Shown piece by piece: positions 1 through 64,000 of a stretch of 64,000 nt of DNA. The stretch's first letter is position 1. Each line of letters begins with the position of its first letter. Made by a program: the position numbers and the translations under genes. The notes beneath the pieces are model-generated. The model was not told where the DNA came from. It did no database searches and saw nothing but the letters and a program-made list of their open reading frames with translations. Source of the stretch: Mucilaginibacter glaciei (GTDB lineage Bacteria; Bacteroidota; Bacteroidia; Sphingobacteriales; Sphingobacteriaceae); assembly GCF_014773245.1 (NCBI RefSeq), contig NZ_JACWMX010000006.1, positions 62,001 through 126,000 of the forward strand, in the 5' to 3' direction.

Positions 1-2090
1 CCTGCTTTTACAAAAATTGGGATAATATCCAGCGGGGTTTGTACGACTACCTCCTGGCCGCCTTCTACCAATTCCAGGCTCCACCAGTTATACCATTTGC
101 CTTTAGGCAGGTAAACTTTGCGGCTTTGCTGACCAGATTCTAATACCGGGCAAATCAAGATCTTGTCGCCATAGGTAAATTCATCCTGGCGGAAATGGTT
201 AGCCATAATATCCTGCTCCTGCATTACCACCGGCCTTAAAATAGGGAAACCGTAACGGTGGTGCTCCCAAAAAGCGGAATATAAGTAAGGCAACAGCCGG
301 TAACGCAATTCTATAAATGTACGGTTGATGCTGGTATACGGCTCGCCAAAGCTCCAGGGCTCGCGTTCCTTGGTATCGCCGGCAGAGTGCGCGCGCATAA
401 ACGGCGAGAACGTACCCATCTGGATCCAGCGGGTAAACAACTCGCCATCAGGCTCGCCGCTAAAGCCGCCGATATCTGTACCGCAAAACGATATGCCCGA
501 CATGGATAAACGCTGCAACTGGATATTACCCAGCTTTAAATGCTCCCATGAGGCTACGTTATCGCCCGTCCAAACAGACGAGTAACGCTGTACGCCCGCA
601 TAGCCCGCGCGGGTGATGGTAAAGGGGCGTTTGTTTTTCATCTGCTTGCGCAAACCTTCATAGGTAGCGCGCACCATTTGCATGCCGTAAACGTTGTGTG
701 CCTTGCGGTGCGACCCGCGGAAACCATCGTACTGGTGGCGCACATCATCAGGGAAGGTGCCCGAGCCAAACACAGCGGGCTCATTCATATCGTTCCAAAC
801 GCCTGCAACGCCCGTTTCTACCAGGTCGTCGAACAGGTCACCCCACCATTCGCGTACCTCTGGGTTGGTAAAATCAGGGAACTGGCAGCGGCCCGGCCAA
901 ACGTGGCCTTCCATAAAGTAATCGTCGCTGCGGCGGCAAAAGTATCTTTTCTCTTTACCCTCTTTAAATACCCAATAATTATCGTCTACACGGATACCGG
1001 GATCGATAATGACTACGGTTTTAAAACCGGCCGAGGCCAGCTCGGCTATCATTTTTTTAGGATTTGGGAAATATTTAGGGCTCCAGGTAAAGCAGCGGTA
1101 ACCATCCATATAATCGATATCCAGGTAGATCCCGTCGCAGGGGATCCTGTTCTGGCGGAAACCGTTTGCAATCACCTTTACCTTATTTTCGGGATAGTAA
1201 CTCCAACGGCACTGGTGGTAACCCAGCGCCCAAAGCGGCGGCATCGGGTGTGTGCCGGTTAACAGATGGTAGTTTTTCACCACATCCATCATGTGCGGGC
1301 CGTGGATGTAGTAATATTGCAGTTCGCCTCCATCTGCCCAAAAACTGGTTTTAGTCACATCCTCGGCACCAAAATCAAAATGGGCCTTAAAGGTATTATC
1401 AAAGAAGATACCGTGTGCAATGCCCTGATTTACACTGATGTAAAACGGGATAGCCCTATATAAAGGATCCTGGTTAAAACCGAACGAATAAGCATCTGTA
1501 TTCCAGTTGGTTAACCGTTTACCCCGAAGATTAAGTTCAGTAGCTTTATCACCTAACCCAAAAATACTTTCCTGCTCGGCACAAGTTTTGGTACAAAACA
1601 CGTAATAACCGCCAAACTGTGTGTTCTCTTCCCAGTGCATCGGCGCGGCATCGCAACTGGTGACTGTGCTGTCCTTGTCAGAAAATGAAATAAAGAAATC
1701 GGCTTTACGGATGTGGCAATTAATGGCCGATGTACTTACCCTATATTCTTTTTCATCTTCAAACAGGGTGAACTCCACACGTTTACCCGGTAATTTTGGT
1801 ACCGCGTACGAAAAATCGTCCAGAAAAACACTGTGCGGCGCCAAACGGATGCGAATGATCTCGCTGCTCACCACTACTACCTCCACGCTGGCATCACCAT
1901 CGGTAAAGTAGAATTTATTCCCCAGTTGTTCTGCATGATTGGGCGTGCCCAAATATTTCTTTACAATCGGCTTTATTCCGTCTGCAGGGTTATTTAAATG
2001 GTGAAACTCTTCATCTTCCATCAACTCATCGGCTTCTAAAAGCTTGGCTGTCAAAAGTTCGGGGTTTGGATTTGGTACGTTTGATTCCAT
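1..2090 (-). CDS. Glycoside hydrolase family 31 alpha-glucosidase, 3' end cut off by the window
   Basis: Hydrolyses terminal alpha-glucosidic linkages of malto-oligosaccharides or related alpha-glucans. About 696 residues are visible; the C-terminal part lies beyond the left edge. The family nucleophile motif WNDMNEP is present with Asp434 (bases 789-791), and the acid/base motif WTGDN with Asp510 (561-563), followed by the typical GTDIGGF stretch. The start is the ATG at 2088-2090, giving an N-terminus MESNVPNP without a signal peptide, so the enzyme is probably cytoplasmic. GH13 and GH65 genes lie on the same strand upstream, separated by a convergent methyltransferase gene, which supports a role in starch or maltose breakdown. 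The exact linkage preference cannot be read from the sequence. Confidence 0.93.
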   Translation of the reverse strand, partial: MESNVPNPNPELLTAKLLEADELMEDEEFHHLNNPADGIKPIVKKYLGTPNHAEQLGNKFYFTDGDASVEVVVVSSEIIRIRLAPHSVFLDDFSYAVPKLPGKRVEFTLFEDEKEYRVSTSAINCHIRKADFFISFSDKDSTVTSCDAAPMHWEENTQFGGYYVFCTKTCAEQESIFGLGDKATELNLRGKRLTNWNTDAYSFGFNQDPLYRAIPFYISVNQGIAHGIFFDNTFKAHFDFGAEDVTKTSFWADGGELQYYYIHGPHMMDVVKNYHLLTGTHPMPPLWALGYHQCRWSYYPENKVKVIANGFRQNRIPCDGIYLDIDYMDGYRCFTWSPKYFPNPKKMIAELASAGFKTVVIIDPGIRVDDNYWVFKEGKEKRYFCRRSDDYFMEGHVWPGRCQFPDFTNPEVREWWGDLFDDLVETGVAGVWNDMNEPAVFGSGTFPDDVRHQYDGFRGSHRKAHNVYGMQMVRATYEGLRKQMKNKRPFTITRAGYAGVQRYSSVWTGDNVASWEHLKLGNIQLQRLSMSGISFCGTDIGGFSGEPDGELFTRWIQMGTFSPFMRAHSAGDTKEREPWSFGEPYTSINRTFIELRYRLLPYLYSAFWEHHRYGFPILRPVVMQEQDIMANHFRQDEFTYGDKILICPVLESGQQSRKVYLPKGKWYNWWSLELVEGGQEVVVQTPLDIIPIFVKA

Positions 2091-2290
2091 AAAAAATTCA
2101 AAATGTGCGGCAATCTTTCGCTCATGAGGCTAAATAATTGCATTTGTTAATATCAGTTGCCTGTTATAACAGCTAATAAACGATTTATTAACGAATATAT
2201 CAGCCATAATTGAGCCAAAAAAATCACATGAATTAAAATTACAGCTAATTAATTGGTTACTTTTATACAAGTCAATACTTCCTTATCAAA

Positions 2291-3010
2291 ATGAATAATT
2301 ACTTCCTAACCCAACCGCCTTTCGGCGTTCGTAAAAATAAAAAGTCGCCACTGGTAAACTTCGTAAACAAGGGCCTCCGTTTTTTAAAAACCGGCTATAA
2401 TGTGCAGCAGTTGGATACCAGTGTTGACATGAACACTATTGAACAGCGCATCAATTACTATCATTTAATTGATAGTGTTATAGCCAACCATATTGAAGGT
2501 GATATGGTTGAATTGGGCATATTTGCCGGGCAATGTTCCCTGATTTTCCAGAAAGTTATAGAGCTGCGGCAATCAGACAAGCAATTGCATGGCTTTGATA
2601 CCTTTGGCATGTCTTTCAAACTTAAAGGAGATATTGAGGATCTTTTAAAAGCGAATTTCAATGCTGCGGGTTTAAAACAACCCATAATCCATAAAGGGAA
2701 CTTTTTTGATACCGTACCATCTCAACTGCCGGATAAAATCGCATTCGCACATATCGATTGTGGGTTTGGCGGCGGCGCAATGGAGCACAAGAAGGTAGTG
2801 CTGCATTGCCTTGAAAACCTTTACCCACGCATGAGCGCCGGCGCTATCTGCGCGCTAATGGATTATAACGACCCTACCGAGAACGGCCCGGGACACGATA
2901 TTGCCCCCGGTGTAAAAATGGCTTGTGATGAATTTTTAGCCGACAAGTCAGAAAAGGTTATAGCCTTATATGGCAACCAATATATGCACGGTTATTTCAG
3001 AAAACTATAA
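2291..3010 (+). CDS. TylF/MycF-like class I SAM-dependent methyltransferase
   Basis: A 239-residue protein with a Rossmann-type methyltransferase core. Motif I is ELGIFAGQ (residues 74-81), followed by GFDTFG (101-106), an acidic AHIDCGF strand near 153-159 and an MDYND strand near 190. The 'FDTFG' and 'HIDC' pattern is typical of the macrocin O-methyltransferase (TylF) family, whose members methylate sugar hydroxyls in a metal-dependent way. The natural substrate here is unknown. It is the only plus-strand gene in the alpha-glucan cluster and its 3' end overlaps the convergent GH13 gene by 6 bases. A sugar O-methyltransferase role is an inference from the family. Confidence 0.75.
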   Translation: MNNYFLTQPPFGVRKNKKSPLVNFVNKGLRFLKTGYNVQQLDTSVDMNTIEQRINYYHLIDSVIANHIEGDMVELGIFAGQCSLIFQKVIELRQSDKQLHGFDTFGMSFKLKGDIEDLLKANFNAAGLKQPIIHKGNFFDTVPSQLPDKIAFAHIDCGFGGGAMEHKKVVLHCLENLYPRMSAGAICALMDYNDPTENGPGHDIAPGVKMACDEFLADKSEKVIALYGNQYMHGYFRKL

Positions 3011-4717
3011 TTTTAGTAAAAGCCCGCCCGAAGCCCCGATCATAATCTCAACACCTGATTGAATATCATCTGTTTTAAAGATCTTGTCAGTCAACAGATC
3101 GGTAAATGTTATCTCGCCTTTCAAATTAAACTGGTTCAGCAGATCGTCCGGTAAGCGCAGTTTCAAAGTTTTGTCTTGCCGGTTAAAGTTTACGATAACC
3201 ACTACCTGCTCATCAGCCGTGTACCGGACGTAGATATACAGCATAGTGTCAAAGCCGGGCTGATGTTCGTTAGCGATCATCAATTCATAAAAGGAACCAT
3301 TGCGCAGGGCATCACTGCTTTTTACGGTATTCAACAGCTTGCTGTAAAAACCGCGTAACTCCTGTTGTTGTGCCGATAGCTGCCCGCCGTCGAATTGGCC
3401 TTTGTTTATCCATTTTTGATGTTCGGGTACACCCCAATAATCAAAGATAGTGGTGCGGCCATCGTCACCGCTAAAACCGCTTTCGCCCTTTGCGGGTTCG
3501 CCAACCTCCTGCCCGCAATAGATCATCACCGGGCCGGTGTTCAGTGTAGCGCTAACGATCATCCCCGGAACAGCCAATAAGGCATTACCTGCAAACGACA
3601 CACTCGCGATACGTTGTTCGTCGTGGTTTTCCATAAAGCGCAGCATGTGCTGGTCTATACCGCGGGTGTGGTTATTCCAAACGTCGTTTATCTGCCAGGT
3701 ATTAGCGCCGGGTTCGTTACAAGTCAGCCTGCGGATGGCATCATAAAGGCCCACTTTATCATACAGGTAATCGAACTGGCCCTGCTGGATATAATTGTAA
3801 TACTGGCTTTTATCATAAGCTTCGCCAATGAAAATAAGGCCGGGATATTTTTCCTTTAGTTGGGGAATTAGCCAAGCCCAAAATTCTACCGGCACCATCT
3901 CTATCATATCGCAACGGAAACCGTCTACACCCATATCTGCCCAATAACTTAATATATGCAGCATTTTACCCCATAGCGGCGGCGGGCCGCTAAAGTGGCG
4001 CTTGTGCCCGTCCAGATAGTAAACCCCATAGTTGAGTTTGATCGTCTCGAACCAATCGGTAATTGATGGCGACGGGTTAAACACATCATTCCCCGTAGCC
4101 TTTGCCGGGAACTCATCAAACTTGCCATCCTTTAGGGGCGATGCAAATCCGTCCCCGCCGGGGTTATAGCCGCCGGGGACAATAAACGGATAGCCCGGCA
4201 TATAGTAAAAGTCGTTATTGGGTGAAAAATGGAGGCTGTCATCATCGTCCTGGCCAATATCGCGTACGCCATTTGGCTTAATGTCTGACTCATAGGTACG
4301 AGCCACATGGTTCGGCACAAAATCGATAATTACCTTCATGCCGTTTTGATGCGTGCGGCCTATCAGTTCTTTAAACTCGCTGATGCGAAATTCCTTATCA
4401 TCGGCCAGATCGGTAGCGATGTCGTAATAATCTTTAATGGCGTACGGCGACCCTGCCCTACCCTTTACCACATCAGGATCATCGGCCTTGATACCATTGG
4501 CCGAGTAATCCGTCATGGTGGCGTGTTCTATAATGCCGGTATACCAAACATGACTGAAACCCATTCTGGCAATCTCCTGCAAAGCGGTATTGTTAACATC
4601 CTTAAGCTTTCCCGTACCGTTCTCTGCGACCGACCCATAAATTTTATTGGTGGTATTGGCATTACCAAACAAGCGTGGTAGCAATTGGTAAATGATCAGT
4701 TTGTTATCTGTAGGCAT
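3005..4717 (-). CDS. Alpha-amylase family GH13 protein
   Basis: A GH13 alpha-glucan-acting enzyme. Its (beta/alpha)8 barrel shows DFVPNH (region I), GFRCD with the nucleophile Asp270, FIGEA with the acid/base Glu299, and ENHDE with the transition-state Asp366 (numbering from the start chosen here). The ATG at 4715-4717 gives MPTDNKLIIYQLLPRLFGN, which begins directly with the first barrel strand. An in-frame ATG at 4793-4795 would add 26 residues without any conserved feature or signal peptide. No secretion signal is visible, so it probably acts in the cytoplasm on imported oligosaccharides. It lies 147 bases downstream of the GH65 gene on the same strand, probably in one transcript. Subfamily specificity is not resolved. 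Confidence 0.92.
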   Translation of the reverse strand: MPTDNKLIIYQLLPRLFGNANTTNKIYGSVAENGTGKLKDVNNTALQEIARMGFSHVWYTGIIEHATMTDYSANGIKADDPDVVKGRAGSPYAIKDYYDIATDLADDKEFRISEFKELIGRTHQNGMKVIIDFVPNHVARTYESDIKPNGVRDIGQDDDDSLHFSPNNDFYYMPGYPFIVPGGYNPGGDGFASPLKDGKFDEFPAKATGNDVFNPSPSITDWFETIKLNYGVYYLDGHKRHFSGPPPLWGKMLHILSYWADMGVDGFRCDMIEMVPVEFWAWLIPQLKEKYPGLIFIGEAYDKSQYYNYIQQGQFDYLYDKVGLYDAIRRLTCNEPGANTWQINDVWNNHTRGIDQHMLRFMENHDEQRIASVSFAGNALLAVPGMIVSATLNTGPVMIYCGQEVGEPAKGESGFSGDDGRTTIFDYWGVPEHQKWINKGQFDGGQLSAQQQELRGFYSKLLNTVKSSDALRNGSFYELMIANEHQPGFDTMLYIYVRYTADEQVVVIVNFNRQDKTLKLRLPDDLLNQFNLKGEITFTDLLTDKIFKTDDIQSGVEIMIGASGGLLLKL

Positions 4718-4811
4718 GACTTGCTTTTTTTTATAAATTCGTTCCCTATTGAGAGGGGCAGCAGTGTGTTCGTTAGTTTGCATTACAGTTAACATGGTTC
4801 GTTAACCGACG

Positions 4812-4880
4812 GGTGTTCCATTGACTGTTCCATTTGTTTGTAAGGTGTTCCGCAGTGTTCCGTTCAATGCGGAACGGAAC
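4812..4880. repeat. Cluster of TGTTCC motifs between GH65 and GH13
   Basis: Four TGTTCC copies begin at 4814, 4826, 4846 and 4856. The last one starts a short hairpin, GTTCCG(N7)CGGAAC, that overlaps the GH65 stop codon. It could be a weak mRNA-stabilising or processing element in the GH65-GH13 transcript, or simple sequence drift. No U-run follows, so it is not called a terminator. Confidence 0.35.
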
Positions 4881-7176
4881 ATGCTTCGGCCCCGGACACA
4901 ACTACATATTCCGTACCATTAACCTTTACCGTAACACCCATGCCCGATATATTTTTAATGCTTACCGCCTTCCTGCTCACTATCACCTGCAGCAACGCGC
5001 CCCTAAAACCAACCTGGAACGAGAACGCCTCCCATTTATGGGGCAGCAAGGGATTGAACGACAACATGCCATCCTTAACCCGCATCCCGCCGAAGCCCTC
5101 TACAACGCTCATCCAGGTACCGGCCATCGAGGTAATATGGCAGCCGTCGTCGGTATCATTATTGTAATCGTCGATATCCAGGCGGGAGGTACGCAGGTAA
5201 AATTCATATGCACGGTCAATGTCGCCTAATTTACAGGCCAATATGGAATGCACACAAGGTGATAACGACGACTCATGTACCGTGCGCGGTTCATAAAAAT
5301 CATAATTGCGGCGGATGGTTTCCAGATCATAGTCGTCCTCAAAAAAGTAAAGTCCTTGCAATACGTCAGCCTGTTTGATGAACACCGACCGCAGGATTCG
5401 GTCCCAGCTCCAGTTCTTCACCAATGGCCTGTCGGCTGCGGGCAAGTCTTTTACAAGAATCTGCTCCTTATCCATGTAGCCGTCCTGTTGTAAAAAGATG
5501 CCCAGCTTATCATCATTTGGGTAGTACATTTTGTTGATGATATCGGAAAATTTTTCGCACTCCACCTCCTCGTTAAAGCTGATCTTGCTAACAAGGTCTT
5601 TATACTTCGCGGCGTTGGCTTCCTTTACTTTACCAATAACCTGCAAAGTATATTTTAAGCACCAGGTAGCGATAGTGCTGGTGTACCAATTGTTGTTAAT
5701 GTTGTTCTCGTACTCGTTTGGCCCGGTCACGCCCAGCATTACATACAACTGCCGCTCTGCCGACCAGGTGATCCGCTGCGCCCAGAAACGGGAAATAGCG
5801 ATCAGTACTTCCAGTCCATAATCTGTCAGGTAGGTTTCGTCGCCGGTATAGCGGGTGTAATTAAAAATGGCGTAAGCAATAGCCCCGTTGCGATGGATCT
5901 CCTCGAACGTGATCTCCCACTCGTTGTGGCATTCAGTTCCGTCCATGGTTACCATGGGGTATAGTGCAGCACCATCTTTAAAGCCCAGCAGCTTAGCGTT
6001 ATCGATGGCCTTACCCAACTGCTTATAGCGGTATAATAACAGGTTACGGGCCACTTTAGGCTCGGCAGTGGCTAAGTAGAACGGTACACAGTAAGCCTCG
6101 GTATCCCAATAAGTACTGCCACCATATTTTTCGCCGGTAAAGCCTTTGGGGCCGATGTTCAGGCGGTCATCCTCACCCGTGTAGGTTTGGTTCAGCTGGA
6201 AGATATTAAAGCGGATGCCTTGCTGTGCGGCAGCATCGCCCTCTATTACAATGTCGTTATGTTTCCATTTTTCGGCCCAGGCAGCAGCTTGTTCGGCCAG
6301 CATGGTATCAAAGCCTTTTTGGCTGATGCGCTCAACCATCTCCAAAGCCTTAGCCGAAAGTTCATCGGACTGATAGTTTTGTGATGATAAATTTGCGGCG
6401 TATTTTAAAAGCGTAACTACCTCGCCCTGCCTGGCTTGCACCTTTATATCTGCTGCTATATATTTTTCTTTTTGAATGGAGTCAGATTTGAATTCAACAG
6501 GTTTGTCGCCCTGCAAAACAGTAAACTTCATGGCCGTGGCAACTTCGAAACCCGTTTTTTTGGTGCGGAGTTGAACATAACCGCGATCGTTCCGGATATC
6601 ATTGCTTACTTCATCCCAAAATTTCTCGTCGTAGTTACTGTCCTTATTTACAATGTCACCATCGATAAAGGGGGTCAGGGTTATCTCCCCATCAAAATTC
6701 ATAGGGCTGATGGTATATTTTATTGCCCCCGCTTCATCATCAGCTATGCTGCAAAAACGGGTGGCTTCCACCTCAACTTCTTTGCCTGATTCGGTCTTCG
6801 CTTTAAAATCACGTTTTAGGTAACCATCCTTCATATTCAGTTCCCGTCGAAAATCTATGATCTCACATTTGGCCAGGTCCAGCTGCTCATCGCCGATTTT
6901 AACATCGATGCCTATCCAGTTGGCAGCATTCAATACCTTGGCAAAGTATTCGGGGTAGCCATTCTTCCACCAGCCTACGCGGGTTTTGTCGGGATAGTAT
7001 ACACCGGCTACATAGTTACCCTGCAAAGTATCGCCGCTGTAAGCCTCTTCAAAATTGGCGCGGCCACCCATACGGCCGTTACCCAGGCTAAAAACGCTTT
7101 CGGCAACTTTATTATATCCAGGGGCGAAACCCTCTTCGATGATCTTCCACTCGTCAACTTTAAAATAATCCTTCAT
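4864..7176 (-). CDS. GH65 maltose phosphorylase-type glycoside phosphorylase
   Basis: A 770-residue protein covering the full length of GH65 phosphorylases (N-terminal beta-sandwich, (alpha/alpha)6 barrel, C-terminal beta domain). It splits maltose (or a related alpha-glucobiose) with phosphate into glucose and beta-glucose-1-phosphate. Visible signatures are SLGNGRMGGRANFEE near the N-terminus, GGSTYWDTEAY near 352-362, HNEWEITFEE near 417-426 and GPNEYENN, whose Glu488 fits the family's general acid. No signal peptide. Maltose is the likely substrate given the adjacent GH13 and GH31 genes, but kojibiose- or trehalose-type specificity cannot be excluded by eye. Its product would feed beta-phosphoglucomutase, which is encoded about 18 kb away at 25546-26199. 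Confidence 0.92.
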   Translation of the reverse strand: MKDYFKVDEWKIIEEGFAPGYNKVAESVFSLGNGRMGGRANFEEAYSGDTLQGNYVAGVYYPDKTRVGWWKNGYPEYFAKVLNAANWIGIDVKIGDEQLDLAKCEIIDFRRELNMKDGYLKRDFKAKTESGKEVEVEATRFCSIADDEAGAIKYTISPMNFDGEITLTPFIDGDIVNKDSNYDEKFWDEVSNDIRNDRGYVQLRTKKTGFEVATAMKFTVLQGDKPVEFKSDSIQKEKYIAADIKVQARQGEVVTLLKYAANLSSQNYQSDELSAKALEMVERISQKGFDTMLAEQAAAWAEKWKHNDIVIEGDAAAQQGIRFNIFQLNQTYTGEDDRLNIGPKGFTGEKYGGSTYWDTEAYCVPFYLATAEPKVARNLLLYRYKQLGKAIDNAKLLGFKDGAALYPMVTMDGTECHNEWEITFEEIHRNGAIAYAIFNYTRYTGDETYLTDYGLEVLIAISRFWAQRITWSAERQLYVMLGVTGPNEYENNINNNWYTSTIATWCLKYTLQVIGKVKEANAAKYKDLVSKISFNEEVECEKFSDIINKMYYPNDDKLGIFLQQDGYMDKEQILVKDLPAADRPLVKNWSWDRILRSVFIKQADVLQGLYFFEDDYDLETIRRNYDFYEPRTVHESSLSPCVHSILACKLGDIDRAYEFYLRTSRLDIDDYNNDTDDGCHITSMAGTWMSVVEGFGGMRVKDGMLSFNPLLPHKWEAFSFQVGFRGALLQVIVSRKAVSIKNISGMGVTVKVNGTEYVVVSGAEACSVPH

Positions 7177-7409
7177 ATCTTATAAGAATACAGCGTTCGC
7201 GGTTGTTTGTTGCGCTAAAATAGAATAGTTTTTTTGAAAGTCGGCGAGGTTAATCTACCCCTGCCCTACTTTGCCTGGCAACGAGTTTGAAAGTTTTATT
7301 TCTTTAATTTTCCTGCCCTCTTTTCGCGCAGCGAAGAGAGGGCAGTCGAGCGGTAGCGATGACGGGTGAGTTGCATCTTAAATCTATTCCCTCTAACTTG
7401 CAGCTACCT

Positions 7410-8711
7410 ATGAAAAATACTGTTTTGGTGATCGGCGCCGGGGCTGCCGGTTTAATGGCAGCTCGTACATTGTGCAAAGCCAAAAAAAAAGTGACCATAT
7501 TAGAAGCGCGTAACCGAACCGGGGGGCGCATCCATACCTTGAGCGGTGGATCTTTTTTTATAAATACCGAACTGGGTGCTGAGTTTGTTCACGGCGACCT
7601 TCCCATTACCCTCAACTTGCTCAAGGAAGCCAACCTCCCTCACCGAAGCGCCAATGCCGAAATGTGGCGCTTTGAAAACGGCGAATTTAAGGAGAATAGC
7701 ATGATCATGGAGGATTGGGATCTGTTGATCGACCGGCTGACCGAATTAAAAGAAGACACCAACATATATGATTTCTTAACAAAAGAATTTCCGGGGGAAC
7801 AATTCAGGACCTTGAGGGATGCTGTCTGGCAATTTGTATCGGGCTATGATACTGCCGATCCTCATAATGCCAGCGCCTTTGCACTGCGTAACGAATGGCA
7901 GCACGAGGACAACGCCGCCCAGCACCGGGTTGATGGCGGCTACTGTACCATGATCAATTACCTGGTAAACGAGTGTAAGGCATATGGAAACGAAGTACTG
8001 CTTAACTCGGTAGTAAAAACGGTACACTGGCAAAAAGGTGAAGTTAAAGTGATATGTGAGGATGGCGCAGAATATATAGCAGAGCAATTATTGATCGCAA
8101 TGCCGCTTGGTGTTTTGCAAGCCGCTAAATACGAACAGGGCGCCATTACTTTTGAGCCAGGGATTCCAGAATACAGTATCGCGATACTGCAAATGGGCTT
8201 TGGCGCGGTGATAAAGATCTTGTTCGAATTTAGTGAGGTTTTTTGGCTGGACCAAAAATCGCGGAGAATGGCGGGGCGGAATATTGATAAAATGGGGTAC
8301 CTGTTCAGTGATGAAGAGATTCCTACCTGGTGGACGCAAACGCCCGATCAATCAAATGTATTGACCGGATGGATAGGCGGACCGGCAGCGCAGGAAAAGG
8401 TTGCCACACCGGATGCCGAACTATTAGAACAAGGCCTGCAATCGTTAGCGAACATCTTTAACCGTGAAATTGATGAGCTGAGAAGTATGCTTGTGGCCAG
8501 CCGAATTATGAACTGGACAGCAGACCCATTCACCCGCGGCTCCTATGCTTACGATACCGTTGCCGCACCCGAAGCGCGAAAACTATTAAATACACCAATA
8601 GATAACACGTTGTTTTTTACGGGCGAGTACTTGTATGGTGGCAATGCAATGGGTACTGTGGAAGCCGCCCTGACAAATGGACTGGATGCGGCGAATAGAA
8701 TTCTAAGCTAA
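7410..8711 (+). CDS. FAD-dependent amine oxidase (flavin monoamine oxidase family)
   Basis: A 433-residue flavoprotein that begins with the FAD-binding dinucleotide fold VIGAGAAG, followed by EARNRTGGRI, the classic second part of the amine-oxidase FAD motif. Near the C-terminus it has the family's FTGEYLYGG...GTVEAALTNG segment, which closes over the flavin. It oxidises a primary or secondary amine (or a related C-N bond) with release of hydrogen peroxide; the substrate is unknown. The ATG at 7410 was chosen because it precedes the first beta strand by four residues. An upstream in-frame ATG at 7359 adds 17 unconserved residues. No signal peptide, so cytoplasmic. It appears monocistronic. 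Confidence 0.88.
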   Translation: MKNTVLVIGAGAAGLMAARTLCKAKKKVTILEARNRTGGRIHTLSGGSFFINTELGAEFVHGDLPITLNLLKEANLPHRSANAEMWRFENGEFKENSMIMEDWDLLIDRLTELKEDTNIYDFLTKEFPGEQFRTLRDAVWQFVSGYDTADPHNASAFALRNEWQHEDNAAQHRVDGGYCTMINYLVNECKAYGNEVLLNSVVKTVHWQKGEVKVICEDGAEYIAEQLLIAMPLGVLQAAKYEQGAITFEPGIPEYSIAILQMGFGAVIKILFEFSEVFWLDQKSRRMAGRNIDKMGYLFSDEEIPTWWTQTPDQSNVLTGWIGGPAAQEKVATPDAELLEQGLQSLANIFNREIDELRSMLVASRIMNWTADPFTRGSYAYDTVAAPEARKLLNTPIDNTLFFTGEYLYGGNAMGTVEAALTNGLDAANRILS

Positions 8712-8937
8712 AAACCGGGATTGGAAACTACACATTTTATCCTTTGTAACTTGCCATTTCAAGCTTGTTTTAGACTTATGTATTTTCAAATAAACGTAAA
8801 AATGGGTTTACAAAAGTTTACACTTTCGCCAACTTCAAGGCGTTAAAAACCTTACAATCAAATACTTGTAAAAAAGGTGGGTTTACATAAATTCCCGGTT
8901 CAACAAAAGCAAGTTTGAAACACAGTTTATCCGCGTT

Positions 8938-9861
8938 TTATACCGCCTGCCCGGCCAATAAATATAGCACTGCCATACGGATGGCTACGCCGTTCTCTAC
9001 CTGGTCAAGGATGATGGATTGTTTGCTATCGGCTACATCACTGGTGATCTCTACACCGCGGTTGATGGGCCCCGGGTGCATTACGGTGATCTCTTTGTTC
9101 AACCCGTCAAGGATCTGCTTATTCAGGCCGTAAAGCATCGTGTATTCGCGCAACGAGGGAAAGTATTTAATATCCTGGCGTTCCAGCTGAATGCGCAGCA
9201 TATTGGCCACGTCGCACCAATTGAGGGCTTTGATTAAATTATGCTCCACCTTCACCCCCAACGATCCTATATACTTTGGGATAAGCGTTGTAGGGCCGCA
9301 AACCATTACCTCGGCTCCCAACTGTTTTAGGCAAAGGATGTTTGACAAGGCTACCCGCGAATGCAGGATATCGCCTACGATCACCACCTTTTTACCGGCA
9401 ACATCGCCATAACGTTCGCGGATAGAAAAAGCATCCAGCAGAGCTTGCGTAGGGTGCTCATGGGCACCGTCGCCGGCATTTACGATCTGGGCCTTTACAT
9501 GCTTGGACAGGAATATGCCAGCCCCGGCATACGGGTGGCGCATAACCACCATATCTACCTTCATGGCCAGGATGTTGTTAACGGTATCTATCAGGGTCTC
9601 GCCCTTGCTTACCGATGAAGAAGAAGCCGCAAAGTTTACTACGTCGGCAGAAAGCCTTTTCTCAGCCAGTTCAAATGATAAACGGGTACGGGTAGAATTT
9701 TCAAAAAAGATATTGGCAATGGTCACATCCCGCAGGGAAGGCACCTTTTTGATCGGCCTGTTCAGCACCGTTTTAAAATTATCGGCAGTTTCAAATATCA
9801 ATTCTATATCTGCCTTATTCAAATCTTTAATACCTAATAAATGCCGTGTGCTTAATGCCAT
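8938..9861 (-). CDS. pyrB: Aspartate carbamoyltransferase catalytic subunit
   Basis: Catalyses carbamoyl phosphate plus L-aspartate to N-carbamoyl-L-aspartate, the committed step of pyrimidine synthesis. The 307-residue length is normal for the catalytic chain. All key motifs are present: carbamoyl-phosphate loop FENSTRTRLSFE, the loop containing SSVSKGE, HPTQALLDAF, and the C-terminal HPGPINRGVEI. No pyrI-like regulatory subunit gene is adjacent, so activity is probably not controlled by nucleotide binding to a partner chain. It lies downstream of pyrR on the same strand with a 123-base gap, consistent with a pyrR-pyrB operon. The ATG at 9859-9861 is the only sensible start. Confidence 0.97.
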   Translation of the reverse strand: MALSTRHLLGIKDLNKADIELIFETADNFKTVLNRPIKKVPSLRDVTIANIFFENSTRTRLSFELAEKRLSADVVNFAASSSSVSKGETLIDTVNNILAMKVDMVVMRHPYAGAGIFLSKHVKAQIVNAGDGAHEHPTQALLDAFSIRERYGDVAGKKVVIVGDILHSRVALSNILCLKQLGAEVMVCGPTTLIPKYIGSLGVKVEHNLIKALNWCDVANMLRIQLERQDIKYFPSLREYTMLYGLNKQILDGLNKEITVMHPGPINRGVEITSDVADSKQSIILDQVENGVAIRMAVLYLLAGQAV

Positions 9862-9984
9862 TCCTTTTTATTTCGGATATCGGACTTTCGATATCGGATT
9901 TAGTATTTTTATTTTGCCTGTTTTACTATCTGGTAATCATAAGTCTTTTGAAATCCGAAATAGAAAATCCGAATTTCGAAATAC
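9862..9984 (-). other. pyrR-pyrB intergenic spacer with degenerate repeats
   Basis: This spacer is AT-rich. It holds two copies of 'GATATCGGA' near its pyrB end and, near its pyrR end, sequences of the type 'AATCCGAA', the inverse of the same motif, so weak hairpins are possible. No clear terminator with a U-run is seen. Whether it serves pyrimidine-dependent control is unknown. Confidence 0.3.
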
Positions 9985-10536
9985 TTATTCTTCCTTCACT
10001 TCAGATACCAACACGATCCTGTCCTCGCCGTCGGTTTCTTTCCAGCTCACTACAACCTTTTGCGATGCAATGGAATCTACCTCTATGCCCACATAATCTG
10101 CCGCTACGGGTATATGGCGCGAGTATCGGCGATCTACCAATGCAAGTAGCTCCACCTTTTCTGGTCTACCAAAAGCCTGCATGGCATCCATAGCTGCACG
10201 GATGGTGCGGCCTGTCCACAGCACGTCGTCCATCATTACCACTTTTTTACCTTCTATAATAAAATCTATTTTGGTTTGATTAGGCACCAATGGCGACCCC
10301 TGCCTGCGGAAATCATCGCGGTAAAAGGTAATGTCTAAATCGCCTTGCTGAATATTGCTTTCGGGTAAGATCTTGCGTAACTCGTCGGCCACGCGTTTGG
10401 CCAGGTAAATACCCCGCGGCTGTATACCAATTAGAACTGTACCGGAAAAATCGTTATGATTTTCTATTAACTGACGACATAAACGCTGAATTGTAATTTG
10501 GAATTTTTGACCGTCGAGCAGCGTTAGATTTTGCAT
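9985..10536 (-). CDS. pyrR: Bifunctional pyr operon regulator / uracil phosphoribosyltransferase
   Basis: A type I phosphoribosyltransferase of about 183 residues. The PRPP-binding loop is VVMMDDVLWTGRTIRAAMDA, typical of PyrR, and the flexible-loop region and C-terminal strand follow. In Gram-positive bacteria PyrR binds pyr mRNA and attenuates transcription in response to UMP; here only the family membership is visible and no antiterminator/terminator pair was recognised nearby. The start is the ATG at 10534-10536 (MQNLTLLDG). A longer frame would use a TTG at 10555-10557 that sits inside a promoter-like TACCTTTG box, so it is rejected. It is the first gene of a probable pyrR-pyrB operon. 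Confidence 0.93.
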   Translation of the reverse strand: MQNLTLLDGQKFQITIQRLCRQLIENHNDFSGTVLIGIQPRGIYLAKRVADELRKILPESNIQQGDLDITFYRDDFRRQGSPLVPNQTKIDFIIEGKKVVMMDDVLWTGRTIRAAMDAMQAFGRPEKVELLALVDRRYSRHIPVAADYVGIEVDSIASQKVVVSWKETDGEDRIVLVSEVKEE

Positions 10537-10554
10537 CGTATAGGTGGATTTGGG

Positions 10555-10562
10555 CAAAGGTA
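10555..10562 (-). promoter_or_regulatory. Promoter -7 box of pyrR
   Basis: On the minus strand this reads TACCTTTG, a perfect match to the Bacteroidota -7 consensus TAnnTTTG. It lies about 19 bases upstream of the pyrR ATG. No clear TTTG -33 element is present at the usual spacing, so support is partial. Confidence 0.4.
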
Positions 10563-10709
10563 ATAAAAAATATAATTTGCCTCAGCTAAAACGTTAACCC
10601 CAGCCGGCATTTAATATTTCTGTTAAAAAATTTCTTCCCCTTGATATGAATGTAAGTTTAACCTTTTTTGCCTACCTTCCATACGCTTTCAAGATACTAT
10701 TTTAAAACC

Positions 10710-12335
10710 ATGAAACTTTTTAATAAAATTCTACTACATACAGCGCACGTATTTACTGTCGCGTTTACCGTAAACGCCCAAACAGTATTACAAGAAAAGC
10801 TACCGACCGATTACCTTAACGCATCATTTCATGCGGGCCGCCGCCAGGCGTTGAGGGATAAAATGCCCCCTAATTCAGTGGCTGTAGTTTTTGCTTATCC
10901 CGAACAGGTTTTTTCGAACGACGTTAATTACGTTTATCATCAAAATCCCGATCTATATTACTTTTCGGGGTATAAAGAGCCTAACTCATTACTGTTGATT
11001 TTTAAAGAAATGCAAAACCGCGGAAACGCCGCTTACAATGAGGTTTTATTTGTACAAAAACGCGATGCAGCCCGTGAACAATGGACCGGGAAACGCCTGG
11101 GCGTTGAGGGAGCAAAAGCAACATTGGGCTTCAAGGAGGCTTACAACAGTGACGAATTCGCCGCTTTTCCGATCGATCTTAAAAAGTTCAGCAAAATTTT
11201 ATACAATGGAATTCCGGCTAATACAGGTACAGACGCATCAAAAGGCAGCCTGAGCAATCTTGTTGAGCAATTTAAGTTAAAGGCTTCAATCAAAGCAATT
11301 GACGCGGAACTAATGGATGACCTTAACTTCATTAATCTAAGGGCTACGCCTAAAAACATAAACCGGCTCATAACTTACCTTACACCAAAGATGGAGCGGG
11401 ATGTGTATAAGAACAATCCAATATTGCAGCAACTGATAGCCAAACCCGACTCCGCTACCTTAATAGTGGTAAAAAGCAAGATTAATGCGGAAATAGGCGG
11501 CCCGAGCATGTATGATGATTTTGTTACGCAATTGCGTGGTGTAAAAACTGCCGAAGAAATGGTGCTTCTAAAAAAATCGGTGGTTATCAGCAGTTTGGCG
11601 CATGCAGAAGCAATGCGGGCGGTAACCCCAACCATGAGCGAACGCGAACTGGAAGGTATTATGTTATATGTGCATAAAAGATATGGTGCAGAAGATGAAG
11701 GCTACCCGCCAATAGTAGGTGCAGGTGGTAACGGCTGCATATTGCATTATGAAGAAAATAGCGCTACTGCAGTTCAAAACCAATTGGTGCTGATGGATGT
11801 GGGTGCCGAATACCATGGCTACTCTGCAGATGTTACCCGCACTTTCCCGGCAAATGGTAAATTTACCGAAGCGCAAAAAGCCATTTACCAACTGGTTTAC
11901 GATGCACAGGAAGAAGTATTTAAACTTTGCAAAGAGGGTGTACCCTACACGTCGCTGGAAACAAAAACCCGTGAAGTACTGACAGCAGGGTTAATTAAGT
12001 TGGGGATTATTACTGGTGAAAAAGAACTGAGCAGATATTACCCTCACGGCGTATCGCACCATTTGGGGCTTGATGTTCATGATAGAGGCGCATATGGTGG
12101 TAACCTAATGGAGAATATGATGATCACTGTTGAACCGGGTATTTATATCCCTGCCGGTAGCCCCTGCGATAAAAAATGGTGGAATATAGGCGTGCGGATC
12201 GAAGACGACATCCAAATAGGAAAAGATAAAGGCACCAACTTATCTGCAGATGCGCCACGCAAATGGCAGGATGTTGAAAAGATGGTCGCAGAAAAAAGCC
12301 TGTTCGATGCCGGGAAATTTCCGGTTTTGAAGTAA
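10710..12335 (+). CDS. Exported M24 metallopeptidase, Xaa-Pro aminopeptidase (aminopeptidase P) family
   Basis: Removes N-terminal residues preceding proline. The mature part follows a signal peptide (residues 1-23, ending VNAQ), so it is periplasmic. The N-terminal aminopeptidase-P domain (about 35-190) has the typical YYFSGY motif. The C-terminal pita-bread domain carries all five dinuclear metal ligands: Asp363 and Asp374 (MDVGAEYHGYSADVTRTF), His450 (HGVSH), Glu475 (VEPG) and Glu498 (RIEDD). The ATG at 10710 starts a clean signal peptide; the in-frame ATG at 10668 would bury it behind 14 residues. Monocistronic, with a shared bidirectional terminator between it and rpsA. Confidence 0.94.
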   Translation: MKLFNKILLHTAHVFTVAFTVNAQTVLQEKLPTDYLNASFHAGRRQALRDKMPPNSVAVVFAYPEQVFSNDVNYVYHQNPDLYYFSGYKEPNSLLLIFKEMQNRGNAAYNEVLFVQKRDAAREQWTGKRLGVEGAKATLGFKEAYNSDEFAAFPIDLKKFSKILYNGIPANTGTDASKGSLSNLVEQFKLKASIKAIDAELMDDLNFINLRATPKNINRLITYLTPKMERDVYKNNPILQQLIAKPDSATLIVVKSKINAEIGGPSMYDDFVTQLRGVKTAEEMVLLKKSVVISSLAHAEAMRAVTPTMSERELEGIMLYVHKRYGAEDEGYPPIVGAGGNGCILHYEENSATAVQNQLVLMDVGAEYHGYSADVTRTFPANGKFTEAQKAIYQLVYDAQEEVFKLCKEGVPYTSLETKTREVLTAGLIKLGIITGEKELSRYYPHGVSHHLGLDVHDRGAYGGNLMENMMITVEPGIYIPAGSPCDKKWWNIGVRIEDDIQIGKDKGTNLSADAPRKWQDVEKMVAEKSLFDAGKFPVLK

Positions 12336-12350
12336 TAGCTGCTTTACAAA

Positions 12351-12380
12351 AAAGCCCTTCCGTTTTCACGGAAGGGCTTT
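12351..12380. terminator. Bidirectional intrinsic terminator between the M24 peptidase gene and rpsA
   Basis: A perfect 12-bp stem (AAAGCCCTTCCG / CGGAAGGGCTTT) with a 6-base loop. T-rich on one side and A-rich on the other, it can terminate both convergent genes. Confidence 0.9.
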
Positions 12381-12401
12381 GAATATTTGAACTTTAAAAG
12401 A

Positions 12402-14414
12402 TTAAACTTCTTCAGTTTCTTCAGCAGCAGGAGCTTCAGCTTCTGGTTCTGCCTTTTTACCAGCAGGAGCAGCCGGCTTTTTAGCCGCTTTGCTTTCTGC
12501 ACCTTCCATTTGCTCTTTTAACTGAGCAAGAACGCTAAGGTCGCCTAAAGTTGATTTTTCTACTGATTCTTTCACTTTCTTAACCGCGCTGTTAGCAGAT
12601 TTTGCTTCTTTCTTACGGTTTTCGAATTCCTGAACACGGGCATCAGCACGGGCTTCTTCCCATATACGTGAGTGTGAAATTACGATACGCTTGTTTTCTT
12701 TGTTGAATTCGATGATCTTGAATTCAGCAGTCTCTTCAGCCTTAACGCTTTTACCATCTTCTCTTACCAGGTGTTTGGTTGGGCAGAAGCCTTCAACACC
12801 GTAAGGTAACGCTACGATAGCACCTTTATCAGTTACTTTGATCACAGTACCTTCATGTATCGAATCGATAGTGAAGATGCTTTCGAAAGTATCCCAAGGG
12901 TTTTCTTCCAATTGCTTGTGGCCTAAGCTTAATTTGCGGTTATCGATATCAAGTTCTAAAACTACTACATCTAATTTTTCGCCAACCTTAGTAAATTCGT
13001 TAGGGTGGTTTACTTTCTTAGACCATGATAAGTCAGAGATGTGGATCAAACCATCAATTCCGTCTTCCAGCTCAACAAACACACCAAAGTTGGTCATGTT
13101 TTTAACAGCAGCTAAGTGGGTAGTGCCGATGGCGTATTTCTCGCCAGCGTTTTGCCAAGGATCCGGTGTTAATTGTTTAATACCCAGGCTCATCTTACGA
13201 TCGTCACGATCTAAAGTTAAAACCTGTGCTTCAACTTCGTCACCAACTTTCAGGAATTCCTGTGGGTTACGCAGGTTTTGAGACCATGACATTTCTGACA
13301 CGTGGATCAAACCTTCGACACCCGGGATGATCTCTAAGAAAGCACCATAATCAGCAACAGTAACAATTTTACCTTTTACTTTTGAACCGATTTGCAGGTT
13401 CTCATCAAGCGACTGCCAAGGATGAGGAGTTAATTGTTTTAAACCTAAAGCGATACGTTTTTTCTCGTCATCAAAATCAAGAACAACAACGTTGATCTTC
13501 TGATCCAATGCCAAAACTTCTCTCGGATGCTCGATACGGCCCCAAGATATATCTGTAATGTGCAGTAAACCGTCAACACCACCTAAATCGATGAATACAC
13601 CAAAGTCGGTAATGTTTTTAACGGTACCTTCCAATACCTGGCCTTTTTCTAATTTGGCCACAATTTCAGTTTTTTGGTTTTCTAAATCGTCTTCAATCAG
13701 CACTTTGTGCGATACCACTACGTTTTTAAACTCGTGGTTTATCTTAACAACTTTAAATTCCATTGTTTTACCCACATAGATATCATAATCCCTGATAGGT
13801 TTGATATCGATTTGTGAACCCGGTAAAAAGGCTTCAACGCCCATAATGTCTACAATTAAACCACCCTTAGTTCTGCTCTTAACAAAACCTGTGATGATCT
13901 CATCGTTATCCAGTGCCGAATTAATGCGCTCCCATGATTTTTGAGTTTTTGCACGTTTACGGGATAATACCAACTGACCGTTAGCATCTTCCTGCGACTC
14001 AACAAATACTTCAACTGTGTCACCAACCTTAAGGTCTGGTGTATCACGGAATTCTGAAACAGATACTAAACCGTCAGATTTAAATCCGATGTTTAATACA
14101 ACATCTTTGTTGTTGATGTTAACAACGATACCTGAGATAATTTCGCCTTTAGTGATAGAGCTGAATGTTCCGTCATAAAGTTTTTCTAATTCCTCGCGAT
14201 CGCTGTCGCTGTAGTTACCAAATTTTTTGTCGTCAGCATCCCAGTCAAAATCCTGATCAGGTGTAGGTGCTGCTGCAATTTTTGATTTGATTTCTTCAAT
14301 TGATATTGAATCAGCTTCTGATTCAATAGTTTCTTTTTCAGCGGTTGCCGTAACTGTACCCAGTTCAGCTTCCTTCGCTTTTAATTCTTTTTCTGCTTCT
14401 TGTTTTTTTGCCAT
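12402..14414 (-). CDS. rpsA: 30S ribosomal protein S1 with N- and C-terminal extensions
   Basis: Binds mRNA on the small ribosomal subunit and supports translation initiation. Six S1/OB-fold repeats can be read, starting near residues 88, 173, 263, 347, 434 and 520; repeats 3-5 carry the classic 'GVFV/IEL...GLIHISDLSW' pattern. The 670 residues exceed the roughly 560 of Escherichia coli. The extra length is an acidic N-terminal region (about 1-80) and an Ala/Lys/Glu-rich tail (about 620-670), as is usual in Bacteroidota. The ATG at 14412-14414 is preceded by AAAGGAG about 12 bases upstream and by a short leader hairpin. Monocistronic. Confidence 0.97.
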   Translation of the reverse strand: MAKKQEAEKELKAKEAELGTVTATAEKETIESEADSISIEEIKSKIAAAPTPDQDFDWDADDKKFGNYSDSDREELEKLYDGTFSSITKGEIISGIVVNINNKDVVLNIGFKSDGLVSVSEFRDTPDLKVGDTVEVFVESQEDANGQLVLSRKRAKTQKSWERINSALDNDEIITGFVKSRTKGGLIVDIMGVEAFLPGSQIDIKPIRDYDIYVGKTMEFKVVKINHEFKNVVVSHKVLIEDDLENQKTEIVAKLEKGQVLEGTVKNITDFGVFIDLGGVDGLLHITDISWGRIEHPREVLALDQKINVVVLDFDDEKKRIALGLKQLTPHPWQSLDENLQIGSKVKGKIVTVADYGAFLEIIPGVEGLIHVSEMSWSQNLRNPQEFLKVGDEVEAQVLTLDRDDRKMSLGIKQLTPDPWQNAGEKYAIGTTHLAAVKNMTNFGVFVELEDGIDGLIHISDLSWSKKVNHPNEFTKVGEKLDVVVLELDIDNRKLSLGHKQLEENPWDTFESIFTIDSIHEGTVIKVTDKGAIVALPYGVEGFCPTKHLVREDGKSVKAEETAEFKIIEFNKENKRIVISHSRIWEEARADARVQEFENRKKEAKSANSAVKKVKESVEKSTLGDLSVLAQLKEQMEGAESKAAKKPAAPAGKKAEPEAEAPAAEETEEV

Positions 14415-14426
14415 TAATAAATTTTA

Positions 14427-14452
14427 CTCCTTTTTCCCAACACTTAATTGGG
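14427..14452 (-). promoter_or_regulatory. rpsA leader: short hairpin followed by a strong Shine-Dalgarno
   Basis: On the minus strand CCCAA(N7)TTGGG (14436-14452) lies just before AAAGGAG (14427-14433). A strong Shine-Dalgarno is unusual in Bacteroidota, where the anti-Shine-Dalgarno is normally sequestered on the ribosome. The hairpin sits close to the predicted mRNA 5' end. A translational control role is inferred only. Confidence 0.4.
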
Positions 14453-14456
14453 ACTG

Positions 14457-14464
14457 CAAAGGTA
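14457..14464 (-). promoter_or_regulatory. Promoter -7 box of rpsA
   Basis: The minus strand reads TACCTTTG, matching TAnnTTTG. Nineteen bases upstream is TTTA (14484-14487), three of four bases of the -33 TTTG element. This predicts a transcription start around 14450. Confidence 0.5.
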
Positions 14465-14775
14465 TGGATATAATTTTTATAGATAAAATCTTTTTTAGTG
14501 TTAAATATTGGTTTTTAGGCAGTTTTTGTAGGGAAGTGAAAAAATCCAGATCGGATTTTTGAATTTATAAAGAGCAGTTGGTAATTTTTTATAACCATTT
14601 GCATATGAACTACTTTCTATCGCCGGTGTATGGCGTTGCCTGCGGCCCGCGCTATCCGCTACAACTCCTCATTCCGCGCCGCTGATAGAAGCGTCGCTTC
14701 ATTCCGGGGTTTTCACTACTATCGCTAACGCGGTTACTTATCATCGCCGCCCAACTTATAGCTAATAAGGGTTAC

Positions 14776-15441
14776 TTAAGTCAATTTGTCAGTTATCTCC
14801 TGGTAGATAACCGGGTAGGTTTCCAGCAACCCTAACCTGTAGTTCAGCAAAATACCGGTCATGTCCTGCTCCTGTTGTGGCGTGAAGGGGTTACGCCAAA
14901 CGCGCATACAGATGCGTTTTAGTGCATAGGTGATCTGGTCGATATTAACATAGGTATTCAAATAGCGGCTACGCTTAAATTCTTCATAAAATTTAAAGAA
15001 AACATCGGGGTTTTGCATCCCGGCAAACACTAAAAATTCACGGATGGTTGCCTCTTCACACTTATCCAGATGGTCGTAGAAATCATCGACTCTTACCTGG
15101 TGCGAGGTGATCAGCAGGTTATCTAATATCAATTCGATAGCAATATGCCCTAAAAAGAAAGGTTTTACGGGCGACCCGATGATAGCGCCCGTCAGTTCTT
15201 TTTTTAAATGGTGCGAATGCGTCAGGAAAAATTCAGATGAATGGAAATATTTATCAACCAGCAAGTGTTTGTTCCAACCCTCTATCATAGCATTTACTTT
15301 GGGGTCGGGGTGTATTAACTTTTCAGGATGAAGTATAATGGATTTATCCGCATTTTTTAAAAGATCGGGCAGCACAGTACCCAATATAAAGTGGCAATTG
15401 CTGGTATCACGGTCAAAATAATAATGCGACAGAAAATTCAT
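14776..15441 (-). CDS. Uncharacterised protein resembling ACP phosphodiesterase (AcpH)
   Basis: A 221-residue protein. Its opening, MNFLSHYYFDR followed by ILGTVLPDLL, resembles the start of acyl-carrier-protein phosphodiesterase AcpH (MNFLAH...GNLLGDF), and later HHL, GH and D/H-rich helices (DKYFHSS, FLGHIAIELILDN) could make a metal-dependent HD-type site. AcpH removes the phosphopantetheine arm of acyl carrier protein, but similarity beyond these motifs is not certain. The ATG at 15439-15441 is preferred; the 20 extra residues of the longer frame look non-coding. Divergent from tyrS. Confidence 0.5.
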   Translation of the reverse strand: MNFLSHYYFDRDTSNCHFILGTVLPDLLKNADKSIILHPEKLIHPDPKVNAMIEGWNKHLLVDKYFHSSEFFLTHSHHLKKELTGAIIGSPVKPFFLGHIAIELILDNLLITSHQVRVDDFYDHLDKCEEATIREFLVFAGMQNPDVFFKFYEEFKRSRYLNTYVNIDQITYALKRICMRVWRNPFTPQQEQDMTGILLNYRLGLLETYPVIYQEITDKLT

Positions 15442-15587
15442 AAGATGTTGGGCACTGATTACCTGTGTTGTCAAATTACAAAAACGAATGTTCAAAAACA
15501 ACCGCCGGTGCAGATATTATACGGCAATGACACATGAATGTTTGAACAGGGCACCATAATGGCTATATCGGCAATAAATTATTGTGC

Positions 15588-15595
15588 TATATTTG
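15588..15595 (+). promoter_or_regulatory. Promoter -7 box of tyrS
   Basis: TATATTTG, a match to TAnnTTTG, 25 bases upstream of the tyrS ATG. No clear -33 element. It lies downstream of the longer alternative tyrS start at 15582, supporting the ATG at 15621. Confidence 0.45.
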
Positions 15596-15620
15596 CCCCT
15601 TTTATAACAGATATACGATA

Positions 15621-16904
15621 ATGAATTTTGTTGAAGAATTACGCTGGAGAGGCATGCTGCATGATATTATGCCCGGAACCGAGGAATTGCTGAGTAAAGG
15701 CATGGCATCCGGATATATTGGTTTCGACCCCACTGCCGATTCGTTGCATGTGGGCCACCTTACGCAGATCATGACGCTGATCCACTTTCAACGCGCCGGC
15801 CACAAGCCATATGCTTTGGTAGGTGGAGCAACCGGTATGGTGGGCGACCCGTCGGGCAAATCGCAGGAGCGTAATTTATTATCAGAAGACGTGCTGCAGC
15901 ATAACCTGCAATCTGTTAAGGTCCAGTTAGAAAAATTCCTTGATTTTAACACCGGCGCCAATAGTGCCCAAATGGTTAACAATTATGATTGGTTTAAGAA
16001 TTTCACGTTTTTAGATTTCATCCGCGATGTAGGTAAACACCTAACCGTTAACTATATGATGGCGAAGGATTCAGTCAAAAAACGACTGGCAGGCGATACC
16101 GGCATGTCGTTTACTGAATTCACTTATCAATTGGTACAGGGTTATGATTTTTACTATCTGTGGAAACATAACAACTGCGTGCTGCAAATGGGCGGCAGCG
16201 ATCAATGGGGTAATATTGTAACCGGTACCGAGCTGATCCGCCGGAAGGACCAGGGCGAGGCATATGCCTTAACTACACAATTGATCAAGAAAGCCGACGG
16301 TACCAAATTTGGCAAAACCGAAAGCGGCGCAGTTTGGCTGGATGCTAAACGCACGTCGCCATACCAGTTTTACCAGTTTTGGTTAAATACAACCGATCTG
16401 GATGCAAAGGCGTATATCCGCATATTCACTTTATTTGAGCTTGATGCGATAGAAGCCATGGAAGCAGAACAAGATGCTGCGCCGCATACCCGCGTATTGC
16501 AAAAAGCTTTAGCAAAGGATATCACCATCCGTGTACATGGTGAAGATGGTTTTGAAAAGGCAGTTAAATCAACCGAGTTCTTGTTCGGCAATACAGGCAT
16601 CGAATTTTTAAACGAATTGAGCAATGATGAAGTTACAGCCCTGTTTAGCGGCGTGCCTAACTACACTATTGATGCAAAAGAACTGGCAGCCGGTTTAAAC
16701 GCAGCCGATTTACTGGCTGGCAAAACAGCTATTTTCTCTTCAAAGGGTGAGGCTAAGAAGATGATCCAGGGCGGTGGCGTATCCATCAACCGGAATAAAA
16801 TAGCTACTGCCGAAGATATGTTTACAATAACTAACCTTATCAATAACAAATACTTAGTAGCCCAAAAAGGGAAGAAAAATTATTTTTTAATTATTGTTGA
16901 ATAA
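15621..16904 (+). CDS. tyrS: Tyrosyl-tRNA synthetase
   Basis: Charges tRNA-Tyr with tyrosine. The 427-residue class Ic enzyme has the HIGH-equivalent HVGH (residues 43-46), the tyrosine pocket segments ([22 protein letters not shown]) and KFGKT as the KMSKS-equivalent, the same form as in Escherichia coli. A C-terminal S4 RNA-binding domain ends the protein (about 360-427, [14 protein letters not shown] onwards). The start at 15621 ([11 protein letters not shown]) matches the family N-terminus. The downstream toxin-antitoxin promoter begins at the base after the stop codon, with no terminator in between. Confidence 0.97.
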
Positions 16905-16936
16905 TTTGAAAATACGACAAATGGTATGTATTTTTG
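16905..16936 (+). promoter_or_regulatory. Promoter of the RES toxin-antitoxin operon
   Basis: TTTG (16905-16908), 20 bases, then TATTTTTG (16929-16936): both elements of the Bacteroidota promoter at near-ideal spacing. The predicted transcription start falls at or within a few bases of the antitoxin ATG (16942), so the mRNA may be leaderless. Confidence 0.6.
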
Positions 16937-16949
16937 TATAAATGTCGTA
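16913..16949. promoter_or_regulatory. Inverted repeat spanning promoter and antitoxin start, candidate operator
   Basis: TACGACA (16913-16919) and TGTCGTA (16943-16949) are perfect 7-bp inverted arms enclosing the -7 box; the second arm overlaps the antitoxin start codon. Autorepression by the toxin-antitoxin complex through such a repeat is typical for type II systems; binding here is inferred. Confidence 0.45.
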
Positions 16950-17436
16950 CAAAATAAAACATCCGGTAAAAAATGAAGTTAATGAACCTATGGCAATGTA
17001 TATTACTCAGGCTTCATCAACCCCGTTTTATAATTTATTAGGCGCGTCAAAGTCCGCCACATCTTCATCAGATCTGGATATTATCAGCCTGGCTCGCCGT
17101 GGTTTCCCTAAAAAGTCATTACTGGCTTTGGCTAAAATAATCTCGCTAAACATTCAGGAATTAGCCAATATACTGCACATTAGTGAGCGCACTTTGCAGC
17201 GCTACGAGGATGACGCGATCATCAAAACTGAATATGCCGAAAAGGCCGTTGAGCTTGCCCGCCTGTACACCCGCGGCGAAGAGGTATTTGGTTCGATAGA
17301 TAAATTTAAGCTTTGGGTAAAAACACCAAGCCTGGTATTTGACGGTGAGGCCCCGGTTAGCTTTTTAGATACATCGGCAGGGTTTGATATGGTTTTTAAT
17401 GAGTTAGGCCGTATTGAACACGGTATTTTTGTTTAA
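16942..17436 (+). CDS. Antitoxin with Xre-like helix-turn-helix and MbcA/ParS toxin-binding domain (RES-type system)
   Basis: A 164-residue antitoxin. Residues 45-95 form a helix-turn-helix (KSLLALAKIISLNIQELA, then ISERTLQRYE), and residues about 105-164 form the toxin-binding (formerly DUF2384) domain with VFGS...KFKLWVKTPS...PVSFLDT...VFNELGRIEHG. In characterised systems (ParS, MbcA, Xre) this tail plugs the active site of the RES toxin and the helix-turn-helix represses the operon. The stop codon directly abuts the ATG of the toxin gene, so the two are cotranscribed and probably translationally coupled. Confidence 0.93.
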   Translation: MSYKIKHPVKNEVNEPMAMYITQASSTPFYNLLGASKSATSSSDLDIISLARRGFPKKSLLALAKIISLNIQELANILHISERTLQRYEDDAIIKTEYAEKAVELARLYTRGEEVFGSIDKFKLWVKTPSLVFDGEAPVSFLDTSAGFDMVFNELGRIEHGIFV

Positions 17437-17889
17437 ATGATACTTTATCGGATTGCCAGCTGTGATTACGTTGACAACCTTGACGGTACAGGCGCGCGCC
17501 TGTACGGCGCACGCTGGAACAGTAAGGGCACTGCTGCAGTTTACATGGCATCATCAAGGGCGCTGGCGGCGTTGGAAGTATTGGTACACATCCCGCCACT
17601 TGTTAGCCCTGCTAACTTTTGCCTGGCCGAAGTCAAGGTACCCGACAACAGCATACTTACTGTTGACGTAACCACCCTGCCCAACAATTGGAAAAGCCAG
17701 CCCCCGCCTGCTTCCCTGAAAGAAATAGGCAATCAATTTATTAAAGATGCCGAATACCTTATGTTAAAAATACCGTCGGCAATCGTATCACAGGAATTTA
17801 ATTACCTGCTCAACCCCCATCATCCGGATATGCATAAAGTTAAAGTGATGGCCACCCATCCGTTTAACTTTGATGAAAGACTTCTGTAA
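17437..17889 (+). CDS. RES-domain toxin (NAD-degrading)
   Basis: A 150-residue single-domain RES protein. Known members (MbcT, Res of Pseudomonas) degrade NAD+ by phosphorolysis or hydrolysis, or ADP-ribosylate targets. Family residues are visible: GARLYGARWNSKG with Arg26, Tyr36 in AVYMASS, Glu47 in AALEVLVH, and Ser114 in PSAIVSQEFNYLLNPHHPD. The domain looks intact, so the toxin is probably active. It starts at the base following the antitoxin stop codon. The closest family mechanism is inferred; NAD+ depletion should be bacteriostatic. Confidence 0.93.
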   Translation: MILYRIASCDYVDNLDGTGARLYGARWNSKGTAAVYMASSRALAALEVLVHIPPLVSPANFCLAEVKVPDNSILTVDVTTLPNNWKSQPPPASLKEIGNQFIKDAEYLMLKIPSAIVSQEFNYLLNPHHPDMHKVKVMATHPFNFDERLL

Positions 17890-17927
17890 AAAGCTCATAA
17901 TACCCTTTAGAATTGCCCGAAAAAAAG

Positions 17928-17950
17928 TAAACCTGCTTGCGGCGGGTTTA
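17928..17950. terminator. Candidate terminator between the RES toxin and SHOCT protein genes
   Basis: AAACCTGC ... GCGGGTTT forms a stem with one G-U pair, preceded by an A-run (T-run for the minus strand). It sits between two convergent genes. Confidence 0.5.
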
Positions 17951-17958
17951 GATATGCC

Positions 17959-18621
17959 TTAAAAATCGCTTAGTAACTCCAGCTTTTTGTGGTTGTATTC
18001 CTCTTGCGAGATGAGGCCGTTTTCGAACAGTGTTTTCAAGCGTTTTAATTTCTCAGTCAGCTCATCCTTTTTAGGCTCTTCAACCGGGGCAGGTGCAGGC
18101 GGCGGTATTGGCGCGACAGCAGGCTGCTGGTTCACCACCGGTGCAGATGGCTGGAAGGCTACTTGTGCAGCATGGTCTATATTCAGTGAACCAGACTCGG
18201 CACGTTTCTCTTCCAACTCGCGCTGGCGGCGTAATTCGCGTTCTGCCTCCTTGCGTTCCTGTGCGTATTGATAAAGTTTACGGGCCTGTACCTTAGGCAG
18301 GTAATCAACACCCATTTCGGCACCAGCGGTTGTTTTGGCACTAAAAACAGCGCCTATGATTTCTTCTTTAGTATAAACATCAACAATATCCTTCCAAACA
18401 AAATCAACAAATTTTATTGACAGGCCAAGGTTGGCCGGCGTAAAGAAAAGGATGCGTTTGTTCGTAATGGCGATGCAATCGGGAAACAAGTTCACAATCG
18501 GCTTTTTTTGCACCGCTATATACAAGATCTCTTCGCCGGTGGTTAAAAGATCAACTAAACGACTATATATTTTCTCAACCGCCTTTGGGTCTTGTTCGTC
18601 ACGCAAAAATTTATCTATCAT
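17959..18621 (-). CDS. PH-domain and SHOCT-domain protein
   Basis: A 220-residue cytoplasmic protein. The N-terminal half (about 30-115) resembles the bacterial PH-like domain (ILYIAVQKKPIVN...IAITNKRILFFTP). A charged, coiled region rich in Glu and Arg (about 120-150) and a Pro/Ala linker follow. The C-terminus is a SHOCT motif (LKRLKTLFENGLISQEEYNHKKLELL), a short oligomerisation helix pair. Function unknown. The ATG at 18619-18621 is chosen because a promoter-like TATTTTTG box lies between it and the longer frame's first codon at 18657. Confidence 0.85.
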   Translation of the reverse strand: MIDKFLRDEQDPKAVEKIYSRLVDLLTTGEEILYIAVQKKPIVNLFPDCIAITNKRILFFTPANLGLSIKFVDFVWKDIVDVYTKEEIIGAVFSAKTTAGAEMGVDYLPKVQARKLYQYAQERKEAERELRRQRELEEKRAESGSLNIDHAAQVAFQPSAPVVNQQPAVAPIPPPAPAPVEEPKKDELTEKLKRLKTLFENGLISQEEYNHKKLELLSDF

Positions 18622-18645
18622 GGTATTAACAATTCTGATTGGGTG

Positions 18646-18653
18646 CAAAAATA
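18646..18653 (-). promoter_or_regulatory. Promoter -7 box of the SHOCT protein gene
   Basis: The minus strand reads TATTTTTG (TAnnTTTG), 24 bases before the ATG at 18621. No -33 TTTG at standard spacing. Confidence 0.4.
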
Positions 18654-18679
18654 ACAAATTCTGTGAGTAGTGTACTTAT

Positions 18680-19666
18680 TTAAGCGATAAGCAAATTACA
18701 GCCGCGGATGTCTGAATTATCAAAGCGGCCCAGCACTTCAAACGAACCATCTGCATAAACTTTGCCGAGATCCTGTGTGGCAATAAACGAGCACGAATTG
18801 ATATTGGCCAGATCGATAATGTTAACACCACCTGTTTTATTCTCACCAACTAAGGTAAAAGGATCATTGGTATCGCGGGTGATGATCTGCATCCAGGGCG
18901 GGCAGTTAAAAACACCATCACCTTTTGAGTATGCCTGCGACAATAACTCCGTCATACCGTATTCTGAATGGATGGCATTAACGCCAAAGCCGTCGCAAAG
19001 GGTTTGATGCAATTCCTCGCGGATTATTTCTTTCCGGCGACCTTTCATACCACCCGTTTCCATCACGATCAGTTCTGGAAAATCCACACGGTAACCTTCT
19101 ACAAAATCTAACAGTGCGAAGGTTACGCCTATTAGTAGTGTCGGCTTTTGGGCTGCCTTTTGCTGTAAAAGCATCTCGTTCAGTTCCTGGTGATTGTAGA
19201 GGAAAAAGCCGCTCGCCGGGTTAGTAGATTCCATGATCAGGTCTTGCGCCATGTAGATCAGTGACGAACCTTTCCGTTCCAGATACGAGGGCAGCAGGGC
19301 CAAAACAGTGTAGTTTTTGATATCGCCGTAAAACAGATCAAACGCCTTACGGAAGCTTTGCACATACCAGCTTACATCCGTAACGTGGTGGCTGCTGGTG
19401 ATCATACCCGTAGTGCCCGAACTGGTGAAAACCACTTCATCCTCCGCGTTCCCGATTATAATTTTATGCGATTTAAATAATTCGACAGGTAAAAACGGGA
19501 TTTTTTCTACCGATTGAACTTGTGCCGGATCGACACCCAAACCTGAAATGAACTTTTGATAAACCGCGTTATTCGACGCCTGATATTGAAACACTTGCAG
19601 CGCAATCTCATTAAAAGATTCGGTACTACCTATATTGAAAACCTGCTGCTGACCGGGCTTATTCAT
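18680..19666 (-). CDS. LuxE-like acyl-protein synthetase / adenylate-forming enzyme
   Basis: A 328-residue protein of the LuxE/phenylacetate-CoA-ligase-like adenylate-forming group. The ATP-phosphate loop is FTSSGTTG (about 80-87); later motifs are METGGMKGRRKE and the HSEYGMTELLSQAYS segment that matches the adenylate-binding A5 motif. LuxE activates fatty acids for the luciferase reductase, but no luxCDAB genes are near. In Bacteroidota solitary homologues are common and their acyl substrate is unknown. Monocistronic. A TATCTTTG box (19674-19681) lies 7 bases upstream of the ATG, so its leader is very short. Confidence 0.85.
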   Translation of the reverse strand: MNKPGQQQVFNIGSTESFNEIALQVFQYQASNNAVYQKFISGLGVDPAQVQSVEKIPFLPVELFKSHKIIIGNAEDEVVFTSSGTTGMITSSHHVTDVSWYVQSFRKAFDLFYGDIKNYTVLALLPSYLERKGSSLIYMAQDLIMESTNPASGFFLYNHQELNEMLLQQKAAQKPTLLIGVTFALLDFVEGYRVDFPELIVMETGGMKGRRKEIIREELHQTLCDGFGVNAIHSEYGMTELLSQAYSKGDGVFNCPPWMQIITRDTNDPFTLVGENKTGGVNIIDLANINSCSFIATQDLGKVYADGSFEVLGRFDNSDIRGCNLLIA

Positions 19667-19673
19667 ACTGCTG

Positions 19674-19681
19674 CAAAGATA
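19674..19681 (-). promoter_or_regulatory. Promoter -7 box of the LuxE-like gene
   Basis: The minus strand reads TATCTTTG (TAnnTTTG). Its distance to the ATG predicts a leaderless or nearly leaderless mRNA. No -33 match. Confidence 0.4.
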
Positions 19682-19776
19682 ATGCGGAATTATTACCCGC
19701 TCCCTTTTCTACAACAAATATTACAAAACAGAGTTAAATGGGTATTATTTAAATCATACATACACGTACTTACCCC

Positions 19777-20451
19777 ATGAAAACACTAAAACATTTCAGA
19801 TTACCATTTTTAATAAGCGCATTCTTTTTACTGGCATCGGCAAAGGTTGCCGACGATAAAGGCACCGAGAGGATCCAGAACTCAACAGCTGTACTAAAGG
19901 AGTTTACTAAGATGACTGACGAGATCCCTCACCAGTTACTGGAGGAATACCAGGGCATCGTCATTATCCCGAAGATGATCAACGGCGGTTTTGTTATCGG
20001 CGGCAAACGCGGGCAGGGCGTGGCAATGGTTAAACTGCCCGATGGCAAGTGGAGCGACCCCGTTTTTATTACCCTGACCGGTGGAAGTTTCGGTTTGCAG
20101 ATAGGCGTACAATCGGTAGACCTGGTGCTGGTATTTAAGCATAAAGGCGTACTGACCAAAGTAAAGAACGGAGAGTTTACCATAGGTGGCGATATCTCTG
20201 CAGCAGCAGGACCTGTTGGCCGCAGCTCGACCGCGAGTACCGATCAGAACCTGGAAGCGGAAATTTATTCTTACTCGCGCAGTAAGGGTTTATTTGCAGG
20301 TATCAGCGTTAACGGCTCCAACCTGGCTATTAATAAGACATCTAATACGGCATTTTACGGCAACGGTGTAACCTCTGCCCAAATCTTTGAATCATCGAAG
20401 AATACCTCGGCGGCTGTGGTGGAGTTGAAGAAGACTTTAAGCGAATTATAG
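19777..20451 (+). CDS. Exported SYLF (Ysc84-like) lipid-binding domain protein
   Basis: A 224-residue protein with a signal peptide (about 1-22, LLASAKVAD). The rest is a SYLF/DUF500 domain: IPKMINGGFVIGGKRGQG, SDPVFITLTGGSFGLQIGVQSVDLVLVF and the final 'YSYSRSKGLFAGISVNGS' with an NTAFYG end are hallmark segments. Eukaryotic and bacterial SYLF domains bind phospholipids or actin; the bacterial role is unclear, probably envelope-associated. Single gene, closed by a strong terminator. Confidence 0.93.
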   Translation: MKTLKHFRLPFLISAFFLLASAKVADDKGTERIQNSTAVLKEFTKMTDEIPHQLLEEYQGIVIIPKMINGGFVIGGKRGQGVAMVKLPDGKWSDPVFITLTGGSFGLQIGVQSVDLVLVFKHKGVLTKVKNGEFTIGGDISAAAGPVGRSSTASTDQNLEAEIYSYSRSKGLFAGISVNGSNLAINKTSNTAFYGNGVTSAQIFESSKNTSAAVVELKKTLSEL

Positions 20452-20470
20452 GCAATCCAGCTTTGAATAT

Positions 20471-20504
20471 AACGCCCCGGCCATTGTTTGGCCGGGGCGT
20501 TTTT
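20471..20504 (+). terminator. Intrinsic terminator of the SYLF gene
   Basis: A 12-bp GC-rich stem (AACGCCCCGGCC / GGCCGGGGCGTT), 7-base loop and a following T-run. Confidence 0.92.
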
Positions 20505-20664
20505 GTTTAAATAGGTGAGTCGTTGTAAATGGTCAAATAGGATAAAAAGGTTTACAAAGGTTTACATATTTCAGGTATTTTAATACATAAAATATTGATA
20601 ATCAATTTATTATAAAAATAGTGGGTTTACACTGCTTTTATTGTTTTACCATTACTGGCTATCG

Positions 20665-20753
20665 CTACCGCAAGCGTCCTCGCTTGTGGCGAGGCTATGT
20701 AAAGTTTCCCGATAAATTGAGTAGTTTACCACAAGCGAGGACGCTTGCGGTAG
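20665..20753. repeat. REP-like palindromic element, 25-bp inverted arms
   Basis: Arms 20665-20689 and 20729-20753 are perfect 25-bp inverted copies separated by 39 bases. Each arm is itself a hairpin, CAAGCG-TCCT-CGCTTG, and a partial third copy (TTGCGGTAGCG) follows at 20761-20771. The 444-base gene-free interval 20452-20895 holds this element and the SYLF terminator; nothing else was recognised in it. Confidence 0.85.
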
Positions 20754-20895
20754 GGTGCACTTGCGGTAGCGTTTGCTTATTCATACTACCAAATCCCAGT
20801 TAAACTAAAACTATACACCGCTACCACTGCGAAACCATCACGCCTTTTCAAAAACCCGCTTTACCAACACACCCGACAACGCAGCAAATACTGCA

Positions 20896-21498
20896 TCAGT
20901 TATATTTTGCTTTATACCACCTAACATAGTCAGGTAGTTTCAAAATCGGTATCACATCGTCATCACTTAACTTTGGATCGTACGATTCGATTATTACTTT
21001 TTTTATATCCAAAGCAAAAGATTTTTCTCCTAAAATGGTATCCAACATTTTGAACAGACAGTCATAACAATCTTCTTCATACTCAGATCTATAATCCTTG
21101 ACGTACACGATAATTGCGATTCCCAATTCATCAGACTTATTAGATGGATTAAAGCACAAACTATTCGTATCAAGTTCAATCGGTCCCCATTCGGCTTTAA
21201 AATGCCCTTTAACTTGTGGTTTGAAAGCGATAAATTCCCAATTAGGAACATCTGGAGCACAAGCTATCAGATTTTCAACAGTCTTAAAATATTCGATATT
21301 ACCTTCAGCAGTTATGATTAACTCTATGCTACCATCTGGTTCTCCTCCGATTTCAAAATACAATTGATCGCAATATTTGTGAAGTTGTATCTCGAATTTG
21401 TCGAGTAAATCGTCACGTGACTCGTTTTTCAACTGGTCAAGTCGCTCGTAATCTAAGTGATTGGCAACAAACCAATTCCAAAATTCTTTAACATCCAT
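20896..21498 (-). CDS. Hypothetical acidic cytoplasmic protein
   Basis: A 200-residue protein, not assigned to a family. It is rich in Asp, Glu and aromatic residues, has no signal peptide or membrane segment, and opens with MDVKEFWNWFVANHLDYERL. Segments KYCDQLYFEIGG and ELIITAEGN look like conserved strands. The start at 21496-21498 has AGAAGGGG just upstream and lies 1 base past the stop of the upstream membrane-protein gene; the longer frame would overlap that gene. It is the last gene of the penicillin acylase operon. Function unknown. Confidence 0.7.
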   Translation of the reverse strand: MDVKEFWNWFVANHLDYERLDQLKNESRDDLLDKFEIQLHKYCDQLYFEIGGEPDGSIELIITAEGNIEYFKTVENLIACAPDVPNWEFIAFKPQVKGHFKAEWGPIELDTNSLCFNPSNKSDELGIAIIVYVKDYRSEYEEDCYDCLFKMLDTILGEKSFALDIKKVIIESYDPKLSDDDVIPILKLPDYVRWYKAKYN

Positions 21499-21499
21499 A

Positions 21500-21838
21500 T
21501 TACCCCTTCTCAAAAACCCTCTTTACCAACACACCAGATAACGCTGACATCCCTCCTGCCAGGCCGCCGATAACAACCGTGATAGCCAATAGCAGCCCCC
21601 AATGCGGGATATGGAACAGGCTGGCTACGCGTGTGGCCAGGATATGCTCGTTAGGGAAACTTTTTAGTAAGGCCAACGCAGCCCAGGCAATGGCTAAACC
21701 ACCAAAGCCCGACCAAAAGCCATCCCACGAGCCTTTACCGAAGATAATAGCGGCGGCAAATGAAAATATGCAGGCCACCCACCACGGCAAAATAAAACCG
21801 CTAACAAAGGCTAAAAACAATATGACAGGGAATAACAT
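21500..21838 (-). CDS. Hypothetical small integral membrane protein
   Basis: A 112-residue hydrophobic protein with about four predicted transmembrane helices (residues about 2-20, 22-35, 43-62, 75-105), ending in a short basic tail VLVKRVFEKG. Gly-rich helices (GGLAGGMSALSG) suggest tight helix packing. No family recognised. It begins 3 bases after the penicillin acylase stop codon and is followed at 1 base by the next gene, so the three are cotranscribed. Confidence 0.75.
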   Translation of the reverse strand: MLFPVILFLAFVSGFILPWWVACIFSFAAAIIFGKGSWDGFWSGFGGLAIAWAALALLKSFPNEHILATRVASLFHIPHWGLLLAITVVIGGLAGGMSALSGVLVKRVFEKG

Positions 21839-21841
21839 AGC

Positions 21842-24274
21842 TTATTTATTTAAGATTAAGGTCGATTTGATCCGTGTTGATTTTTCGGTTGTCGATTGCA
21901 GAAACAGCAGTTCTTTCAATTTGCCCGCCTTCCAAACGGGCAGCATATCGTCATAATAAAAACTACCGGGATTGCCGGATTGCCCGCCGGGGATAATGCC
22001 GTAACCTTTGGTTTGCGGCCCCATTTGCACCACCATGCGCCACGACGGACCATGCCCGTCGGTTAAGGCGTTTACCGTTGACCCTGTACCTGCCGATTCA
22101 AAATTACCCGATCCAAAGCCGGGTACATTGCCCAGGTGGCGCACTTCAAACTTTTTCACCTTACCCCATTGCCATGCCGCGCCCATATTGCCGTATTTTG
22201 TGGTTAACTCAGCCACGGTAGCGTTAAACGTACGACTTAACAGATCGGCAGCAGTTTCTTTAAACGGTGTTTTCTTATCATCAAACCAAACAGCATTAGG
22301 ATCTTCCATTAAAAGTTTTTCCGTTCTGTCCATCGACGGAAAGTTAAGCACTGTTTTATCGCCGCCGAAGCTATCGTTCCAGGTTTGGCGGTAAAACTTT
22401 TGCCACCAGGTGTTAAAGATGCTGGCCCCTACTGAGTTCACTACAATATTTTTATCCCATTTTTTCAATTCATTCAGCGCAGCCAACTGTTCGTTATCCA
22501 GCTGCCGCGGGTCGATGTATTTGAGCATGGTGGATAAAATATCCTGCGCGCGGATGCTATAGGTATCTGTTTGCAGGTTGCGCATGCTATCCACCGTTGC
22601 CTTCTGCATTGCACCTAAACGGTCATTAATGCGTTTACCACGCTCATAAGGCGCAAATTGCCAGTTGATGTAATACGGATAGGTAGCATCGGTAGATGAT
22701 TGATTGGCCGAGCTCACAAATCCGCGCGGCGGGTTCTTTACAGTTGGGTTTTGCTCGTTAGGGATAAAGCCCTGCCAGTCGTTTGCAGGGTTGCTGCCGT
22801 CCATTATAAATTTGCCCTGGTCCTTGTATTTCAAGGGCAATTTACCATTTGGCGTAATGGCAATATCCTTATCCGACGATGCAAAGACAAAGTTTTGTGC
22901 CGGTGCCGAAAAGTATTTGAGCGCCTCGCGATAATCCGCATAGTTTTTACCACGGTTAAGTAAATAGAATGTCTTAAACTCGTCCGATTCATCGTGTGCC
23001 ACCCAGCGCAGGGCATTACCTACCGGTACGTTTTCGCGGCCGCCTTTGGCTATACCGGCGTTATCATACACCACCGGGCCATGCACGGTATACAATACCG
23101 TATCGATAACAGACTTGGCGCCATGCACTTTTATCACTTCGACACGTTTAGTTACATTATTCCATTTATTGTTGTACCAGTATTGGTTACGGCTATTGTC
23201 TTTAAATTTAATTTGATACCAGTCCAGTATATCGGCATCTACATTGGTTACGCCCCAGCTTATTTTTTGGTTATAACCGATGACCACACAAGGCGCACCG
23301 GGCAAACTCACCCCGTAAACATTCACCCCCGGGCCTGCCAGTTGCACCTGGTACCATATGGAGGGGTAAGTAAGATTTAAATGTGGGTCGTTAGCCAGTA
23401 TAGGATAGCCCGAAGCCGTTTTACTTCCGCTGATAGCCCAGTTATTACTGCCTATCCCCTCTACCCTATCCTTAGGTTTCATACTTGCCAACAGCTGCGC
23501 TTTGAAAGCTGCCGGTGGTTGTGGCACAGGTAAGGGTTTAAAATCCCATTTAGTGCCAGCGGGGATAATAGGGTCCTCGTGCATCTCGCGGTCGGGGAAC
23601 AGGTCATTGGTCACCTTTGCGCCAAATTTATTCATCACATTGGTCATGGCCAGCTCGTTAGATCCACCTGCCAAAGTCTCCGACATTAACTTAAGCAAAT
23701 AAGCCGAGTTAATGGGTTTCCATTCCTCGGGTGCGTAGTTGAGCAGTTTAAATTCAATTGGATAGTGAGCAGGGCTAAGGGTTTTGATGTAGGCGTTCAC
23801 CCCATCACTGTAAGCGGTGATCGCCTTGCCCATAACCGGGTCTTTCATGATGCCGCGCAGGGTATTCTCGGCACCGTAAACCATGCCCATTCGGCGATGG
23901 TAACGATCAACTTCCAACGCCTTCACACCAACCACTTCTGAGAGCCTGCCCGCTGCACTGCGGGTTTGGATATCCATTTGCCAAAGGCGCTCCTGTGCAG
24001 TTACATAGCCTTGCGCGTAATAGAGGTCGTGGTCGTTTTCCGCAAAGATGTGCGGGATACGGTTCTCGTCATAACGGATGGTTACCTTACCCTGTAAGCC
24101 GCTAAGATTTAACTCTTTATCTTTTGCACCATCCTTACTTTCAGCATTTTGCCAAAAGCCGGTAGCCGGGTTTAGGAAAGCCCCTAATGGCGGGATATCG
24201 CCAAACTTAGTTTGCAATGCCCATATCAGCAGGCCGGTTAGCAGTACAGCAAATAGCGCCTTAAATATCTTCAT
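21842..24274 (-). CDS. Penicillin acylase family (Ntn-hydrolase) periplasmic amidase
   Basis: An 810-residue precursor of the penicillin G acylase superfamily, which cleaves amide bonds of acylated amines such as beta-lactam side chains or acyl-homoserine lactones. The N-terminal hydrophobic segment (about 4-21) is a signal anchor or signal peptide. Self-processing should expose Ser276 in the GIGSNNWAISG motif as the N-terminal nucleophile of the beta chain, with the conserved NDPHL (295-299) and PGAP segments after it. Natural substrate unknown. First gene of a three-gene unit with a small membrane protein and a cytoplasmic unknown. Confidence 0.93.
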   Translation of the reverse strand: MKIFKALFAVLLTGLLIWALQTKFGDIPPLGAFLNPATGFWQNAESKDGAKDKELNLSGLQGKVTIRYDENRIPHIFAENDHDLYYAQGYVTAQERLWQMDIQTRSAAGRLSEVVGVKALEVDRYHRRMGMVYGAENTLRGIMKDPVMGKAITAYSDGVNAYIKTLSPAHYPIEFKLLNYAPEEWKPINSAYLLKLMSETLAGGSNELAMTNVMNKFGAKVTNDLFPDREMHEDPIIPAGTKWDFKPLPVPQPPAAFKAQLLASMKPKDRVEGIGSNNWAISGSKTASGYPILANDPHLNLTYPSIWYQVQLAGPGVNVYGVSLPGAPCVVIGYNQKISWGVTNVDADILDWYQIKFKDNSRNQYWYNNKWNNVTKRVEVIKVHGAKSVIDTVLYTVHGPVVYDNAGIAKGGRENVPVGNALRWVAHDESDEFKTFYLLNRGKNYADYREALKYFSAPAQNFVFASSDKDIAITPNGKLPLKYKDQGKFIMDGSNPANDWQGFIPNEQNPTVKNPPRGFVSSANQSSTDATYPYYINWQFAPYERGKRINDRLGAMQKATVDSMRNLQTDTYSIRAQDILSTMLKYIDPRQLDNEQLAALNELKKWDKNIVVNSVGASIFNTWWQKFYRQTWNDSFGGDKTVLNFPSMDRTEKLLMEDPNAVWFDDKKTPFKETAADLLSRTFNATVAELTTKYGNMGAAWQWGKVKKFEVRHLGNVPGFGSGNFESAGTGSTVNALTDGHGPSWRMVVQMGPQTKGYGIIPGGQSGNPGSFYYDDMLPVWKAGKLKELLFLQSTTEKSTRIKSTLILNK

Positions 24275-24357
24275 ACTGGGTGGATTTCAGGCAAGATAAC
24301 GATTTATAACCATAAGTGTTTTAAGGCTGTAAATCTCTAAAAATCTCTATTTTTTCA

Positions 24358-24930
24358 CTAAAAACTAACCGCTTCCGGCAGTTTTTTTCTTCTTTTTCGA
24401 TAATGTCTTTTTGGTTTGGTTGATTGTACTTTCGGCTTATTTAACCGTTGTGTTTTCTCATCCCGCCGAAAGCTCCAGGGTGGTGTGGGGTTAAGATCGT
24501 GCCAAAGCCCAAGTTTACTTTCGCGGGCATTTTGCTCGAGCCCGGCCAGTTCTACATTATTGTGCGAGTAGGCCAGGTACTGCCACGCATAACCGTTTTT
24601 CACTATTTCATAATTGACATTAGTTCCGTTCTCCAACTCAATGGTTGCCACCGTGCGACCGTAACGGTCTTTAGTGTTACCGATGAGTTTCACCATTTTG
24701 CCGAAGCAAAGGTCGGCGGTAAATTGCTTGGCGGCCTGCCCGAATGCCTGGCTTTTTTCGGGGGCATCAATCTCAGCCAGCCTTACGGTGATGTTCTGAT
24801 GATCGGGAGAAAGCAGTTCTATAGTATCTCCATCTTTTACCTTTACCACTTTGTATAAAGTCTCCTTTTTATTGCAGGCAGTGGTAATTGCTAATAAGAA
24901 AAGGCAAAAGACGAAGGACTTTTTGAGCAT
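24358..24930 (-). CDS. Thermonuclease-family lipoprotein
   Basis: A 190-residue staphylococcal-nuclease-like (SNase) protein. The signal peptide ends in a lipobox (LAITTAC), so it is membrane anchored. The SNase fold is visible as VKVKDGDTIELL, VRLAEIDAPE (catalytic Arg and Asp), DRYGRTVATIEL (second catalytic Arg) and LGLW near the end. The tail (about 155-190) is strongly basic (KPKRHYRKRRKK), which may help DNA or RNA binding. The ATG at 24928-24930 is used because the longer frame begins with TTG. It cleaves nucleic acids by family analogy. Confidence 0.9.
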   Translation of the reverse strand: MLKKSFVFCLFLLAITTACNKKETLYKVVKVKDGDTIELLSPDHQNITVRLAEIDAPEKSQAFGQAAKQFTADLCFGKMVKLIGNTKDRYGRTVATIELENGTNVNYEIVKNGYAWQYLAYSHNNVELAGLEQNARESKLGLWHDLNPTPPWSFRRDEKTQRLNKPKVQSTKPKRHYRKRRKKLPEAVSF

Positions 24931-25100
24931 TTGCAATGATACAAAACTGAACCTTGATTAATGGGATTAAAGGATTTTCTTGACCCAACTACTGTTGTGA
25001 AATCCTGTTAATCCATAAATCAGGAAAATCACGGTTAAAATTTATTTTAAAAACAAACCCGACTTTTGCAAGTTCAACCAACAACGAAATGTTTTTGGCA

Positions 25101-25355
25101 ATGGCTAAATTTACTGTACCGGATAAAGTGCTGTTTGTGTGTACAGGTAGCAAATGCGCTAAACGCGGCGGCAAAAGCCTATATAAAACTGCCGGAAAAT
25201 TTGTTAAAGATGGCAAGGGCAATGTTGAAGTGATTCGTATGGAATGCACAGACCGTTGCGATTGGGCACCAATATGTACTCTCTCTCCGGGTAATATCTG
25301 GCTAAAGGAATATGAGGAAAAAGATGTTTTAAAGCTGCTGCTCGATAAGAATTAA
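25101..25355 (+). CDS. Thioredoxin-like [2Fe-2S] ferredoxin domain protein
   Basis: An 84-residue protein resembling thioredoxin-like [2Fe-2S] ferredoxins. Cysteines occur as CTGSKC near the N-terminus and CTDRC near the middle, plus one in PICTLSP, consistent with four cluster ligands. It probably carries electrons or acts as a small redox or scaffold protein in the cytoplasm. An in-frame ATG at 25089 would add four residues; the later ATG, MAKFTVPDKVLFVC, is preferred because it starts at the first strand. Monocistronic, partner unknown. Confidence 0.8.
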   Translation: MAKFTVPDKVLFVCTGSKCAKRGGKSLYKTAGKFVKDGKGNVEVIRMECTDRCDWAPICTLSPGNIWLKEYEEKDVLKLLLDKN

Positions 25356-25545
25356 GCTTCGCTGTCGTATTTGATTTTATTAGCACGCATGTATATTCAT
25401 GAATGCTTTGTTTGCTTGATCCTGATGGCTTACACGAAAAGGGTATATATTGTAATAGAATGTATTACGCTAACTACCTAAACAAATAGCTTCCATAACT
25501 ATTTATAACGATTATTACCAAACCAACTTTTACCTTTACCGTACT

Positions 25546-26199
25546 ATGAAAAACATCCAAGCCTGCATTTTTGATCTCGACGGAGTTATTGTCGACACTG
25601 CTGTTTACCACTACAAAGCCTGGAAACGGCTGGCCAATGGGATGGGGTTCGATTTTACCGAGCAACAGAACGAACAACTAAAGGGCGTAAGCCGGATGGC
25701 CTCGCTCGACCTGATCCTGGGCTGGGGAAATATTACTAACAAAACCGACGACGAGAAAGAGCAGCTGGCTACCCAAAAGAATGAATGGTATACCGATATG
25801 ATCAACACCATGACGCCTGCCGAGATCTTACCCGGTGCGCGCGAGTTTGTATTGAGCTGCCGCGATGCAGGGCTGAAGACAGCTATCGGCTCTGCCAGTA
25901 AAAACACGCCCACAATATTGACCAGACTGGAGCTATTGCCTCTGTTTGATGCCGTGATAGATGGCAACAGCGTAAGCAAACCCAAACCCGACCCGGAAGT
26001 ATTCACCAAAGGAGCCGAAGCATTGCAGGTAGCGGCAGCAAACTGCGTAGTATTTGAAGATGCCATAGCCGGTATAGAAGCCGCGATAGCCGGGGGTATG
26101 AAAGCAGTAGGCATTGGATCACCCGATACGCTTAAACAGGCTAATTTGGTGGTGAGCGGTTTGGATAAAATGACGCTGGAGATGCTGGAGGAATTGTAA
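25546..26199 (+). CDS. pgmB: Beta-phosphoglucomutase
   Basis: Converts beta-D-glucose-1-phosphate to glucose-6-phosphate. It is a 217-residue HAD-superfamily protein with nucleophile Asp10 and acid/base Asp12 in IFDLDGVIVDT, the cap-domain signature KGVSRMASLDLIL that distinguishes beta-phosphoglucomutases from other HAD phosphatases, GSASKN (motif II), KPKPDPEVF (motif III Lys) and VVFEDAIAGIEAA (motif IV). It would use the product of the GH65 phosphorylase at 4864-7176, although the genes are about 18 kb apart. The next gene, a metallo-beta-lactamase, begins at the base following the stop codon. Confidence 0.95.
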   Translation: MKNIQACIFDLDGVIVDTAVYHYKAWKRLANGMGFDFTEQQNEQLKGVSRMASLDLILGWGNITNKTDDEKEQLATQKNEWYTDMINTMTPAEILPGAREFVLSCRDAGLKTAIGSASKNTPTILTRLELLPLFDAVIDGNSVSKPKPDPEVFTKGAEALQVAAANCVVFEDAIAGIEAAIAGGMKAVGIGSPDTLKQANLVVSGLDKMTLEMLEEL

Positions 26200-26922
26200 A
26201 TGAAGTTAACTCATTTGATAGTTTGCCTGTTGATTTCGGCCGCAGGCTTCGGCCAAAAAAAGCCGGTCAAGATCAGCATCAGCCACTTAATTAAAAACTT
26301 TTACGCCTGCACCTCTTACGGTTACCCTCCCGGTGATGATGAGCCCTTCCCTGCCAACAGTTTATTTGCAGTAACACCAAAGGGCATTGTACTGGTTAAT
26401 ACGCCCTGGGGTGATGAACAAACCCAACAATTGGTAGATAGTGTTAAGCAACGTTTCAACAAAAAGATCATCTTTTGCGTTGCCACACATTTTCATGACG
26501 ATTGCGTGGGCGGTTTTAATGTGTTAAAAAAGCTGGGAGCCAAAACCTATGCTAGCCGCCAAACCTATTTACTCGCCAAAAAAGAACATAACGAGTTACC
26601 ACAGTTTACCTTTGCAAACGACACTACATTTACTATTGCAGGCACTACTTTAAAAACTTTCTTCCCCGGCGAAGGCCATACAAGCGATAATATTGTGGTA
26701 TGGCTGCCCCAAGGTAAGATACTTTTTGGAGGATGCCTGGTTAAAAGCATAGACGCCAGCACCAAAGGTTTTACCGGAGATGCCAACCTAAAGCAATGGC
26801 CGCAAACCATCAAAAATGTAGCTGACAAATATCCGCAGGCAGCATTTATAATTCCCGGCCACCAGGGATGGCAGGGCGGTAAAAAACAGTTAGGGCATAC
26901 CCTAAATATCTTAAACAATTAA
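26200..26922 (+). CDS. Subclass B1 metallo-beta-lactamase
   Basis: A 240-residue secreted protein (signal peptide about 1-19, AAGFGQ). The whole B1 zinc site is present: HFHDD with His97, His99 and Asp101, His160 in GEGHTSDNIVVW, Cys179 in FGGCLVK with the substrate-binding Lys182, and His221 in IPGHQGW. Position 121 of standard numbering, usually Arg, is Cys102 here. The family hydrolyses penicillins, cephalosporins and carbapenems in the periplasm. Activity against particular drugs is not shown by sequence alone. It abuts the pgmB stop codon with zero spacing, so the two are cotranscribed; the 3' end overlaps the convergent gene by 4 bases. Confidence 0.9.
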   Translation: MKLTHLIVCLLISAAGFGQKKPVKISISHLIKNFYACTSYGYPPGDDEPFPANSLFAVTPKGIVLVNTPWGDEQTQQLVDSVKQRFNKKIIFCVATHFHDDCVGGFNVLKKLGAKTYASRQTYLLAKKEHNELPQFTFANDTTFTIAGTTLKTFFPGEGHTSDNIVVWLPQGKILFGGCLVKSIDASTKGFTGDANLKQWPQTIKNVADKYPQAAFIIPGHQGWQGGKKQLGHTLNILNN

Positions 26923-27302
26923 TTTTTGATTGCCTGTAATTTGCTCCGCTCTTTGATGATGGTTTGCACGGCATCTGCTACAAAAAGCTTTTGGCCTTCA
27001 TCTAAAACCTGTACGGGGCTGCCGCCGTCAAATTCGTAACTGATCTTACCGTTCGTACCCGCTTCGGCTCCTACCTTCTTACCATTGCGTTCAAATTTTA
27101 CGTAACCCTTTTTAGAGATGCTTTCTATACTTCTGTGATCTGTACCGAACACTACCCTGCCCGAGTATTCTATAGTTTGCGAATTATTGTCATCGCGCAT
27201 TGATATGGTTGTGCTGTTACCCCTGCGGCAGGATACACCACTGATGATCATCATGGCAAATAAGGCAATGATTTGAATGTGTTTGTAAATGAACTTTTTC
27301 AT
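26919..27302 (-). CDS. Hypothetical lipoprotein
   Basis: A 127-residue putative lipoprotein; the signal peptide ends in the lipobox ISGVSC (Cys25). The mature part is a small, polar, beta-rich domain (TIEYSGRVVFGTDHRSIESISKKGYVKFERNGK...) of unknown function. It has a good promoter upstream (27321-27351). Convergent with the metallo-beta-lactamase gene, with a 4-base overlap of the 3' ends. Confidence 0.8.
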   Translation of the reverse strand: MKKFIYKHIQIIALFAMMIISGVSCRRGNSTTISMRDDNNSQTIEYSGRVVFGTDHRSIESISKKGYVKFERNGKKVGAEAGTNGKISYEFDGGSPVQVLDEGQKLFVADAVQTIIKERSKLQAIKN

Positions 27303-27320
27303 ATTATTTAATTTATATCA

Positions 27321-27351
27321 CAAACATACACATAACATGGTATCATGCAAT
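27321..27351 (-). promoter_or_regulatory. Promoter of the hypothetical lipoprotein gene
   Basis: On the minus strand, ATTG (27348-27351), 19 bases, then TATGTTTG (27321-27328). This matches the Bacteroidota -33/-7 arrangement with one mismatch in the -33 element. Confidence 0.5.
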
Positions 27352-27426
27352 ACATAGTACTATCAAATAAACGAATTGAATCATAACTATTTATTAATCA
27401 AATAAATAATTTTAATAAAAAATGTG

Positions 27427-28974
27427 TTAATGATGCTTTGTCTTGTTTCTCAGCAAGATTACAGGCTCATACAGGTCCCAATTTGGCTTAAACTCCTTTT
27501 GGTTAATGAGCCTGTCGCCGTAAATAGAAAAATTGCCCAGCACAACATCCTGATCGCCGTCGCCGTCAACATCTGCGACATCCATAGTAAGCCAACGTCC
27601 GTATTGGCTAATAGGGAGTTCATGAGGTTTAAACTTATTGGGCGAGAGTTGCTCCATGTAGGTGAAACCCTCCTCTGGATGATCCACAAAATCGGGGAAG
27701 AACGCGATAACGGCCAGGTCCATATCGCCATCGCCGTCAAAATCGGCAGCCATGGCCTTTGATGCCCCGTTAATGTGGTAAAAAAAAGTTTGCCTGAAGG
27801 TAAAATCGCCCCGGTTAGTAAAAATATATACCCCATGATAGGGTTTAAATATACTGGAGTAATCGTTATTATCGCCGCATGTGTAAACAATGTCTTTTTT
27901 GCCGTCGTTATTCATATCAACCAGCTGGAAGCTGTTGGTACCATTTACGGGCGGGAAACGCAGCAGGTTTTTAGTAGTAAAGCCACCTTTACGGTCGTTT
28001 AAAAACAGCCATACGCCTTCGTCTGCCTGGGCAAACAGGCAAAGCACATCAGGCCAGCCATCATTATTAAAGTCGCCGGTTTCCAGTTGTATGGCACCCG
28101 GTAATGCTCGTATAACCTTTCTTTTGAAAGTATGATCGGGCTGCTGCTGTACCAGGTAAATGCCGCCAACATTGTTGCCGTAACCGCATACGATGTAGTC
28201 TGTTAAGCCATCCTTGTTAAAATCGCCGGTGGCGGTTTGCACGGGGCGGGGCAGGCTATCAGTAACCAACCTCATAGCCGGATCTTTCGAACCCAGCATG
28301 ACTTGCTGCATACTGCCTTTAAGCAGATCATTTGGCGGCAGTACGCCAATACAGGTAAACACCGCAGCATTTTTTCCATCGTTTGTCTTAAAAAAGTTAG
28401 CCGCCGTAACGGGCGATGGCAACGATCTTACGAGCGTACCTTTTAGTTTGCTATCCCAGCTATATACATCGTTACCCAAACCTGTGTAGATTAGATGATC
28501 ATAAGGATTGAATTTGACCATACTGGTCATCGCCGGGCCGTGGGTAGTATCTACAACCGCGGGCCGCACCAATTCAAAAATACCCCAATCATGTACGGCA
28601 GTACGCTTGGGCAGGGTTAGTTTTTGTGGGGCAAGGGTGTGGTAAAAGGCGTTTATCTTCCGCCAGTCTTCGAGGTTTATTTGCGAGTGGGCATCCATGT
28701 AATAAGCGCCCATTTCCTGCTGCAGGCCTAATTTACCAGCCATGGCAGGCAATACGCCCCGCTCCCAGGTGCGTTTATCTAACAGTGCAGGTTCGGGATA
28801 TTGGTGGCAGCTAACACAATACTTTTTTGATAGGTCACCACCTTCGGTCACTTCGCGGCCGGCTTTTTGAGTGGGACTTTCACTGCAACCGTTCAGCACA
28901 AAAATTGCCGCAGTGATCACTGCAGCAATTAAAATGGCCGTTTTATTAATAGACAACTTATATCTCTTTCGCAT
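27427..28974 (-). CDS. FG-GAP/VCBS propeller lipoprotein with a c-type heme motif (copy 2)
   Basis: A 515-residue lipoprotein (lipobox FVLNGC). Right behind the anchor is a c-type heme-attachment motif, CVSCH (residues 53-57), followed by LPAM, where a Met could be the second axial ligand. The rest is a beta-propeller of FG-GAP/VCBS repeats with Ca-binding loops of the type DFNNDGWPD and DVDGDGDQD. It is a paralogue of the preceding gene (28988-30553), sharing the order lipobox, heme motif, propeller. Probably outer-surface or periplasmic. The start is the ATG at 28972-28974; the longer frame adds a TTG. Fourth gene of the ASPIC-haloperoxidase operon, 13 bases downstream of its paralogue. Confidence 0.88.
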   Translation of the reverse strand: MRKRYKLSINKTAILIAAVITAAIFVLNGCSESPTQKAGREVTEGGDLSKKYCVSCHQYPEPALLDKRTWERGVLPAMAGKLGLQQEMGAYYMDAHSQINLEDWRKINAFYHTLAPQKLTLPKRTAVHDWGIFELVRPAVVDTTHGPAMTSMVKFNPYDHLIYTGLGNDVYSWDSKLKGTLVRSLPSPVTAANFFKTNDGKNAAVFTCIGVLPPNDLLKGSMQQVMLGSKDPAMRLVTDSLPRPVQTATGDFNKDGLTDYIVCGYGNNVGGIYLVQQQPDHTFKRKVIRALPGAIQLETGDFNNDGWPDVLCLFAQADEGVWLFLNDRKGGFTTKNLLRFPPVNGTNSFQLVDMNNDGKKDIVYTCGDNNDYSSIFKPYHGVYIFTNRGDFTFRQTFFYHINGASKAMAADFDGDGDMDLAVIAFFPDFVDHPEEGFTYMEQLSPNKFKPHELPISQYGRWLTMDVADVDGDGDQDVVLGNFSIYGDRLINQKEFKPNWDLYEPVILLRNKTKHH

Positions 28975-28987
28975 CAATCTTCACCCG

Positions 28988-30553
28988 CTACCTGTAATGC
29001 TTATTACCTGTGTTGTTTTGCAATATGATGAACGGAGTATGCTCATCCCAATTGGGCGTAAAGTTAGGCTGAAACAAAAAACCTGCCGCGTAATTGCCTA
29101 AAATAATATCCGGTTTACCGTCGCCGTCATGATCGGTCACTTCCATGCTCAACCATCGGCCATTTTGGCTAACCGGTACGGCATGCGCTTTAAAGTTCAT
29201 TGGTTTATCCTGTTCAAAATAAATAAACTCTTCGGCCGGCTTACTCTTCATATCGGCAAAGAATGCTATGGTGGCAATATCCAGGTCGCCGTCTTTATCA
29301 AAATCAGTAGCGATGGCTTTAGTGCAGCCGTTTATGGGGTAAAACAAGGTTTGCTTAAATTTAAAATCGCCAAGGTTTTTAAAAATATACAAGCCATGGT
29401 ACGGTTTCAGGATCCGCGAATCGCGAAAGTTGTAGCCGCAAGTATAGATCAGGTCAAGCTTACCGTCATGGTCCATGTCAGCCAGTTGAAAACTGGTCGA
29501 GCCATTCGTTGGCGGGAAATTGAGCAGATCTTTTGATGTAAAACCGCCTTTATGGTCGTTTAGTAAAAGCGCTAAGCCCTCATTATTCTCGCCAAACAGC
29601 ACCATCAAATCCAGCCAGCCATCTTTGTTAAAATCGCCGGTCACCGCCTGCACGGCTCCTGCCCTGCTGCTGATGGTAAATTGCTTGTATGATTTATGGT
29701 CGGTTGTTGGCTTGAGTAAAAATATCCCACCTCGTAAATGCCCCTGGCCTAAAACAATAATTTCATTGGAGCCGTCCTTATCAAAATCGGCATTAAGGGT
29801 TTGTACCGGGCGAGGCAAGTCTGATGCCACCTCGGTTGGCTGTTGATTTTTACTACCTAATGCAACGTTATAGATCCTGCCATTAGGAAAATCAACCGGG
29901 TCTAAACGGCCTATGCAGGAGATGATGGCCTGCTCGGCACCTGTCGAATCCTTTACAAATTCGGCATTTACCGCAGCCGAAGGTAATTTAGTTTGCCCGC
30001 TCTCTTTCAAATCCCTTGTCCACCCGGTCATGTAACCGGATACCACATCGCCTGTGTACAATTTGCCTGTATTAGGGCTCGATGCCACCATGGTAGTAAA
30101 ACAAATATCATTAACCTTAGCAGGCTTTATTATACTAAAACCAGCCCAGTCGTTTAATAAGGGCGAGGGCGCTTTAGCCGGCATTAAGGTATCGGGTGCC
30201 ATTTTTTTGTAATAGGTAACAATACTTTGCCACTCTAAAAGCGAAAGGCCCGCAGTGTCTTTGTCGGCTTTGTAATAATCAGTACCATAGGTTGAAATAC
30301 CTAAAAATTGCGACATGGCTGGCAGGCTATGTACCGTCCAAACCGTTTTTGTAAGCGCGTTTACAGGTACCAGCGAATGGCATTTGGTACAATGCAATTG
30401 TACCAGGGCCTTACCATCGGCAATGGTATCACCGGTTAGTTCGTATGCTTGGGTCGGTTTACTTTTACAGCCGTTAAACAAGGTGCCGGCCGCCAATAAA
30501 AAAATGCCCGATAATAAAGATGATGTAAATAAAAATGTTCTATTCAGTTTCAT
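28988..30553 (-). CDS. FG-GAP/VCBS propeller lipoprotein with a c-type heme motif (copy 1)
   Basis: A 521-residue lipoprotein (Cys29 in TLFNGC). The heme-attachment motif CTKCH (residues 55-59) and a following SLPAM match the paralogue at 27427-28974. Several FG-GAP repeats follow, with DFDKDGSNE, DFNKDGWLD, DMDHDGKLD, DFDKDGDLD and DHDGDGKPD loops. A single covalently bound heme on a propeller lipoprotein suggests electron transfer to or from a partner, plausibly the neighbouring haloperoxidase-like protein. Function not established. It starts 25 bases downstream of that gene. Confidence 0.88.
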   Translation of the reverse strand: MKLNRTFLFTSSLLSGIFLLAAGTLFNGCKSKPTQAYELTGDTIADGKALVQLHCTKCHSLVPVNALTKTVWTVHSLPAMSQFLGISTYGTDYYKADKDTAGLSLLEWQSIVTYYKKMAPDTLMPAKAPSPLLNDWAGFSIIKPAKVNDICFTTMVASSPNTGKLYTGDVVSGYMTGWTRDLKESGQTKLPSAAVNAEFVKDSTGAEQAIISCIGRLDPVDFPNGRIYNVALGSKNQQPTEVASDLPRPVQTLNADFDKDGSNEIIVLGQGHLRGGIFLLKPTTDHKSYKQFTISSRAGAVQAVTGDFNKDGWLDLMVLFGENNEGLALLLNDHKGGFTSKDLLNFPPTNGSTSFQLADMDHDGKLDLIYTCGYNFRDSRILKPYHGLYIFKNLGDFKFKQTLFYPINGCTKAIATDFDKDGDLDIATIAFFADMKSKPAEEFIYFEQDKPMNFKAHAVPVSQNGRWLSMEVTDHDGDGKPDIILGNYAAGFLFQPNFTPNWDEHTPFIILQNNTGNKHYR

Positions 30554-30578
30554 AAGACCTTTAATACTTCTACTATTG

Positions 30579-31898
30579 TTAGTTCTGCAATTTTAACTTA
30601 TTCCAGATGTATTCGCCAATTTGCCTGCCTTGTGTAGCGCCCGCATTAACACTTACTTTATAATGGATGCCACCATAATATCTGCTTAAAGAGCATTCGT
30701 CCGCTGCTTTTAAAAACGAATCGAAATGGCGCTGCATCCCTATATAGCGCAAATCGCTGGTATCCATATAACTAAAATCATCACCAAATAAATGCGTCAG
30801 GATCACTGCCGATGCACCGCTGATATCGCTATGCCCGCTCGGATATTCAGGGAATGGCGGGGTTTGCAGCAAGGGCAGCCAGCGGTTATCAATCTCGGCA
30901 TTAATAACTGTTACCGGCCTGATGTATTGCGTGGCGTATTTAACCTGCCAGCCGCAAATAAAGGCATCATACAAGGCTATCGAGGTTAAAGCATAAGCCT
31001 GCGCAATCTTCACCGCGTCGGCTTTGGTTTTTTTGCACGCGATGGCAGTTATCCCTATCCAGTGCCCGCCGGGGGTGATCTTTTTGTTAACAAACATCAT
31101 GTGCCCGCTGTGCTGTATCACAAAGGGGTTATCATCCCAAAACTTAGCAATGATGAGCTGCTCGGGCGTATTGCTTTTGCTTTGGTTATAAACCGATAAA
31201 TTCTGCTTAAAATATTCACTGTTTTTATCTTTACTGAACGGAGGTGGCGGCGGCAGCGCAAAGTCTGACGATGATTTTACCGCGAAGGTTTCCATCGTAC
31301 CCCAGCAAAATTCTACACCGTCCAGGTAGTCGGGTGCGGTGGGGCGCCATTTACCGTCTTCTTCTACACCCAAGAACCTTGGTTTACCCCTTGTTTGCGG
31401 GTAGTTATCGAAAGCAGCGCGACCTAAAATAGCTTTGCCCACCTTTTCGCCGAAGGCCATCGACCGGGCGTAGGTAGAATCGTCCAGGTTATCCTGGTAC
31501 ATGGCAAATACCTTTGTTTCGTACTTTTTAAGTGTGTCTATTGAAAAGGTAACCTTGTGCGCTACCGTAAAGTAAGCTTTGGTGGCTGCCAGGGCGTAAT
31601 TGTACTTTTTACCTTTTTGCGGCTGCGGGATGGGTTTAAAGCCATTTAACTGGCTCACAATCGAGTTGTATTTTGGGTTGGCAAAGCGCATCGTTTCATA
31701 CGCGGCTAACGATGTGTAGCCGTAAATGCGGCTTGCAACCGGCGGACTAAATACATCATAAATAATAACCTGGGTAAGCTGGTCGACATTGTTGTGTAAA
31801 ACCTCGGCATCGCTTAGTAGCTTTGCCTCATCTTTTTGCTTGCAACCTGTGGCGAACACAACGAAAGCAGCGGCAAATAAAATCTTTAAATATTTCAT
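30579..31898 (-). CDS. Vanadium-dependent haloperoxidase-type PAP2 lipoprotein
   Basis: A 439-residue lipoprotein (Cys19 in VFATGC). It carries the complete vanadate/phosphate-binding signature: K320-X6-R327-P328, then PSGH (353-356) after 24 residues, then S405-R406-X5-H412 after 48 more residues. In vanadium haloperoxidases these bind vanadate and oxidise halides with H2O2; in the related PAP2 phosphatases the same residues hydrolyse phosphate esters. Sequence cannot decide between the two, but the K-X6-RP spacing and the long helical N-terminal half favour the haloperoxidase branch. It sits between the ASPIC protein (21-base gap) and two heme-motif propellers (25-base gap). Confidence 0.88.
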   Translation of the reverse strand: MKYLKILFAAAFVVFATGCKQKDEAKLLSDAEVLHNNVDQLTQVIIYDVFSPPVASRIYGYTSLAAYETMRFANPKYNSIVSQLNGFKPIPQPQKGKKYNYALAATKAYFTVAHKVTFSIDTLKKYETKVFAMYQDNLDDSTYARSMAFGEKVGKAILGRAAFDNYPQTRGKPRFLGVEEDGKWRPTAPDYLDGVEFCWGTMETFAVKSSSDFALPPPPPFSKDKNSEYFKQNLSVYNQSKSNTPEQLIIAKFWDDNPFVIQHSGHMMFVNKKITPGGHWIGITAIACKKTKADAVKIAQAYALTSIALYDAFICGWQVKYATQYIRPVTVINAEIDNRWLPLLQTPPFPEYPSGHSDISGASAVILTHLFGDDFSYMDTSDLRYIGMQRHFDSFLKAADECSLSRYYGGIHYKVSVNAGATQGRQIGEYIWNKLKLQN

Positions 31899-31919
31899 AT
31901 CAATAGGTTAGGCAATATA

Positions 31920-34900
31920 TTAATTTAACAGAATACTCCTCGCATGGCCTGTATTGTCCGTCACCGTAACCGAGGCCATTGACTTGTCGGTGTTAAAAAA
32001 CCTTGCAGATTGCGACAGGAACGATCCACCGTTATAAAACTCTCTTTTTTCAGCCTTACCATTTTTGTATTTAATGGTGGCAAACATATCTAAAGGCTGC
32101 AGTTTAACAGTGCTTACCGGCTTTTTCAATTCAAACAATTTTAACGCAGCCTTATATTGCGATGCCGCCAGTAAATACTGCCCTTTAGCGCCGCGCAGTT
32201 TCACCAAAGCCTTACCATCGCCGGGGATATAAATCCCGCTTTGCTGAATGGTGAGTGGCTTGAAACCGCCTTTGCCATCGCCCTTTAATAACAAGCCATT
32301 AAAGGCATCGTACCGGCCGGTGCTTACCTCGGTGCCAAAATCGTTTCCGCTTAAGGCTACGTCCAAATTACCATCGCCGTCAAAATCATCAACCACCATA
32401 CCGCTTAATTGCGAAATCTGCGCGGCTTCAGGCAATGGTATCATCGTAAACTTACCCTTGCCGTCATTACGCAGATAGCACGACTGCAACATGTTAGCCT
32501 TTAACCTGATAGCACCTTTACGCATTTCGGGCGTTATTACGCTATCCATTGTCGCTACCGCGTACGATTTAAAGTTCTGGAACTTGATCCGCATGCTGAT
32601 CATCTGTTTCACAATATCCTCGCGCGTATGTGCCGGGAACTCCTGCATTACCCCCTTCTTATCTTTCAGGAAAACAGATGGGAAGGCATCATAACTGTGG
32701 TTGTTATCAAAGTCTTTAGCGGTAATATACATGGGGTACTGATCTGTAGCCTTGTAAAAAGTATTTAAACCAGTGTTGCCAACAATGTAGTCTATATCAC
32801 CATCGTGGTCAAAATCGGCACCGGTAATGGTGTTCCACCAACCTAACTGATTAGCAATTCCCGTTCCCTCCGTTTGATCTTTAAAGATACCGTGGTCGTT
32901 TTTAAAAAACTTAACGGGCATCCACTCGCCGGTAATTACCAGATCTGGCCAGCCATCGTTATCATAATCTGTAAATGCGGCATCACATACCAGGCCTATA
33001 TTGGTTAAGCCTTTGGCAACGGTTGGTGTTACGTCTGTAAATTTTATCTGGCCGGGCTTGCTGTCATTCCGTAATATCAAACTCGATACCGGTTTAGGGT
33101 ATTCCCATGGTTGCACCCTGCCCGATACAAACAGATCAAGCTTGCCGTTCTTGTCGTAATCAACTGCCTTCACACATAACTTGCTGGTAAAGTTAGCGGG
33201 CAAAGCGTCGGGTTGCAAGGTAAAATCCCCTTTCCCGTTATTCATATAAACCCTGTCCTGGTAGGATATAGACCCTGGTTCCTGCTCGTAACCACCGCTG
33301 GCAACGTAAAGGTCAAGGTCGCCATCGCCGTCTGCATCAAATAGCAGCAGTCCTTCGTCTTTAAATTTGGTGCCGCCCGATGGTACCGTTGCAAGCATCT
33401 CCCTTTGAATAAATTTGCCGCTGGCCTGTTGTAGAAACAACTGTGCCGGATATTTGGAAGTGCCGCCAACCACCATATCATCAAAACCATCGCCGTTGAT
33501 ATCGCCTACAGCAATGGCCGGCGAATATTCCGATAATTTATGTGGAATGAGTTTCTGGATGTTAAAATCTATAAAATCGTCCGACTTATGGATGTAGTTA
33601 ATACCCGCGTTTTTGGTTACTTCGGTAAACAGGGATTGTGTGTTGATCTTCGGCGCATCAAAGCTATAGCCGATTTTTGCATCAGCTATGGTAACAGTGA
33701 GTGTTTGGTCGACCTTTACATTTTGCAATTTTTGCTGTTTACCGTTTTGCCATTTGATCACCACCGAATCTATCCGGGTTACTTTTCCCAAACCAAAATT
33801 GGCTATGTTTTGAATAGTTGATAAGTATCCCCTGAAAGGCGAATTCTCATAAACCTGGTGCTTGCCATTATTGTAATAAATATCGGCCCAGGCACCTATA
33901 CCGTCCTTATTTTGTTCGTCGCCTTTAAATTGAATATGCAGGTAGTGGCTGTCGTCTTTATTATTTTCGCGCAGGGTGTTGCGGTATATCGATGCCTCGC
34001 TGTTAATATTATTGATGATCATATCCATAGCGCCGTCATTATCCAAATCAGCGTAGGTGGCACCATTAGAAAAACTCGGCTCGTCTACCCCCCATTTTTT
34101 TGAAACATCCTCAAATTGCAGGGTACCCGTATTACGGAACGCGTAGTTAGGGATCTTCACCACCGGGATCTGATCCAACACTTGTTTTTTGGTGGCTACG
34201 GCATACGACTCTTCCCTGAAGGTGATAAAATCATGATCGGTAACATCGCGGGGGTATCCGTTGGTAACTACAATATCCCTAAAACCATCGTTATCAAAAT
34301 CGGTTATCATAGGGCCCCAGCTCCAGTCTGTTTGGGCTACGCCGCTCAAAAATGCTATTTCGCTAAAAACAGGTGCACCTATCGAATCATTTTGCCCCAG
34401 GCGCGGGCCCTGGTTAAGTTGTAAGGTATTGTGATTGTACTGATACTGGTAGCCGTAGTTGTCAAAATTTTGATAAAGCTGGTATTGCGTGCCCGGCATA
34501 AACATCTTTTTACGATAGTTATCCTCGGGGTCCATATCCAGTTCAAAAACATCGGCAAGTCCGTCGTTATTAATATCCTGTATATCCTGCCCCATAGCAC
34601 TGGTGGCGGTATGTTTAAAATACTCACGTGTGCGGTCGGTAAAAGTACCATCGTGATTGTTGATGTACAGGATATTGCTGGGTAAAAAGTCGTTGGTAAC
34701 GTAAATATCTTTCCAGCCATCTCGGTTAATATCGGCTATGCTGGTTGCGTGTCCGTAGCCTTCTATCAGAATGCCCGCTTGTTTGGAAACGTTCGTGTAA
34801 ACCGCGTGTTTTAACGCGGCGTTGTAATCGTTACGGTAAAGCCTGCCCGTGCTGCGGGCGCTGCCATCGGTAATTATCGGTCTGAAAGCGCTGGTATTAT

Positions 34901-35495
34901 CTGTCGATTTGGCTTCGTTTACGGTGAGGTACATATCCAGGTCGCCGTCATTATCGTAGTCAAAAAACGAAGCCATTGTGGAGTGTACATTAATATCCAG
35001 GCCGTATGCTGCCGCCTGCTCCTTAAAATGCGGAACGCCGTCTTTATCCGGGCCCAGGTTAATATACAGCAGGTTCACTCGCTTTACCGGATTGTTTAAA
35101 AGCGTATTGCAAACGTAAATATCTTTAAAGCCGTCGTTATTAATGTCAAACACGGCCACGCCCCTTCCCCAGCCTCCTTTACCGCCTACACCGGCCTTAT
35201 CGGTCACATCATCAAAAACCATATCGCCTTTGTTGATATACAATTTGTTTGATACCGCATTACCCACAAAGTAAAGATCCTGCAGGCCATCGTTGTTAAA
35301 ATCGCCCACGCCTACGCCCCCGCCGTTATAAATATTGAGCATATCCAGCGGGTTGATAGAATCGTTCTCTACAATGTTATTATTAAACTTGATGTTGGAA
35401 TGTGACGAGGCTACTTTTTCAAAAAGCGTGGCTTTTTTACAGGAGAACGCAAATAGCGCAATGGCAATTAATATGGGGAATCTTAAAGCTCTCAT
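31920..35495 (-). CDS. Giant FG-GAP/VCBS protein with ASPIC/UnbV domain
   Basis: A 1191-residue lipoprotein (Cys19 in FAFSC). It contains two sets of FG-GAP/VCBS repeats (about 50-500 and 630-1090) with many DxNxDGxxD loops such as DFNNDGLQD, DINNDGFKD, DYDNDGDLD and DFDGDGNLD. The ASPIC/UnbV domain lies between them (about 535-610, with IGAWADIYYNNGKHQVYE and DSVVIKWQNGKQQ). Such proteins often follow SusCD pairs in Bacteroidota and are thought to be surface-exposed; their ligand is unknown. It follows susD but a hairpin with a U-run separates them, so transcription may be attenuated or start anew. First gene of a four-gene tight run. Confidence 0.93.
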   Translation of the reverse strand: MRALRFPILIAIALFAFSCKKATLFEKVASSHSNIKFNNNIVENDSINPLDMLNIYNGGGVGVGDFNNDGLQDLYFVGNAVSNKLYINKGDMVFDDVTDKAGVGGKGGWGRGVAVFDINNDGFKDIYVCNTLLNNPVKRVNLLYINLGPDKDGVPHFKEQAAAYGLDINVHSTMASFFDYDNDGDLDMYLTVNEAKSTDNTSAFRPIITDGSARSTGRLYRNDYNAALKHAVYTNVSKQAGILIEGYGHATSIADINRDGWKDIYVTNDFLPSNILYINNHDGTFTDRTREYFKHTATSAMGQDIQDINNDGLADVFELDMDPEDNYRKKMFMPGTQYQLYQNFDNYGYQYQYNHNTLQLNQGPRLGQNDSIGAPVFSEIAFLSGVAQTDWSWGPMITDFDNDGFRDIVVTNGYPRDVTDHDFITFREESYAVATKKQVLDQIPVVKIPNYAFRNTGTLQFEDVSKKWGVDEPSFSNGATYADLDNDGAMDMIINNINSEASIYRNTLRENNKDDSHYLHIQFKGDEQNKDGIGAWADIYYNNGKHQVYENSPFRGYLSTIQNIANFGLGKVTRIDSVVIKWQNGKQQKLQNVKVDQTLTVTIADAKIGYSFDAPKINTQSLFTEVTKNAGINYIHKSDDFIDFNIQKLIPHKLSEYSPAIAVGDINGDGFDDMVVGGTSKYPAQLFLQQASGKFIQREMLATVPSGGTKFKDEGLLLFDADGDGDLDLYVASGGYEQEPGSISYQDRVYMNNGKGDFTLQPDALPANFTSKLCVKAVDYDKNGKLDLFVSGRVQPWEYPKPVSSLILRNDSKPGQIKFTDVTPTVAKGLTNIGLVCDAAFTDYDNDGWPDLVITGEWMPVKFFKNDHGIFKDQTEGTGIANQLGWWNTITGADFDHDGDIDYIVGNTGLNTFYKATDQYPMYITAKDFDNNHSYDAFPSVFLKDKKGVMQEFPAHTREDIVKQMISMRIKFQNFKSYAVATMDSVITPEMRKGAIRLKANMLQSCYLRNDGKGKFTMIPLPEAAQISQLSGMVVDDFDGDGNLDVALSGNDFGTEVSTGRYDAFNGLLLKGDGKGGFKPLTIQQSGIYIPGDGKALVKLRGAKGQYLLAASQYKAALKLFELKKPVSTVKLQPLDMFATIKYKNGKAEKREFYNGGSFLSQSARFFNTDKSMASVTVTDNTGHARSILLN

Positions 35496-35523
35496 TATAA
35501 TAGGTCTGAAACAAATATATAAT

Positions 35524-35562
35524 AAAAAAAGAGGGAGAGATTAACTCTCCCCCTCTTTTTTA
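35524..35562 (-). terminator. Hairpin with U-run between susD and the ASPIC gene
   Basis: On the minus strand the stem pairs AGAGGG-AGAG type sequence with CTCT-CCCCTCT, with a small bulge, and is followed by a T-run. It could end the susCD transcript or let only part of it read through into the ASPIC operon. Confidence 0.75.
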
Positions 35563-35581
35563 TAAGAACCTAAGCTAAAAA

Positions 35582-37399
35582 TTAGTAGCCCGGGTTTTGT
35601 TTGATATTACCCTGAGTGATATCTATCTGCGCTTGCGGGATAGGGTATAACTCGTTTTTACCAACTGTAAATTTAGCTTGTTTGATCAACAAGATAGGGA
35701 AGTTAGGAACAGCGTTTTCATGTGCTAAGTAAGCATTGATTTGCGCGCCCATGTAACCGGCACCTTGTGGGCCACCTGTCACACCATCCCAACGCTGTAA
35801 GTCGAAGAAACGGTGGCCTTCCATACCAAACTCCAAACGACGCTCGAAATAAACGATCTTACGTGCAGTAGCTTTATCTGTAAATGCCGTAGCAGGATAT
35901 AAACCAACTTTGTAGTTAGCAGCAGGTGTGCTGGTGTAACCGCCTGTAGGTTTAGTAGCATCGATGTAAGTATGAACCCAACCTGTAGCATCAGCAGCAC
36001 GTGTACGGATCTGGTTTACATAAACGCGTGCCTGCTCTAACGTACCAACTTCAACTTCGCACTCTGCAGCCCATAAAATAATATCGGCAAAACGGATAGC
36101 ATTGTAGCTGTTAGATGTAGCCTGGTTTGCAGCCCAACCGCCATAAGTATCTGATGTTGTAGCCTGTGCGGCCTGGTAATAAACGTTTTTGATAGCGGTG
36201 TATGGTCCACCGTCATCCTGGTCACGTGCCCATGCTTTACCCGGGTGTAAACCCCAGTCAAGATAAGGGATACCACGGCGACCTATCGTCCAGTCTAAAC
36301 GTGAATCTAAAGTACCTGTCTCTGGCGTAAACGGTGATGCCTCGCTGATACCCTGGTCATTCTTGATATCAGAATTGTTATAAGTATCTAACAAAGGTAA
36401 ACCTGTAACTGCATCAGTTTTGAAAGCATTTGCTAAACTGAATGACGGCTGGAAGAAACCACAGCATGAAGCCGGGCCACCTGCACCAAAGTTCAGTGTG
36501 CTACCTGCGTTACCATTTAAACCGTTTGCACCATCCTTAACAGATGTTTGTACCACAAACACACCCTCGGGGCCGTTTTTGGTTGACGGGTTAAAGTTAT
36601 TTGAGTATTTACCCAAGGCATATTTGGCACCACCGGCAGTAACACCGTTAGCGATCAAATCTTTCAGGATTGCATTTGCTTCAGTGTACTTATGATCATA
36701 CATATAAGCCTTGGCAAGAAAAGCTCTTGCAGCAGATTTATTTGCACGGCCGACTTGCGGTTGTGTAGCAGGCAATACAGCAGCTGCTGCTGCAAAATCA
36801 GCCTCTATTTTATCCCAAATGGGGCCAGGGTTACCAATGGTGTAGTTACCTGCATCATAAGTAACGGTTTCATCAGCATAGGGCACATTTCTCCATAATT
36901 TGGCTAATTCGAAGTGATAAAAACCACGCAGGAAACGCGCTTCGGCAGTTGCTTGTGCAATATTATCTGCTGATAATGAACCATCTTTTACCAAAGGGAT
37001 CTCACGTAGTACATCATTTGCACGTTGTACACCTGCAAAGTTCATTCTCCATTTTGGATCCAGGTAATCGTTTACACCTGTCATAGTGCGCGACTCGATA
37101 TCCGCAGCACTTGGCTGATCGCCGGGGGTTGAACCTTTGTGCGCATCATCTGCAGCAACGCTACCATAGATCCAGTTATCTGTACCGGTAGACCATGTAG
37201 CACCCGCCTGGCCGTTGTACACACCATCAACAAGTGAATAGGCTCCTATCAGTAAACCGTCAACACCGGCTTTGTTAGCCAATACGATTTGGTTTAATGA
37301 ACCTGTAGGCGTTTTTTCCAGGAACTTCTTACACGACATAGAGAAGGCAAGCGTGGCTATGGAACCCACAATAATTAGTTTGTTGTTTAATATTTTCAT
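35582..37399 (-). CDS. SusD/RagB-family outer-membrane nutrient-binding lipoprotein
   Basis: A 605-residue lipoprotein (lipobox near FSMSCKKFL) that forms the lid of the SusCD transporter at the cell surface and binds the incoming ligand. It has the SusD features: CKKFLEKTPTGSL at the mature N-terminus, tetratricopeptide-like helices (ARFLRGFYHFELAKLWRNVPY, AARAFLAKAYMYDHKYTEA) and the C-terminal RKIVYFERRLEFGMEGHRFFDLQRW, plus ELYPIPQAQID. It lies 27 bases downstream of the susC gene. The ligand cannot be predicted from sequence; no glycanase gene is directly linked. Confidence 0.97.
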   Translation of the reverse strand: MKILNNKLIIVGSIATLAFSMSCKKFLEKTPTGSLNQIVLANKAGVDGLLIGAYSLVDGVYNGQAGATWSTGTDNWIYGSVAADDAHKGSTPGDQPSAADIESRTMTGVNDYLDPKWRMNFAGVQRANDVLREIPLVKDGSLSADNIAQATAEARFLRGFYHFELAKLWRNVPYADETVTYDAGNYTIGNPGPIWDKIEADFAAAAAVLPATQPQVGRANKSAARAFLAKAYMYDHKYTEANAILKDLIANGVTAGGAKYALGKYSNNFNPSTKNGPEGVFVVQTSVKDGANGLNGNAGSTLNFGAGGPASCCGFFQPSFSLANAFKTDAVTGLPLLDTYNNSDIKNDQGISEASPFTPETGTLDSRLDWTIGRRGIPYLDWGLHPGKAWARDQDDGGPYTAIKNVYYQAAQATTSDTYGGWAANQATSNSYNAIRFADIILWAAECEVEVGTLEQARVYVNQIRTRAADATGWVHTYIDATKPTGGYTSTPAANYKVGLYPATAFTDKATARKIVYFERRLEFGMEGHRFFDLQRWDGVTGGPQGAGYMGAQINAYLAHENAVPNFPILLIKQAKFTVGKNELYPIPQAQIDITQGNIKQNPGY

Positions 37400-37426
37400 C
37401 TTTAAAACTTTTTAAATTCTTTCTAA

Positions 37427-40400
37427 TTAAAACGTTACGCGTACACCGAAGATAAACTTACGTTCGGTACTTGGATAGTTACCAAAATCAACACCGTTAC
37501 TGTTACCAGTAACTGCCTGCAATTCAGGATCTAAACCGGTGTATTTAGTAATTACGAAAGGATTAACTACCTGGATGTATAAATTTAACCTATCAGCACC
37601 GATTGTCTTGATACCATTTTTAAATGTGTAACCTAACTGTACCTGGCGCATTTTCAGGAATGAACCATTTTCAAGATAGTATGAGTTAACTACACCACTT
37701 GTACTAAAGCTGCTTGTTGCTTCGGCAATTGGCGCTTTAGGGTTAAGGTTAGTTGGTGTCCATGAGTTAAATAACAGGTCGTTACTTTTGTTACCGGTTA
37801 ATGAACTGTAGAAGTTAGTCCAGTATTTAACATAGTTAAAGTTGTCGTTACCCTGTGAACCATACAGGTTGGTACTCAGATCCCAATTCTTGTAAGTAAA
37901 ACCTAAGTTGATACCGTAAGTAAAGTCTGGGTTTGGGTTACCAAAGAAAGTACGGTCATCCGGTGTAATTTTACCATCACCATTAACGTCACGGTATTTG
38001 AAACGGCCCGGTGCAGCACCATCCTGAGTAGGAGAAGCACTAACATCAGCCGCAGACGAGAAATAACCAACTACGTCATACCCGTAAAAAGAACCAATCG
38101 GGTTGCCTGATTGCTGACGAGAGATATCGCCTATACGGCTGCCAACAACGGTGAAAGGTGCCGGAATATTGGAAATTTTGTTTTTATAAGTAGTAAACTG
38201 AATGCCTAAGTTAAAGCCAAAATCGCTTCCGATTTTATCGCGGTAATTTAACGACGCGTCGATACCTCTGTTACGCACCTCACCAGTGTTGATTGACGGT
38301 GGCGAAGCACCACCTGTTGTTGCAGGCAATGCCGGGGCAAACAACAAGTTTGTAGATCGTTTTTGGTAATATTCTACCGATAGATCTAATTTATTGAACA
38401 AGGTTGCATCGAAACCTACGTTAGCGATGTAATCCCTTTCCCAGGTAGTTGCAGCGTTCCCAATGGTACGGTTGTAGAAACCTTGTTGGATGCTGCTGCT
38501 TGTACCGCCGATATCATAGAAAGATGCACCTTTATCCAAACCATAAAGTGAAAAAGCATTCGATGGTGATACGTTATTGTCAAAACCGGCAACACCGTAG
38601 CTACCACGGATCTTTAACGAATTTAACCAGCTGATGCCTTTGGCAAACTCTTCCTGAGTTACGCGCCATGCAGCTGACCCTGATGGGAAGTAACCGATGT
38701 TTTTGCCTGGTGCAAATCTTGAAGAACCGTCACGACGTATTGATCCCGATAAAATATACTTGTCATTGAATACATAGTCTACCTTAGCAAAAAAAGATTG
38801 GTGCGTAATAGGCTGGGCATTGTAACTGAAAGCAGTTAATGAACCTGTACCGCCTGATAAAGTTACGAATGCAGGATCAAGAGATGGCAAACTGGTAACA
38901 CTACCACCAACACCGCGTCCAAATTCTTCTCTTTGCTCATAACCGGCTAAAACATTGATGCTGTGTTTACCAATTATCTGGTTGTAAACTACAGTGTTAC
39001 TCCAGTTGTAGTTGTTGTAGTAACCTGCATTTTCGCTGAAGCTTTCTGTACCACCGTGGCCTTCACCGCTATCATAAGGGCGGTAGTTGATGGTATAGTT
39101 AGAGAAGTTGTTAACCGTACCGCTAAACGCTGTACGCGCTGTGAAATGTTTCAGGAAATCCGCTTCAGCAAATACTGTACCCGAAATATTCCAGGCTTTA
39201 TTAGTATTGAATTTTTGCCTGTCTTGTGTAGCAACCGGGTTAACGGCATTACCTAATGCGGTAGGGCCTGCCCAGGTACCGGCATATTGTTTGCCAGAGA
39301 TATCGTAGATAGGGATCTGCGGCTCTATACGGTAAACTTCAGAGATAGAGTTACCCTCGCCTTGGTTACCACCAGGGATGTTACCCTGACCTGTTGGAGA
39401 TAAGGTGTAATATAACGAAGCATTTTCACCTACACGGAAGTGATCTTTAATATTAAATGTAGTATTAATACGTGTAGTAGCCCTTTTAAAATAGGTATTT
39501 ATAAGAGTACCCTGTGTATTTTGGTAACCTGCAGACAGGTAGTAAGAATTCTTATCATTAGCACCTTGCGCACTGATAGTGTGCTGTTGCATAGATGCAG
39601 GTTTGAATACAGCATGGAACCAATCAGTACCCTGGTTGTTGTCAAATTTCTGGATCAGGTAATCATTGTTTGGGTTAAAGGTATCAAACCTGTAACGAGA
39701 TGGATCAACCTCAGGCGCACCCGCTGCAAACACACCTTTAACACCGGGCCCCTGTGCACCAAAATCGGCAATGGCACCGCTTGGCAAAAACAAACTGCTT
39801 TTAGGGTCAACCTGTTTTACAAGTGTCAAATAATCCTTTGCATTTAATACATTGAAAGGGTTACCACCTAAAGGCCTTTGCGTACCATAATAACCATCAT
39901 AGGTTATTGTTGACCTGCCTTGTTTACCTTTTTTAGTAGTTACGATAACAACACCGTTACCACCCGCAATACCGTAGATAGCAGCAGCACCCGCATCCTT
40001 TAATACCGAGATAGATTCGATATCATTAGGGTTAACGTTACCTAAATCGCCACCTTGTACACCATCGATGATGATCAGCGGAGAAGAGTTAGCAAAGTTA
40101 GAGATACCACGAACAAGGATCTGGGCACCTGCACCCGGCGCACCCTGTGTTACCACCGTAACACCCGATGCCTGACCTTGTAATAATTGGTCTGAGCTAC
40201 TTGCAGGTACTTTAATGGCTTGTGCAACATCAACTGTTGCAACCGCACCAGAGATGTCTTTTTTACGTTGCGAAGTGTAGCCTGTTACCACTACTTCATT
40301 TAAGCTGTTACTTGCTGCCTGTAAAACCACTGAGATCTGGTCGCCTGAGCCTACAGTAACTTCTTGCGGGGTATACCCGATGTACGATACAACCAGTACG

Positions 40401-40621
40401 CTGCCCGAGCTTACACTTAATGTAAATTGCCCGTTAACGTCTGTTTGTGTTCCGGTAGTAGTGCCCTTGATACGCACCGAGGCGCCAACTACCGGCAACT
40501 TGTCGTCGCTGCCAGTAACACGGCCTGTGCGTTTTGTTTGGGCTGTAACTACCAATGAAGAAACCATGCAGCATAGTAGCAGGCATAGCGTTCTTCCCTT
40601 AAGGAGTAAACTTTTAAACAT
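37427..40621 (-). CDS. SusC/RagA-family TonB-linked outer-membrane transporter
   Basis: A 1064-residue outer-membrane barrel. After the signal peptide (about 1-27, VVTAQ) come a carboxypeptidase-regulatory-like beta-sandwich (about 30-115: TGRVTGSDDKLPVVGASV, VNGQFTL), the SusC-type segment NEVVVTGYTSQRKKDISGA, a TonB plug (about 120-230: LLQGQASGVTV, ILVRGISNF, PLIIIDG, IESISVLKDAGAAAIYG) and a long barrel ending in a Phe-terminated strand (FGVRVTF). It imports a ligand presented by the SusD partner, driven by TonB-ExbBD. First gene of the susCD unit; a long AT-rich region lies upstream. Confidence 0.97.
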   Translation of the reverse strand: MFKSLLLKGRTLCLLLCCMVSSLVVTAQTKRTGRVTGSDDKLPVVGASVRIKGTTTGTQTDVNGQFTLSVSSGSVLVVSYIGYTPQEVTVGSGDQISVVLQAASNSLNEVVVTGYTSQRKKDISGAVATVDVAQAIKVPASSSDQLLQGQASGVTVVTQGAPGAGAQILVRGISNFANSSPLIIIDGVQGGDLGNVNPNDIESISVLKDAGAAAIYGIAGGNGVVIVTTKKGKQGRSTITYDGYYGTQRPLGGNPFNVLNAKDYLTLVKQVDPKSSLFLPSGAIADFGAQGPGVKGVFAAGAPEVDPSRYRFDTFNPNNDYLIQKFDNNQGTDWFHAVFKPASMQQHTISAQGANDKNSYYLSAGYQNTQGTLINTYFKRATTRINTTFNIKDHFRVGENASLYYTLSPTGQGNIPGGNQGEGNSISEVYRIEPQIPIYDISGKQYAGTWAGPTALGNAVNPVATQDRQKFNTNKAWNISGTVFAEADFLKHFTARTAFSGTVNNFSNYTINYRPYDSGEGHGGTESFSENAGYYNNYNWSNTVVYNQIIGKHSINVLAGYEQREEFGRGVGGSVTSLPSLDPAFVTLSGGTGSLTAFSYNAQPITHQSFFAKVDYVFNDKYILSGSIRRDGSSRFAPGKNIGYFPSGSAAWRVTQEEFAKGISWLNSLKIRGSYGVAGFDNNVSPSNAFSLYGLDKGASFYDIGGTSSSIQQGFYNRTIGNAATTWERDYIANVGFDATLFNKLDLSVEYYQKRSTNLLFAPALPATTGGASPPSINTGEVRNRGIDASLNYRDKIGSDFGFNLGIQFTTYKNKISNIPAPFTVVGSRIGDISRQQSGNPIGSFYGYDVVGYFSSAADVSASPTQDGAAPGRFKYRDVNGDGKITPDDRTFFGNPNPDFTYGINLGFTYKNWDLSTNLYGSQGNDNFNYVKYWTNFYSSLTGNKSNDLLFNSWTPTNLNPKAPIAEATSSFSTSGVVNSYYLENGSFLKMRQVQLGYTFKNGIKTIGADRLNLYIQVVNPFVITKYTGLDPELQAVTGNSNGVDFGNYPSTERKFIFGVRVTF

Positions 40622-41446
40622 GAGATTGAGATTTAGTTGATTAATATATTTGATTTAAGACTTTAGTTCAATGCTTGAATAAACGATTGACACTTACCGG
40701 AATGGGCAACAAGACAAAACCTAAATGATTTTCTTTTGAGAAAGGGGTGAGATACCCTTTGGCTGAGAAGTTTAAAAGAAAAAAATGTAAAAGTTTTATC
40801 ATATAGTGGCAATCACCTGTTAAAATTTATTTCGCCCGCCATCCTAACGTACCCAACTATTTTGATGGATCATTAATCGTGCTGTTGTTCGTTAAGTTTG
40901 TTTTCTTTTCGTGTGATGAAAAGTTTATAATGGTAATGCACTAATATAAATAGTGTGTATAGGTTACACAAGCACCGCTAATAGAATTGTAAATTATTTA
41001 TTATTTCAATTAAAAACCGTTATAGTTTATATTAAATTAATTGTCCATTAAATAAATATTAACAAATACCCTTCTTTAATAAAAACTTAGCAATGTAAAA
41101 AAGTTGTTATACAATACTTTTTAGAGTAAAAAGCCCACATTATTTTTTATGGAAGTTGCATATCAGCAACCATTCATAAAAATTTTAGAATTTGCCATCA
41201 CTTTCTGCCTAAAAAACACGTAGTGAACAAGTGCTGTGTTAACCTCACGTTAACCTTATGTTATCATTTATTGCATCAGAATTCACTGCCAATCTATGTA
41301 TCAACACAGTAAGTTAAGAGGATTTTATTTGGCTAATTTAGTTTTTGTATAAAAAAAATATGCCTTAGCTAACCGCTAAGGCATATTACAATCTGTTTTA
41401 TATAAAGCAAATTTAGCCGGGTTTATTATTTAATTCACCTTACTTA
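40622..41446. other. Long AT-rich upstream region of susC, no gene
   Basis: This 825-base interval contains only the GH3 terminator (41351-41387) and presumably the susC promoter. No perfect TAnnTTTG box was found on the minus strand near susC. Other features are two GTTAACC copies (41238-41254) and a short hairpin-like AAAGGG...CCCTTT (40741-40760). No open frame looks coding. Function beyond control of susC is unknown. Confidence 0.5.
41351..41387 (-). terminator. Intrinsic terminator of the GH3 gene
   Basis: A perfect 13-bp stem (AATATGCCTTAGC / GCTAAGGCATATT) with a 5-base loop, followed on the minus strand by eight T residues. Confidence 0.92.
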
Positions 41447-43753
41447 CTACTTCGTCCACTGCACTTTGGCTGTTTTCACATCTGCGGAATTCGTTCCTAT
41501 CTGGATACCGAACTCGCCTGGCTCCCAATCATATTTCAACTGGCTGTTATAAAATTTAAGCTGCGCCGGGGTAATGGTAAAGCTTACCTCTTTCGCCTCC
41601 CCTACCTGCAACATCACTTTTCTAAAGCCCTTCAATTCTTTAACCGCACGGCTCACACTGGCCACAGGGTCGCTGATGTATAACTGTACCACTTCTTCGC
41701 CGGCGTATGGGCCTGCGTTGGTTACAGTAACGGTAGCGGTTACCGCATCGTTACCCTTTAAATTGGTTTTGCTTAGTTTAATATCGCTATAAGTGAATTT
41801 AGTGTAGCTCAAACCATAACCAAACGGAAACAACGGATCGTTTGCGATATCCAGGTAGTTGGATTTGAATTTGGTAGGCCCATCGGTATACGGTCGGCCT
41901 GTATTTAAATGGTTGTAATAAACTGGTATCTGGCCCACGCTACGCGGGAAGGTGGCTGTTAAGCGACCTGCGGGGTTGTAGTTGCCAAATAACACTTCGG
42001 CAATGGCGTTGCCTGCCTCTGTGCCGGGTGCCCATACATCTAATATAGCGGCTGCATTCTCATTCTCGGTAGTTAAGGTAAGCGGGCGGCCGTTAAACAA
42101 TACGATCACCACGGGCTTGCCGGTTAAATACAACGCCTTTAATAATTTACGCTGACTTTCGGGGATATTGATATCCGACCGGCTCGACGATTCGCCACTC
42201 ATACTTTGCGATTCTCCCACTACGGCTAACACGATGTCTGATTTCTTGGCCGCTTTAACCGCATCTTCTATCATCTCATCGGGCGACTTTTTATCCAGGC
42301 TAACCATATCCGGGCCGAAGTTAAGGCGTTTCATAAATTCAGCATCATCGGTGATGTTGCTTCCTTTGGCGTAGTTTAATTTTACATTATCGCCAACTAT
42401 ATGTTTGATACCTTCTAATACACTTACCGATTTTTCCCATTCGCCGGCAATTACCCAAGTGCCCAGCATGTCGCGTTTATTATCGCCCAGTGGCCCAATC
42501 ACCGCAATACTGCCACCCGATTTTTTAAGTGGCAAGATCTGGTTATTGTTTTTTAAGAGTACAAAAGAGTGCTCGGCAGTGATGCGGGCCGCTTTGCGGT
42601 TCTCGTCATTAAACACGTCGCTTTTTTCTTTTGCCGGGTTGATGGATTTGTAAGGGTTATCAAACAACCCTAATTTATATTTAGCCTCTAACACGCGGCG
42701 GCAAGCCAGGTCGATATCGGCAAGGCTTATCTTCTTTTCATTCAGTGATTTTTTAAGTGTCGTTAAAAAGCCCTCGCCCACCATATCCATATCTAAGCCG
42801 GCCTTTAACGCCAGGGCCGATACCTGTTGCAAGTCGCCCATGCCATGGTTGGTCATTTCGTTAACGGCGGTATAATCTGACACTACAAAACCTTTAAAGC
42901 CCCATTGATTGCGCAGCAGGTCGGTTAGTAACCACCTGTTACCTGTAGCGGGCACACCATCCACCACGTTGAACGAGCTCATGAAACTCCCTGCACCCGC
43001 ATCAACAGCGGCTTTGTACGGCGGCATATAATCCTGGTACATGCGCAGGCGGCTCATATCAACGGTGTTGTACTCCCGGCCGGCTTCGGCACCGCCGTAT
43101 AATGCAAAGTGCTTTACGCAGGCCATAACGGCATCAGCATTTTTCATATTAGTACCCTGGTAGCCACGTACCATAGCACCGGCAATTTTACCGCCTAGCC
43201 ACGGGTCTTCACCGCTGCCTTCAGAGATGCGGCCCCAGCGGGCATCGCGGGCAATATCAACCATGGGCGAAAACACCCAGTTCAGCCCTTCGGCAGTGGC
43301 CTCTTTCGCGGCAATGTGAGCGGCATTTTCTATCAGGCCCAAATCCCATGTTGCCGACATGCCCAACGGAATTGGAAATATAGTGCGGTGACCATGGATC
43401 ACGTCCAACCCGAATATTAAAGGGATATGCAGGCGGGTACCCTTTACCGCAGCATCCTGCGCCTTGCGTACGTTGTCGGTTCCGTATAAGCCAAATATCC
43501 CACCGATGCTACCTTTGGTTATGCCATTGTCTATCCCGCTGTTGGTAACAGAGCCGGTAATGGCCATACCGCCGGTTACCAGGTTAAGCTGCCCAATCTT
43601 TTCGTCAATAGTCATCTTCTTCATCAGTGTACTAACAAAGGTGTTCATCTTGGCGTCGGCAGCAGGCTGTTGTGCCATTGCCCCATAAGGCATAACCAGT
43701 AAAGCAGCGGCGGCAAACTTTAAAACGGGCTTATTGGTAAAAAATGTTTTCAT
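41447..43753 (-). CDS. Exported glycoside hydrolase family 3 beta-glucosidase
   Basis: A 768-residue periplasmic GH3 enzyme (signal peptide about 1-28, YGAMAQ). The N-terminal barrel holds the nucleophile Asp293 in GFVVSDYTAV and the substrate-contact motif KHFALYGG (214-221). The alpha/beta domain (about 400-600) has GESQSMSGES, whose region supplies the acid/base Glu in BglX-type enzymes, and a C-terminal fibronectin III-like domain follows (VTVTNAGPYAGEEVVQLYISDP). This is the BglX layout; it removes terminal beta-glucose from oligosaccharides. It is divergent from a Nudix-derived regulator gene, with 185 bases between the two starts, so it is a likely target of that regulator. Confidence 0.95.
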   Translation of the reverse strand: MKTFFTNKPVLKFAAAALLVMPYGAMAQQPAADAKMNTFVSTLMKKMTIDEKIGQLNLVTGGMAITGSVTNSGIDNGITKGSIGGIFGLYGTDNVRKAQDAAVKGTRLHIPLIFGLDVIHGHRTIFPIPLGMSATWDLGLIENAAHIAAKEATAEGLNWVFSPMVDIARDARWGRISEGSGEDPWLGGKIAGAMVRGYQGTNMKNADAVMACVKHFALYGGAEAGREYNTVDMSRLRMYQDYMPPYKAAVDAGAGSFMSSFNVVDGVPATGNRWLLTDLLRNQWGFKGFVVSDYTAVNEMTNHGMGDLQQVSALALKAGLDMDMVGEGFLTTLKKSLNEKKISLADIDLACRRVLEAKYKLGLFDNPYKSINPAKEKSDVFNDENRKAARITAEHSFVLLKNNNQILPLKKSGGSIAVIGPLGDNKRDMLGTWVIAGEWEKSVSVLEGIKHIVGDNVKLNYAKGSNITDDAEFMKRLNFGPDMVSLDKKSPDEMIEDAVKAAKKSDIVLAVVGESQSMSGESSSRSDINIPESQRKLLKALYLTGKPVVIVLFNGRPLTLTTENENAAAILDVWAPGTEAGNAIAEVLFGNYNPAGRLTATFPRSVGQIPVYYNHLNTGRPYTDGPTKFKSNYLDIANDPLFPFGYGLSYTKFTYSDIKLSKTNLKGNDAVTATVTVTNAGPYAGEEVVQLYISDPVASVSRAVKELKGFRKVMLQVGEAKEVSFTITPAQLKFYNSQLKYDWEPGEFGIQIGTNSADVKTAKVQWTK

Positions 43754-43796
43754 TAGAGCAAAGGGGTTTATTTAAAAGTTACCACAACAATTAAAA

Positions 43797-43812
43797 ATGT
43801 AATTTTTTACAT
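43797..43812. promoter_or_regulatory. Palindrome in the GH3 / Nudix-regulator divergent promoter region
   Basis: ATGTAA-N4-TTACAT, a perfect 6-bp inverted repeat 44 bases upstream of the GH3 start. It is a candidate operator for the divergently encoded Nudix-type regulator; the region is AT-rich, so chance occurrence is possible. Confidence 0.35.
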
Positions 43813-43938
43813 TATTAAAGTATGTTAAACTTATTAACTATAATTGGTTATTAATAATATGTTAACAACGGGTGTAATTGGTACACAATTGTAGATATTA
43901 AATCTAAACATTCAAAGTAATTTTTATTAGAATCGTAA

Positions 43939-44700
43939 ATGCTGACTAAACAGGAACTGGAAGAATTTTCGGCCGAGGCAAACTTGTTATATCTGGACCA
44001 TATATCTATCGATTGTGTGGTATTTGGTTTCCATGAGGGGCAAATGAAGGTACTGATGCTTAAAAGCAAGAACGAGGCCGGTTGGCAGCTGCCGGGTGGT
44101 TTTGTAAAAAAAGAGGAACCTATTGATGTAGCCGCAACCAGGATATTAGCAACACGCACCGGGATAGACGAAATATTTTTAAAGCAGTTTCATGTTTTTG
44201 GCGACGCGGACCGTAACCGGCAACATAACGAAATGTATAACAAGGTTGTGGCGCCCGAAAAGAACTTTTTTAGCCATCGGTTTATTTCTATCGGTTACTA
44301 TGCCCTCGTAGATTTTATTGACGTTAACCCTACCCCTGATGCGTTCTCTGAACTATGCACCTGGCGTGACCTGGACGATTTGCCGCCATTTTTGCTGGAC
44401 CATGAACAGATCTTTAAAACCGCTTTAGATACCCTGCGCCTGCAACTTAACTATCAACCGATTGGTTACAACCTGATGCCCAAAGAGTTTACCATGCCCG
44501 AATTGCAAAAACTCTACGAAACTATACTGGGCACCAAGCTGGACCGCCGCAACTTTCAACGGCGCATGCTGGGCTTCGGCATATTAAACAAACTGGAAGC
44601 AACCCGCAAGGGCGGAGCGCACAAAGCCCCCTACCTCTACTCCTTCGATCTGGACAATTATCAGGCCGCCTTGAAGGAAGGTTTAAAGAGCGGATGGTAA
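43939..44700 (+). CDS. Nudix-derived transcriptional regulator (NrtR/AraR-like)
   Basis: A 253-residue protein with an N-terminal Nudix fold (about 20-160) and a C-terminal winged helix (about 170-245: PKEFTMPELQKLYETILG, DRRNFQRRMLGFGIL, GAHKAPYLYSF), the architecture of NrtR and the Bacteroides AraR. The Nudix box GX5EX7REUXEEXGU is degenerate: G-FVKKE-E-PIDVAAT-R-I-L-A-T-R-T-G-I, so the three catalytic Glu of REUXEE are replaced by Ile, Thr and Arg. It should bind but not hydrolyse its ligand. It is divergent from the GH3 glucosidase, suggesting a sugar effector. The effector is unknown. Confidence 0.9.
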   Translation: MLTKQELEEFSAEANLLYLDHISIDCVVFGFHEGQMKVLMLKSKNEAGWQLPGGFVKKEEPIDVAATRILATRTGIDEIFLKQFHVFGDADRNRQHNEMYNKVVAPEKNFFSHRFISIGYYALVDFIDVNPTPDAFSELCTWRDLDDLPPFLLDHEQIFKTALDTLRLQLNYQPIGYNLMPKEFTMPELQKLYETILGTKLDRRNFQRRMLGFGILNKLEATRKGGAHKAPYLYSFDLDNYQAALKEGLKSGW

Positions 44701-44776
44701 ACGCCTCCAAGCTATCGGATTAGCCGGGGTTGTTGATTTTTTGTTATCTTAACGCCGCATCCTAATATATACCACT

Positions 44777-45634
44777 ATGAAATTCCGATCTGTCATCATC
44801 GATTCTACGATGATCATCCTGGGGATACTTTCTGCCGCGTTTGGTTTAAAAGGCTTTTTATTACCCAGCCATTTTATTGATGGGGGCGTAACCGGGATTT
44901 CACTGTTAGTTGCCGATGTTACCCATTTGCCATTATCCGTTTTAATATTTGTTATTAACCTGCCGTTTTTGGTATTGGGTTACCGCAAACTGGGGATGAA
45001 ATTTGCCTTAAAAAGTGCGGTGGCCATAGCAGGGCTGTCCCTGTGCTTAGCCTTTGTCACCTTCCCTGATGTTACACCCGATAAATTGCTCACCGCTGTA
45101 TTTGGCGGGGTATTTATTGGTGCGGGTATAGGCCTGGCCATCCGTGCCGGGGCAGTATTGGACGGCACCGAAATCGCCGCAGTACTGGTCAATAAAAAAA
45201 CACAATTTGTACGTGTGAGCGATGTGATATTGATCTTAAACGTATTCATTTTCATCGCTGCCATATTTATTATCAGTGTAGAGTCTGGTTTGTACTCCAT
45301 CCTTACCTATCTGTCGGCCTCAAAAATGATCGACCTGATACTGAATGGTTTGGAGCAATATACCGGAATGACGGTAGTATCGGTAAAGGGCGAAGAGATC
45401 CGCGAAGCGATCACCCAAAATCTGGGACGCGGTGTTACCGTTTACCAGGGTAAAAGCGGCTACGGTAAAGATGGGCACATCAACTCGCCGCGCGAGATCA
45501 TTTTCACCGTTGCCACCCGCCTGGAAGTACCCTTGATAAAGAAAGAGATCCTGAGGATAGACCCCGCCGCGTTCATTGTACAAACCAGTGTGGATGATAC
45601 TACGGGTGGGTTATTGAAGCGGAAGGAACATTAA
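44777..45634 (+). CDS. YitT-family (DUF161/DUF2179) membrane protein
   Basis: A 285-residue inner-membrane protein with about five to six transmembrane helices (about 10-190), containing GLKGFLLPSHFIDGGVTGIS near the start, typical for YitT. A soluble C-terminal DUF2179 domain (about 200-280) has GMTVVSVKGEEIREAI, the GRGVTVYQGKSGYG motif and a final DPAAFIVQTSVDDTTGG. The transported substrate is unknown. It follows the Nudix-type regulator gene on the same strand with a 76-base gap and could be part of its regulon. Confidence 0.93.
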   Translation: MKFRSVIIDSTMIILGILSAAFGLKGFLLPSHFIDGGVTGISLLVADVTHLPLSVLIFVINLPFLVLGYRKLGMKFALKSAVAIAGLSLCLAFVTFPDVTPDKLLTAVFGGVFIGAGIGLAIRAGAVLDGTEIAAVLVNKKTQFVRVSDVILILNVFIFIAAIFIISVESGLYSILTYLSASKMIDLILNGLEQYTGMTVVSVKGEEIREAITQNLGRGVTVYQGKSGYGKDGHINSPREIIFTVATRLEVPLIKKEILRIDPAAFIVQTSVDDTTGGLLKRKEH

Positions 45635-45707
45635 AGGTTTTATCCTCGATAAATTACGCGGAGTGATTGAGCTGAGAGTGAAGCAGAGGGCGAGATATTC
45701 CAAAACG

Positions 45708-45793
45708 TGTCATTGCGAGCGGTAGCGCGGCAATCTCAGAGGACAAGCGGATATGCTAAGATTGCCGCGTCGCTGCGCTTCTCGCAATGACAT
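45708..45793. repeat. Palindromic MITE-like intergenic element
   Basis: TGTCATTGCGAG...GCGGCAATCT (45708-45736) is mirrored by AGATTGCCGCG...CTCGCAATGACA (45759-45792), giving a hairpin of about 85 bases with imperfect middle parts. GTCATTGCG recurs inside the 223-bp tandem repeat at 46.8-47.3 kb. Sits between the YitT and AurF-like genes, which converge. Confidence 0.75.
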
Positions 45794-45808
45794 GGAAAAC
45801 TTTTAATA

Positions 45809-46687
45809 TTAAACCTTCGCCCCTAGCAACAAACGCCAGGCCCAGCGGGTGGCAAAATTAAAACCGCCCCAGCTATCCACAAACTTGATGATATCGCCCA
45901 GGCAGTTCTGACTGAATTTTTTATGAAAGTTTTGCTTCGCTTCTTTAAAAACCGCATCGGCATTAGTGATGCCTAAACGCTCGTAAATTTCTTTACGTAC
46001 GTACATGGTACGCACAAAATGGATATTGATCAGGATCACAAAGCTGTAAGCCGATTTTTTAATAAACCCGGCTTTTGCTGTGTAGCGTTCCAATAAGCCC
46101 TTAGTGAAATGGATATGACGGCCTTCTTCAATGTTATGCAGTTCGAAAACCTTTCTTAAAACCACGTAAATCTCCGGTGCGCGGCGGGCGTAGTTACCGT
46201 ATTTATCGGTAATCAGTTCGACAGCAACGCTGCCCATAAAAAGGTAATCGGCAGGGAGCAGGTTGGTGCTTATTTTACCACTTAAACGATGAGCCGTTGT
46301 TTGGGTAAGTGGTTTACCGTTCAATTGCGCTATGGCTTGCGCAAACATTTCCTGGTGGCGGTATTCTTCAATGATCTCGCGGATCAGGAAACGGTGCTCG
46401 GGGCTTTCGGGCGGCAATTCCAAGGCAAACTTGGCCATGAAAACGCAGAACAACGCTTCGCCCCACCCGTATGAATAGAGCACCTGCACTACCTCGTGCC
46501 GGCCAAGATCAGCTTTTTGTAAAGGGGTTAAAGTATCGTAAATAGGCAGCCCTTGCAAGGATGTTAAAACTTCGGGCAGGTACAGATCTTCGGGCGTAGC
46601 TAATTCCGCCCAAGGCACGTAAGTTTCGGGCATTAGCGGCCGTTCCTTACTTATTTTGATTAAGCGCTCAATCTCTTCTGCCTGCAT
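45809..46687 (-). CDS. AurF-like diiron oxygenase family protein
   Basis: A 292-residue all-helical protein of the p-aminobenzoate N-oxygenase (AurF)/diiron family. Metal-ligand motifs are visible in paired helices: EVVQVLYSYGWGEALF, EIIEEYRHQEMF, VAVELITDKYG and FELHNIEEGRHIHFTKG, giving the Glu and His set for two irons. The family inserts oxygen into amines or other organic substrates using O2. No biosynthetic cluster surrounds it, so the substrate is open. Monocistronic, flanked on both sides by repeats. Confidence 0.85.
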   Translation of the reverse strand: MQAEEIERLIKISKERPLMPETYVPWAELATPEDLYLPEVLTSLQGLPIYDTLTPLQKADLGRHEVVQVLYSYGWGEALFCVFMAKFALELPPESPEHRFLIREIIEEYRHQEMFAQAIAQLNGKPLTQTTAHRLSGKISTNLLPADYLFMGSVAVELITDKYGNYARRAPEIYVVLRKVFELHNIEEGRHIHFTKGLLERYTAKAGFIKKSAYSFVILINIHFVRTMYVRKEIYERLGITNADAVFKEAKQNFHKKFSQNCLGDIIKFVDSWGGFNFATRWAWRLLLGAKV

Positions 46688-46771
46688 TGTTTTGATTTAC
46701 AACATCAATAACGATTACAGCAGCCATTTAGTTTTGACCACTGATTTAAATGATTTTGAAATTCAGTTGAT

Positions 46772-47344
46772 TATCTACCTACTCGTTCTGCACAGCCGAG
46801 TGAGGCTTATTGTCAGGCATCTGGCCGCAGTTAAATATCTCGTCGGCCGGAGGCCGTAAGATATTCGTCACTCGGCTGGAGCCGAGCGACTGCTAAAGTT
46901 TACTCCAACCATGCACGTCATTGCGCGGAACGATAGCGACAAAGCAATCCCCGATAGAAAAGTCGGCGACCAGCATATTGGGGATAGCGTTCATATCTAC
47001 CGCACTCGTTCTGCACAGCCGAGTGAGGCTTATTGTCAGGCATCTGGCCGCAGTTAAATATCTCGTCGGCCGGAGGCCGTAAGATAATCGTCACTCGGCC
47101 GGAGCCGAGCGACTGCTAAAGTTTACTCCAACCATGCACGTCATTGCGCGGAGCGATAGCGACAAAGCAATCCCCGATAGAAAAGTCGGCGACCAGCATA
47201 TTGGGGATAGCGCTCATATTTACTGCACTCGTTCTGCACAGCCGAGTGAGGCTTATTGTCAGGCATCTGGCCGCAGTTAAATATCTCGTCGGCCGGAGGC
47301 CGTAAGATAATCGTCACTCGGCCGGAGCCGAGCGAATGCTAAAA
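46772..47344. repeat. 223-bp tandem repeat, 2.5 copies, made of nested palindromes
   Basis: Copies start at 46781, 47004 and 47227, an exact 223-bp period; the third stops after about 118 bp. Part A of each unit is a nested stem-loop: outer CAGCCGAGTG / CACTCGGCTG, inner AATATCT-CGGCC / GGCCG-AGATATT (the inner arm mutated to AGATAAT in copies 2 and 3). Part B contains GTCATTGCGCGG and a CAATCCCC...TTGGGGAT pair. Copies differ at only a few bases, so the duplication is recent. It fills most of the 714-base gene-free interval 46688-47401; the only other item there is the lolA terminator. Confidence 0.92.
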
Positions 47345-47349
47345 ATAAA

Positions 47350-47376
47350 AAAAGCGATGAGTAAAACCCATCGCTG
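47350..47376 (-). terminator. Intrinsic terminator of lolA
   Basis: AGCGATG / CATCGCT stem with a 9-base loop; on the minus strand a run of T residues follows. Confidence 0.8.
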
Positions 47377-47401
47377 AAAATATCATTTGTTGTATTTGAA
47401 A

Positions 47402-48076
47402 TTACCTTAAATCCACCAATTCAACGCCGGGGTGTGCTTTTTTATCAAAGGCAAATACAGTTTCGGCTGCTTTGTAGTTTGGTGTAAAAGTGCGCAGCGT
47501 GTAGGTGTACTTGCTGCCGTTCTTGTCAAAGATCTGGGCGCTGTACAGTTGGTTCTTGACCTTATCAACCATCAGCCGTACTTTAAAAAAGCTTTTCTTG
47601 GCATCCTCGGGTGTCAGGTCTATCACCTGATATATCTTGCCACCAATTTTCTGCTGACCGGTGTACAGGTATTTATATCCTTTCTCATATAGCGTAAAGA
47701 TCTTGGCCGGGTTAAAGCTCTCTTCGCTGTTATCTGCGTCGCTTAACTGTACTTCGTTAGCATCTTTAAGGTAAGTCCACTGGCTTTTACCATCGCTGAT
47801 GATCTCCTGCATAACGGTTGGTTTCGCCGTATTAGAGAGCATGGTCACCTTATATTTGTTCGTTTTTGAACGGGCGATCAGCGTACCTGTTTGTTTTTGC
47901 TGTATTCCCGCCATTTGGTTATCAATCGTTAAGCTAAAATCGGTTTTAACGGCATCATAGCTGCGGTATTGGGTGCTCAATTTACTCAGAATCGCTTTAG
48001 CATCGCCATCCTTTTGGGCAAACGCTCCGGTAATAGTCAGGGCCGAAGCCAGTATCAATAGTGTTAATTTTTTCAT
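47402..48076 (-). CDS. lolA: LolA-like outer-membrane lipoprotein carrier
   Basis: A 224-residue periplasmic protein (signal peptide about 1-20, ITGAFAQ). It has the LolA fold pattern: ILSKLSTQYRSYDAVKTDFSLTI, a strand-rich middle with ISDGKSQWTYLKDANEVQL, and a C-terminal VRLMVDKVKNQLYSAQIFDKNG segment. LolA shuttles lipoproteins from the LolCDE complex at the inner membrane to the outer membrane; many lipoproteins are encoded in this window. It is downstream of ftsK on the same strand (76-base gap), a gene order frequent in Bacteroidota. Confidence 0.9.
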   Translation of the reverse strand: MKKLTLLILASALTITGAFAQKDGDAKAILSKLSTQYRSYDAVKTDFSLTIDNQMAGIQQKQTGTLIARSKTNKYKVTMLSNTAKPTVMQEIISDGKSQWTYLKDANEVQLSDADNSEESFNPAKIFTLYEKGYKYLYTGQQKIGGKIYQVIDLTPEDAKKSFFKVRLMVDKVKNQLYSAQIFDKNGSKYTYTLRTFTPNYKAAETVFAFDKKAHPGVELVDLR

Positions 48077-48152
48077 GTGCAGATTAATTCAAGCGTGATA
48101 ACAATAACCGCTATGGCTTGTAATAGTTTAGAGCAATTTAACCCTGATTAGT

Positions 48153-50726
48153 TTAATCGCGCGGTTTTTGCAGGGTTTCCAAGTGGCGTTCCAGGCTGTA
48201 TTCGTCGGGATATAGCACTTCACGGGCCTTGCTGCCTTCAAACGGGCCAACAATACCGGCGGCTTCCAGCTGGTCAATGATCCTGCCTGCACGGTTATAA
48301 CCTAACTTCATTTTACGCTGAATTAAAGAGGTGGATCCCTGTTGGTGCAGCACGATCAATCGCGCGGCATCCTCAAACATCGGGTCGCGGTCATCCGGGT
48401 CAAAATCTTTTGCACTGCTGCCTGCCTCACCCTCGCCCACATACTCCGGCAGGAACATGGCCGATGGATAGCCACGCTGGTTGCCGATAAAGTCGGAGAT
48501 GCGCTCTACCTCCGGTGTATCAACAAAGGCACACTGCAGGCGGATCAGGTCGCTGCCGGTTGAGAGCAGCATATCACCGCGACCGATCAGCTGATCGGCA
48601 CCACCGGCATCTAATATGGTACGCGAATCTATCTTAGACAGTACCCTAAACGCTAAACGCGCCGGGAAGTTGGCCTTAATAGTACCGGTAATAACGTTAA
48701 CCGATGGCCGTTGCGTAGCAATAACCAGGTGGATACCTACTGCACGCGCCAGTTGGGCTATACGCGCTATGGGCTGCTCAACCTCTTTACCGGCAGTCAT
48801 CATCAAATCGGCAAACTCGTCAATTACCAGTACAATAAACGGAAGGTAACGGTGCTTCTCCGGGTCGCTTATTTTGCGGTTTACAAACTTGGTATTATAT
48901 TCTTTTAAGTTACGTACCTGTGCATCTTTCAGCAAGTCATAACGCTGGTCCATCTCTATACAAAGCGAATTGAGCGTGTTCACCACCTTTTTAGTATCGG
49001 TGATAATAGCATCTGCCTCATCGGGCAGTTTAGCCAGGAAGTGCCGCTCTATCTTGCGGAAGAGTGTAAGCTCCACCTTTTTAGGGTCGACCAGTACAAA
49101 TTTTAATTCCGCAGGATGTTTTTTATAAAGTAGCGATACCAATATAGCGTTGATCCCTACCGATTTACCCTGCCCAGTAGCACCCGCAACGAGTAAGTGG
49201 GGCATCTTAGCCAAATCGGCGATAAAGACCTCGTTACTGATCGTTTTACCTAATGCGATAGGCAAGTCCATTGTGTTATCGCGCCATTTTTCAGTAGCGA
49301 GGATTGACCGCATAGACACCATCTCGGGGTTTTGGTTAGGCACCTCAATACCGATAGTACCCTTACCCGGCATAGGGGCAATGATACGGATACCCAATGC
49401 CGCTAAACTCAGTGCGATATCGTCCTCGAGGTTCTTGATCTTGGAGATGCGCACCCCTGGCGCGGGGATAATTTCATAGAGCGTAACAGTTGGGCCGATG
49501 GTGGCTTTGATCTTATCAATCTCAATATTGTAGTGGTTAAGCGTCTCCACAATCTTGTTCTTATTTGCTTCCAGTTCGGTCGAGTCTACCGAGATCTTGT
49601 TGGTGCCGTAATTCTCTAACAGGTCGATAGTCGGGTATTTGTACGATGCCAGTTCCAGCTTATGATCATAAGTGCCAAACTGTTCAACCAGGCTTTTAGC
49701 CTTGGTGTCATCGCTTTCTTCAATGCTTAAAATTGCTTGCGGGCGCTCTACATTAATCGTCAGCGGGATCTCGTTATCTTCTTCAGGCTCGTTACTTACA
49801 TAAGGCTCGGGCGTAAGCACAACCGGCTCATGAAAGGTTGATGTTTGCAGGATAGGTTCCTGCTTTACCGGCTCAACTTTTGCCATCCTTTCGGCAAGGG
49901 TATCCTTAACCCGATTGCCGTTGCGCGGCCACTCTACAGGCAGGGAAATCTCTTCTTCAACCAGTTCAACCGGCTCGGGCGATACCTGGTCAACCGCTAC
50001 AGGCTCAACCATACGGTCGCGCAGTTTAGGGATCTTAAAATCGATATTGTAAGCGATGATCAAAACGGTTAGCCCGGCAAAGATAAGGATGCCGCCCGTG
50101 CCCGATTGGCCTATTTGTGCGCTCAGTAAACGGTTGGTCCAAAAACCAAATTCACCCTCTAAAAAGTGTGGGTAATCTATCATAAAGGCATGAAAAAAGC
50201 CGATAGCGATAGAAACGAACACCATGCTGAACAACGTGTATGCCAGCATTTTACTTACCGAAAATAATTTTATTTTAAATAACAGGCGGTAACCTATCAC
50301 AAAGAAAATGAACACAAAGGCAAACGATGCCACACCAAACCACTCGAAGATGAACTGGTTAGAAAGCAGCGCGCCAAATTTGCCCAGCCAGTTATCAATC
50401 ATGGGGTTGTTAACGCCGTTCTCTAATAATTCTTTAGTGGTTTTAAACAGGTTGCCCCAACCACCGTTAGCTTTTGATACGTAGCTTTGGTCCTGCTCCC
50501 AGGTAAACAGGTACGATGTAAAAGCAATCAGGAAAAATACCGACAGTACCAGGAAAAACAAGCCGGCAATTTTAACGGCGCGGCCGTCGCGCAGGTCAAA
50601 TAACTGCAGGCGCTCGCCCAGATCTTTTACCGCGGCGCGTTCTTTTTTAGGTTTGGCACCAGGTTCGCGCGGGATATTCTCTTCCTTAAAACTATTTGAT
50701 CTGAACTGGTTTCCTTTAGTCGGCAT
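48153..50726 (-). CDS. ftsK: DNA translocase FtsK/SpoIIIE
   Basis: Pumps chromosomal DNA through the closing septum and promotes dimer resolution. The 857-residue protein has an N-terminal membrane domain with four helices (about 55-240), a Pro/Glu-rich linker, an alpha subdomain, the RecA-like motor with Walker A VAGATGQGKS (about 530) and Walker B FIVLVIDEFADLM, and a C-terminal winged-helix gamma domain (LIVLHQQGSTSLIQRKMKLGYNRAGRIIDQLEAAGIVG) that reads KOPS-type sites. A TATATTTG promoter box lies 23 bases upstream of the ATG. The linker is short compared with Escherichia coli FtsK, as is usual in Bacteroidota. Confidence 0.97.
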   Translation of the reverse strand: MPTKGNQFRSNSFKEENIPREPGAKPKKERAAVKDLGERLQLFDLRDGRAVKIAGLFFLVLSVFFLIAFTSYLFTWEQDQSYVSKANGGWGNLFKTTKELLENGVNNPMIDNWLGKFGALLSNQFIFEWFGVASFAFVFIFFVIGYRLLFKIKLFSVSKMLAYTLFSMVFVSIAIGFFHAFMIDYPHFLEGEFGFWTNRLLSAQIGQSGTGGILIFAGLTVLIIAYNIDFKIPKLRDRMVEPVAVDQVSPEPVELVEEEISLPVEWPRNGNRVKDTLAERMAKVEPVKQEPILQTSTFHEPVVLTPEPYVSNEPEEDNEIPLTINVERPQAILSIEESDDTKAKSLVEQFGTYDHKLELASYKYPTIDLLENYGTNKISVDSTELEANKNKIVETLNHYNIEIDKIKATIGPTVTLYEIIPAPGVRISKIKNLEDDIALSLAALGIRIIAPMPGKGTIGIEVPNQNPEMVSMRSILATEKWRDNTMDLPIALGKTISNEVFIADLAKMPHLLVAGATGQGKSVGINAILVSLLYKKHPAELKFVLVDPKKVELTLFRKIERHFLAKLPDEADAIITDTKKVVNTLNSLCIEMDQRYDLLKDAQVRNLKEYNTKFVNRKISDPEKHRYLPFIVLVIDEFADLMMTAGKEVEQPIARIAQLARAVGIHLVIATQRPSVNVITGTIKANFPARLAFRVLSKIDSRTILDAGGADQLIGRGDMLLSTGSDLIRLQCAFVDTPEVERISDFIGNQRGYPSAMFLPEYVGEGEAGSSAKDFDPDDRDPMFEDAARLIVLHQQGSTSLIQRKMKLGYNRAGRIIDQLEAAGIVGPFEGSKAREVLYPDEYSLERHLETLQKPRD

Positions 50727-50748
50727 CCTGAGTATGGGCGTTTGATTG

Positions 50749-50756
50749 CAAATATA
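50749..50756 (-). promoter_or_regulatory. Promoter -7 box of ftsK
   Basis: The minus strand reads TATATTTG (TAnnTTTG). No -33 TTTG at the standard distance. Confidence 0.4.
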
Positions 50757-50871
50757 AAGTTATTAGATTAAACAGATATTTTTTAATTTTTTGATGAAGA
50801 GCTCGTGTTATGTTTCATGGGTTTAAAAGCAACTTCCCAAACCACAGTATTACAAATACTATAAAAAATAA

Positions 50872-50901
50872 AAAGCCCTTAACCGTTACGATAAGGGCTT
50901 T
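50872..50901 (-). terminator. Intrinsic terminator of the beta-barrel protein gene
   Basis: AAAGCCCTTA / TAAGGGCTTT 10-bp stem with a 10-base loop, followed on the minus strand by a T-rich tract. Confidence 0.88.
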
Positions 50902-50919
50902 ATTATAAATGTGTTTTTA

Positions 50920-51465
50920 TTACAGGCCGAATCCGTAAGCTAAACGTAGGCCTATGATACCGTTTCTATAACCATTACCCGGTATATTTTCATAACGCAC
51001 TCCTACGTCCCATTTTTTTGATGCATAACCGATGCCTCCGGAGCCCAAAAATTTTGTATCGCCGCCGCCATTATCAACCTGAAACCCTATACCCCCTTCT
51101 GCGCCGACGTAAATATTTGAGGTTACAAATGCTTTAAAACCCACCTTTACCGGGATAACATCTAAATCATAACGTGCTTTATAGGATTGCGAGCCATATT
51201 GAATAAGAACATCCTTTGGGAAAAAGTGGTAAATACCCGACGTAAAGGTTAAGGCAAAACGATCTGAAATGCCATACTGCAGTCGGGGCGTTATGCCTAA
51301 GCCGAAGTTAGTAGTGTTAGTAAGACTGCCGACAGGTAATAATCCGTCTATGCCGATACCGAACCGGAGCTTGCTTTTTTCAATAGATTGCGCATTCGAC
51401 TGGAGACCGACAAATAAAGCTGACGCGGTCAAAAGGATTGCGAAGAATTTTTTTTGGGTGTTCAT
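50920..51465 (-). CDS. Outer-membrane beta-barrel protein
   Basis: A 181-residue protein with a signal peptide (about 1-26, LQSNAQ). The mature part is made of alternating hydrophobic and polar strands (LRFGIGIDGLLPVG, GLGITPRLQYGISDRFALTFTSGIYHF, IGLRLAYGFGL with a terminal aromatic-type strand), consistent with an eight-stranded OmpA/PorT-like barrel. No ligand predicted. Monocistronic, closed by its own terminator. Confidence 0.85.
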   Translation of the reverse strand: MNTQKKFFAILLTASALFVGLQSNAQSIEKSKLRFGIGIDGLLPVGSLTNTTNFGLGITPRLQYGISDRFALTFTSGIYHFFPKDVLIQYGSQSYKARYDLDVIPVKVGFKAFVTSNIYVGAEGGIGFQVDNGGGDTKFLGSGGIGYASKKWDVGVRYENIPGNGYRNGIIGLRLAYGFGL

Positions 51466-51691
51466 AGTGTGTTTGGTTTTAAATTATCAGCCTGAAACGG
51501 CTAAAAAATTAAAAATTGTGTCGTTTAACTTTATTTAACAAAATGGTTAAACACCGGGCGGCTAAACTTCAGAACAGATTTCTGTAAAACCTGCCAGGCA
51601 GCTATCGTAAGGAATATATATTTTTCTTATACCGTAACCTGCGGTGTAAGGCAGTAGTCCAACACATACTTTTACCAAACCCGTTATCGCC

Positions 51692-53023
51692 ATGATCAAA
51701 AAAATACTCAGTTTGTTAGTGATCACACTTTCAATAAACTGCATCTCCAACGCACAGCAAATGAACACTGCCAAATTAGATAGCTTTTTAAATGTATTAG
51801 CAGCTAATAATAAGGCGATGGGTAGTTTAGCCATAGCGCAAAACGGCAAAATAGTTTATCAAAAAGCTGTAGGGTTTGCGGCTTTAAAAGACGACCTTAA
51901 AATACCGGCGACCGCTAAAACTAAGTATCGCGTAGGCTCTATAAGTAAGATGTTTACCGGCGTAATGGTGATGCAACTAATAGAAGAAGGGAAACTATCC
52001 TTAGCAACCACTTTAGATCAGTTTTACCCGCAGATGCCTAACGCAGCCAGGATCACAATAGCCCAGTTAATGGGCCACAAATCGGGCTTATTCAATATTA
52101 CAAATGCGCCCGATTTTGGTACCTATATGACCCTGCCCCAAACGCATGAGGCAATGGTAGCCAAAATGGCCGCCCTTAAACCTGCTTTTGAGCCGGGCGC
52201 TAAATATGAATACAGCAACACCAATTTTATTTTATTGGGTTATATTTTAGAAAAGGTAACCGGCAAACCCTACCCCGAATTAGTTAAACAACGAATCGTT
52301 AATAAATTGGGATTAAATGACACCTACTATGGCGGGCAAATAAACCCGGCCAACAATGAGGCACTATCTTACGATTTTGCGGATAAATGGAAGCAATTGC
52401 CGCAGACAGATATGAGCATCCCCGCGGGGGCCGGGGCAATGGTTTCAACCCCTGCCGACCTGGTGAAGTTTATTGAAGCATTATTTGCCGGGAAACTAGT
52501 GAGTAAAACAAGCCTGGCGCAGATGCAGCCCTTTCAGGCTGGGTATGGCCTGGCCATGCGAAAATCGGGCGAGGGTGATGAAGCAAGTTACGGTCATAAT
52601 GGCGCGATAGATGGTTTCCGGGCGGAGCTTTCTTACTTCCCTGCGCATAAACTTGCTATTTCCTATACATCAAACGGTGGTATTTACTTAACAGATAAAG
52701 TGCTGAAAGGCGTTACCAATATCGTTTTAAACAAGCCGTTTGAGTTACCTACTTTTAAGTTGATAACGTTGAAAGCGGAAGATCTGGACAAATACATAGG
52801 TGTATATACCAGCCCGGCATTCCCGCTCAAAATTACGGTAGGCAAAAATAGTGATAATACACTATATGGACAGGCTGCAGGGCAATCCCAGCTTCAGTTG
52901 GATGCAGTTGCTAAAGATAAATTTGAACATGCGCCGGCCGATATCCACATGGAATTTAATACTGTTAAAGGGCAGTTCACTTTAACCCAGCGCGGAAAAA
53001 TCATTGTGTTTACCAGGGAATAA
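51692..53023 (+). CDS. Exported serine hydrolase of the beta-lactamase class C / DD-peptidase family
   Basis: A 443-residue periplasmic protein (signal peptide about 1-21, NCISNAQ). Active-site motifs are the SxxK box S83-I-S-K86 in VGSISKMF, the Y-S-N triad Y174-S-N176 in YEYSNTNF, and YGHNGAIDG as the third (HxG) motif. This motif set marks the beta-lactamase (PF00144) superfamily, which includes DD-carboxypeptidases, esterases and class C beta-lactamases; the HxG form is more common in esterases and peptidases than in true AmpC enzymes. A C-terminal lipocalin-like region (about 360-443) follows. Substrate unknown. Confidence 0.93.
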   Translation: MIKKILSLLVITLSINCISNAQQMNTAKLDSFLNVLAANNKAMGSLAIAQNGKIVYQKAVGFAALKDDLKIPATAKTKYRVGSISKMFTGVMVMQLIEEGKLSLATTLDQFYPQMPNAARITIAQLMGHKSGLFNITNAPDFGTYMTLPQTHEAMVAKMAALKPAFEPGAKYEYSNTNFILLGYILEKVTGKPYPELVKQRIVNKLGLNDTYYGGQINPANNEALSYDFADKWKQLPQTDMSIPAGAGAMVSTPADLVKFIEALFAGKLVSKTSLAQMQPFQAGYGLAMRKSGEGDEASYGHNGAIDGFRAELSYFPAHKLAISYTSNGGIYLTDKVLKGVTNIVLNKPFELPTFKLITLKAEDLDKYIGVYTSPAFPLKITVGKNSDNTLYGQAAGQSQLQLDAVAKDKFEHAPADIHMEFNTVKGQFTLTQRGKIIVFTRE

Positions 53024-53032
53024 AGCCCACTG

Positions 53033-53218
53033 TTATTCAAATTGCAGTTCCCAATGGTCTTCGCCGCCGTCAACAATGCGAAAGATCTTTTTCTCGACGG
53101 TTTTATCGCTGTCGGTAGAATCGATGCGGACAATCTCATGATCGTGAAATTCCAGAGTTTTAGGGACCATGATAACGGTGATAGAATGCGGATCGCCGGG
53201 GGCTGTTAAAGTTTTCAT
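53033..53218 (-). CDS. Hypothetical 61-residue protein
   Basis: A short open frame starting with ATG after an AT-rich stretch: MKTLTAPGDPHSITVIMV, then an acidic, beta-like region (EIVRIDSTDSDKTVEKKIFRIVDGGEDHWEL). No signal peptide, no family recognised. It fills the gap between two genes without overlapping them and has ordinary codon use, which is the only support that it is real. Confidence 0.5.
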   Translation of the reverse strand: MKTLTAPGDPHSITVIMVPKTLEFHDHEIVRIDSTDSDKTVEKKIFRIVDGGEDHWELQFE

Positions 53219-53279
53219 AGGTTTTTTAATTATGATGGGTTAACAAGGGAGCGGCGAATAAGTTTCTACTGCTTTCTCT

Positions 53280-53468
53280 GTCAGTCTGAGCCTGTCGAAG
53301 ACTTAGGCAGATATATGGTTCGACAAGCTCACCATGACTCTTACAGTATATTGTCAGTCTGAGCCTGTCGAAGACTTAGCCAGCTGTTTGGTTCGACAAG
53401 CTCACCATGACCCTTACAGTATATTGTCAGTCTGAGCCTGTCAAAGACTTAGCCAGCTGATTGGTTCG
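53280..53468. repeat. 73-bp tandem repeat with internal inverted repeat, about 2.6 copies
   Basis: Copies start at 53280, 53353 and 53426 (73-bp period). Each complete unit contains TGAGCCTGTCGAA and TTCGACAAGCTCA, an inverted pair able to form a hairpin. This motif is a familiar dispersed intergenic repeat in Bacteroidota; the third copy is degenerate and truncated. Confidence 0.88.
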
Positions 53469-53483
53469 TAAGCCAATGAGAAA

Positions 53484-54218
53484 CTACTCATACTTCACCA
53501 TACACTCCTCGCAATAAAAACTTGTGCGATGCGAGCGGCCTGTATTTTCCTTTCTAAACGGGATGTGATTACGCGGACAGATCTTTTGATTATATGCTTT
53601 CCAGTGTTTATTTAACGTGCCGGCGTTGCGTTGCTCCAGAAATTCATAGCTGTATTTGATGGCCTCGTTGATCATTTCCTTGACTTTTTTTGGTGGCATA
53701 GCGCTTACCACGCTTTCCGGATGTACTTTAATGCGAAATAGTACTTCATTTTTGATGATGTTCCCCACACCCGAAAAGATTTGCTGATCCATCAACGCAT
53801 CGCAGGCAAGCAACTCGGGGATAGCTTTCATCTTTTTAACGGCCTTTTTGCTGTCCCACTTGTCGCTCATAATATCGGCCTGCCAGTCGTAGACTTTATT
53901 TAATGGCTCCTCTATCAGATGCAGCAATACGGCATAAAAGTTCAGTTCACCATCTTCAAACTGCAAATTCAGGCGCGGTGGTTTTTCGGTATGCTGATTA
54001 ATACGGTAGCTGCCAAACATCATCATGTGGATGCGGACGGTAAACTTGGGGAAGCAGATCAAAAAATGTTTGCCCCAACTTTTAAAATCGGTAATGGTTT
54101 GGCCCTTGAGGATATTGGCATCCAATGTTTTGTTATTGCAACTGGCCTTTATAACCTTTTTCCCTTTGAACTGCTGTACGGCTTCTTTTAAAATGAGGAT
54201 GCTTGGCCCTTCCGGCAT
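53484..54218 (-). CDS. Fpg/Nei-family DNA glycosylase (endonuclease VIII-like)
   Basis: A 244-residue base-excision repair enzyme that removes oxidised bases and nicks the DNA. The N-terminal MPEGP supplies catalytic Pro2 and Glu3 after Met removal, and Lys50 (SWGKHF) is the conserved helper. The helix-two-turn-helix is LMDQQIFSGVGNIIKNEVLF. The C-terminal zinc finger is atypical: CPRNH...YCEEC, so the first pair is C-X3-H instead of C-X2-C; the DNA-binding TGRSHRTSFYC hairpin is kept. The MPEGP start points to the Nei branch. Single gene next to the 73-bp repeats. Confidence 0.88.
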   Translation of the reverse strand: MPEGPSILILKEAVQQFKGKKVIKASCNNKTLDANILKGQTITDFKSWGKHFLICFPKFTVRIHMMMFGSYRINQHTEKPPRLNLQFEDGELNFYAVLLHLIEEPLNKVYDWQADIMSDKWDSKKAVKKMKAIPELLACDALMDQQIFSGVGNIIKNEVLFRIKVHPESVVSAMPPKKVKEMINEAIKYSYEFLEQRNAGTLNKHWKAYNQKICPRNHIPFRKENTGRSHRTSFYCEECMVKYE

Positions 54219-54280
54219 AAAATTAGTTTATGCTGATGATGCAAAGATTAAGCCAGCGACAAATAATTTTAAATATCTGC

Positions 54281-55330
54281 TTACTCTTTCACTTTCATTC
54301 TACGTTCCATCACTTCCCTCCAGGTAGTGAGGATAAAACCTTTTTGTTTTAGAAACGCTTTCAAGCGCGGGTCGGTCATGGCCAGCAGGTCGCCTTTACG
54401 TTTCTTGCCGGTGTCGGAGATCTGGTCAAAATTTGGCGATGGATCGGTACAATGCATAATTACCATGGTTAACCCGGGTGAGAGGCGGCCGATACTTTCA
54501 ATATAATGGTCGGTATACCATTTTTGAATCTGCTGATCAGTTTTGTGCGCGATATCCGGCATATTCCAGTCGTAACTGCTGTTGTGCAGGTCATCTAAAA
54601 CCGGCAGGCCATTCTTCCACAACATTTCGCCAACGGCTTTTGCCTTTACTAAAGGCGCAGGTTCGGGTATGGTCATTCCCTCTATATATTTTCCTTGTTT
54701 TATTAGCTCAGCGATAGTTGCGGCCTTTGCTTCGGCACGATAAAAAAGATCATCCCCACCGGGGAACATTACGGGTACTTTCTTTTCGATCCCCAATTGC
54801 AGGTACTTTTCCATAAAGGCGTCTTTAGCGAAAAGTGTCCCCATGTGCGAATCGAGATGCGTAGGTACAAAACCCATCGCAATAGCCCTGTCGTACTGCG
54901 CACGGATTTCCTTGTCTATTTCATCCGGCTTGGCCGAAAAGTATACCGCCCCTACCGAGGCGTACATTGCCCCCTGCTTATCAACCAAACCCGGCACCTG
55001 GTTTTTACCGGCAAGCGGCCCCCAGCGGTAGTTATCCCATTCGGAGGTGAGCGTTAAGTGCAAGCCAGCGTCCAGCGTTGGGTGTTTATCCAAGTAAGCT
55101 TTAAACTCCGGCACCCACGAGCAGGGCATCATCACGCTGGTTGAATTAGCCACACCTGCGCTGGTTGCGTTCTCTACCCCAAGATTAGATTCATGCGACA
55201 TACCCGCATCATCTACATGCAGGATTATTACCCTTGCGCCTTTAGGCCAGCCCAGTTTTTCGGCATAGGTTTGGGCGTTGGTGACTATGGCGGCGCAAAG
55301 CGCGATGGTGAGGAGCGTTAGTTTTTTCAT
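54281..55330 (-). CDS. Exported ChbG/YdjC-family carbohydrate deacetylase
   Basis: A 349-residue protein with signal peptide (about 1-19, IVTNAQ). It has the YdjC-type metal site: ILHVDDAGMS (Asp pair), LHLTLTSEW and THLDSHMGTLF with the metal-binding His residues. ChbG removes an acetyl group from chitobiose-type sugars; this exported homologue is longer, and its substrate is unknown. It lies 136 bases downstream of a membrane acetyltransferase-like gene on the same strand. Signal peptide and family assignment are clear, the sugar substrate is an inference. Confidence 0.88.
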   Translation of the reverse strand: MKKLTLLTIALCAAIVTNAQTYAEKLGWPKGARVIILHVDDAGMSHESNLGVENATSAGVANSTSVMMPCSWVPEFKAYLDKHPTLDAGLHLTLTSEWDNYRWGPLAGKNQVPGLVDKQGAMYASVGAVYFSAKPDEIDKEIRAQYDRAIAMGFVPTHLDSHMGTLFAKDAFMEKYLQLGIEKKVPVMFPGGDDLFYRAEAKAATIAELIKQGKYIEGMTIPEPAPLVKAKAVGEMLWKNGLPVLDDLHNSSYDWNMPDIAHKTDQQIQKWYTDHYIESIGRLSPGLTMVIMHCTDPSPNFDQISDTGKKRKGDLLAMTDPRLKAFLKQKGFILTTWREVMERRMKVKE

Positions 55331-55342
55331 TTCGATAATTAT

Positions 55343-55455
55343 ATTATTCGCAAAGACGCATTTTTTTTCTGAGCCTTGTCATGCGATACAAACGCAGATG
55401 TATTCTCACGCAAAGACGCAATTTTTTTTCTTAGCGTCTTCGCGCCTTTGCGAGA
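55343..55455. repeat. Intergenic repeat with CGCAAAGACGCA copies and an inverted counterpart
   Basis: CGCAAAGACGCA occurs at 55349 and 55409, each followed by a T-run, and a related inverted sequence, GCGTCTTCGCGCCTTTGCGA, ends at 55453. The second copy can pair with it. The type is common between genes in related genomes. Confidence 0.6.
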
Positions 55456-55466
55456 CATAAAGACAA

Positions 55467-56600
55467 TTACACCCTTATATAGATCTTGTTCTGATCCAAT
55501 ACTTTACCCACACACCAGCATATCAGCATGTAACTGATCGCGAATAGTAATGAACCTATCGCCCCCGGTGCTATCACCTGGTAAACCGTACTGTTGATCC
55601 AGTCGAAAAAGTTGTGTTTGCCTACCGGGATCATCCAGAAAGCGATGATCAATATCTCCGACAGGATGTAGATGGCCAGTGGGTTTTTACCTACGGTAGT
55701 GAAGAATGCCGTCCAGTTCCAGCCGTTCCATTTTTGGATCTCTACGGCGTAGATTAGGGCAGATAAGATGATGAGGTCTAACCCAACCGTATGCAAAGTA
55801 AACGGGCTCGACCATAATTTTTTACCCATCGGGAAAGTCATATTCCAGCACCAGGCAATGAACAGGAACAGGCAGCCCGTTAACAACATTTTGGCAATGG
55901 TTTCAAAGCCCTTGCCCTTTTCCTGGATGTATTTACCGGCAAAGTAGCCGCAAATAACGTTCACAATCGCGGGCAGCGTGCTCAAAATACCCTCCGGGTC
56001 AAAAGCAACATGTTCGCCATGGTACAGGTGGCCGTCGCCCAAAAGGTATTTATCCAGATAAGTACCTGCATTGGTCAGCATGTCATAGGGAGCCGCCGGA
56101 TCACCGTAAACCAGTAATATTACCTGATAACCCACCAGCATCAATATGCTCAGTGCTATGATGGTACGTGCCGATTTGATGAAGTATACAATAAGCGATG
56201 CAAACAGGTAGCATAGCGCAATGCGTTGCAGCACGCCCATGATACGTGTACCGCTGATGGGCCTTAAAACCCAGTGCCCTTCATGCAGATCGGCAAACGG
56301 GAACCAGTACATCAGGTAACCGATCAGGAATATCAATATCGCCCGCTTAAATATTTTCGCCAACACCGCGCCAGTGCTTAAGCTGTCAAACTTTTTGCTG
56401 GTAAAACTCATGGCGTTACCTACCGCGAACAAAAACGATGGGAACACCAGGTCGGTTGGGGTAAAGCCAAACCAGGCCGCATGTTCTAAAGGTGCGAAGG
56501 GGTGTGCCCCGCTGCCGGGTGTGTTTACAATGATCATGAAACAAATGGTCATGCCGCGGAAAACATCCAGCGAAAGGAACCGTTCGGGCTTTTGGGGCAT
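55467..56600 (-). CDS. Membrane acyltransferase, heparan-alpha-glucosaminide N-acetyltransferase (HGSNAT/NagX) family
   Basis: A 377-residue inner-membrane protein with about ten transmembrane helices. The family opening RFLSLDVFRGMTICFMIIVN is present, followed by PTDLVFPSFLFAVGNAM and the GTRIMGVLQRIALCYLFASL segment. HGSNAT transfers acetyl from acetyl-CoA across the membrane to a terminal glucosamine; bacterial NagX-like members are associated with amino-sugar use. The start is the ATG at 56598-56600; the longer frame begins with TTG. It precedes the YdjC-type deacetylase, so both may act on the same amino sugar. Confidence 0.88.
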   Translation of the reverse strand: MPQKPERFLSLDVFRGMTICFMIIVNTPGSGAHPFAPLEHAAWFGFTPTDLVFPSFLFAVGNAMSFTSKKFDSLSTGAVLAKIFKRAILIFLIGYLMYWFPFADLHEGHWVLRPISGTRIMGVLQRIALCYLFASLIVYFIKSARTIIALSILMLVGYQVILLVYGDPAAPYDMLTNAGTYLDKYLLGDGHLYHGEHVAFDPEGILSTLPAIVNVICGYFAGKYIQEKGKGFETIAKMLLTGCLFLFIAWCWNMTFPMGKKLWSSPFTLHTVGLDLIILSALIYAVEIQKWNGWNWTAFFTTVGKNPLAIYILSEILIIAFWMIPVGKHNFFDWINSTVYQVIAPGAIGSLLFAISYMLICWCVGKVLDQNKIYIRV

Positions 56601-56789
56601 AGTCAATAAAGGTTAATGGTACTCAGGATTATGGGTACAATATATAAATTTATCACGGCAATTAATACAGCGCTATTAAGGTTATTAAATTAATTTAATA
56701 AGTATATAAAGGCGTTTTATTCCAAATCAATTTGCTAAATCACCCTTTTAAATGCCTAAATGTTTTTAATTTTGAACTTGATGCTTACC

Positions 56790-57053
56790 ATGACCGCCCA
56801 TACGCTTGAAAAACTGGAATTGCTGTTAAAAACAGCCGGTTACCGCGTAAGGTATGAGAAAGGTAATTTTAAAACAGGGGCCTGCCTGCTGCAAAGCAGC
56901 CGTGTGGTTGTAGTAAATAAATTCGCCAACCTGGATAGTAAAATTGCATCAGTAGCCGACCTTGCCCGCACATTAGAGATAGATTATAAACTGCTTGATG
57001 AAAAACAGGCTGCATTTTTGCACCAGATAAAACAAACCCAACTGCAGCTGTGA
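56790..57053 (+). CDS. Hypothetical small protein coupled to an MBL-fold hydrolase
   Basis: An 87-residue basic protein (MTAHTLEKLELLLKTAGYRV ... KGNFKTGACLLQSSRVVVVNKF). It looks like a small alpha/beta domain without signal peptide or membrane segment; no known function. Three in-frame ATGs exist (56760, 56781, 56790); the last is chosen because the first ten residues of the longest frame are hydrophobic and unconserved-looking. Its TGA stop overlaps the GTG start of the downstream hydrolase (GTGA), indicating translational coupling. Confidence 0.75.
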   Translation: MTAHTLEKLELLLKTAGYRVRYEKGNFKTGACLLQSSRVVVVNKFANLDSKIASVADLARTLEIDYKLLDEKQAAFLHQIKQTQLQL

Positions 57054-57811
57054 TCATTACTTTTTTAGGTACAGGCACGTCGCAAGGCGTACCCGTTATA
57101 GGTGATAATTGTGAAGTTTGTTTATCTGCCGATACGCATGATAAACGCTTGCGCTCTTCAATACTGATAGAGGCTGATGATAAAACCATTGTGGTTGATT
57201 CGGGGCCCGATTTCAGGTACCAGATGCTGAGGGCTAACGTGCAGCACCTGGATGCCATTGTGTTTACCCATGAGCATAAAGATCATGTTGCCGGGATGGA
57301 TGATATCCGCGCGTTTAATTACAAGCAAAACGGCCCGGTTGATATTTATGCAGATGAGCGCGTTCAAAAAGCCCTGCGCCGCGAATTCCCTTACATTTTT
57401 GACGATAAGGGCATCCCGGGTATCCCGCAAATAAACTTAAACACCATTAGCTTAACACCCTTTGTTGTGGGCAGCGTGCACTTTACGCCTATCCAGGTGA
57501 TGCATTATAAATTGCCGGTGCTGGGTTTCCGAATAAAAGATTTCACTTATATCACCGATGCCAAGACAGTTTCTGTCGATGAAAAGGAAAAGATCCGCGG
57601 GACAAAAATACTGGTGATTAACGCCCTGCAAAAAGATAAGCATATTTCGCATTTTACGCTGGCCGAAGCCATTGCTTTTGCACAGGATATCGGTGCCGAA
57701 ACAACCTATTTTACCCACATCAGCCACCGCCTGGGCAAACATGCCGACGTTTCAAAAGAACTGCCCGCCGGGATAGAACTGGCTTACGACGGACTGCAGA
57801 TCACCATCTAA
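57050..57811 (+). CDS. PhnP-like metallo-beta-lactamase-fold phosphodiesterase/hydrolase
   Basis: A 253-residue MBL-fold protein with the PhnP-type opening ITFLGTGTSQGVPVIGDNCEVC, metal motif THEHKDHVAGMDD (HxHxDH), an aspartate in ITDAK, and HISHRLG near the end. PhnP acts on cyclic ribosyl phosphates; broad members are 3'-to-5' or cyclic phosphodiesterases. It begins with GTG at 57050-57052, overlapping the upstream stop codon by 3 bases, so the preceding small protein and this enzyme are coupled. No signal peptide; cytoplasmic. Confidence 0.9.
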   Translation: MIITFLGTGTSQGVPVIGDNCEVCLSADTHDKRLRSSILIEADDKTIVVDSGPDFRYQMLRANVQHLDAIVFTHEHKDHVAGMDDIRAFNYKQNGPVDIYADERVQKALRREFPYIFDDKGIPGIPQINLNTISLTPFVVGSVHFTPIQVMHYKLPVLGFRIKDFTYITDAKTVSVDEKEKIRGTKILVINALQKDKHISHFTLAEAIAFAQDIGAETTYFTHISHRLGKHADVSKELPAGIELAYDGLQITI

Positions 57812-57895
57812 AAAGCATTCCCAAATTGTTTATTTAACGGTTTTATTTTTACAAGCGGCGCAAACCGGTAAATTGCGGCAACCTATTGTTGCCTC

Positions 57896-58288
57896 ATGAA
57901 ACCCATTGTATACCTAAGTACCGCCGTTGAATTAATGACCGACCAACCGTTAACAGACCTGTTAACGGTTGCCTGTAAAAACAACGCGTTCAGGAATGTG
58001 TCGGGTATTTTACTTTACAGCGAGGGTACTTTTTTACAGGTTTTAGAAGGTGCCGAAGACGACGTGGATAAAATATTTAATATAATTGCGAAAGACCCGC
58101 GGCATAAAAATTTAGTAACACTGGCAGACGAGCCGATAAATCAAAGGGAGTTTGCAAACTGGTCTTCGGGCTTTACATCCGTATCCTTATCACAGGCAAT
58201 AGACCTGTCAGGTTACCTTATGCCGGGCAATAAGTTAAATTTAGATAATGGCGACAGTACGGCGCGGCTATGCTCAAAACTTTTATAG
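57896..58288 (+). pseudogene. BLUF-domain blue-light photoreceptor, C-terminus frameshifted (copy 1)
   Basis: A 130-residue single-domain BLUF protein, which senses blue light through FAD. Flavin contacts Tyr6, Asn34 and Gln48 are present, and Trp89 too, but the Met of the usual W-x-M is Ser91. The frame ends in ARLCSKLL; reading two bases later from 58267 gives AMLKTFIERNKLEIIY and a stop at 58315-58317, which aligns with the end of the second copy (ATIKAFFESNQLNISY). Deleting a CG dinucleotide near 58263-58266 would restore the frame. So it is either a recent frameshift or a sequencing error; the core photosensor is intact, and it may still fold. Confidence 0.8.
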
Positions 58289-58423
58289 AACGCAATAAAC
58301 TCGAAATTATCTATTAATTAAAAAATATCTTTTAATTGTCAAAGCAATAACAACAATTTAATTTATTCATAACTTATTAAGTTAATTCGTAGGGTGTATA
58401 TAAATAATAAAATTGCCCCTCTG

Positions 58424-58846
58424 ATGAAAAATATTGTCTACGTAAGTACCGCTATCAAGCCATTGCCCAAAGATATTTTAATGGAAATTTTGGTAACCTC
58501 ACGTTTGTATAACCAAACACACAATATATCAGGTATATTACTCTATGCCGAAGGCACATTTATACAAGTATTGGAAGGCGACGACAACGAGGTAGATCAT
58601 ATTTTCGGCCAGATAATTACTGATAACAGGCATAAAAACATTATCAAACTTATCGATGGCCCTATCAATCACCGTAGCTTTGCAGATTGGTTAATGGGGT
58701 TTTCATCTTTGGAAGAACAGGAAGCAGCAAACCTGTTAGGCTACTTGCGGCCACCGGGTAATTGGGATAATAATGGCAGCAACAGTGCGTCTGTTGCCAC
58801 CATCAAAGCTTTTTTCGAAAGCAATCAGCTTAATATCAGTTACTGA
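58424..58846 (+). CDS. BLUF-domain blue-light photoreceptor (copy 2)
   Basis: A 140-residue short BLUF protein with all photosensor residues: Tyr6 (IVYVST), Asn34 (NISGILLY), Gln48 (FIQVLEG), Trp89 and Met91 (FADWLMGF). No effector domain, so signalling must go through a partner protein. It lies 135 bases downstream of a clear paralogue that appears frameshifted. The ATG at 58424 is preferred because it aligns with the copy 1 start. The 3' end overlaps the convergent DUF3072 gene by 7 bases. Confidence 0.93.
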   Translation: MKNIVYVSTAIKPLPKDILMEILVTSRLYNQTHNISGILLYAEGTFIQVLEGDDNEVDHIFGQIITDNRHKNIIKLIDGPINHRSFADWLMGFSSLEEQEAANLLGYLRPPGNWDNNGSNSASVATIKAFFESNQLNISY

Positions 58847-59100
58847 TCGTTATCCAATCCTCTGCCGGTTTTATGTTGCAGTTCGTCAATCTTTTTAGAT
58901 GCATCGGCCTTGCTCAGGGTTTCATCAAACTCCTCCCCCGCTTCGGCAGATAATGTGGTGAGGTAGGAATGTTGTGCGCCCGTCATGGGCTCATCGCCGG
59001 TTGTCCATTCATCCGGATCCTTTACCATGTTTGAGCCTTTAATTTCATTTTGATCTGCTGCATCATCAAACAGCTCCTGATCTTTATTTTCTTCAGTCAT
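58840..59100 (-). CDS. DUF3072-type small acidic protein
   Basis: An 86-residue acidic protein. DEWTTGDEPMTGAQHSYLTTL followed by ETLSKADASKKIDELQHKTGR is the DUF3072 signature (TGDEPMTgaQ-YL-tL ... KAeAS-kID-L---TGR). No function has been established; such proteins are cytosolic and often near stress genes. Convergent with BLUF copy 2, overlapping by 7 bases. Confidence 0.85.
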   Translation of the reverse strand: MTEENKDQELFDDAADQNEIKGSNMVKDPDEWTTGDEPMTGAQHSYLTTLSAEAGEEFDETLSKADASKKIDELQHKTGRGLDNDQ

Positions 59101-59166
59101 AATATTTAATTTGTATGATAGTAACCATCATATCAATTAAATTGTTTGCTAATAAAATTAGTTATT

Positions 59167-59625
59167 TCAATAAATCCTGACGTAGCTTACCATATCGATG
59201 GCGCCACGGTAATCTTTGCCCGGGCCTTTCTGGTGCTTATCTACCCTGCCGCGGATGGTGAGCAAACGGTTATTGATCTTGGAAAAGTTACCATCTCCGA
59301 ACTGAAAAAGACCAGTATTAGTGCCTGGCAACACCAGTGCACAATCCTGCGAAAAATTCACCCATACAGACCGGCGGTTACTATGTTCGGCAAAGGTGCT
59401 GTCGTTTACCAATGCCGATAGTTGCTTACCCTCCACATACTTACCGGTAACCTCAACATATTGCTTGTCATAATATTTAAGGCTATCTACCAAATGCGAA
59501 AAAGTAATCTTTTTGTAGATAACCCCTTCAGAGCATTCGCTGGTGTAGATATTTTGTGGCCGGCTGCATGATGCCAGGGCCAAAGCCGCTATTATCCCAA
59601 CAAATATTAATTTATCCGTAAACAT
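59167..59625 (-). CDS. Hypothetical lipoprotein
   Basis: A 152-residue lipoprotein (lipobox LALASC). The mature part has an OB-fold-like pattern (YVEVTGKYVEGKQLSALV ... LLTIRGRVDKHQKGPGKDYRGAIDMVSYVRIY), which would fit a small nucleic-acid or oligosaccharide-binding barrel, but this is a guess. The start is the ATG at 59623-59625; the longer frame begins with TTG. Confidence 0.75.
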   Translation of the reverse strand: MFTDKLIFVGIIAALALASCSRPQNIYTSECSEGVIYKKITFSHLVDSLKYYDKQYVEVTGKYVEGKQLSALVNDSTFAEHSNRRSVWVNFSQDCALVLPGTNTGLFQFGDGNFSKINNRLLTIRGRVDKHQKGPGKDYRGAIDMVSYVRIY

Positions 59626-59780
59626 CAAATTGCTTTTTAATGGTCATACAAGGTAGGCATTTGCCCCTATCTCAAACCACCTTTTATTGTAAGATTATTG
59701 CGAGAATTACACGAACATTTTACACTGCGCTACCCTTTGCTTAACCTTAAATTGCATATTTTTACCACTTAACACATAGC

Positions 59781-61073
59781 ATGAAAAAGTATAGCCTCCT
59801 GATATTTCTTGCGCTGGCCTGCCTAAACAGCTTTGGCCAGATAGCGATGCCGGTAATTGATACCACACAAAAAGTAGAACCCAACCGCAAAAACAGCCCC
59901 GCCCAGCAAAAAAAGCCGTACGTTATTTTAATCTCGGCCGATGGTTTCCGTTGGGATTATGCAGATAAATACCATGCAGACAACCTGATCCGCCTACGTA
60001 AAACAGGCGTGGCGGCTACCTCTATGCTGCCTTCTTACCCATCGGTAACGTTCCCTAACCATTACGCGATGGTAACCGGCCTGTATCCATCGCACTCGGG
60101 CCTGGTAAACAATACTTTTTATGACCGCGACCGAAAAGATTTTTACAGCATGGGCAATAAAAAGAAAGTTGCCGATGGCACCTGGTACGGCGGCAGCCCG
60201 CTTTGGGTACTGGCCGAGAAACAGCAAATGCTGTCCGCCAGTTTTTACTGGGTAGCGTCCGAATCGGCCATTGAAGGTATCCGCCCTACTTACTCCTATA
60301 TTTATAACGAAAAAATAGCGATTCATGACCGGATTGCCGCTGTGGTTGACTGGCTGAAACTACCCGAAGCAGAACGCCCCCATCTCATCACCTTTTATTT
60401 CCCGCAGGTAGACCATGCCGGGCATTTATTTACGCCGGAGTCGCCGGAAGTCGCGCATGAGGTTCATTTTGTAGATTCGGCTGTAAACGAGCTAACCAGA
60501 GCCGTTAAAACTACCGGGCTTGATGTAAACTTTGTGTTCGTATCAGACCACGGGATGACGAAGGTTGACACCAAAGAACAGATCAAAATTCCGGCAGCTA
60601 TCGATACCTCAAAATTCACCATCTCCGGCGACGGTATTTTAGTGGAGTTATACGCGAAGGACAAAACATCTATACAAAGCACTTATGAAGAATTGAAGAA
60701 GGAGGCTAAAGATTATCAGGTTTATTTGAAAACCAACGTACCTGCCCGGTTGCATTACGGTGCGGCAGACGATTGGCACAATCGTATTGGCGACATCTTG
60801 CTGATACCGGCTTGGCCAAAGGTATTTAACCTGAGCAACCGTAAAACCATTAATCCCGGCTGGCACGGTTACGACCCTACTTTAGTTAAAGACATGCACG
60901 CCACGTTCTATGCCTGGGGGCCGGCGTTTAAAAAGGGACTGACCATCCCGGCTTTTCAAAATGTGGATGTTTTTAACATGGTCAGTAGTATTCTCGGGCT
61001 TAAAATAAACCCGGATGATAAGGTAGACGGCACTAAAAAATTAGCAGATGAAATTCTCTTAAAAAAGCGATAA
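59781..61073 (+). CDS. Exported nucleotide pyrophosphatase/phosphodiesterase (NPP, alkaline phosphatase superfamily)
   Basis: A 430-residue periplasmic enzyme (signal peptide about 1-20, LNSFGQ). It has the NPP metal and nucleophile motifs: ILISADGFRWDY with Asp54, nucleophile Thr90 in PSYPSVTFPNHYAMVTG, YFPQVDHAGHLFTPES, FVSDHGMT and the late GWHGYDP His. NPP enzymes cleave nucleotide phosphodiester or pyrophosphate bonds to release nucleoside monophosphates. Substrate preference (nucleotides or phospholipids) is not resolved. Followed by a small secreted-protein gene 40 bases downstream. Confidence 0.93.
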   Translation: MKKYSLLIFLALACLNSFGQIAMPVIDTTQKVEPNRKNSPAQQKKPYVILISADGFRWDYADKYHADNLIRLRKTGVAATSMLPSYPSVTFPNHYAMVTGLYPSHSGLVNNTFYDRDRKDFYSMGNKKKVADGTWYGGSPLWVLAEKQQMLSASFYWVASESAIEGIRPTYSYIYNEKIAIHDRIAAVVDWLKLPEAERPHLITFYFPQVDHAGHLFTPESPEVAHEVHFVDSAVNELTRAVKTTGLDVNFVFVSDHGMTKVDTKEQIKIPAAIDTSKFTISGDGILVELYAKDKTSIQSTYEELKKEAKDYQVYLKTNVPARLHYGAADDWHNRIGDILLIPAWPKVFNLSNRKTINPGWHGYDPTLVKDMHATFYAWGPAFKKGLTIPAFQNVDVFNMVSSILGLKINPDDKVDGTKKLADEILLKKR

Positions 61074-61113
61074 TTTTAGTTAAAAAGTACAAAGAGTATT
61101 TAAAAAAAAGAAC

Positions 61114-61614
61114 ATGAAATTATCTATCAAAATATTCATACTGCTGATGCTGCCTGTAAGCCTTTTTGCGCAGAGCAAGGTGGCACTAAAAAAGCAGGCG
61201 AACATAGTTGTAAACGCGATCATGGCTAGCGACTATAATACGGTAGTAAATTACACTTACCCCAAAGTGATCGAAATGTCGGGTGGTAAACAAAAGTTGG
61301 TACAACTGCTAACTGCAGGTATGAACCAGATGAAAGCGGGCGGTATGTCCATAAAAAGCGCAGCCGTTGGTGAGCCGGGCAAGTTTTACAAGGCTGGTAG
61401 CGAAATTCATTGCCTGGTGCCGCAAAGCATCAGAGTGGCCACTGCAACATCCAGCATTGTAGGTAATAGCAACCTGCTGGCTGTAAGCCGCGATGGCGGA
61501 AAGAACTGGACCTTCCTGGATCTTAACAAAAACACCATCCAAGCCATACCGAAGATCTTCCCAAACTTTAATAAAGATCTAAAGATCCCCGAACCAAAAA
61601 CGCCGGGTTTTTAA
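61114..61614 (+). CDS. Hypothetical exported protein, paralogue A flanking DoxX
   Basis: A 166-residue secreted protein (signal peptide about 1-20, VSLFAQ). No recognised family. It shares with the 62065-62571 protein the pattern VNYTYPKVIEMSGG, GKFYKAGSEIHCLVPQ, LLAVSRDGGKNWTFLD and a C-terminal FPNFNKDLKIPE, so the two are clearly homologous. The GGKNW...LD segment resembles a BNR-like strand. A DoxX gene separates the pair. Confidence 0.85.
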   Translation: MKLSIKIFILLMLPVSLFAQSKVALKKQANIVVNAIMASDYNTVVNYTYPKVIEMSGGKQKLVQLLTAGMNQMKAGGMSIKSAAVGEPGKFYKAGSEIHCLVPQSIRVATATSSIVGNSNLLAVSRDGGKNWTFLDLNKNTIQAIPKIFPNFNKDLKIPEPKTPGF

Positions 61615-61648
61615 CTAAACATCGGCGTATTTACATTGTTAACGAAGA

Positions 61649-62065
61649 ATGAGGAACACCAATATAGCCTACTTACTTGCCCGCATGCCCATAGCCATGA
61701 GTATGCTTGGACATGGTTTAGTACGGATACCTAAGTTAGTTAAATTCAGTGCGGGCATCGAAAAACAATTTACAAATACCATGCTGCCGCATGCGTTAGT
61801 ATATCCTTACAGCATCGTACTGCCATTTTTGGAACTGCTTACCGGCATCTTGCTGATCTTAGGTTTATTTACCCGCTTTGCGAACATACTGGGTGTGGCT
61901 ATTGTACTCAGTTTAATTTTCGGATCAACCATGCTCGAAAAGTGGGATGCTGTATTTACCCAGATAATTTATGGAGCTTATTTTGCCTTGCTCTATTTAT
62001 TTGCCGATCATAACAGGTACTCAGTTGATCAACTGATCACCGGGAATAAATCTAATTTAGTTTAA
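61649..62065 (+). CDS. DoxX-family small membrane protein
   Basis: A 138-residue membrane protein with about four helices (about 10-28, 50-72, 76-95, 100-122), of the DoxX type (MLGHGLVRIPKLVKFSAG, LELLTGILLILGLFTRFA). DoxX proteins take part in quinone-linked or sulfur redox steps, or in radical-detoxifying complexes; the function here is unknown. Its stop TAA shares a base with the ATG of the next gene (TAATG), so they are translationally coupled. Confidence 0.88.
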   Translation: MRNTNIAYLLARMPIAMSMLGHGLVRIPKLVKFSAGIEKQFTNTMLPHALVYPYSIVLPFLELLTGILLILGLFTRFANILGVAIVLSLIFGSTMLEKWDAVFTQIIYGAYFALLYLFADHNRYSVDQLITGNKSNLV

Positions 62066-62571
62066 TGAGGATCAATCGTGTTTTAATGTGCCTGCTCCTG
62101 CCTTTTCAGCTTTTGGCCCAAGATACTACTGCGTTTAAAAAACAAGCCATGCGCTATGCCGTGGCAACATTTGACGGCGACCATAAAACGGTAATCGAAC
62201 TTACTTATCCGGTATTGATAGACCTGTCCGGCGGGCCCGAGCTTATGCAGAAACTCATTACAGATAAAATAGAAACCCTGCGCAAACGCGGCGTCACCCG
62301 TTTTGACGGCACTGTAGGCTCGCCGGGTAAATTCTACAAGGCGGGGAGCCAGATCCATTGCCTCATCCCCGAATACATCATCTTTAAAATGCCTAAAGGC
62401 CATTACGCAGGCCAATCGTATTTGCTGGGCGTAAGCGATGATAAAGGCAAAAAATGGAAATTTTTAGATGTGGGCAGCATGCCGCCAAACATCCTGCATA
62501 AACTGCTGCCTGATTTTAATAATGAATTGGTGATACCCGAATCGCCAAAACCGGTTTATTTTGACGACTAA
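62065..62571 (+). CDS. Hypothetical exported protein, paralogue B flanking DoxX
   Basis: A 168-residue secreted protein (signal peptide about 1-18, FQLLAQ). It is the paralogue of 61114-61614: IELTYPVLIDLSGG, GKFYKAGSQIHCLIPE, LLGVSDDKGKKWKFLD and LLPDFNNELVIPE correspond segment by segment. It is coupled to DoxX by a one-base overlap, suggesting a physical or functional link. Function unknown. Confidence 0.85.
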   Translation: MRINRVLMCLLLPFQLLAQDTTAFKKQAMRYAVATFDGDHKTVIELTYPVLIDLSGGPELMQKLITDKIETLRKRGVTRFDGTVGSPGKFYKAGSQIHCLIPEYIIFKMPKGHYAGQSYLLGVSDDKGKKWKFLDVGSMPPNILHKLLPDFNNELVIPESPKPVYFDD

Positions 62572-62625
62572 GTAATAACCGACTGATATTTTATTAAATT
62601 GGGGTAAATTTTATCAGCCTCTTTT

Positions 62626-64000
62626 ATGCAACGCAGAAACTTTTTAAAAACAGGATCATTAGCCGGGTTAACCTTAACTACACTGGTAACGGCAACATCA
62701 TGCAGCACACCATCGGCAGAAAACAAAACCGACGCCAACGGAAACACCATAGACGATTTTGAGCTGAACGAAGCCACGGTTGACAGTCTGCAGAAAATGA
62801 TGAAGGATGGCACACACACGTCCCGAGCCATAACCGAGCGATACTTAAAAAGAATTGAGTCCATTGACAAAGCCGGCCCAAAGCTTAACGCGGTTATCGA
62901 ACTGAATAAAAGCGCCTTAGATATGGCCGATGCCATGGATAAGGAACGTAAGGCTAGAAAGATCCGCGGCCCGTTACACGGCATTCCGGTACTGATCAAA
63001 GACAACATTGATACCGGCGATAACATGCATACCACCGCTGGCTCCTTAGCTTTAGGTGATCATTTTGCCAAGCAGGATGCTTTTATTGTGCATAAACTCC
63101 GCGCAGCTGGTGCCGTAATTTTAGGTAAAACCAACCTGAGCGAGTGGGCCAACTTCCGTTCATCACGCTCCACCAGCGGCTGGAGCAGCCGCGGGCTGCA
63201 AACCAAAAACCCGTATGTGTTGGACAGGAATCCAAGCGGATCGAGCGCGGGAACGGGATCAGCTGTGGCCGCTAACCTGTGCGCCATAGGCATTGGTACC
63301 GAAACGGATGGGTCGGTTGTTTCACCATCGTCGGTAAACGGTTTGGTGGGCATTAAACCTACTGTAGGCTTATTGAGCCGAACAGGAATCATCCCCATCT
63401 CCAAAACACAGGATACCGCCGGGCCGATGACCCGCACCGTAAAAGATGCGGCCATACTACTTACCGCTTTAGCCGGCATCGACCCGAAGGACAGCTACAC
63501 CCTAACCAGCAAAGCTGAAAAAGACTACACCAAATTTTTAGATGCAAACGGCTTGAAAGGTAAGCGCATCGGCGTTGAAAAATTAGAACACCCCAATGCA
63601 GGCACCGAAAAATTAATGCAGGACGCTATTGCAACGCTTAAAAAACAAGGTGCAGAGGTAGTAGAAGTAGAATTATCAAAGTTAATGAAGGAAGCCGGCG
63701 GATCAGAGTTTTTGGTGCTGCTTTACGAGTTTAAGGATGGGCTGAACCAATACCTTAGCACAGCAGGCGCCAAAGTAAAAAACTTGGAAGATGTGATTGC
63801 CTACAATAAAGCGAATGAAGACAAGGCCATGCCGTTTTTTAAACAGGAAACGCTGGAACTCGCCCAAACCAAAGGCGACCTGAACAGCAAAGAGTACCTG
63901 GACGCATTAAAAAAATCGACTGGTGTTAGCCGCGCGGCTATCGATAAAATCCTGAAAAATAATAAGCTGGACGCCATAGCCGGGCCAACCAATGGCTTTG
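62626..64000 (+). CDS. Amidase-signature family enzyme, exported lipoprotein, 3' end cut off by the window
   Basis: Hydrolyses amides; the first 458 residues are visible and the frame stays open to the right edge. The N-terminus has a twin-arginine-type motif (QRRNFLKTG) and a lipobox (VTATSC), so it is a probable Tat-exported lipoprotein. The catalytic triad of amidase-signature enzymes is present: Lys125 (LIKDNID), cis-Ser207 (PSGSSAGTG) and nucleophile Ser230 (TETDGSVVSPSSVNG). Substrate specificity cannot be assigned. Confidence 0.93.
   Translation, partial: MQRRNFLKTGSLAGLTLTTLVTATSCSTPSAENKTDANGNTIDDFELNEATVDSLQKMMKDGTHTSRAITERYLKRIESIDKAGPKLNAVIELNKSALDMADAMDKERKARKIRGPLHGIPVLIKDNIDTGDNMHTTAGSLALGDHFAKQDAFIVHKLRAAGAVILGKTNLSEWANFRSSRSTSGWSSRGLQTKNPYVLDRNPSGSSAGTGSAVAANLCAIGIGTETDGSVVSPSSVNGLVGIKPTVGLLSRTGIIPISKTQDTAGPMTRTVKDAAILLTALAGIDPKDSYTLTSKAEKDYTKFLDANGLKGKRIGVEKLEHPNAGTEKLMQDAIATLKKQGAEVVEVELSKLMKEAGGSEFLVLLYEFKDGLNQYLSTAGAKVKNLEDVIAYNKANEDKAMPFFKQETLELAQTKGDLNSKEYLDALKKSTGVSRAAIDKILKNNKLDAIAGPTNGF

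Follow-up and report, generated by a model that had tools for sequence, protein, structure and literature searches.

The locus considered here raises the question of why a SusCD-type uptake system should be followed by a vanadium-haloperoxidase-like protein and two heme-type propeller lipoproteins. It lies in a 64,000-nucleotide stretch of the Mucilaginibacter glaciei genome (contig NZ_JACWMX010000006.1, positions 62,001 to 126,000), hereafter the window, and comprises six genes on the minus strand. The first encodes a SusC/RagA TonB-dependent transporter of 1064 aa (37427..40621; TIGR04056, E=1e-244) with plug, barrel and CarbopepD_reg_2 domains, and the adjacent gene encodes a SusD-like lipoprotein of 605 aa with a predicted surface location (35582..37399; PF07980, E=4e-38); this pairing identifies a SusCD uptake locus. 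Downstream are genes for a giant ASPIC/UnbV lipoprotein of 1191 aa with two FG-GAP propeller regions (31920..35495; seven FG-GAP_3 matches and a UnbV_ASPIC domain at residues 532-600), a vanadium-iodoperoxidase-like PAP2 lipoprotein of 439 aa (30579..31898; hereafter VHPO), and two lipoproteins, CytA (521 aa; 28988..30553) and CytB (27427..28974), which are 43% identical and each combine a mono-heme-type domain with an FG-GAP propeller. These assignments agree with Pfam and NCBIfam searches, in which the fourth gene matched PAP2 and the last two matched FG-GAP. For CytB, an ATG start at 28974 was favoured over a TTG at 28977. The compact same-strand run noted in a preliminary description of this DNA was confirmed, with gaps of 27, 86, 21, 25 and 13 bp from susC to CytB, and the lipoboxes that it attributed to the downstream proteins are supported by lipobox-like signals. 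The nearest homologues all belong to Mucilaginibacter (75-90% identity).

Between susD and the ASPIC gene lies a terminator-like hairpin with a 16-bp stem and a T run (35525..35561, minus strand). A stable hairpin occurs at this junction in nearly all Mucilaginibacter loci examined (L001-L020), and in two of them (L016 and L018) the stem differs yet remains paired. This element may govern how much SusCD is made relative to the lipoproteins encoded downstream, possibly through transcript attenuation. The six genes include no catalase, AhpC or OxyR-type gene, and no source of H2O2 is encoded in the cluster. Near the locus and outside the cluster is a gene for an AurF-type diiron N-oxygenase (45809-46687, minus strand). 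A flanking gene on the opposite strand (25546-26199) was considered as a candidate haloacid dehalogenase and rejected, as it matches general HAD families only.

Residues 5-437 of the 439 in VHPO align to the Zobellia galactanivorans enzyme 4cit at 42% identity (phmmer, E=3.5e-118), revealing a full-length, two-domain alpha-helical architecture that is more than a bare PAP2 domain. Other vanadium haloperoxidases score far below 4cit in the same search, and the bacterial acid phosphatase 7f17 is at noise level (E=0.47). In the alignment with 4cit, the vanadate-site residues K320, R327, S354-G355-H356, R406 and H412 are all present, and K320, R327, P328, H356, R406, G410 and H412 are invariant in 107 of 107 VIPO-like proteins. 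The third motif, SRxxxGxHxxxD, is incomplete; its terminal Asp is Ser416 in the window protein and Ala in 4cit. Thus, the haloperoxidase signature previously described as complete is so for its vanadate-binding residues but not for this Asp, which is found in none of 87 ASPIC-linked homologues and is kept in six of nine distant PAP2 paralogues. Because Ala occupies the position in 4cit, an active enzyme, a missing Asp is not disqualifying for the VIPO group, and its loss groups the window protein with the Zobellia-type enzymes. The PAP2 lipoprotein is apparently a competent enzyme of the vanadium-haloperoxidase type, and homology suggests that it oxidises halides. A simple lipobox pattern was found in 61 of 87 VHPO ORFs; lipobox-type signals, together with the SusCD context, point to probable display at the cell surface.

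Conservation of the neighbourhood was followed first within the genus. The order SusC-SusD-ASPIC-VHPO-CytA is kept in 18 of 19 Mucilaginibacter loci with full flanks, the exception (L010) retaining SusCD and VHPO without ASPIC or CytA, and CytB is present in 7 of the 19. This supports a conserved unit tied to SusCD. Across nine Mucilaginibacter genomes, 32 of 33 VHPO genes have an ASPIC gene no more than 11 kb away, where approximately 3% would be expected by chance per gene; these genes are related, and the small binomial value is not a true probability. The pair also occurs at separate loci of a single genome (L052, L054 and the window).

The search was then widened to a sample of 201 genomes from the family and another of 296 from the phylum, and the 20-kb neighbourhoods of 116 VHPO-like genes were inspected, comprising 107 VIPO-like genes and 9 distant PAP2 paralogues that served as an internal control for linkage. 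An ASPIC gene is located within 8 kb of 87 of the 107 VIPO-like genes, compared to one of the nine paralogues. Both members of the pair share a strand in 82 of these 87 cases, ASPIC lies upstream of VHPO in 84, and in 36 the genes overlap or have at most 20 bp between them. Linked copies were identified in 62 of 75 genomes and in 10 of the 12 sampled families having VIPO-like genes, and in a tree built by a quick method they span almost the entire VIPO-like group, apart from sporadic losses. Moreover, SusC or SusD is encoded in the same 20 kb at no fewer than 55 of the 87 ASPIC-linked loci, a lower bound because these neighbourhoods end within loci, versus 1 of 20 unlinked loci. The linkage of ASPIC and VHPO is thus supported far beyond the genus and is not accidental. 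The distance correlation between the two proteins is positive and moderate (0.33 for all pairs and 0.41 for adjacent pairs), and strict co-evolution is for that reason not claimed. That 20 of the 107 VIPO-like genes stand alone indicates that the enzyme can work without the module. In a high-GC genome of the phylum (L160), a VHPO gene approximately 3.5 kb from ASPIC had been masked by a longer spurious ORF during ORF picking, such that 88 of 108 is possibly the better linkage count. Co-occurrence in other Bacteroidota, which the preliminary description proposed as a check, was recovered for the ASPIC and VHPO pair, while CxxCH-FG-GAP genes accompany it in a subset only.

The partnership includes the Zobellia lineage. 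In a Zobellia-like genome (L165), the gene for a protein with 98.4% identity to 4cit is immediately preceded by three ASPIC genes of the same orientation, and the nearest SusD on that strand is approximately 20 kb upstream. Because of these ASPIC genes, the same partnership can be assigned to the gene for the crystallised enzyme or for its counterpart in a very close relative. A family search in three further genomes that have triple-ASPIC loci placed a SusD gene upstream and on the same strand in each, at a short distance from the ASPIC array in two.

The AlphaFold model of the ASPIC giant (pLDDT 91.7) has CRTAC1 as its best Foldseek match (9etn, TM 0.74 on target length), and its UnbV_ASPIC domain and FG-GAP repeats place it among the CRTAC1-like ASPIC/UnbV proteins. 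In the nine Mucilaginibacter genomes, 39 of 50 long ASPIC genes are linked to VHPO, as are none of seven short ones (~750 aa). Elsewhere in the genome of the window, a paralogous SusCD-ASPIC locus without VHPO (L055, C16:360000-379999) carries two 3-keto-disaccharide hydrolase-type proteins, a cytochrome c domain protein and a GSDH protein; by these annotations, ASPIC is linked there to oxidative sugar processing.

Each FG-GAP lipoprotein at the end of the cluster contains a single c-type heme motif, CTKCH in CytA and CVSCH in CytB, as had been reported. Pfam cytochrome models matched neither protein. Among 40 aligned homologues, Met80 is present throughout and CxxCH in each of the 38 that include this region, and the AlphaFold model of CytA (pLDDT 87) shows a small helical N-domain (helices 43-54, 69-84 and 105-118) ahead of the FG-GAP propeller. 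A small helical domain bearing CxxCH and an axial Met is the mark of a mono-heme c-type cytochrome, and conservation and the modelled N-domain support a putative heme domain in CytA and CytB. Proteins with CxxCH make up 5.0% of ORFs within four genes of an ASPIC-linked VHPO versus 0.6% farther off, an approximately eight-fold enrichment that is inflated because orthologous loci are included. CytA homologues also occur in loci free of VHPO, several of them behind SusCD and beside GH3 or GH29, and one behind GH92. Heme propellers were consequently rejected as core subunits, since most ASPIC-VHPO loci lack them and some glycan loci have them but no VHPO; the preliminary description had included them in its possible surface complex, and they are better regarded as accessories. 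Two further arrangements should be mentioned. In the genome of the window, a CytA-like gene (L197, C16:507407-508918) is located directly behind genes for GH20, GH29 and GH92, an N-glycan-type set. In five ASPIC-VHPO loci (L086-L089 and L177), a GSDH-cytochrome c fusion (Pfam-tested in L086) is found with further small cytochromes c and RidA-like and SMP-30/gluconolactonase-like proteins, constituting a larger redox variant.

What the system imports can be approached through its glycosidase neighbours. The preliminary description found no glycoside hydrolase linked to the locus, which is correct for the six genes, none of which encodes a CAZyme, but a gene for a GH3 glycosidase of the beta-glucosidase type (41447..43753, minus strand; N- and C-terminal GH3 domains) precedes susC by 825 bp, and all 18 relatives that allow the comparison have one upstream of susC as well. 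A strong, 13-bp terminator-like hairpin (41357-41387) separates the two genes, so that GH3 is probably a separate transcript, and the locus differs in this respect from a strict polysaccharide utilisation locus, in which a CAZyme is co-transcribed with SusCD. The neighbours of other module copies include GH65-like, GH37 trehalase, GH3 and GH29 alpha-L-fucosidase genes, a ROK kinase and a sugar MFS transporter, and the glycosidases vary from copy to copy. Over its full length, the SusD protein has as its nearest solved relatives the SusD homologues 5lx8, 5t3r and 6z8i (E=1e-53), which we take to be the levan-locus SusD BT1762. The recurrence of glycosidases beside the modules makes a sugar-containing ligand more likely than one that is not a glycan; together with the SusD relatives, it suggests that the SusCD ligand is probably sugar-containing.

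The reading that we tentatively favour, while rating it as somewhat short of probable in its full mechanistic form, is that of a SusCD uptake locus with a probable sugar-containing ligand and with a Zobellia-type vanadium haloperoxidase among its surface lipoproteins. Its gene content, gene order, phylum-wide linkage and conserved vanadate site are direct observations. In the proposed mechanism, SusC and SusD would capture and import the ligand, and the ASPIC/FG-GAP giant would act as a surface scaffold or ligand-binding partner, as its gene adjoins both susD and the peroxidase gene. Supplied with H2O2, VHPO would generate hypohalous acid from halide at the cell surface, a reaction that would consume peroxide and could attack the polymer, its phenolic decorations or competitors. 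The two mono-heme propeller lipoproteins, added in Mucilaginibacter, might relay electrons released when sugars or aromatics are oxidised. Both this role of the hemes and any use of the oxidant are guesses. Substrate conditioning, peroxide removal and halogen capture are candidate uses of the oxidant, and the specific suggestion that the substrate is oxidised or halogenated before import is not supported; other roles of hypohalous products or of H2O2 consumption fit equally well. Against the favoured reading count the absence of an H2O2 source from the cluster, the scarcity of iodide in soil, a possible phosphatase activity of the PAP2 enzyme, the 20 stand-alone VIPO-like genes, the varying glycosidase neighbours and the probably separate transcription of GH3. 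In a bolder version, which we consider unlikely, SusCD-ASPIC-VIPO would be an oxidative uptake machine found throughout the Bacteroidota, with VHPO docked on the ASPIC double propeller and the ligand halogenated or oxidatively trimmed, or halogen captured, prior to import.

Other explanations of the association differ in what they take the peroxidase to do. VHPO might serve in peroxide or oxidant defence, as a surface H2O2 sink for a SusCD-fed cell living on plant, fungal or algal matter that releases H2O2, with the association with transport reflecting co-regulation and not substrate processing. Such a role has precedents, since vIPO3 and a haloacid dehalogenase of Zobellia are upregulated on brown algae, which was read as coping with algal defences (PMC9296495), and soil haloperoxidases have been proposed as a defence against oxidative stress (PMC4926216). 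The occurrence of stand-alone VIPO-like genes is also in keeping with it. However, a simple sink would have no need to be paired so persistently with SusCD and an ASPIC lipoprotein of 1100-1200 aa, and the lack of catalase, AhpC and OxyR-type genes in the cluster further lowers the standing of a defence role, which we judge to be rather doubtful. A role for the PAP2 protein as a surface phosphatase, removing phosphate from the ligand ahead of import in an otherwise ordinary uptake locus, would accord with membership in the PAP2 superfamily and with the phosphatase activity that apo-haloperoxidases show. This is improbable given that full-length similarity, including the N-terminal half, is to haloperoxidases while acid phosphatases remain at noise, and that no ASPIC-linked copy keeps the third-motif Asp that typifies both groups.

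Similarly improbable is halogen acquisition, in which the module would oxidise iodide or bromide with H2O2 and SusCD or ASPIC would retain or import iodinated or hypohalous species. It draws on the presence of a 4cit-like gene in the same ASPIC module and on FG-GAP propellers, which are typical Ca2+ binders. It is also favoured by Arenibacter C-21, in which iodine uptake requires glucose, O2, Ca2+ and H2O2, a haloperoxidase has been proposed, and the genome has five 4USZ homologues (PMC5064120). Such uptake would fit a Ca-binding propeller and VHPO module near sugar genes, as a lead only. Yet many copies of the module, including that of the window, are carried by Sphingobacteriaceae such as Mucilaginibacter, which we take to be mostly non-marine; the glycosidases that recur beside the modules likewise count against it. 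Finally, a neighbourhood of six genes due to chance or mere local synteny is scarcely credible. Flanking genes are partly syntenic too within Mucilaginibacter, but the ASPIC-VHPO pair recurs at different loci of one genome and in 10 of 12 sampled families in diverse surroundings, and this phylum-wide recurrence rules out a chance neighbourhood.

For the vanadium iodoperoxidases of Bacteroidota, a structure is available and no settled physiological role was found in the literature searched. A fixed partnership with SusCD and ASPIC giants, present in many families and repeated within one genome, offers a concrete and testable context; if the oxidative uptake machine is real, the Zobellia-type iodoperoxidases would operate in vivo as part of it. 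Orphan ASPIC/UnbV lipoproteins, in turn, gain a recurring partner enzyme. The open-access papers searched held nothing relevant on SusD or ASPIC together with a haloperoxidase, and none placed 4cit beside ASPIC or SusCD; an earlier description elsewhere is possible.

Four known systems invite comparison. The window protein resembles VIPO1 of Zobellia galactanivorans (4cit/4usz) in its full-length homology, vanadate-site residues, lipobox and replaced third-motif Asp, but it comes from Mucilaginibacter and differs near the site at F259/Tyr, P353/Thr and S416/Ala (window/4cit). The ASPIC giant shares an FG-GAP propeller and ASPIC domain with CRTAC1 and the ASPIC-UnbV FG-GAP proteins, yet it is twice as long as CRTAC1, adds a second propeller region and is a lipoprotein. 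The surface sugar-oxidation loci of Bacteroidota that encode GSDH/ThuA-cytochrome c likewise fuse a heme domain to a propeller near SusCD, and some ASPIC-VHPO loci have GSDH-cytochrome c in place of CytA/CytB-type proteins; in contrast, the propellers of CytA and CytB are FG-GAP and not GSDH, and Pfam recognises no heme domain in them. Lastly, SusCD polysaccharide utilisation loci such as the levan type (BT1762; 5lx8/6z8i) share with this locus the SusC-SusD pair, downstream lipoprotein genes, a terminator-like hairpin after susD and a nearby GH3, whereas the six window genes include no glycanase, lyase or glycan regulator and encode a peroxidase and heme propellers instead.
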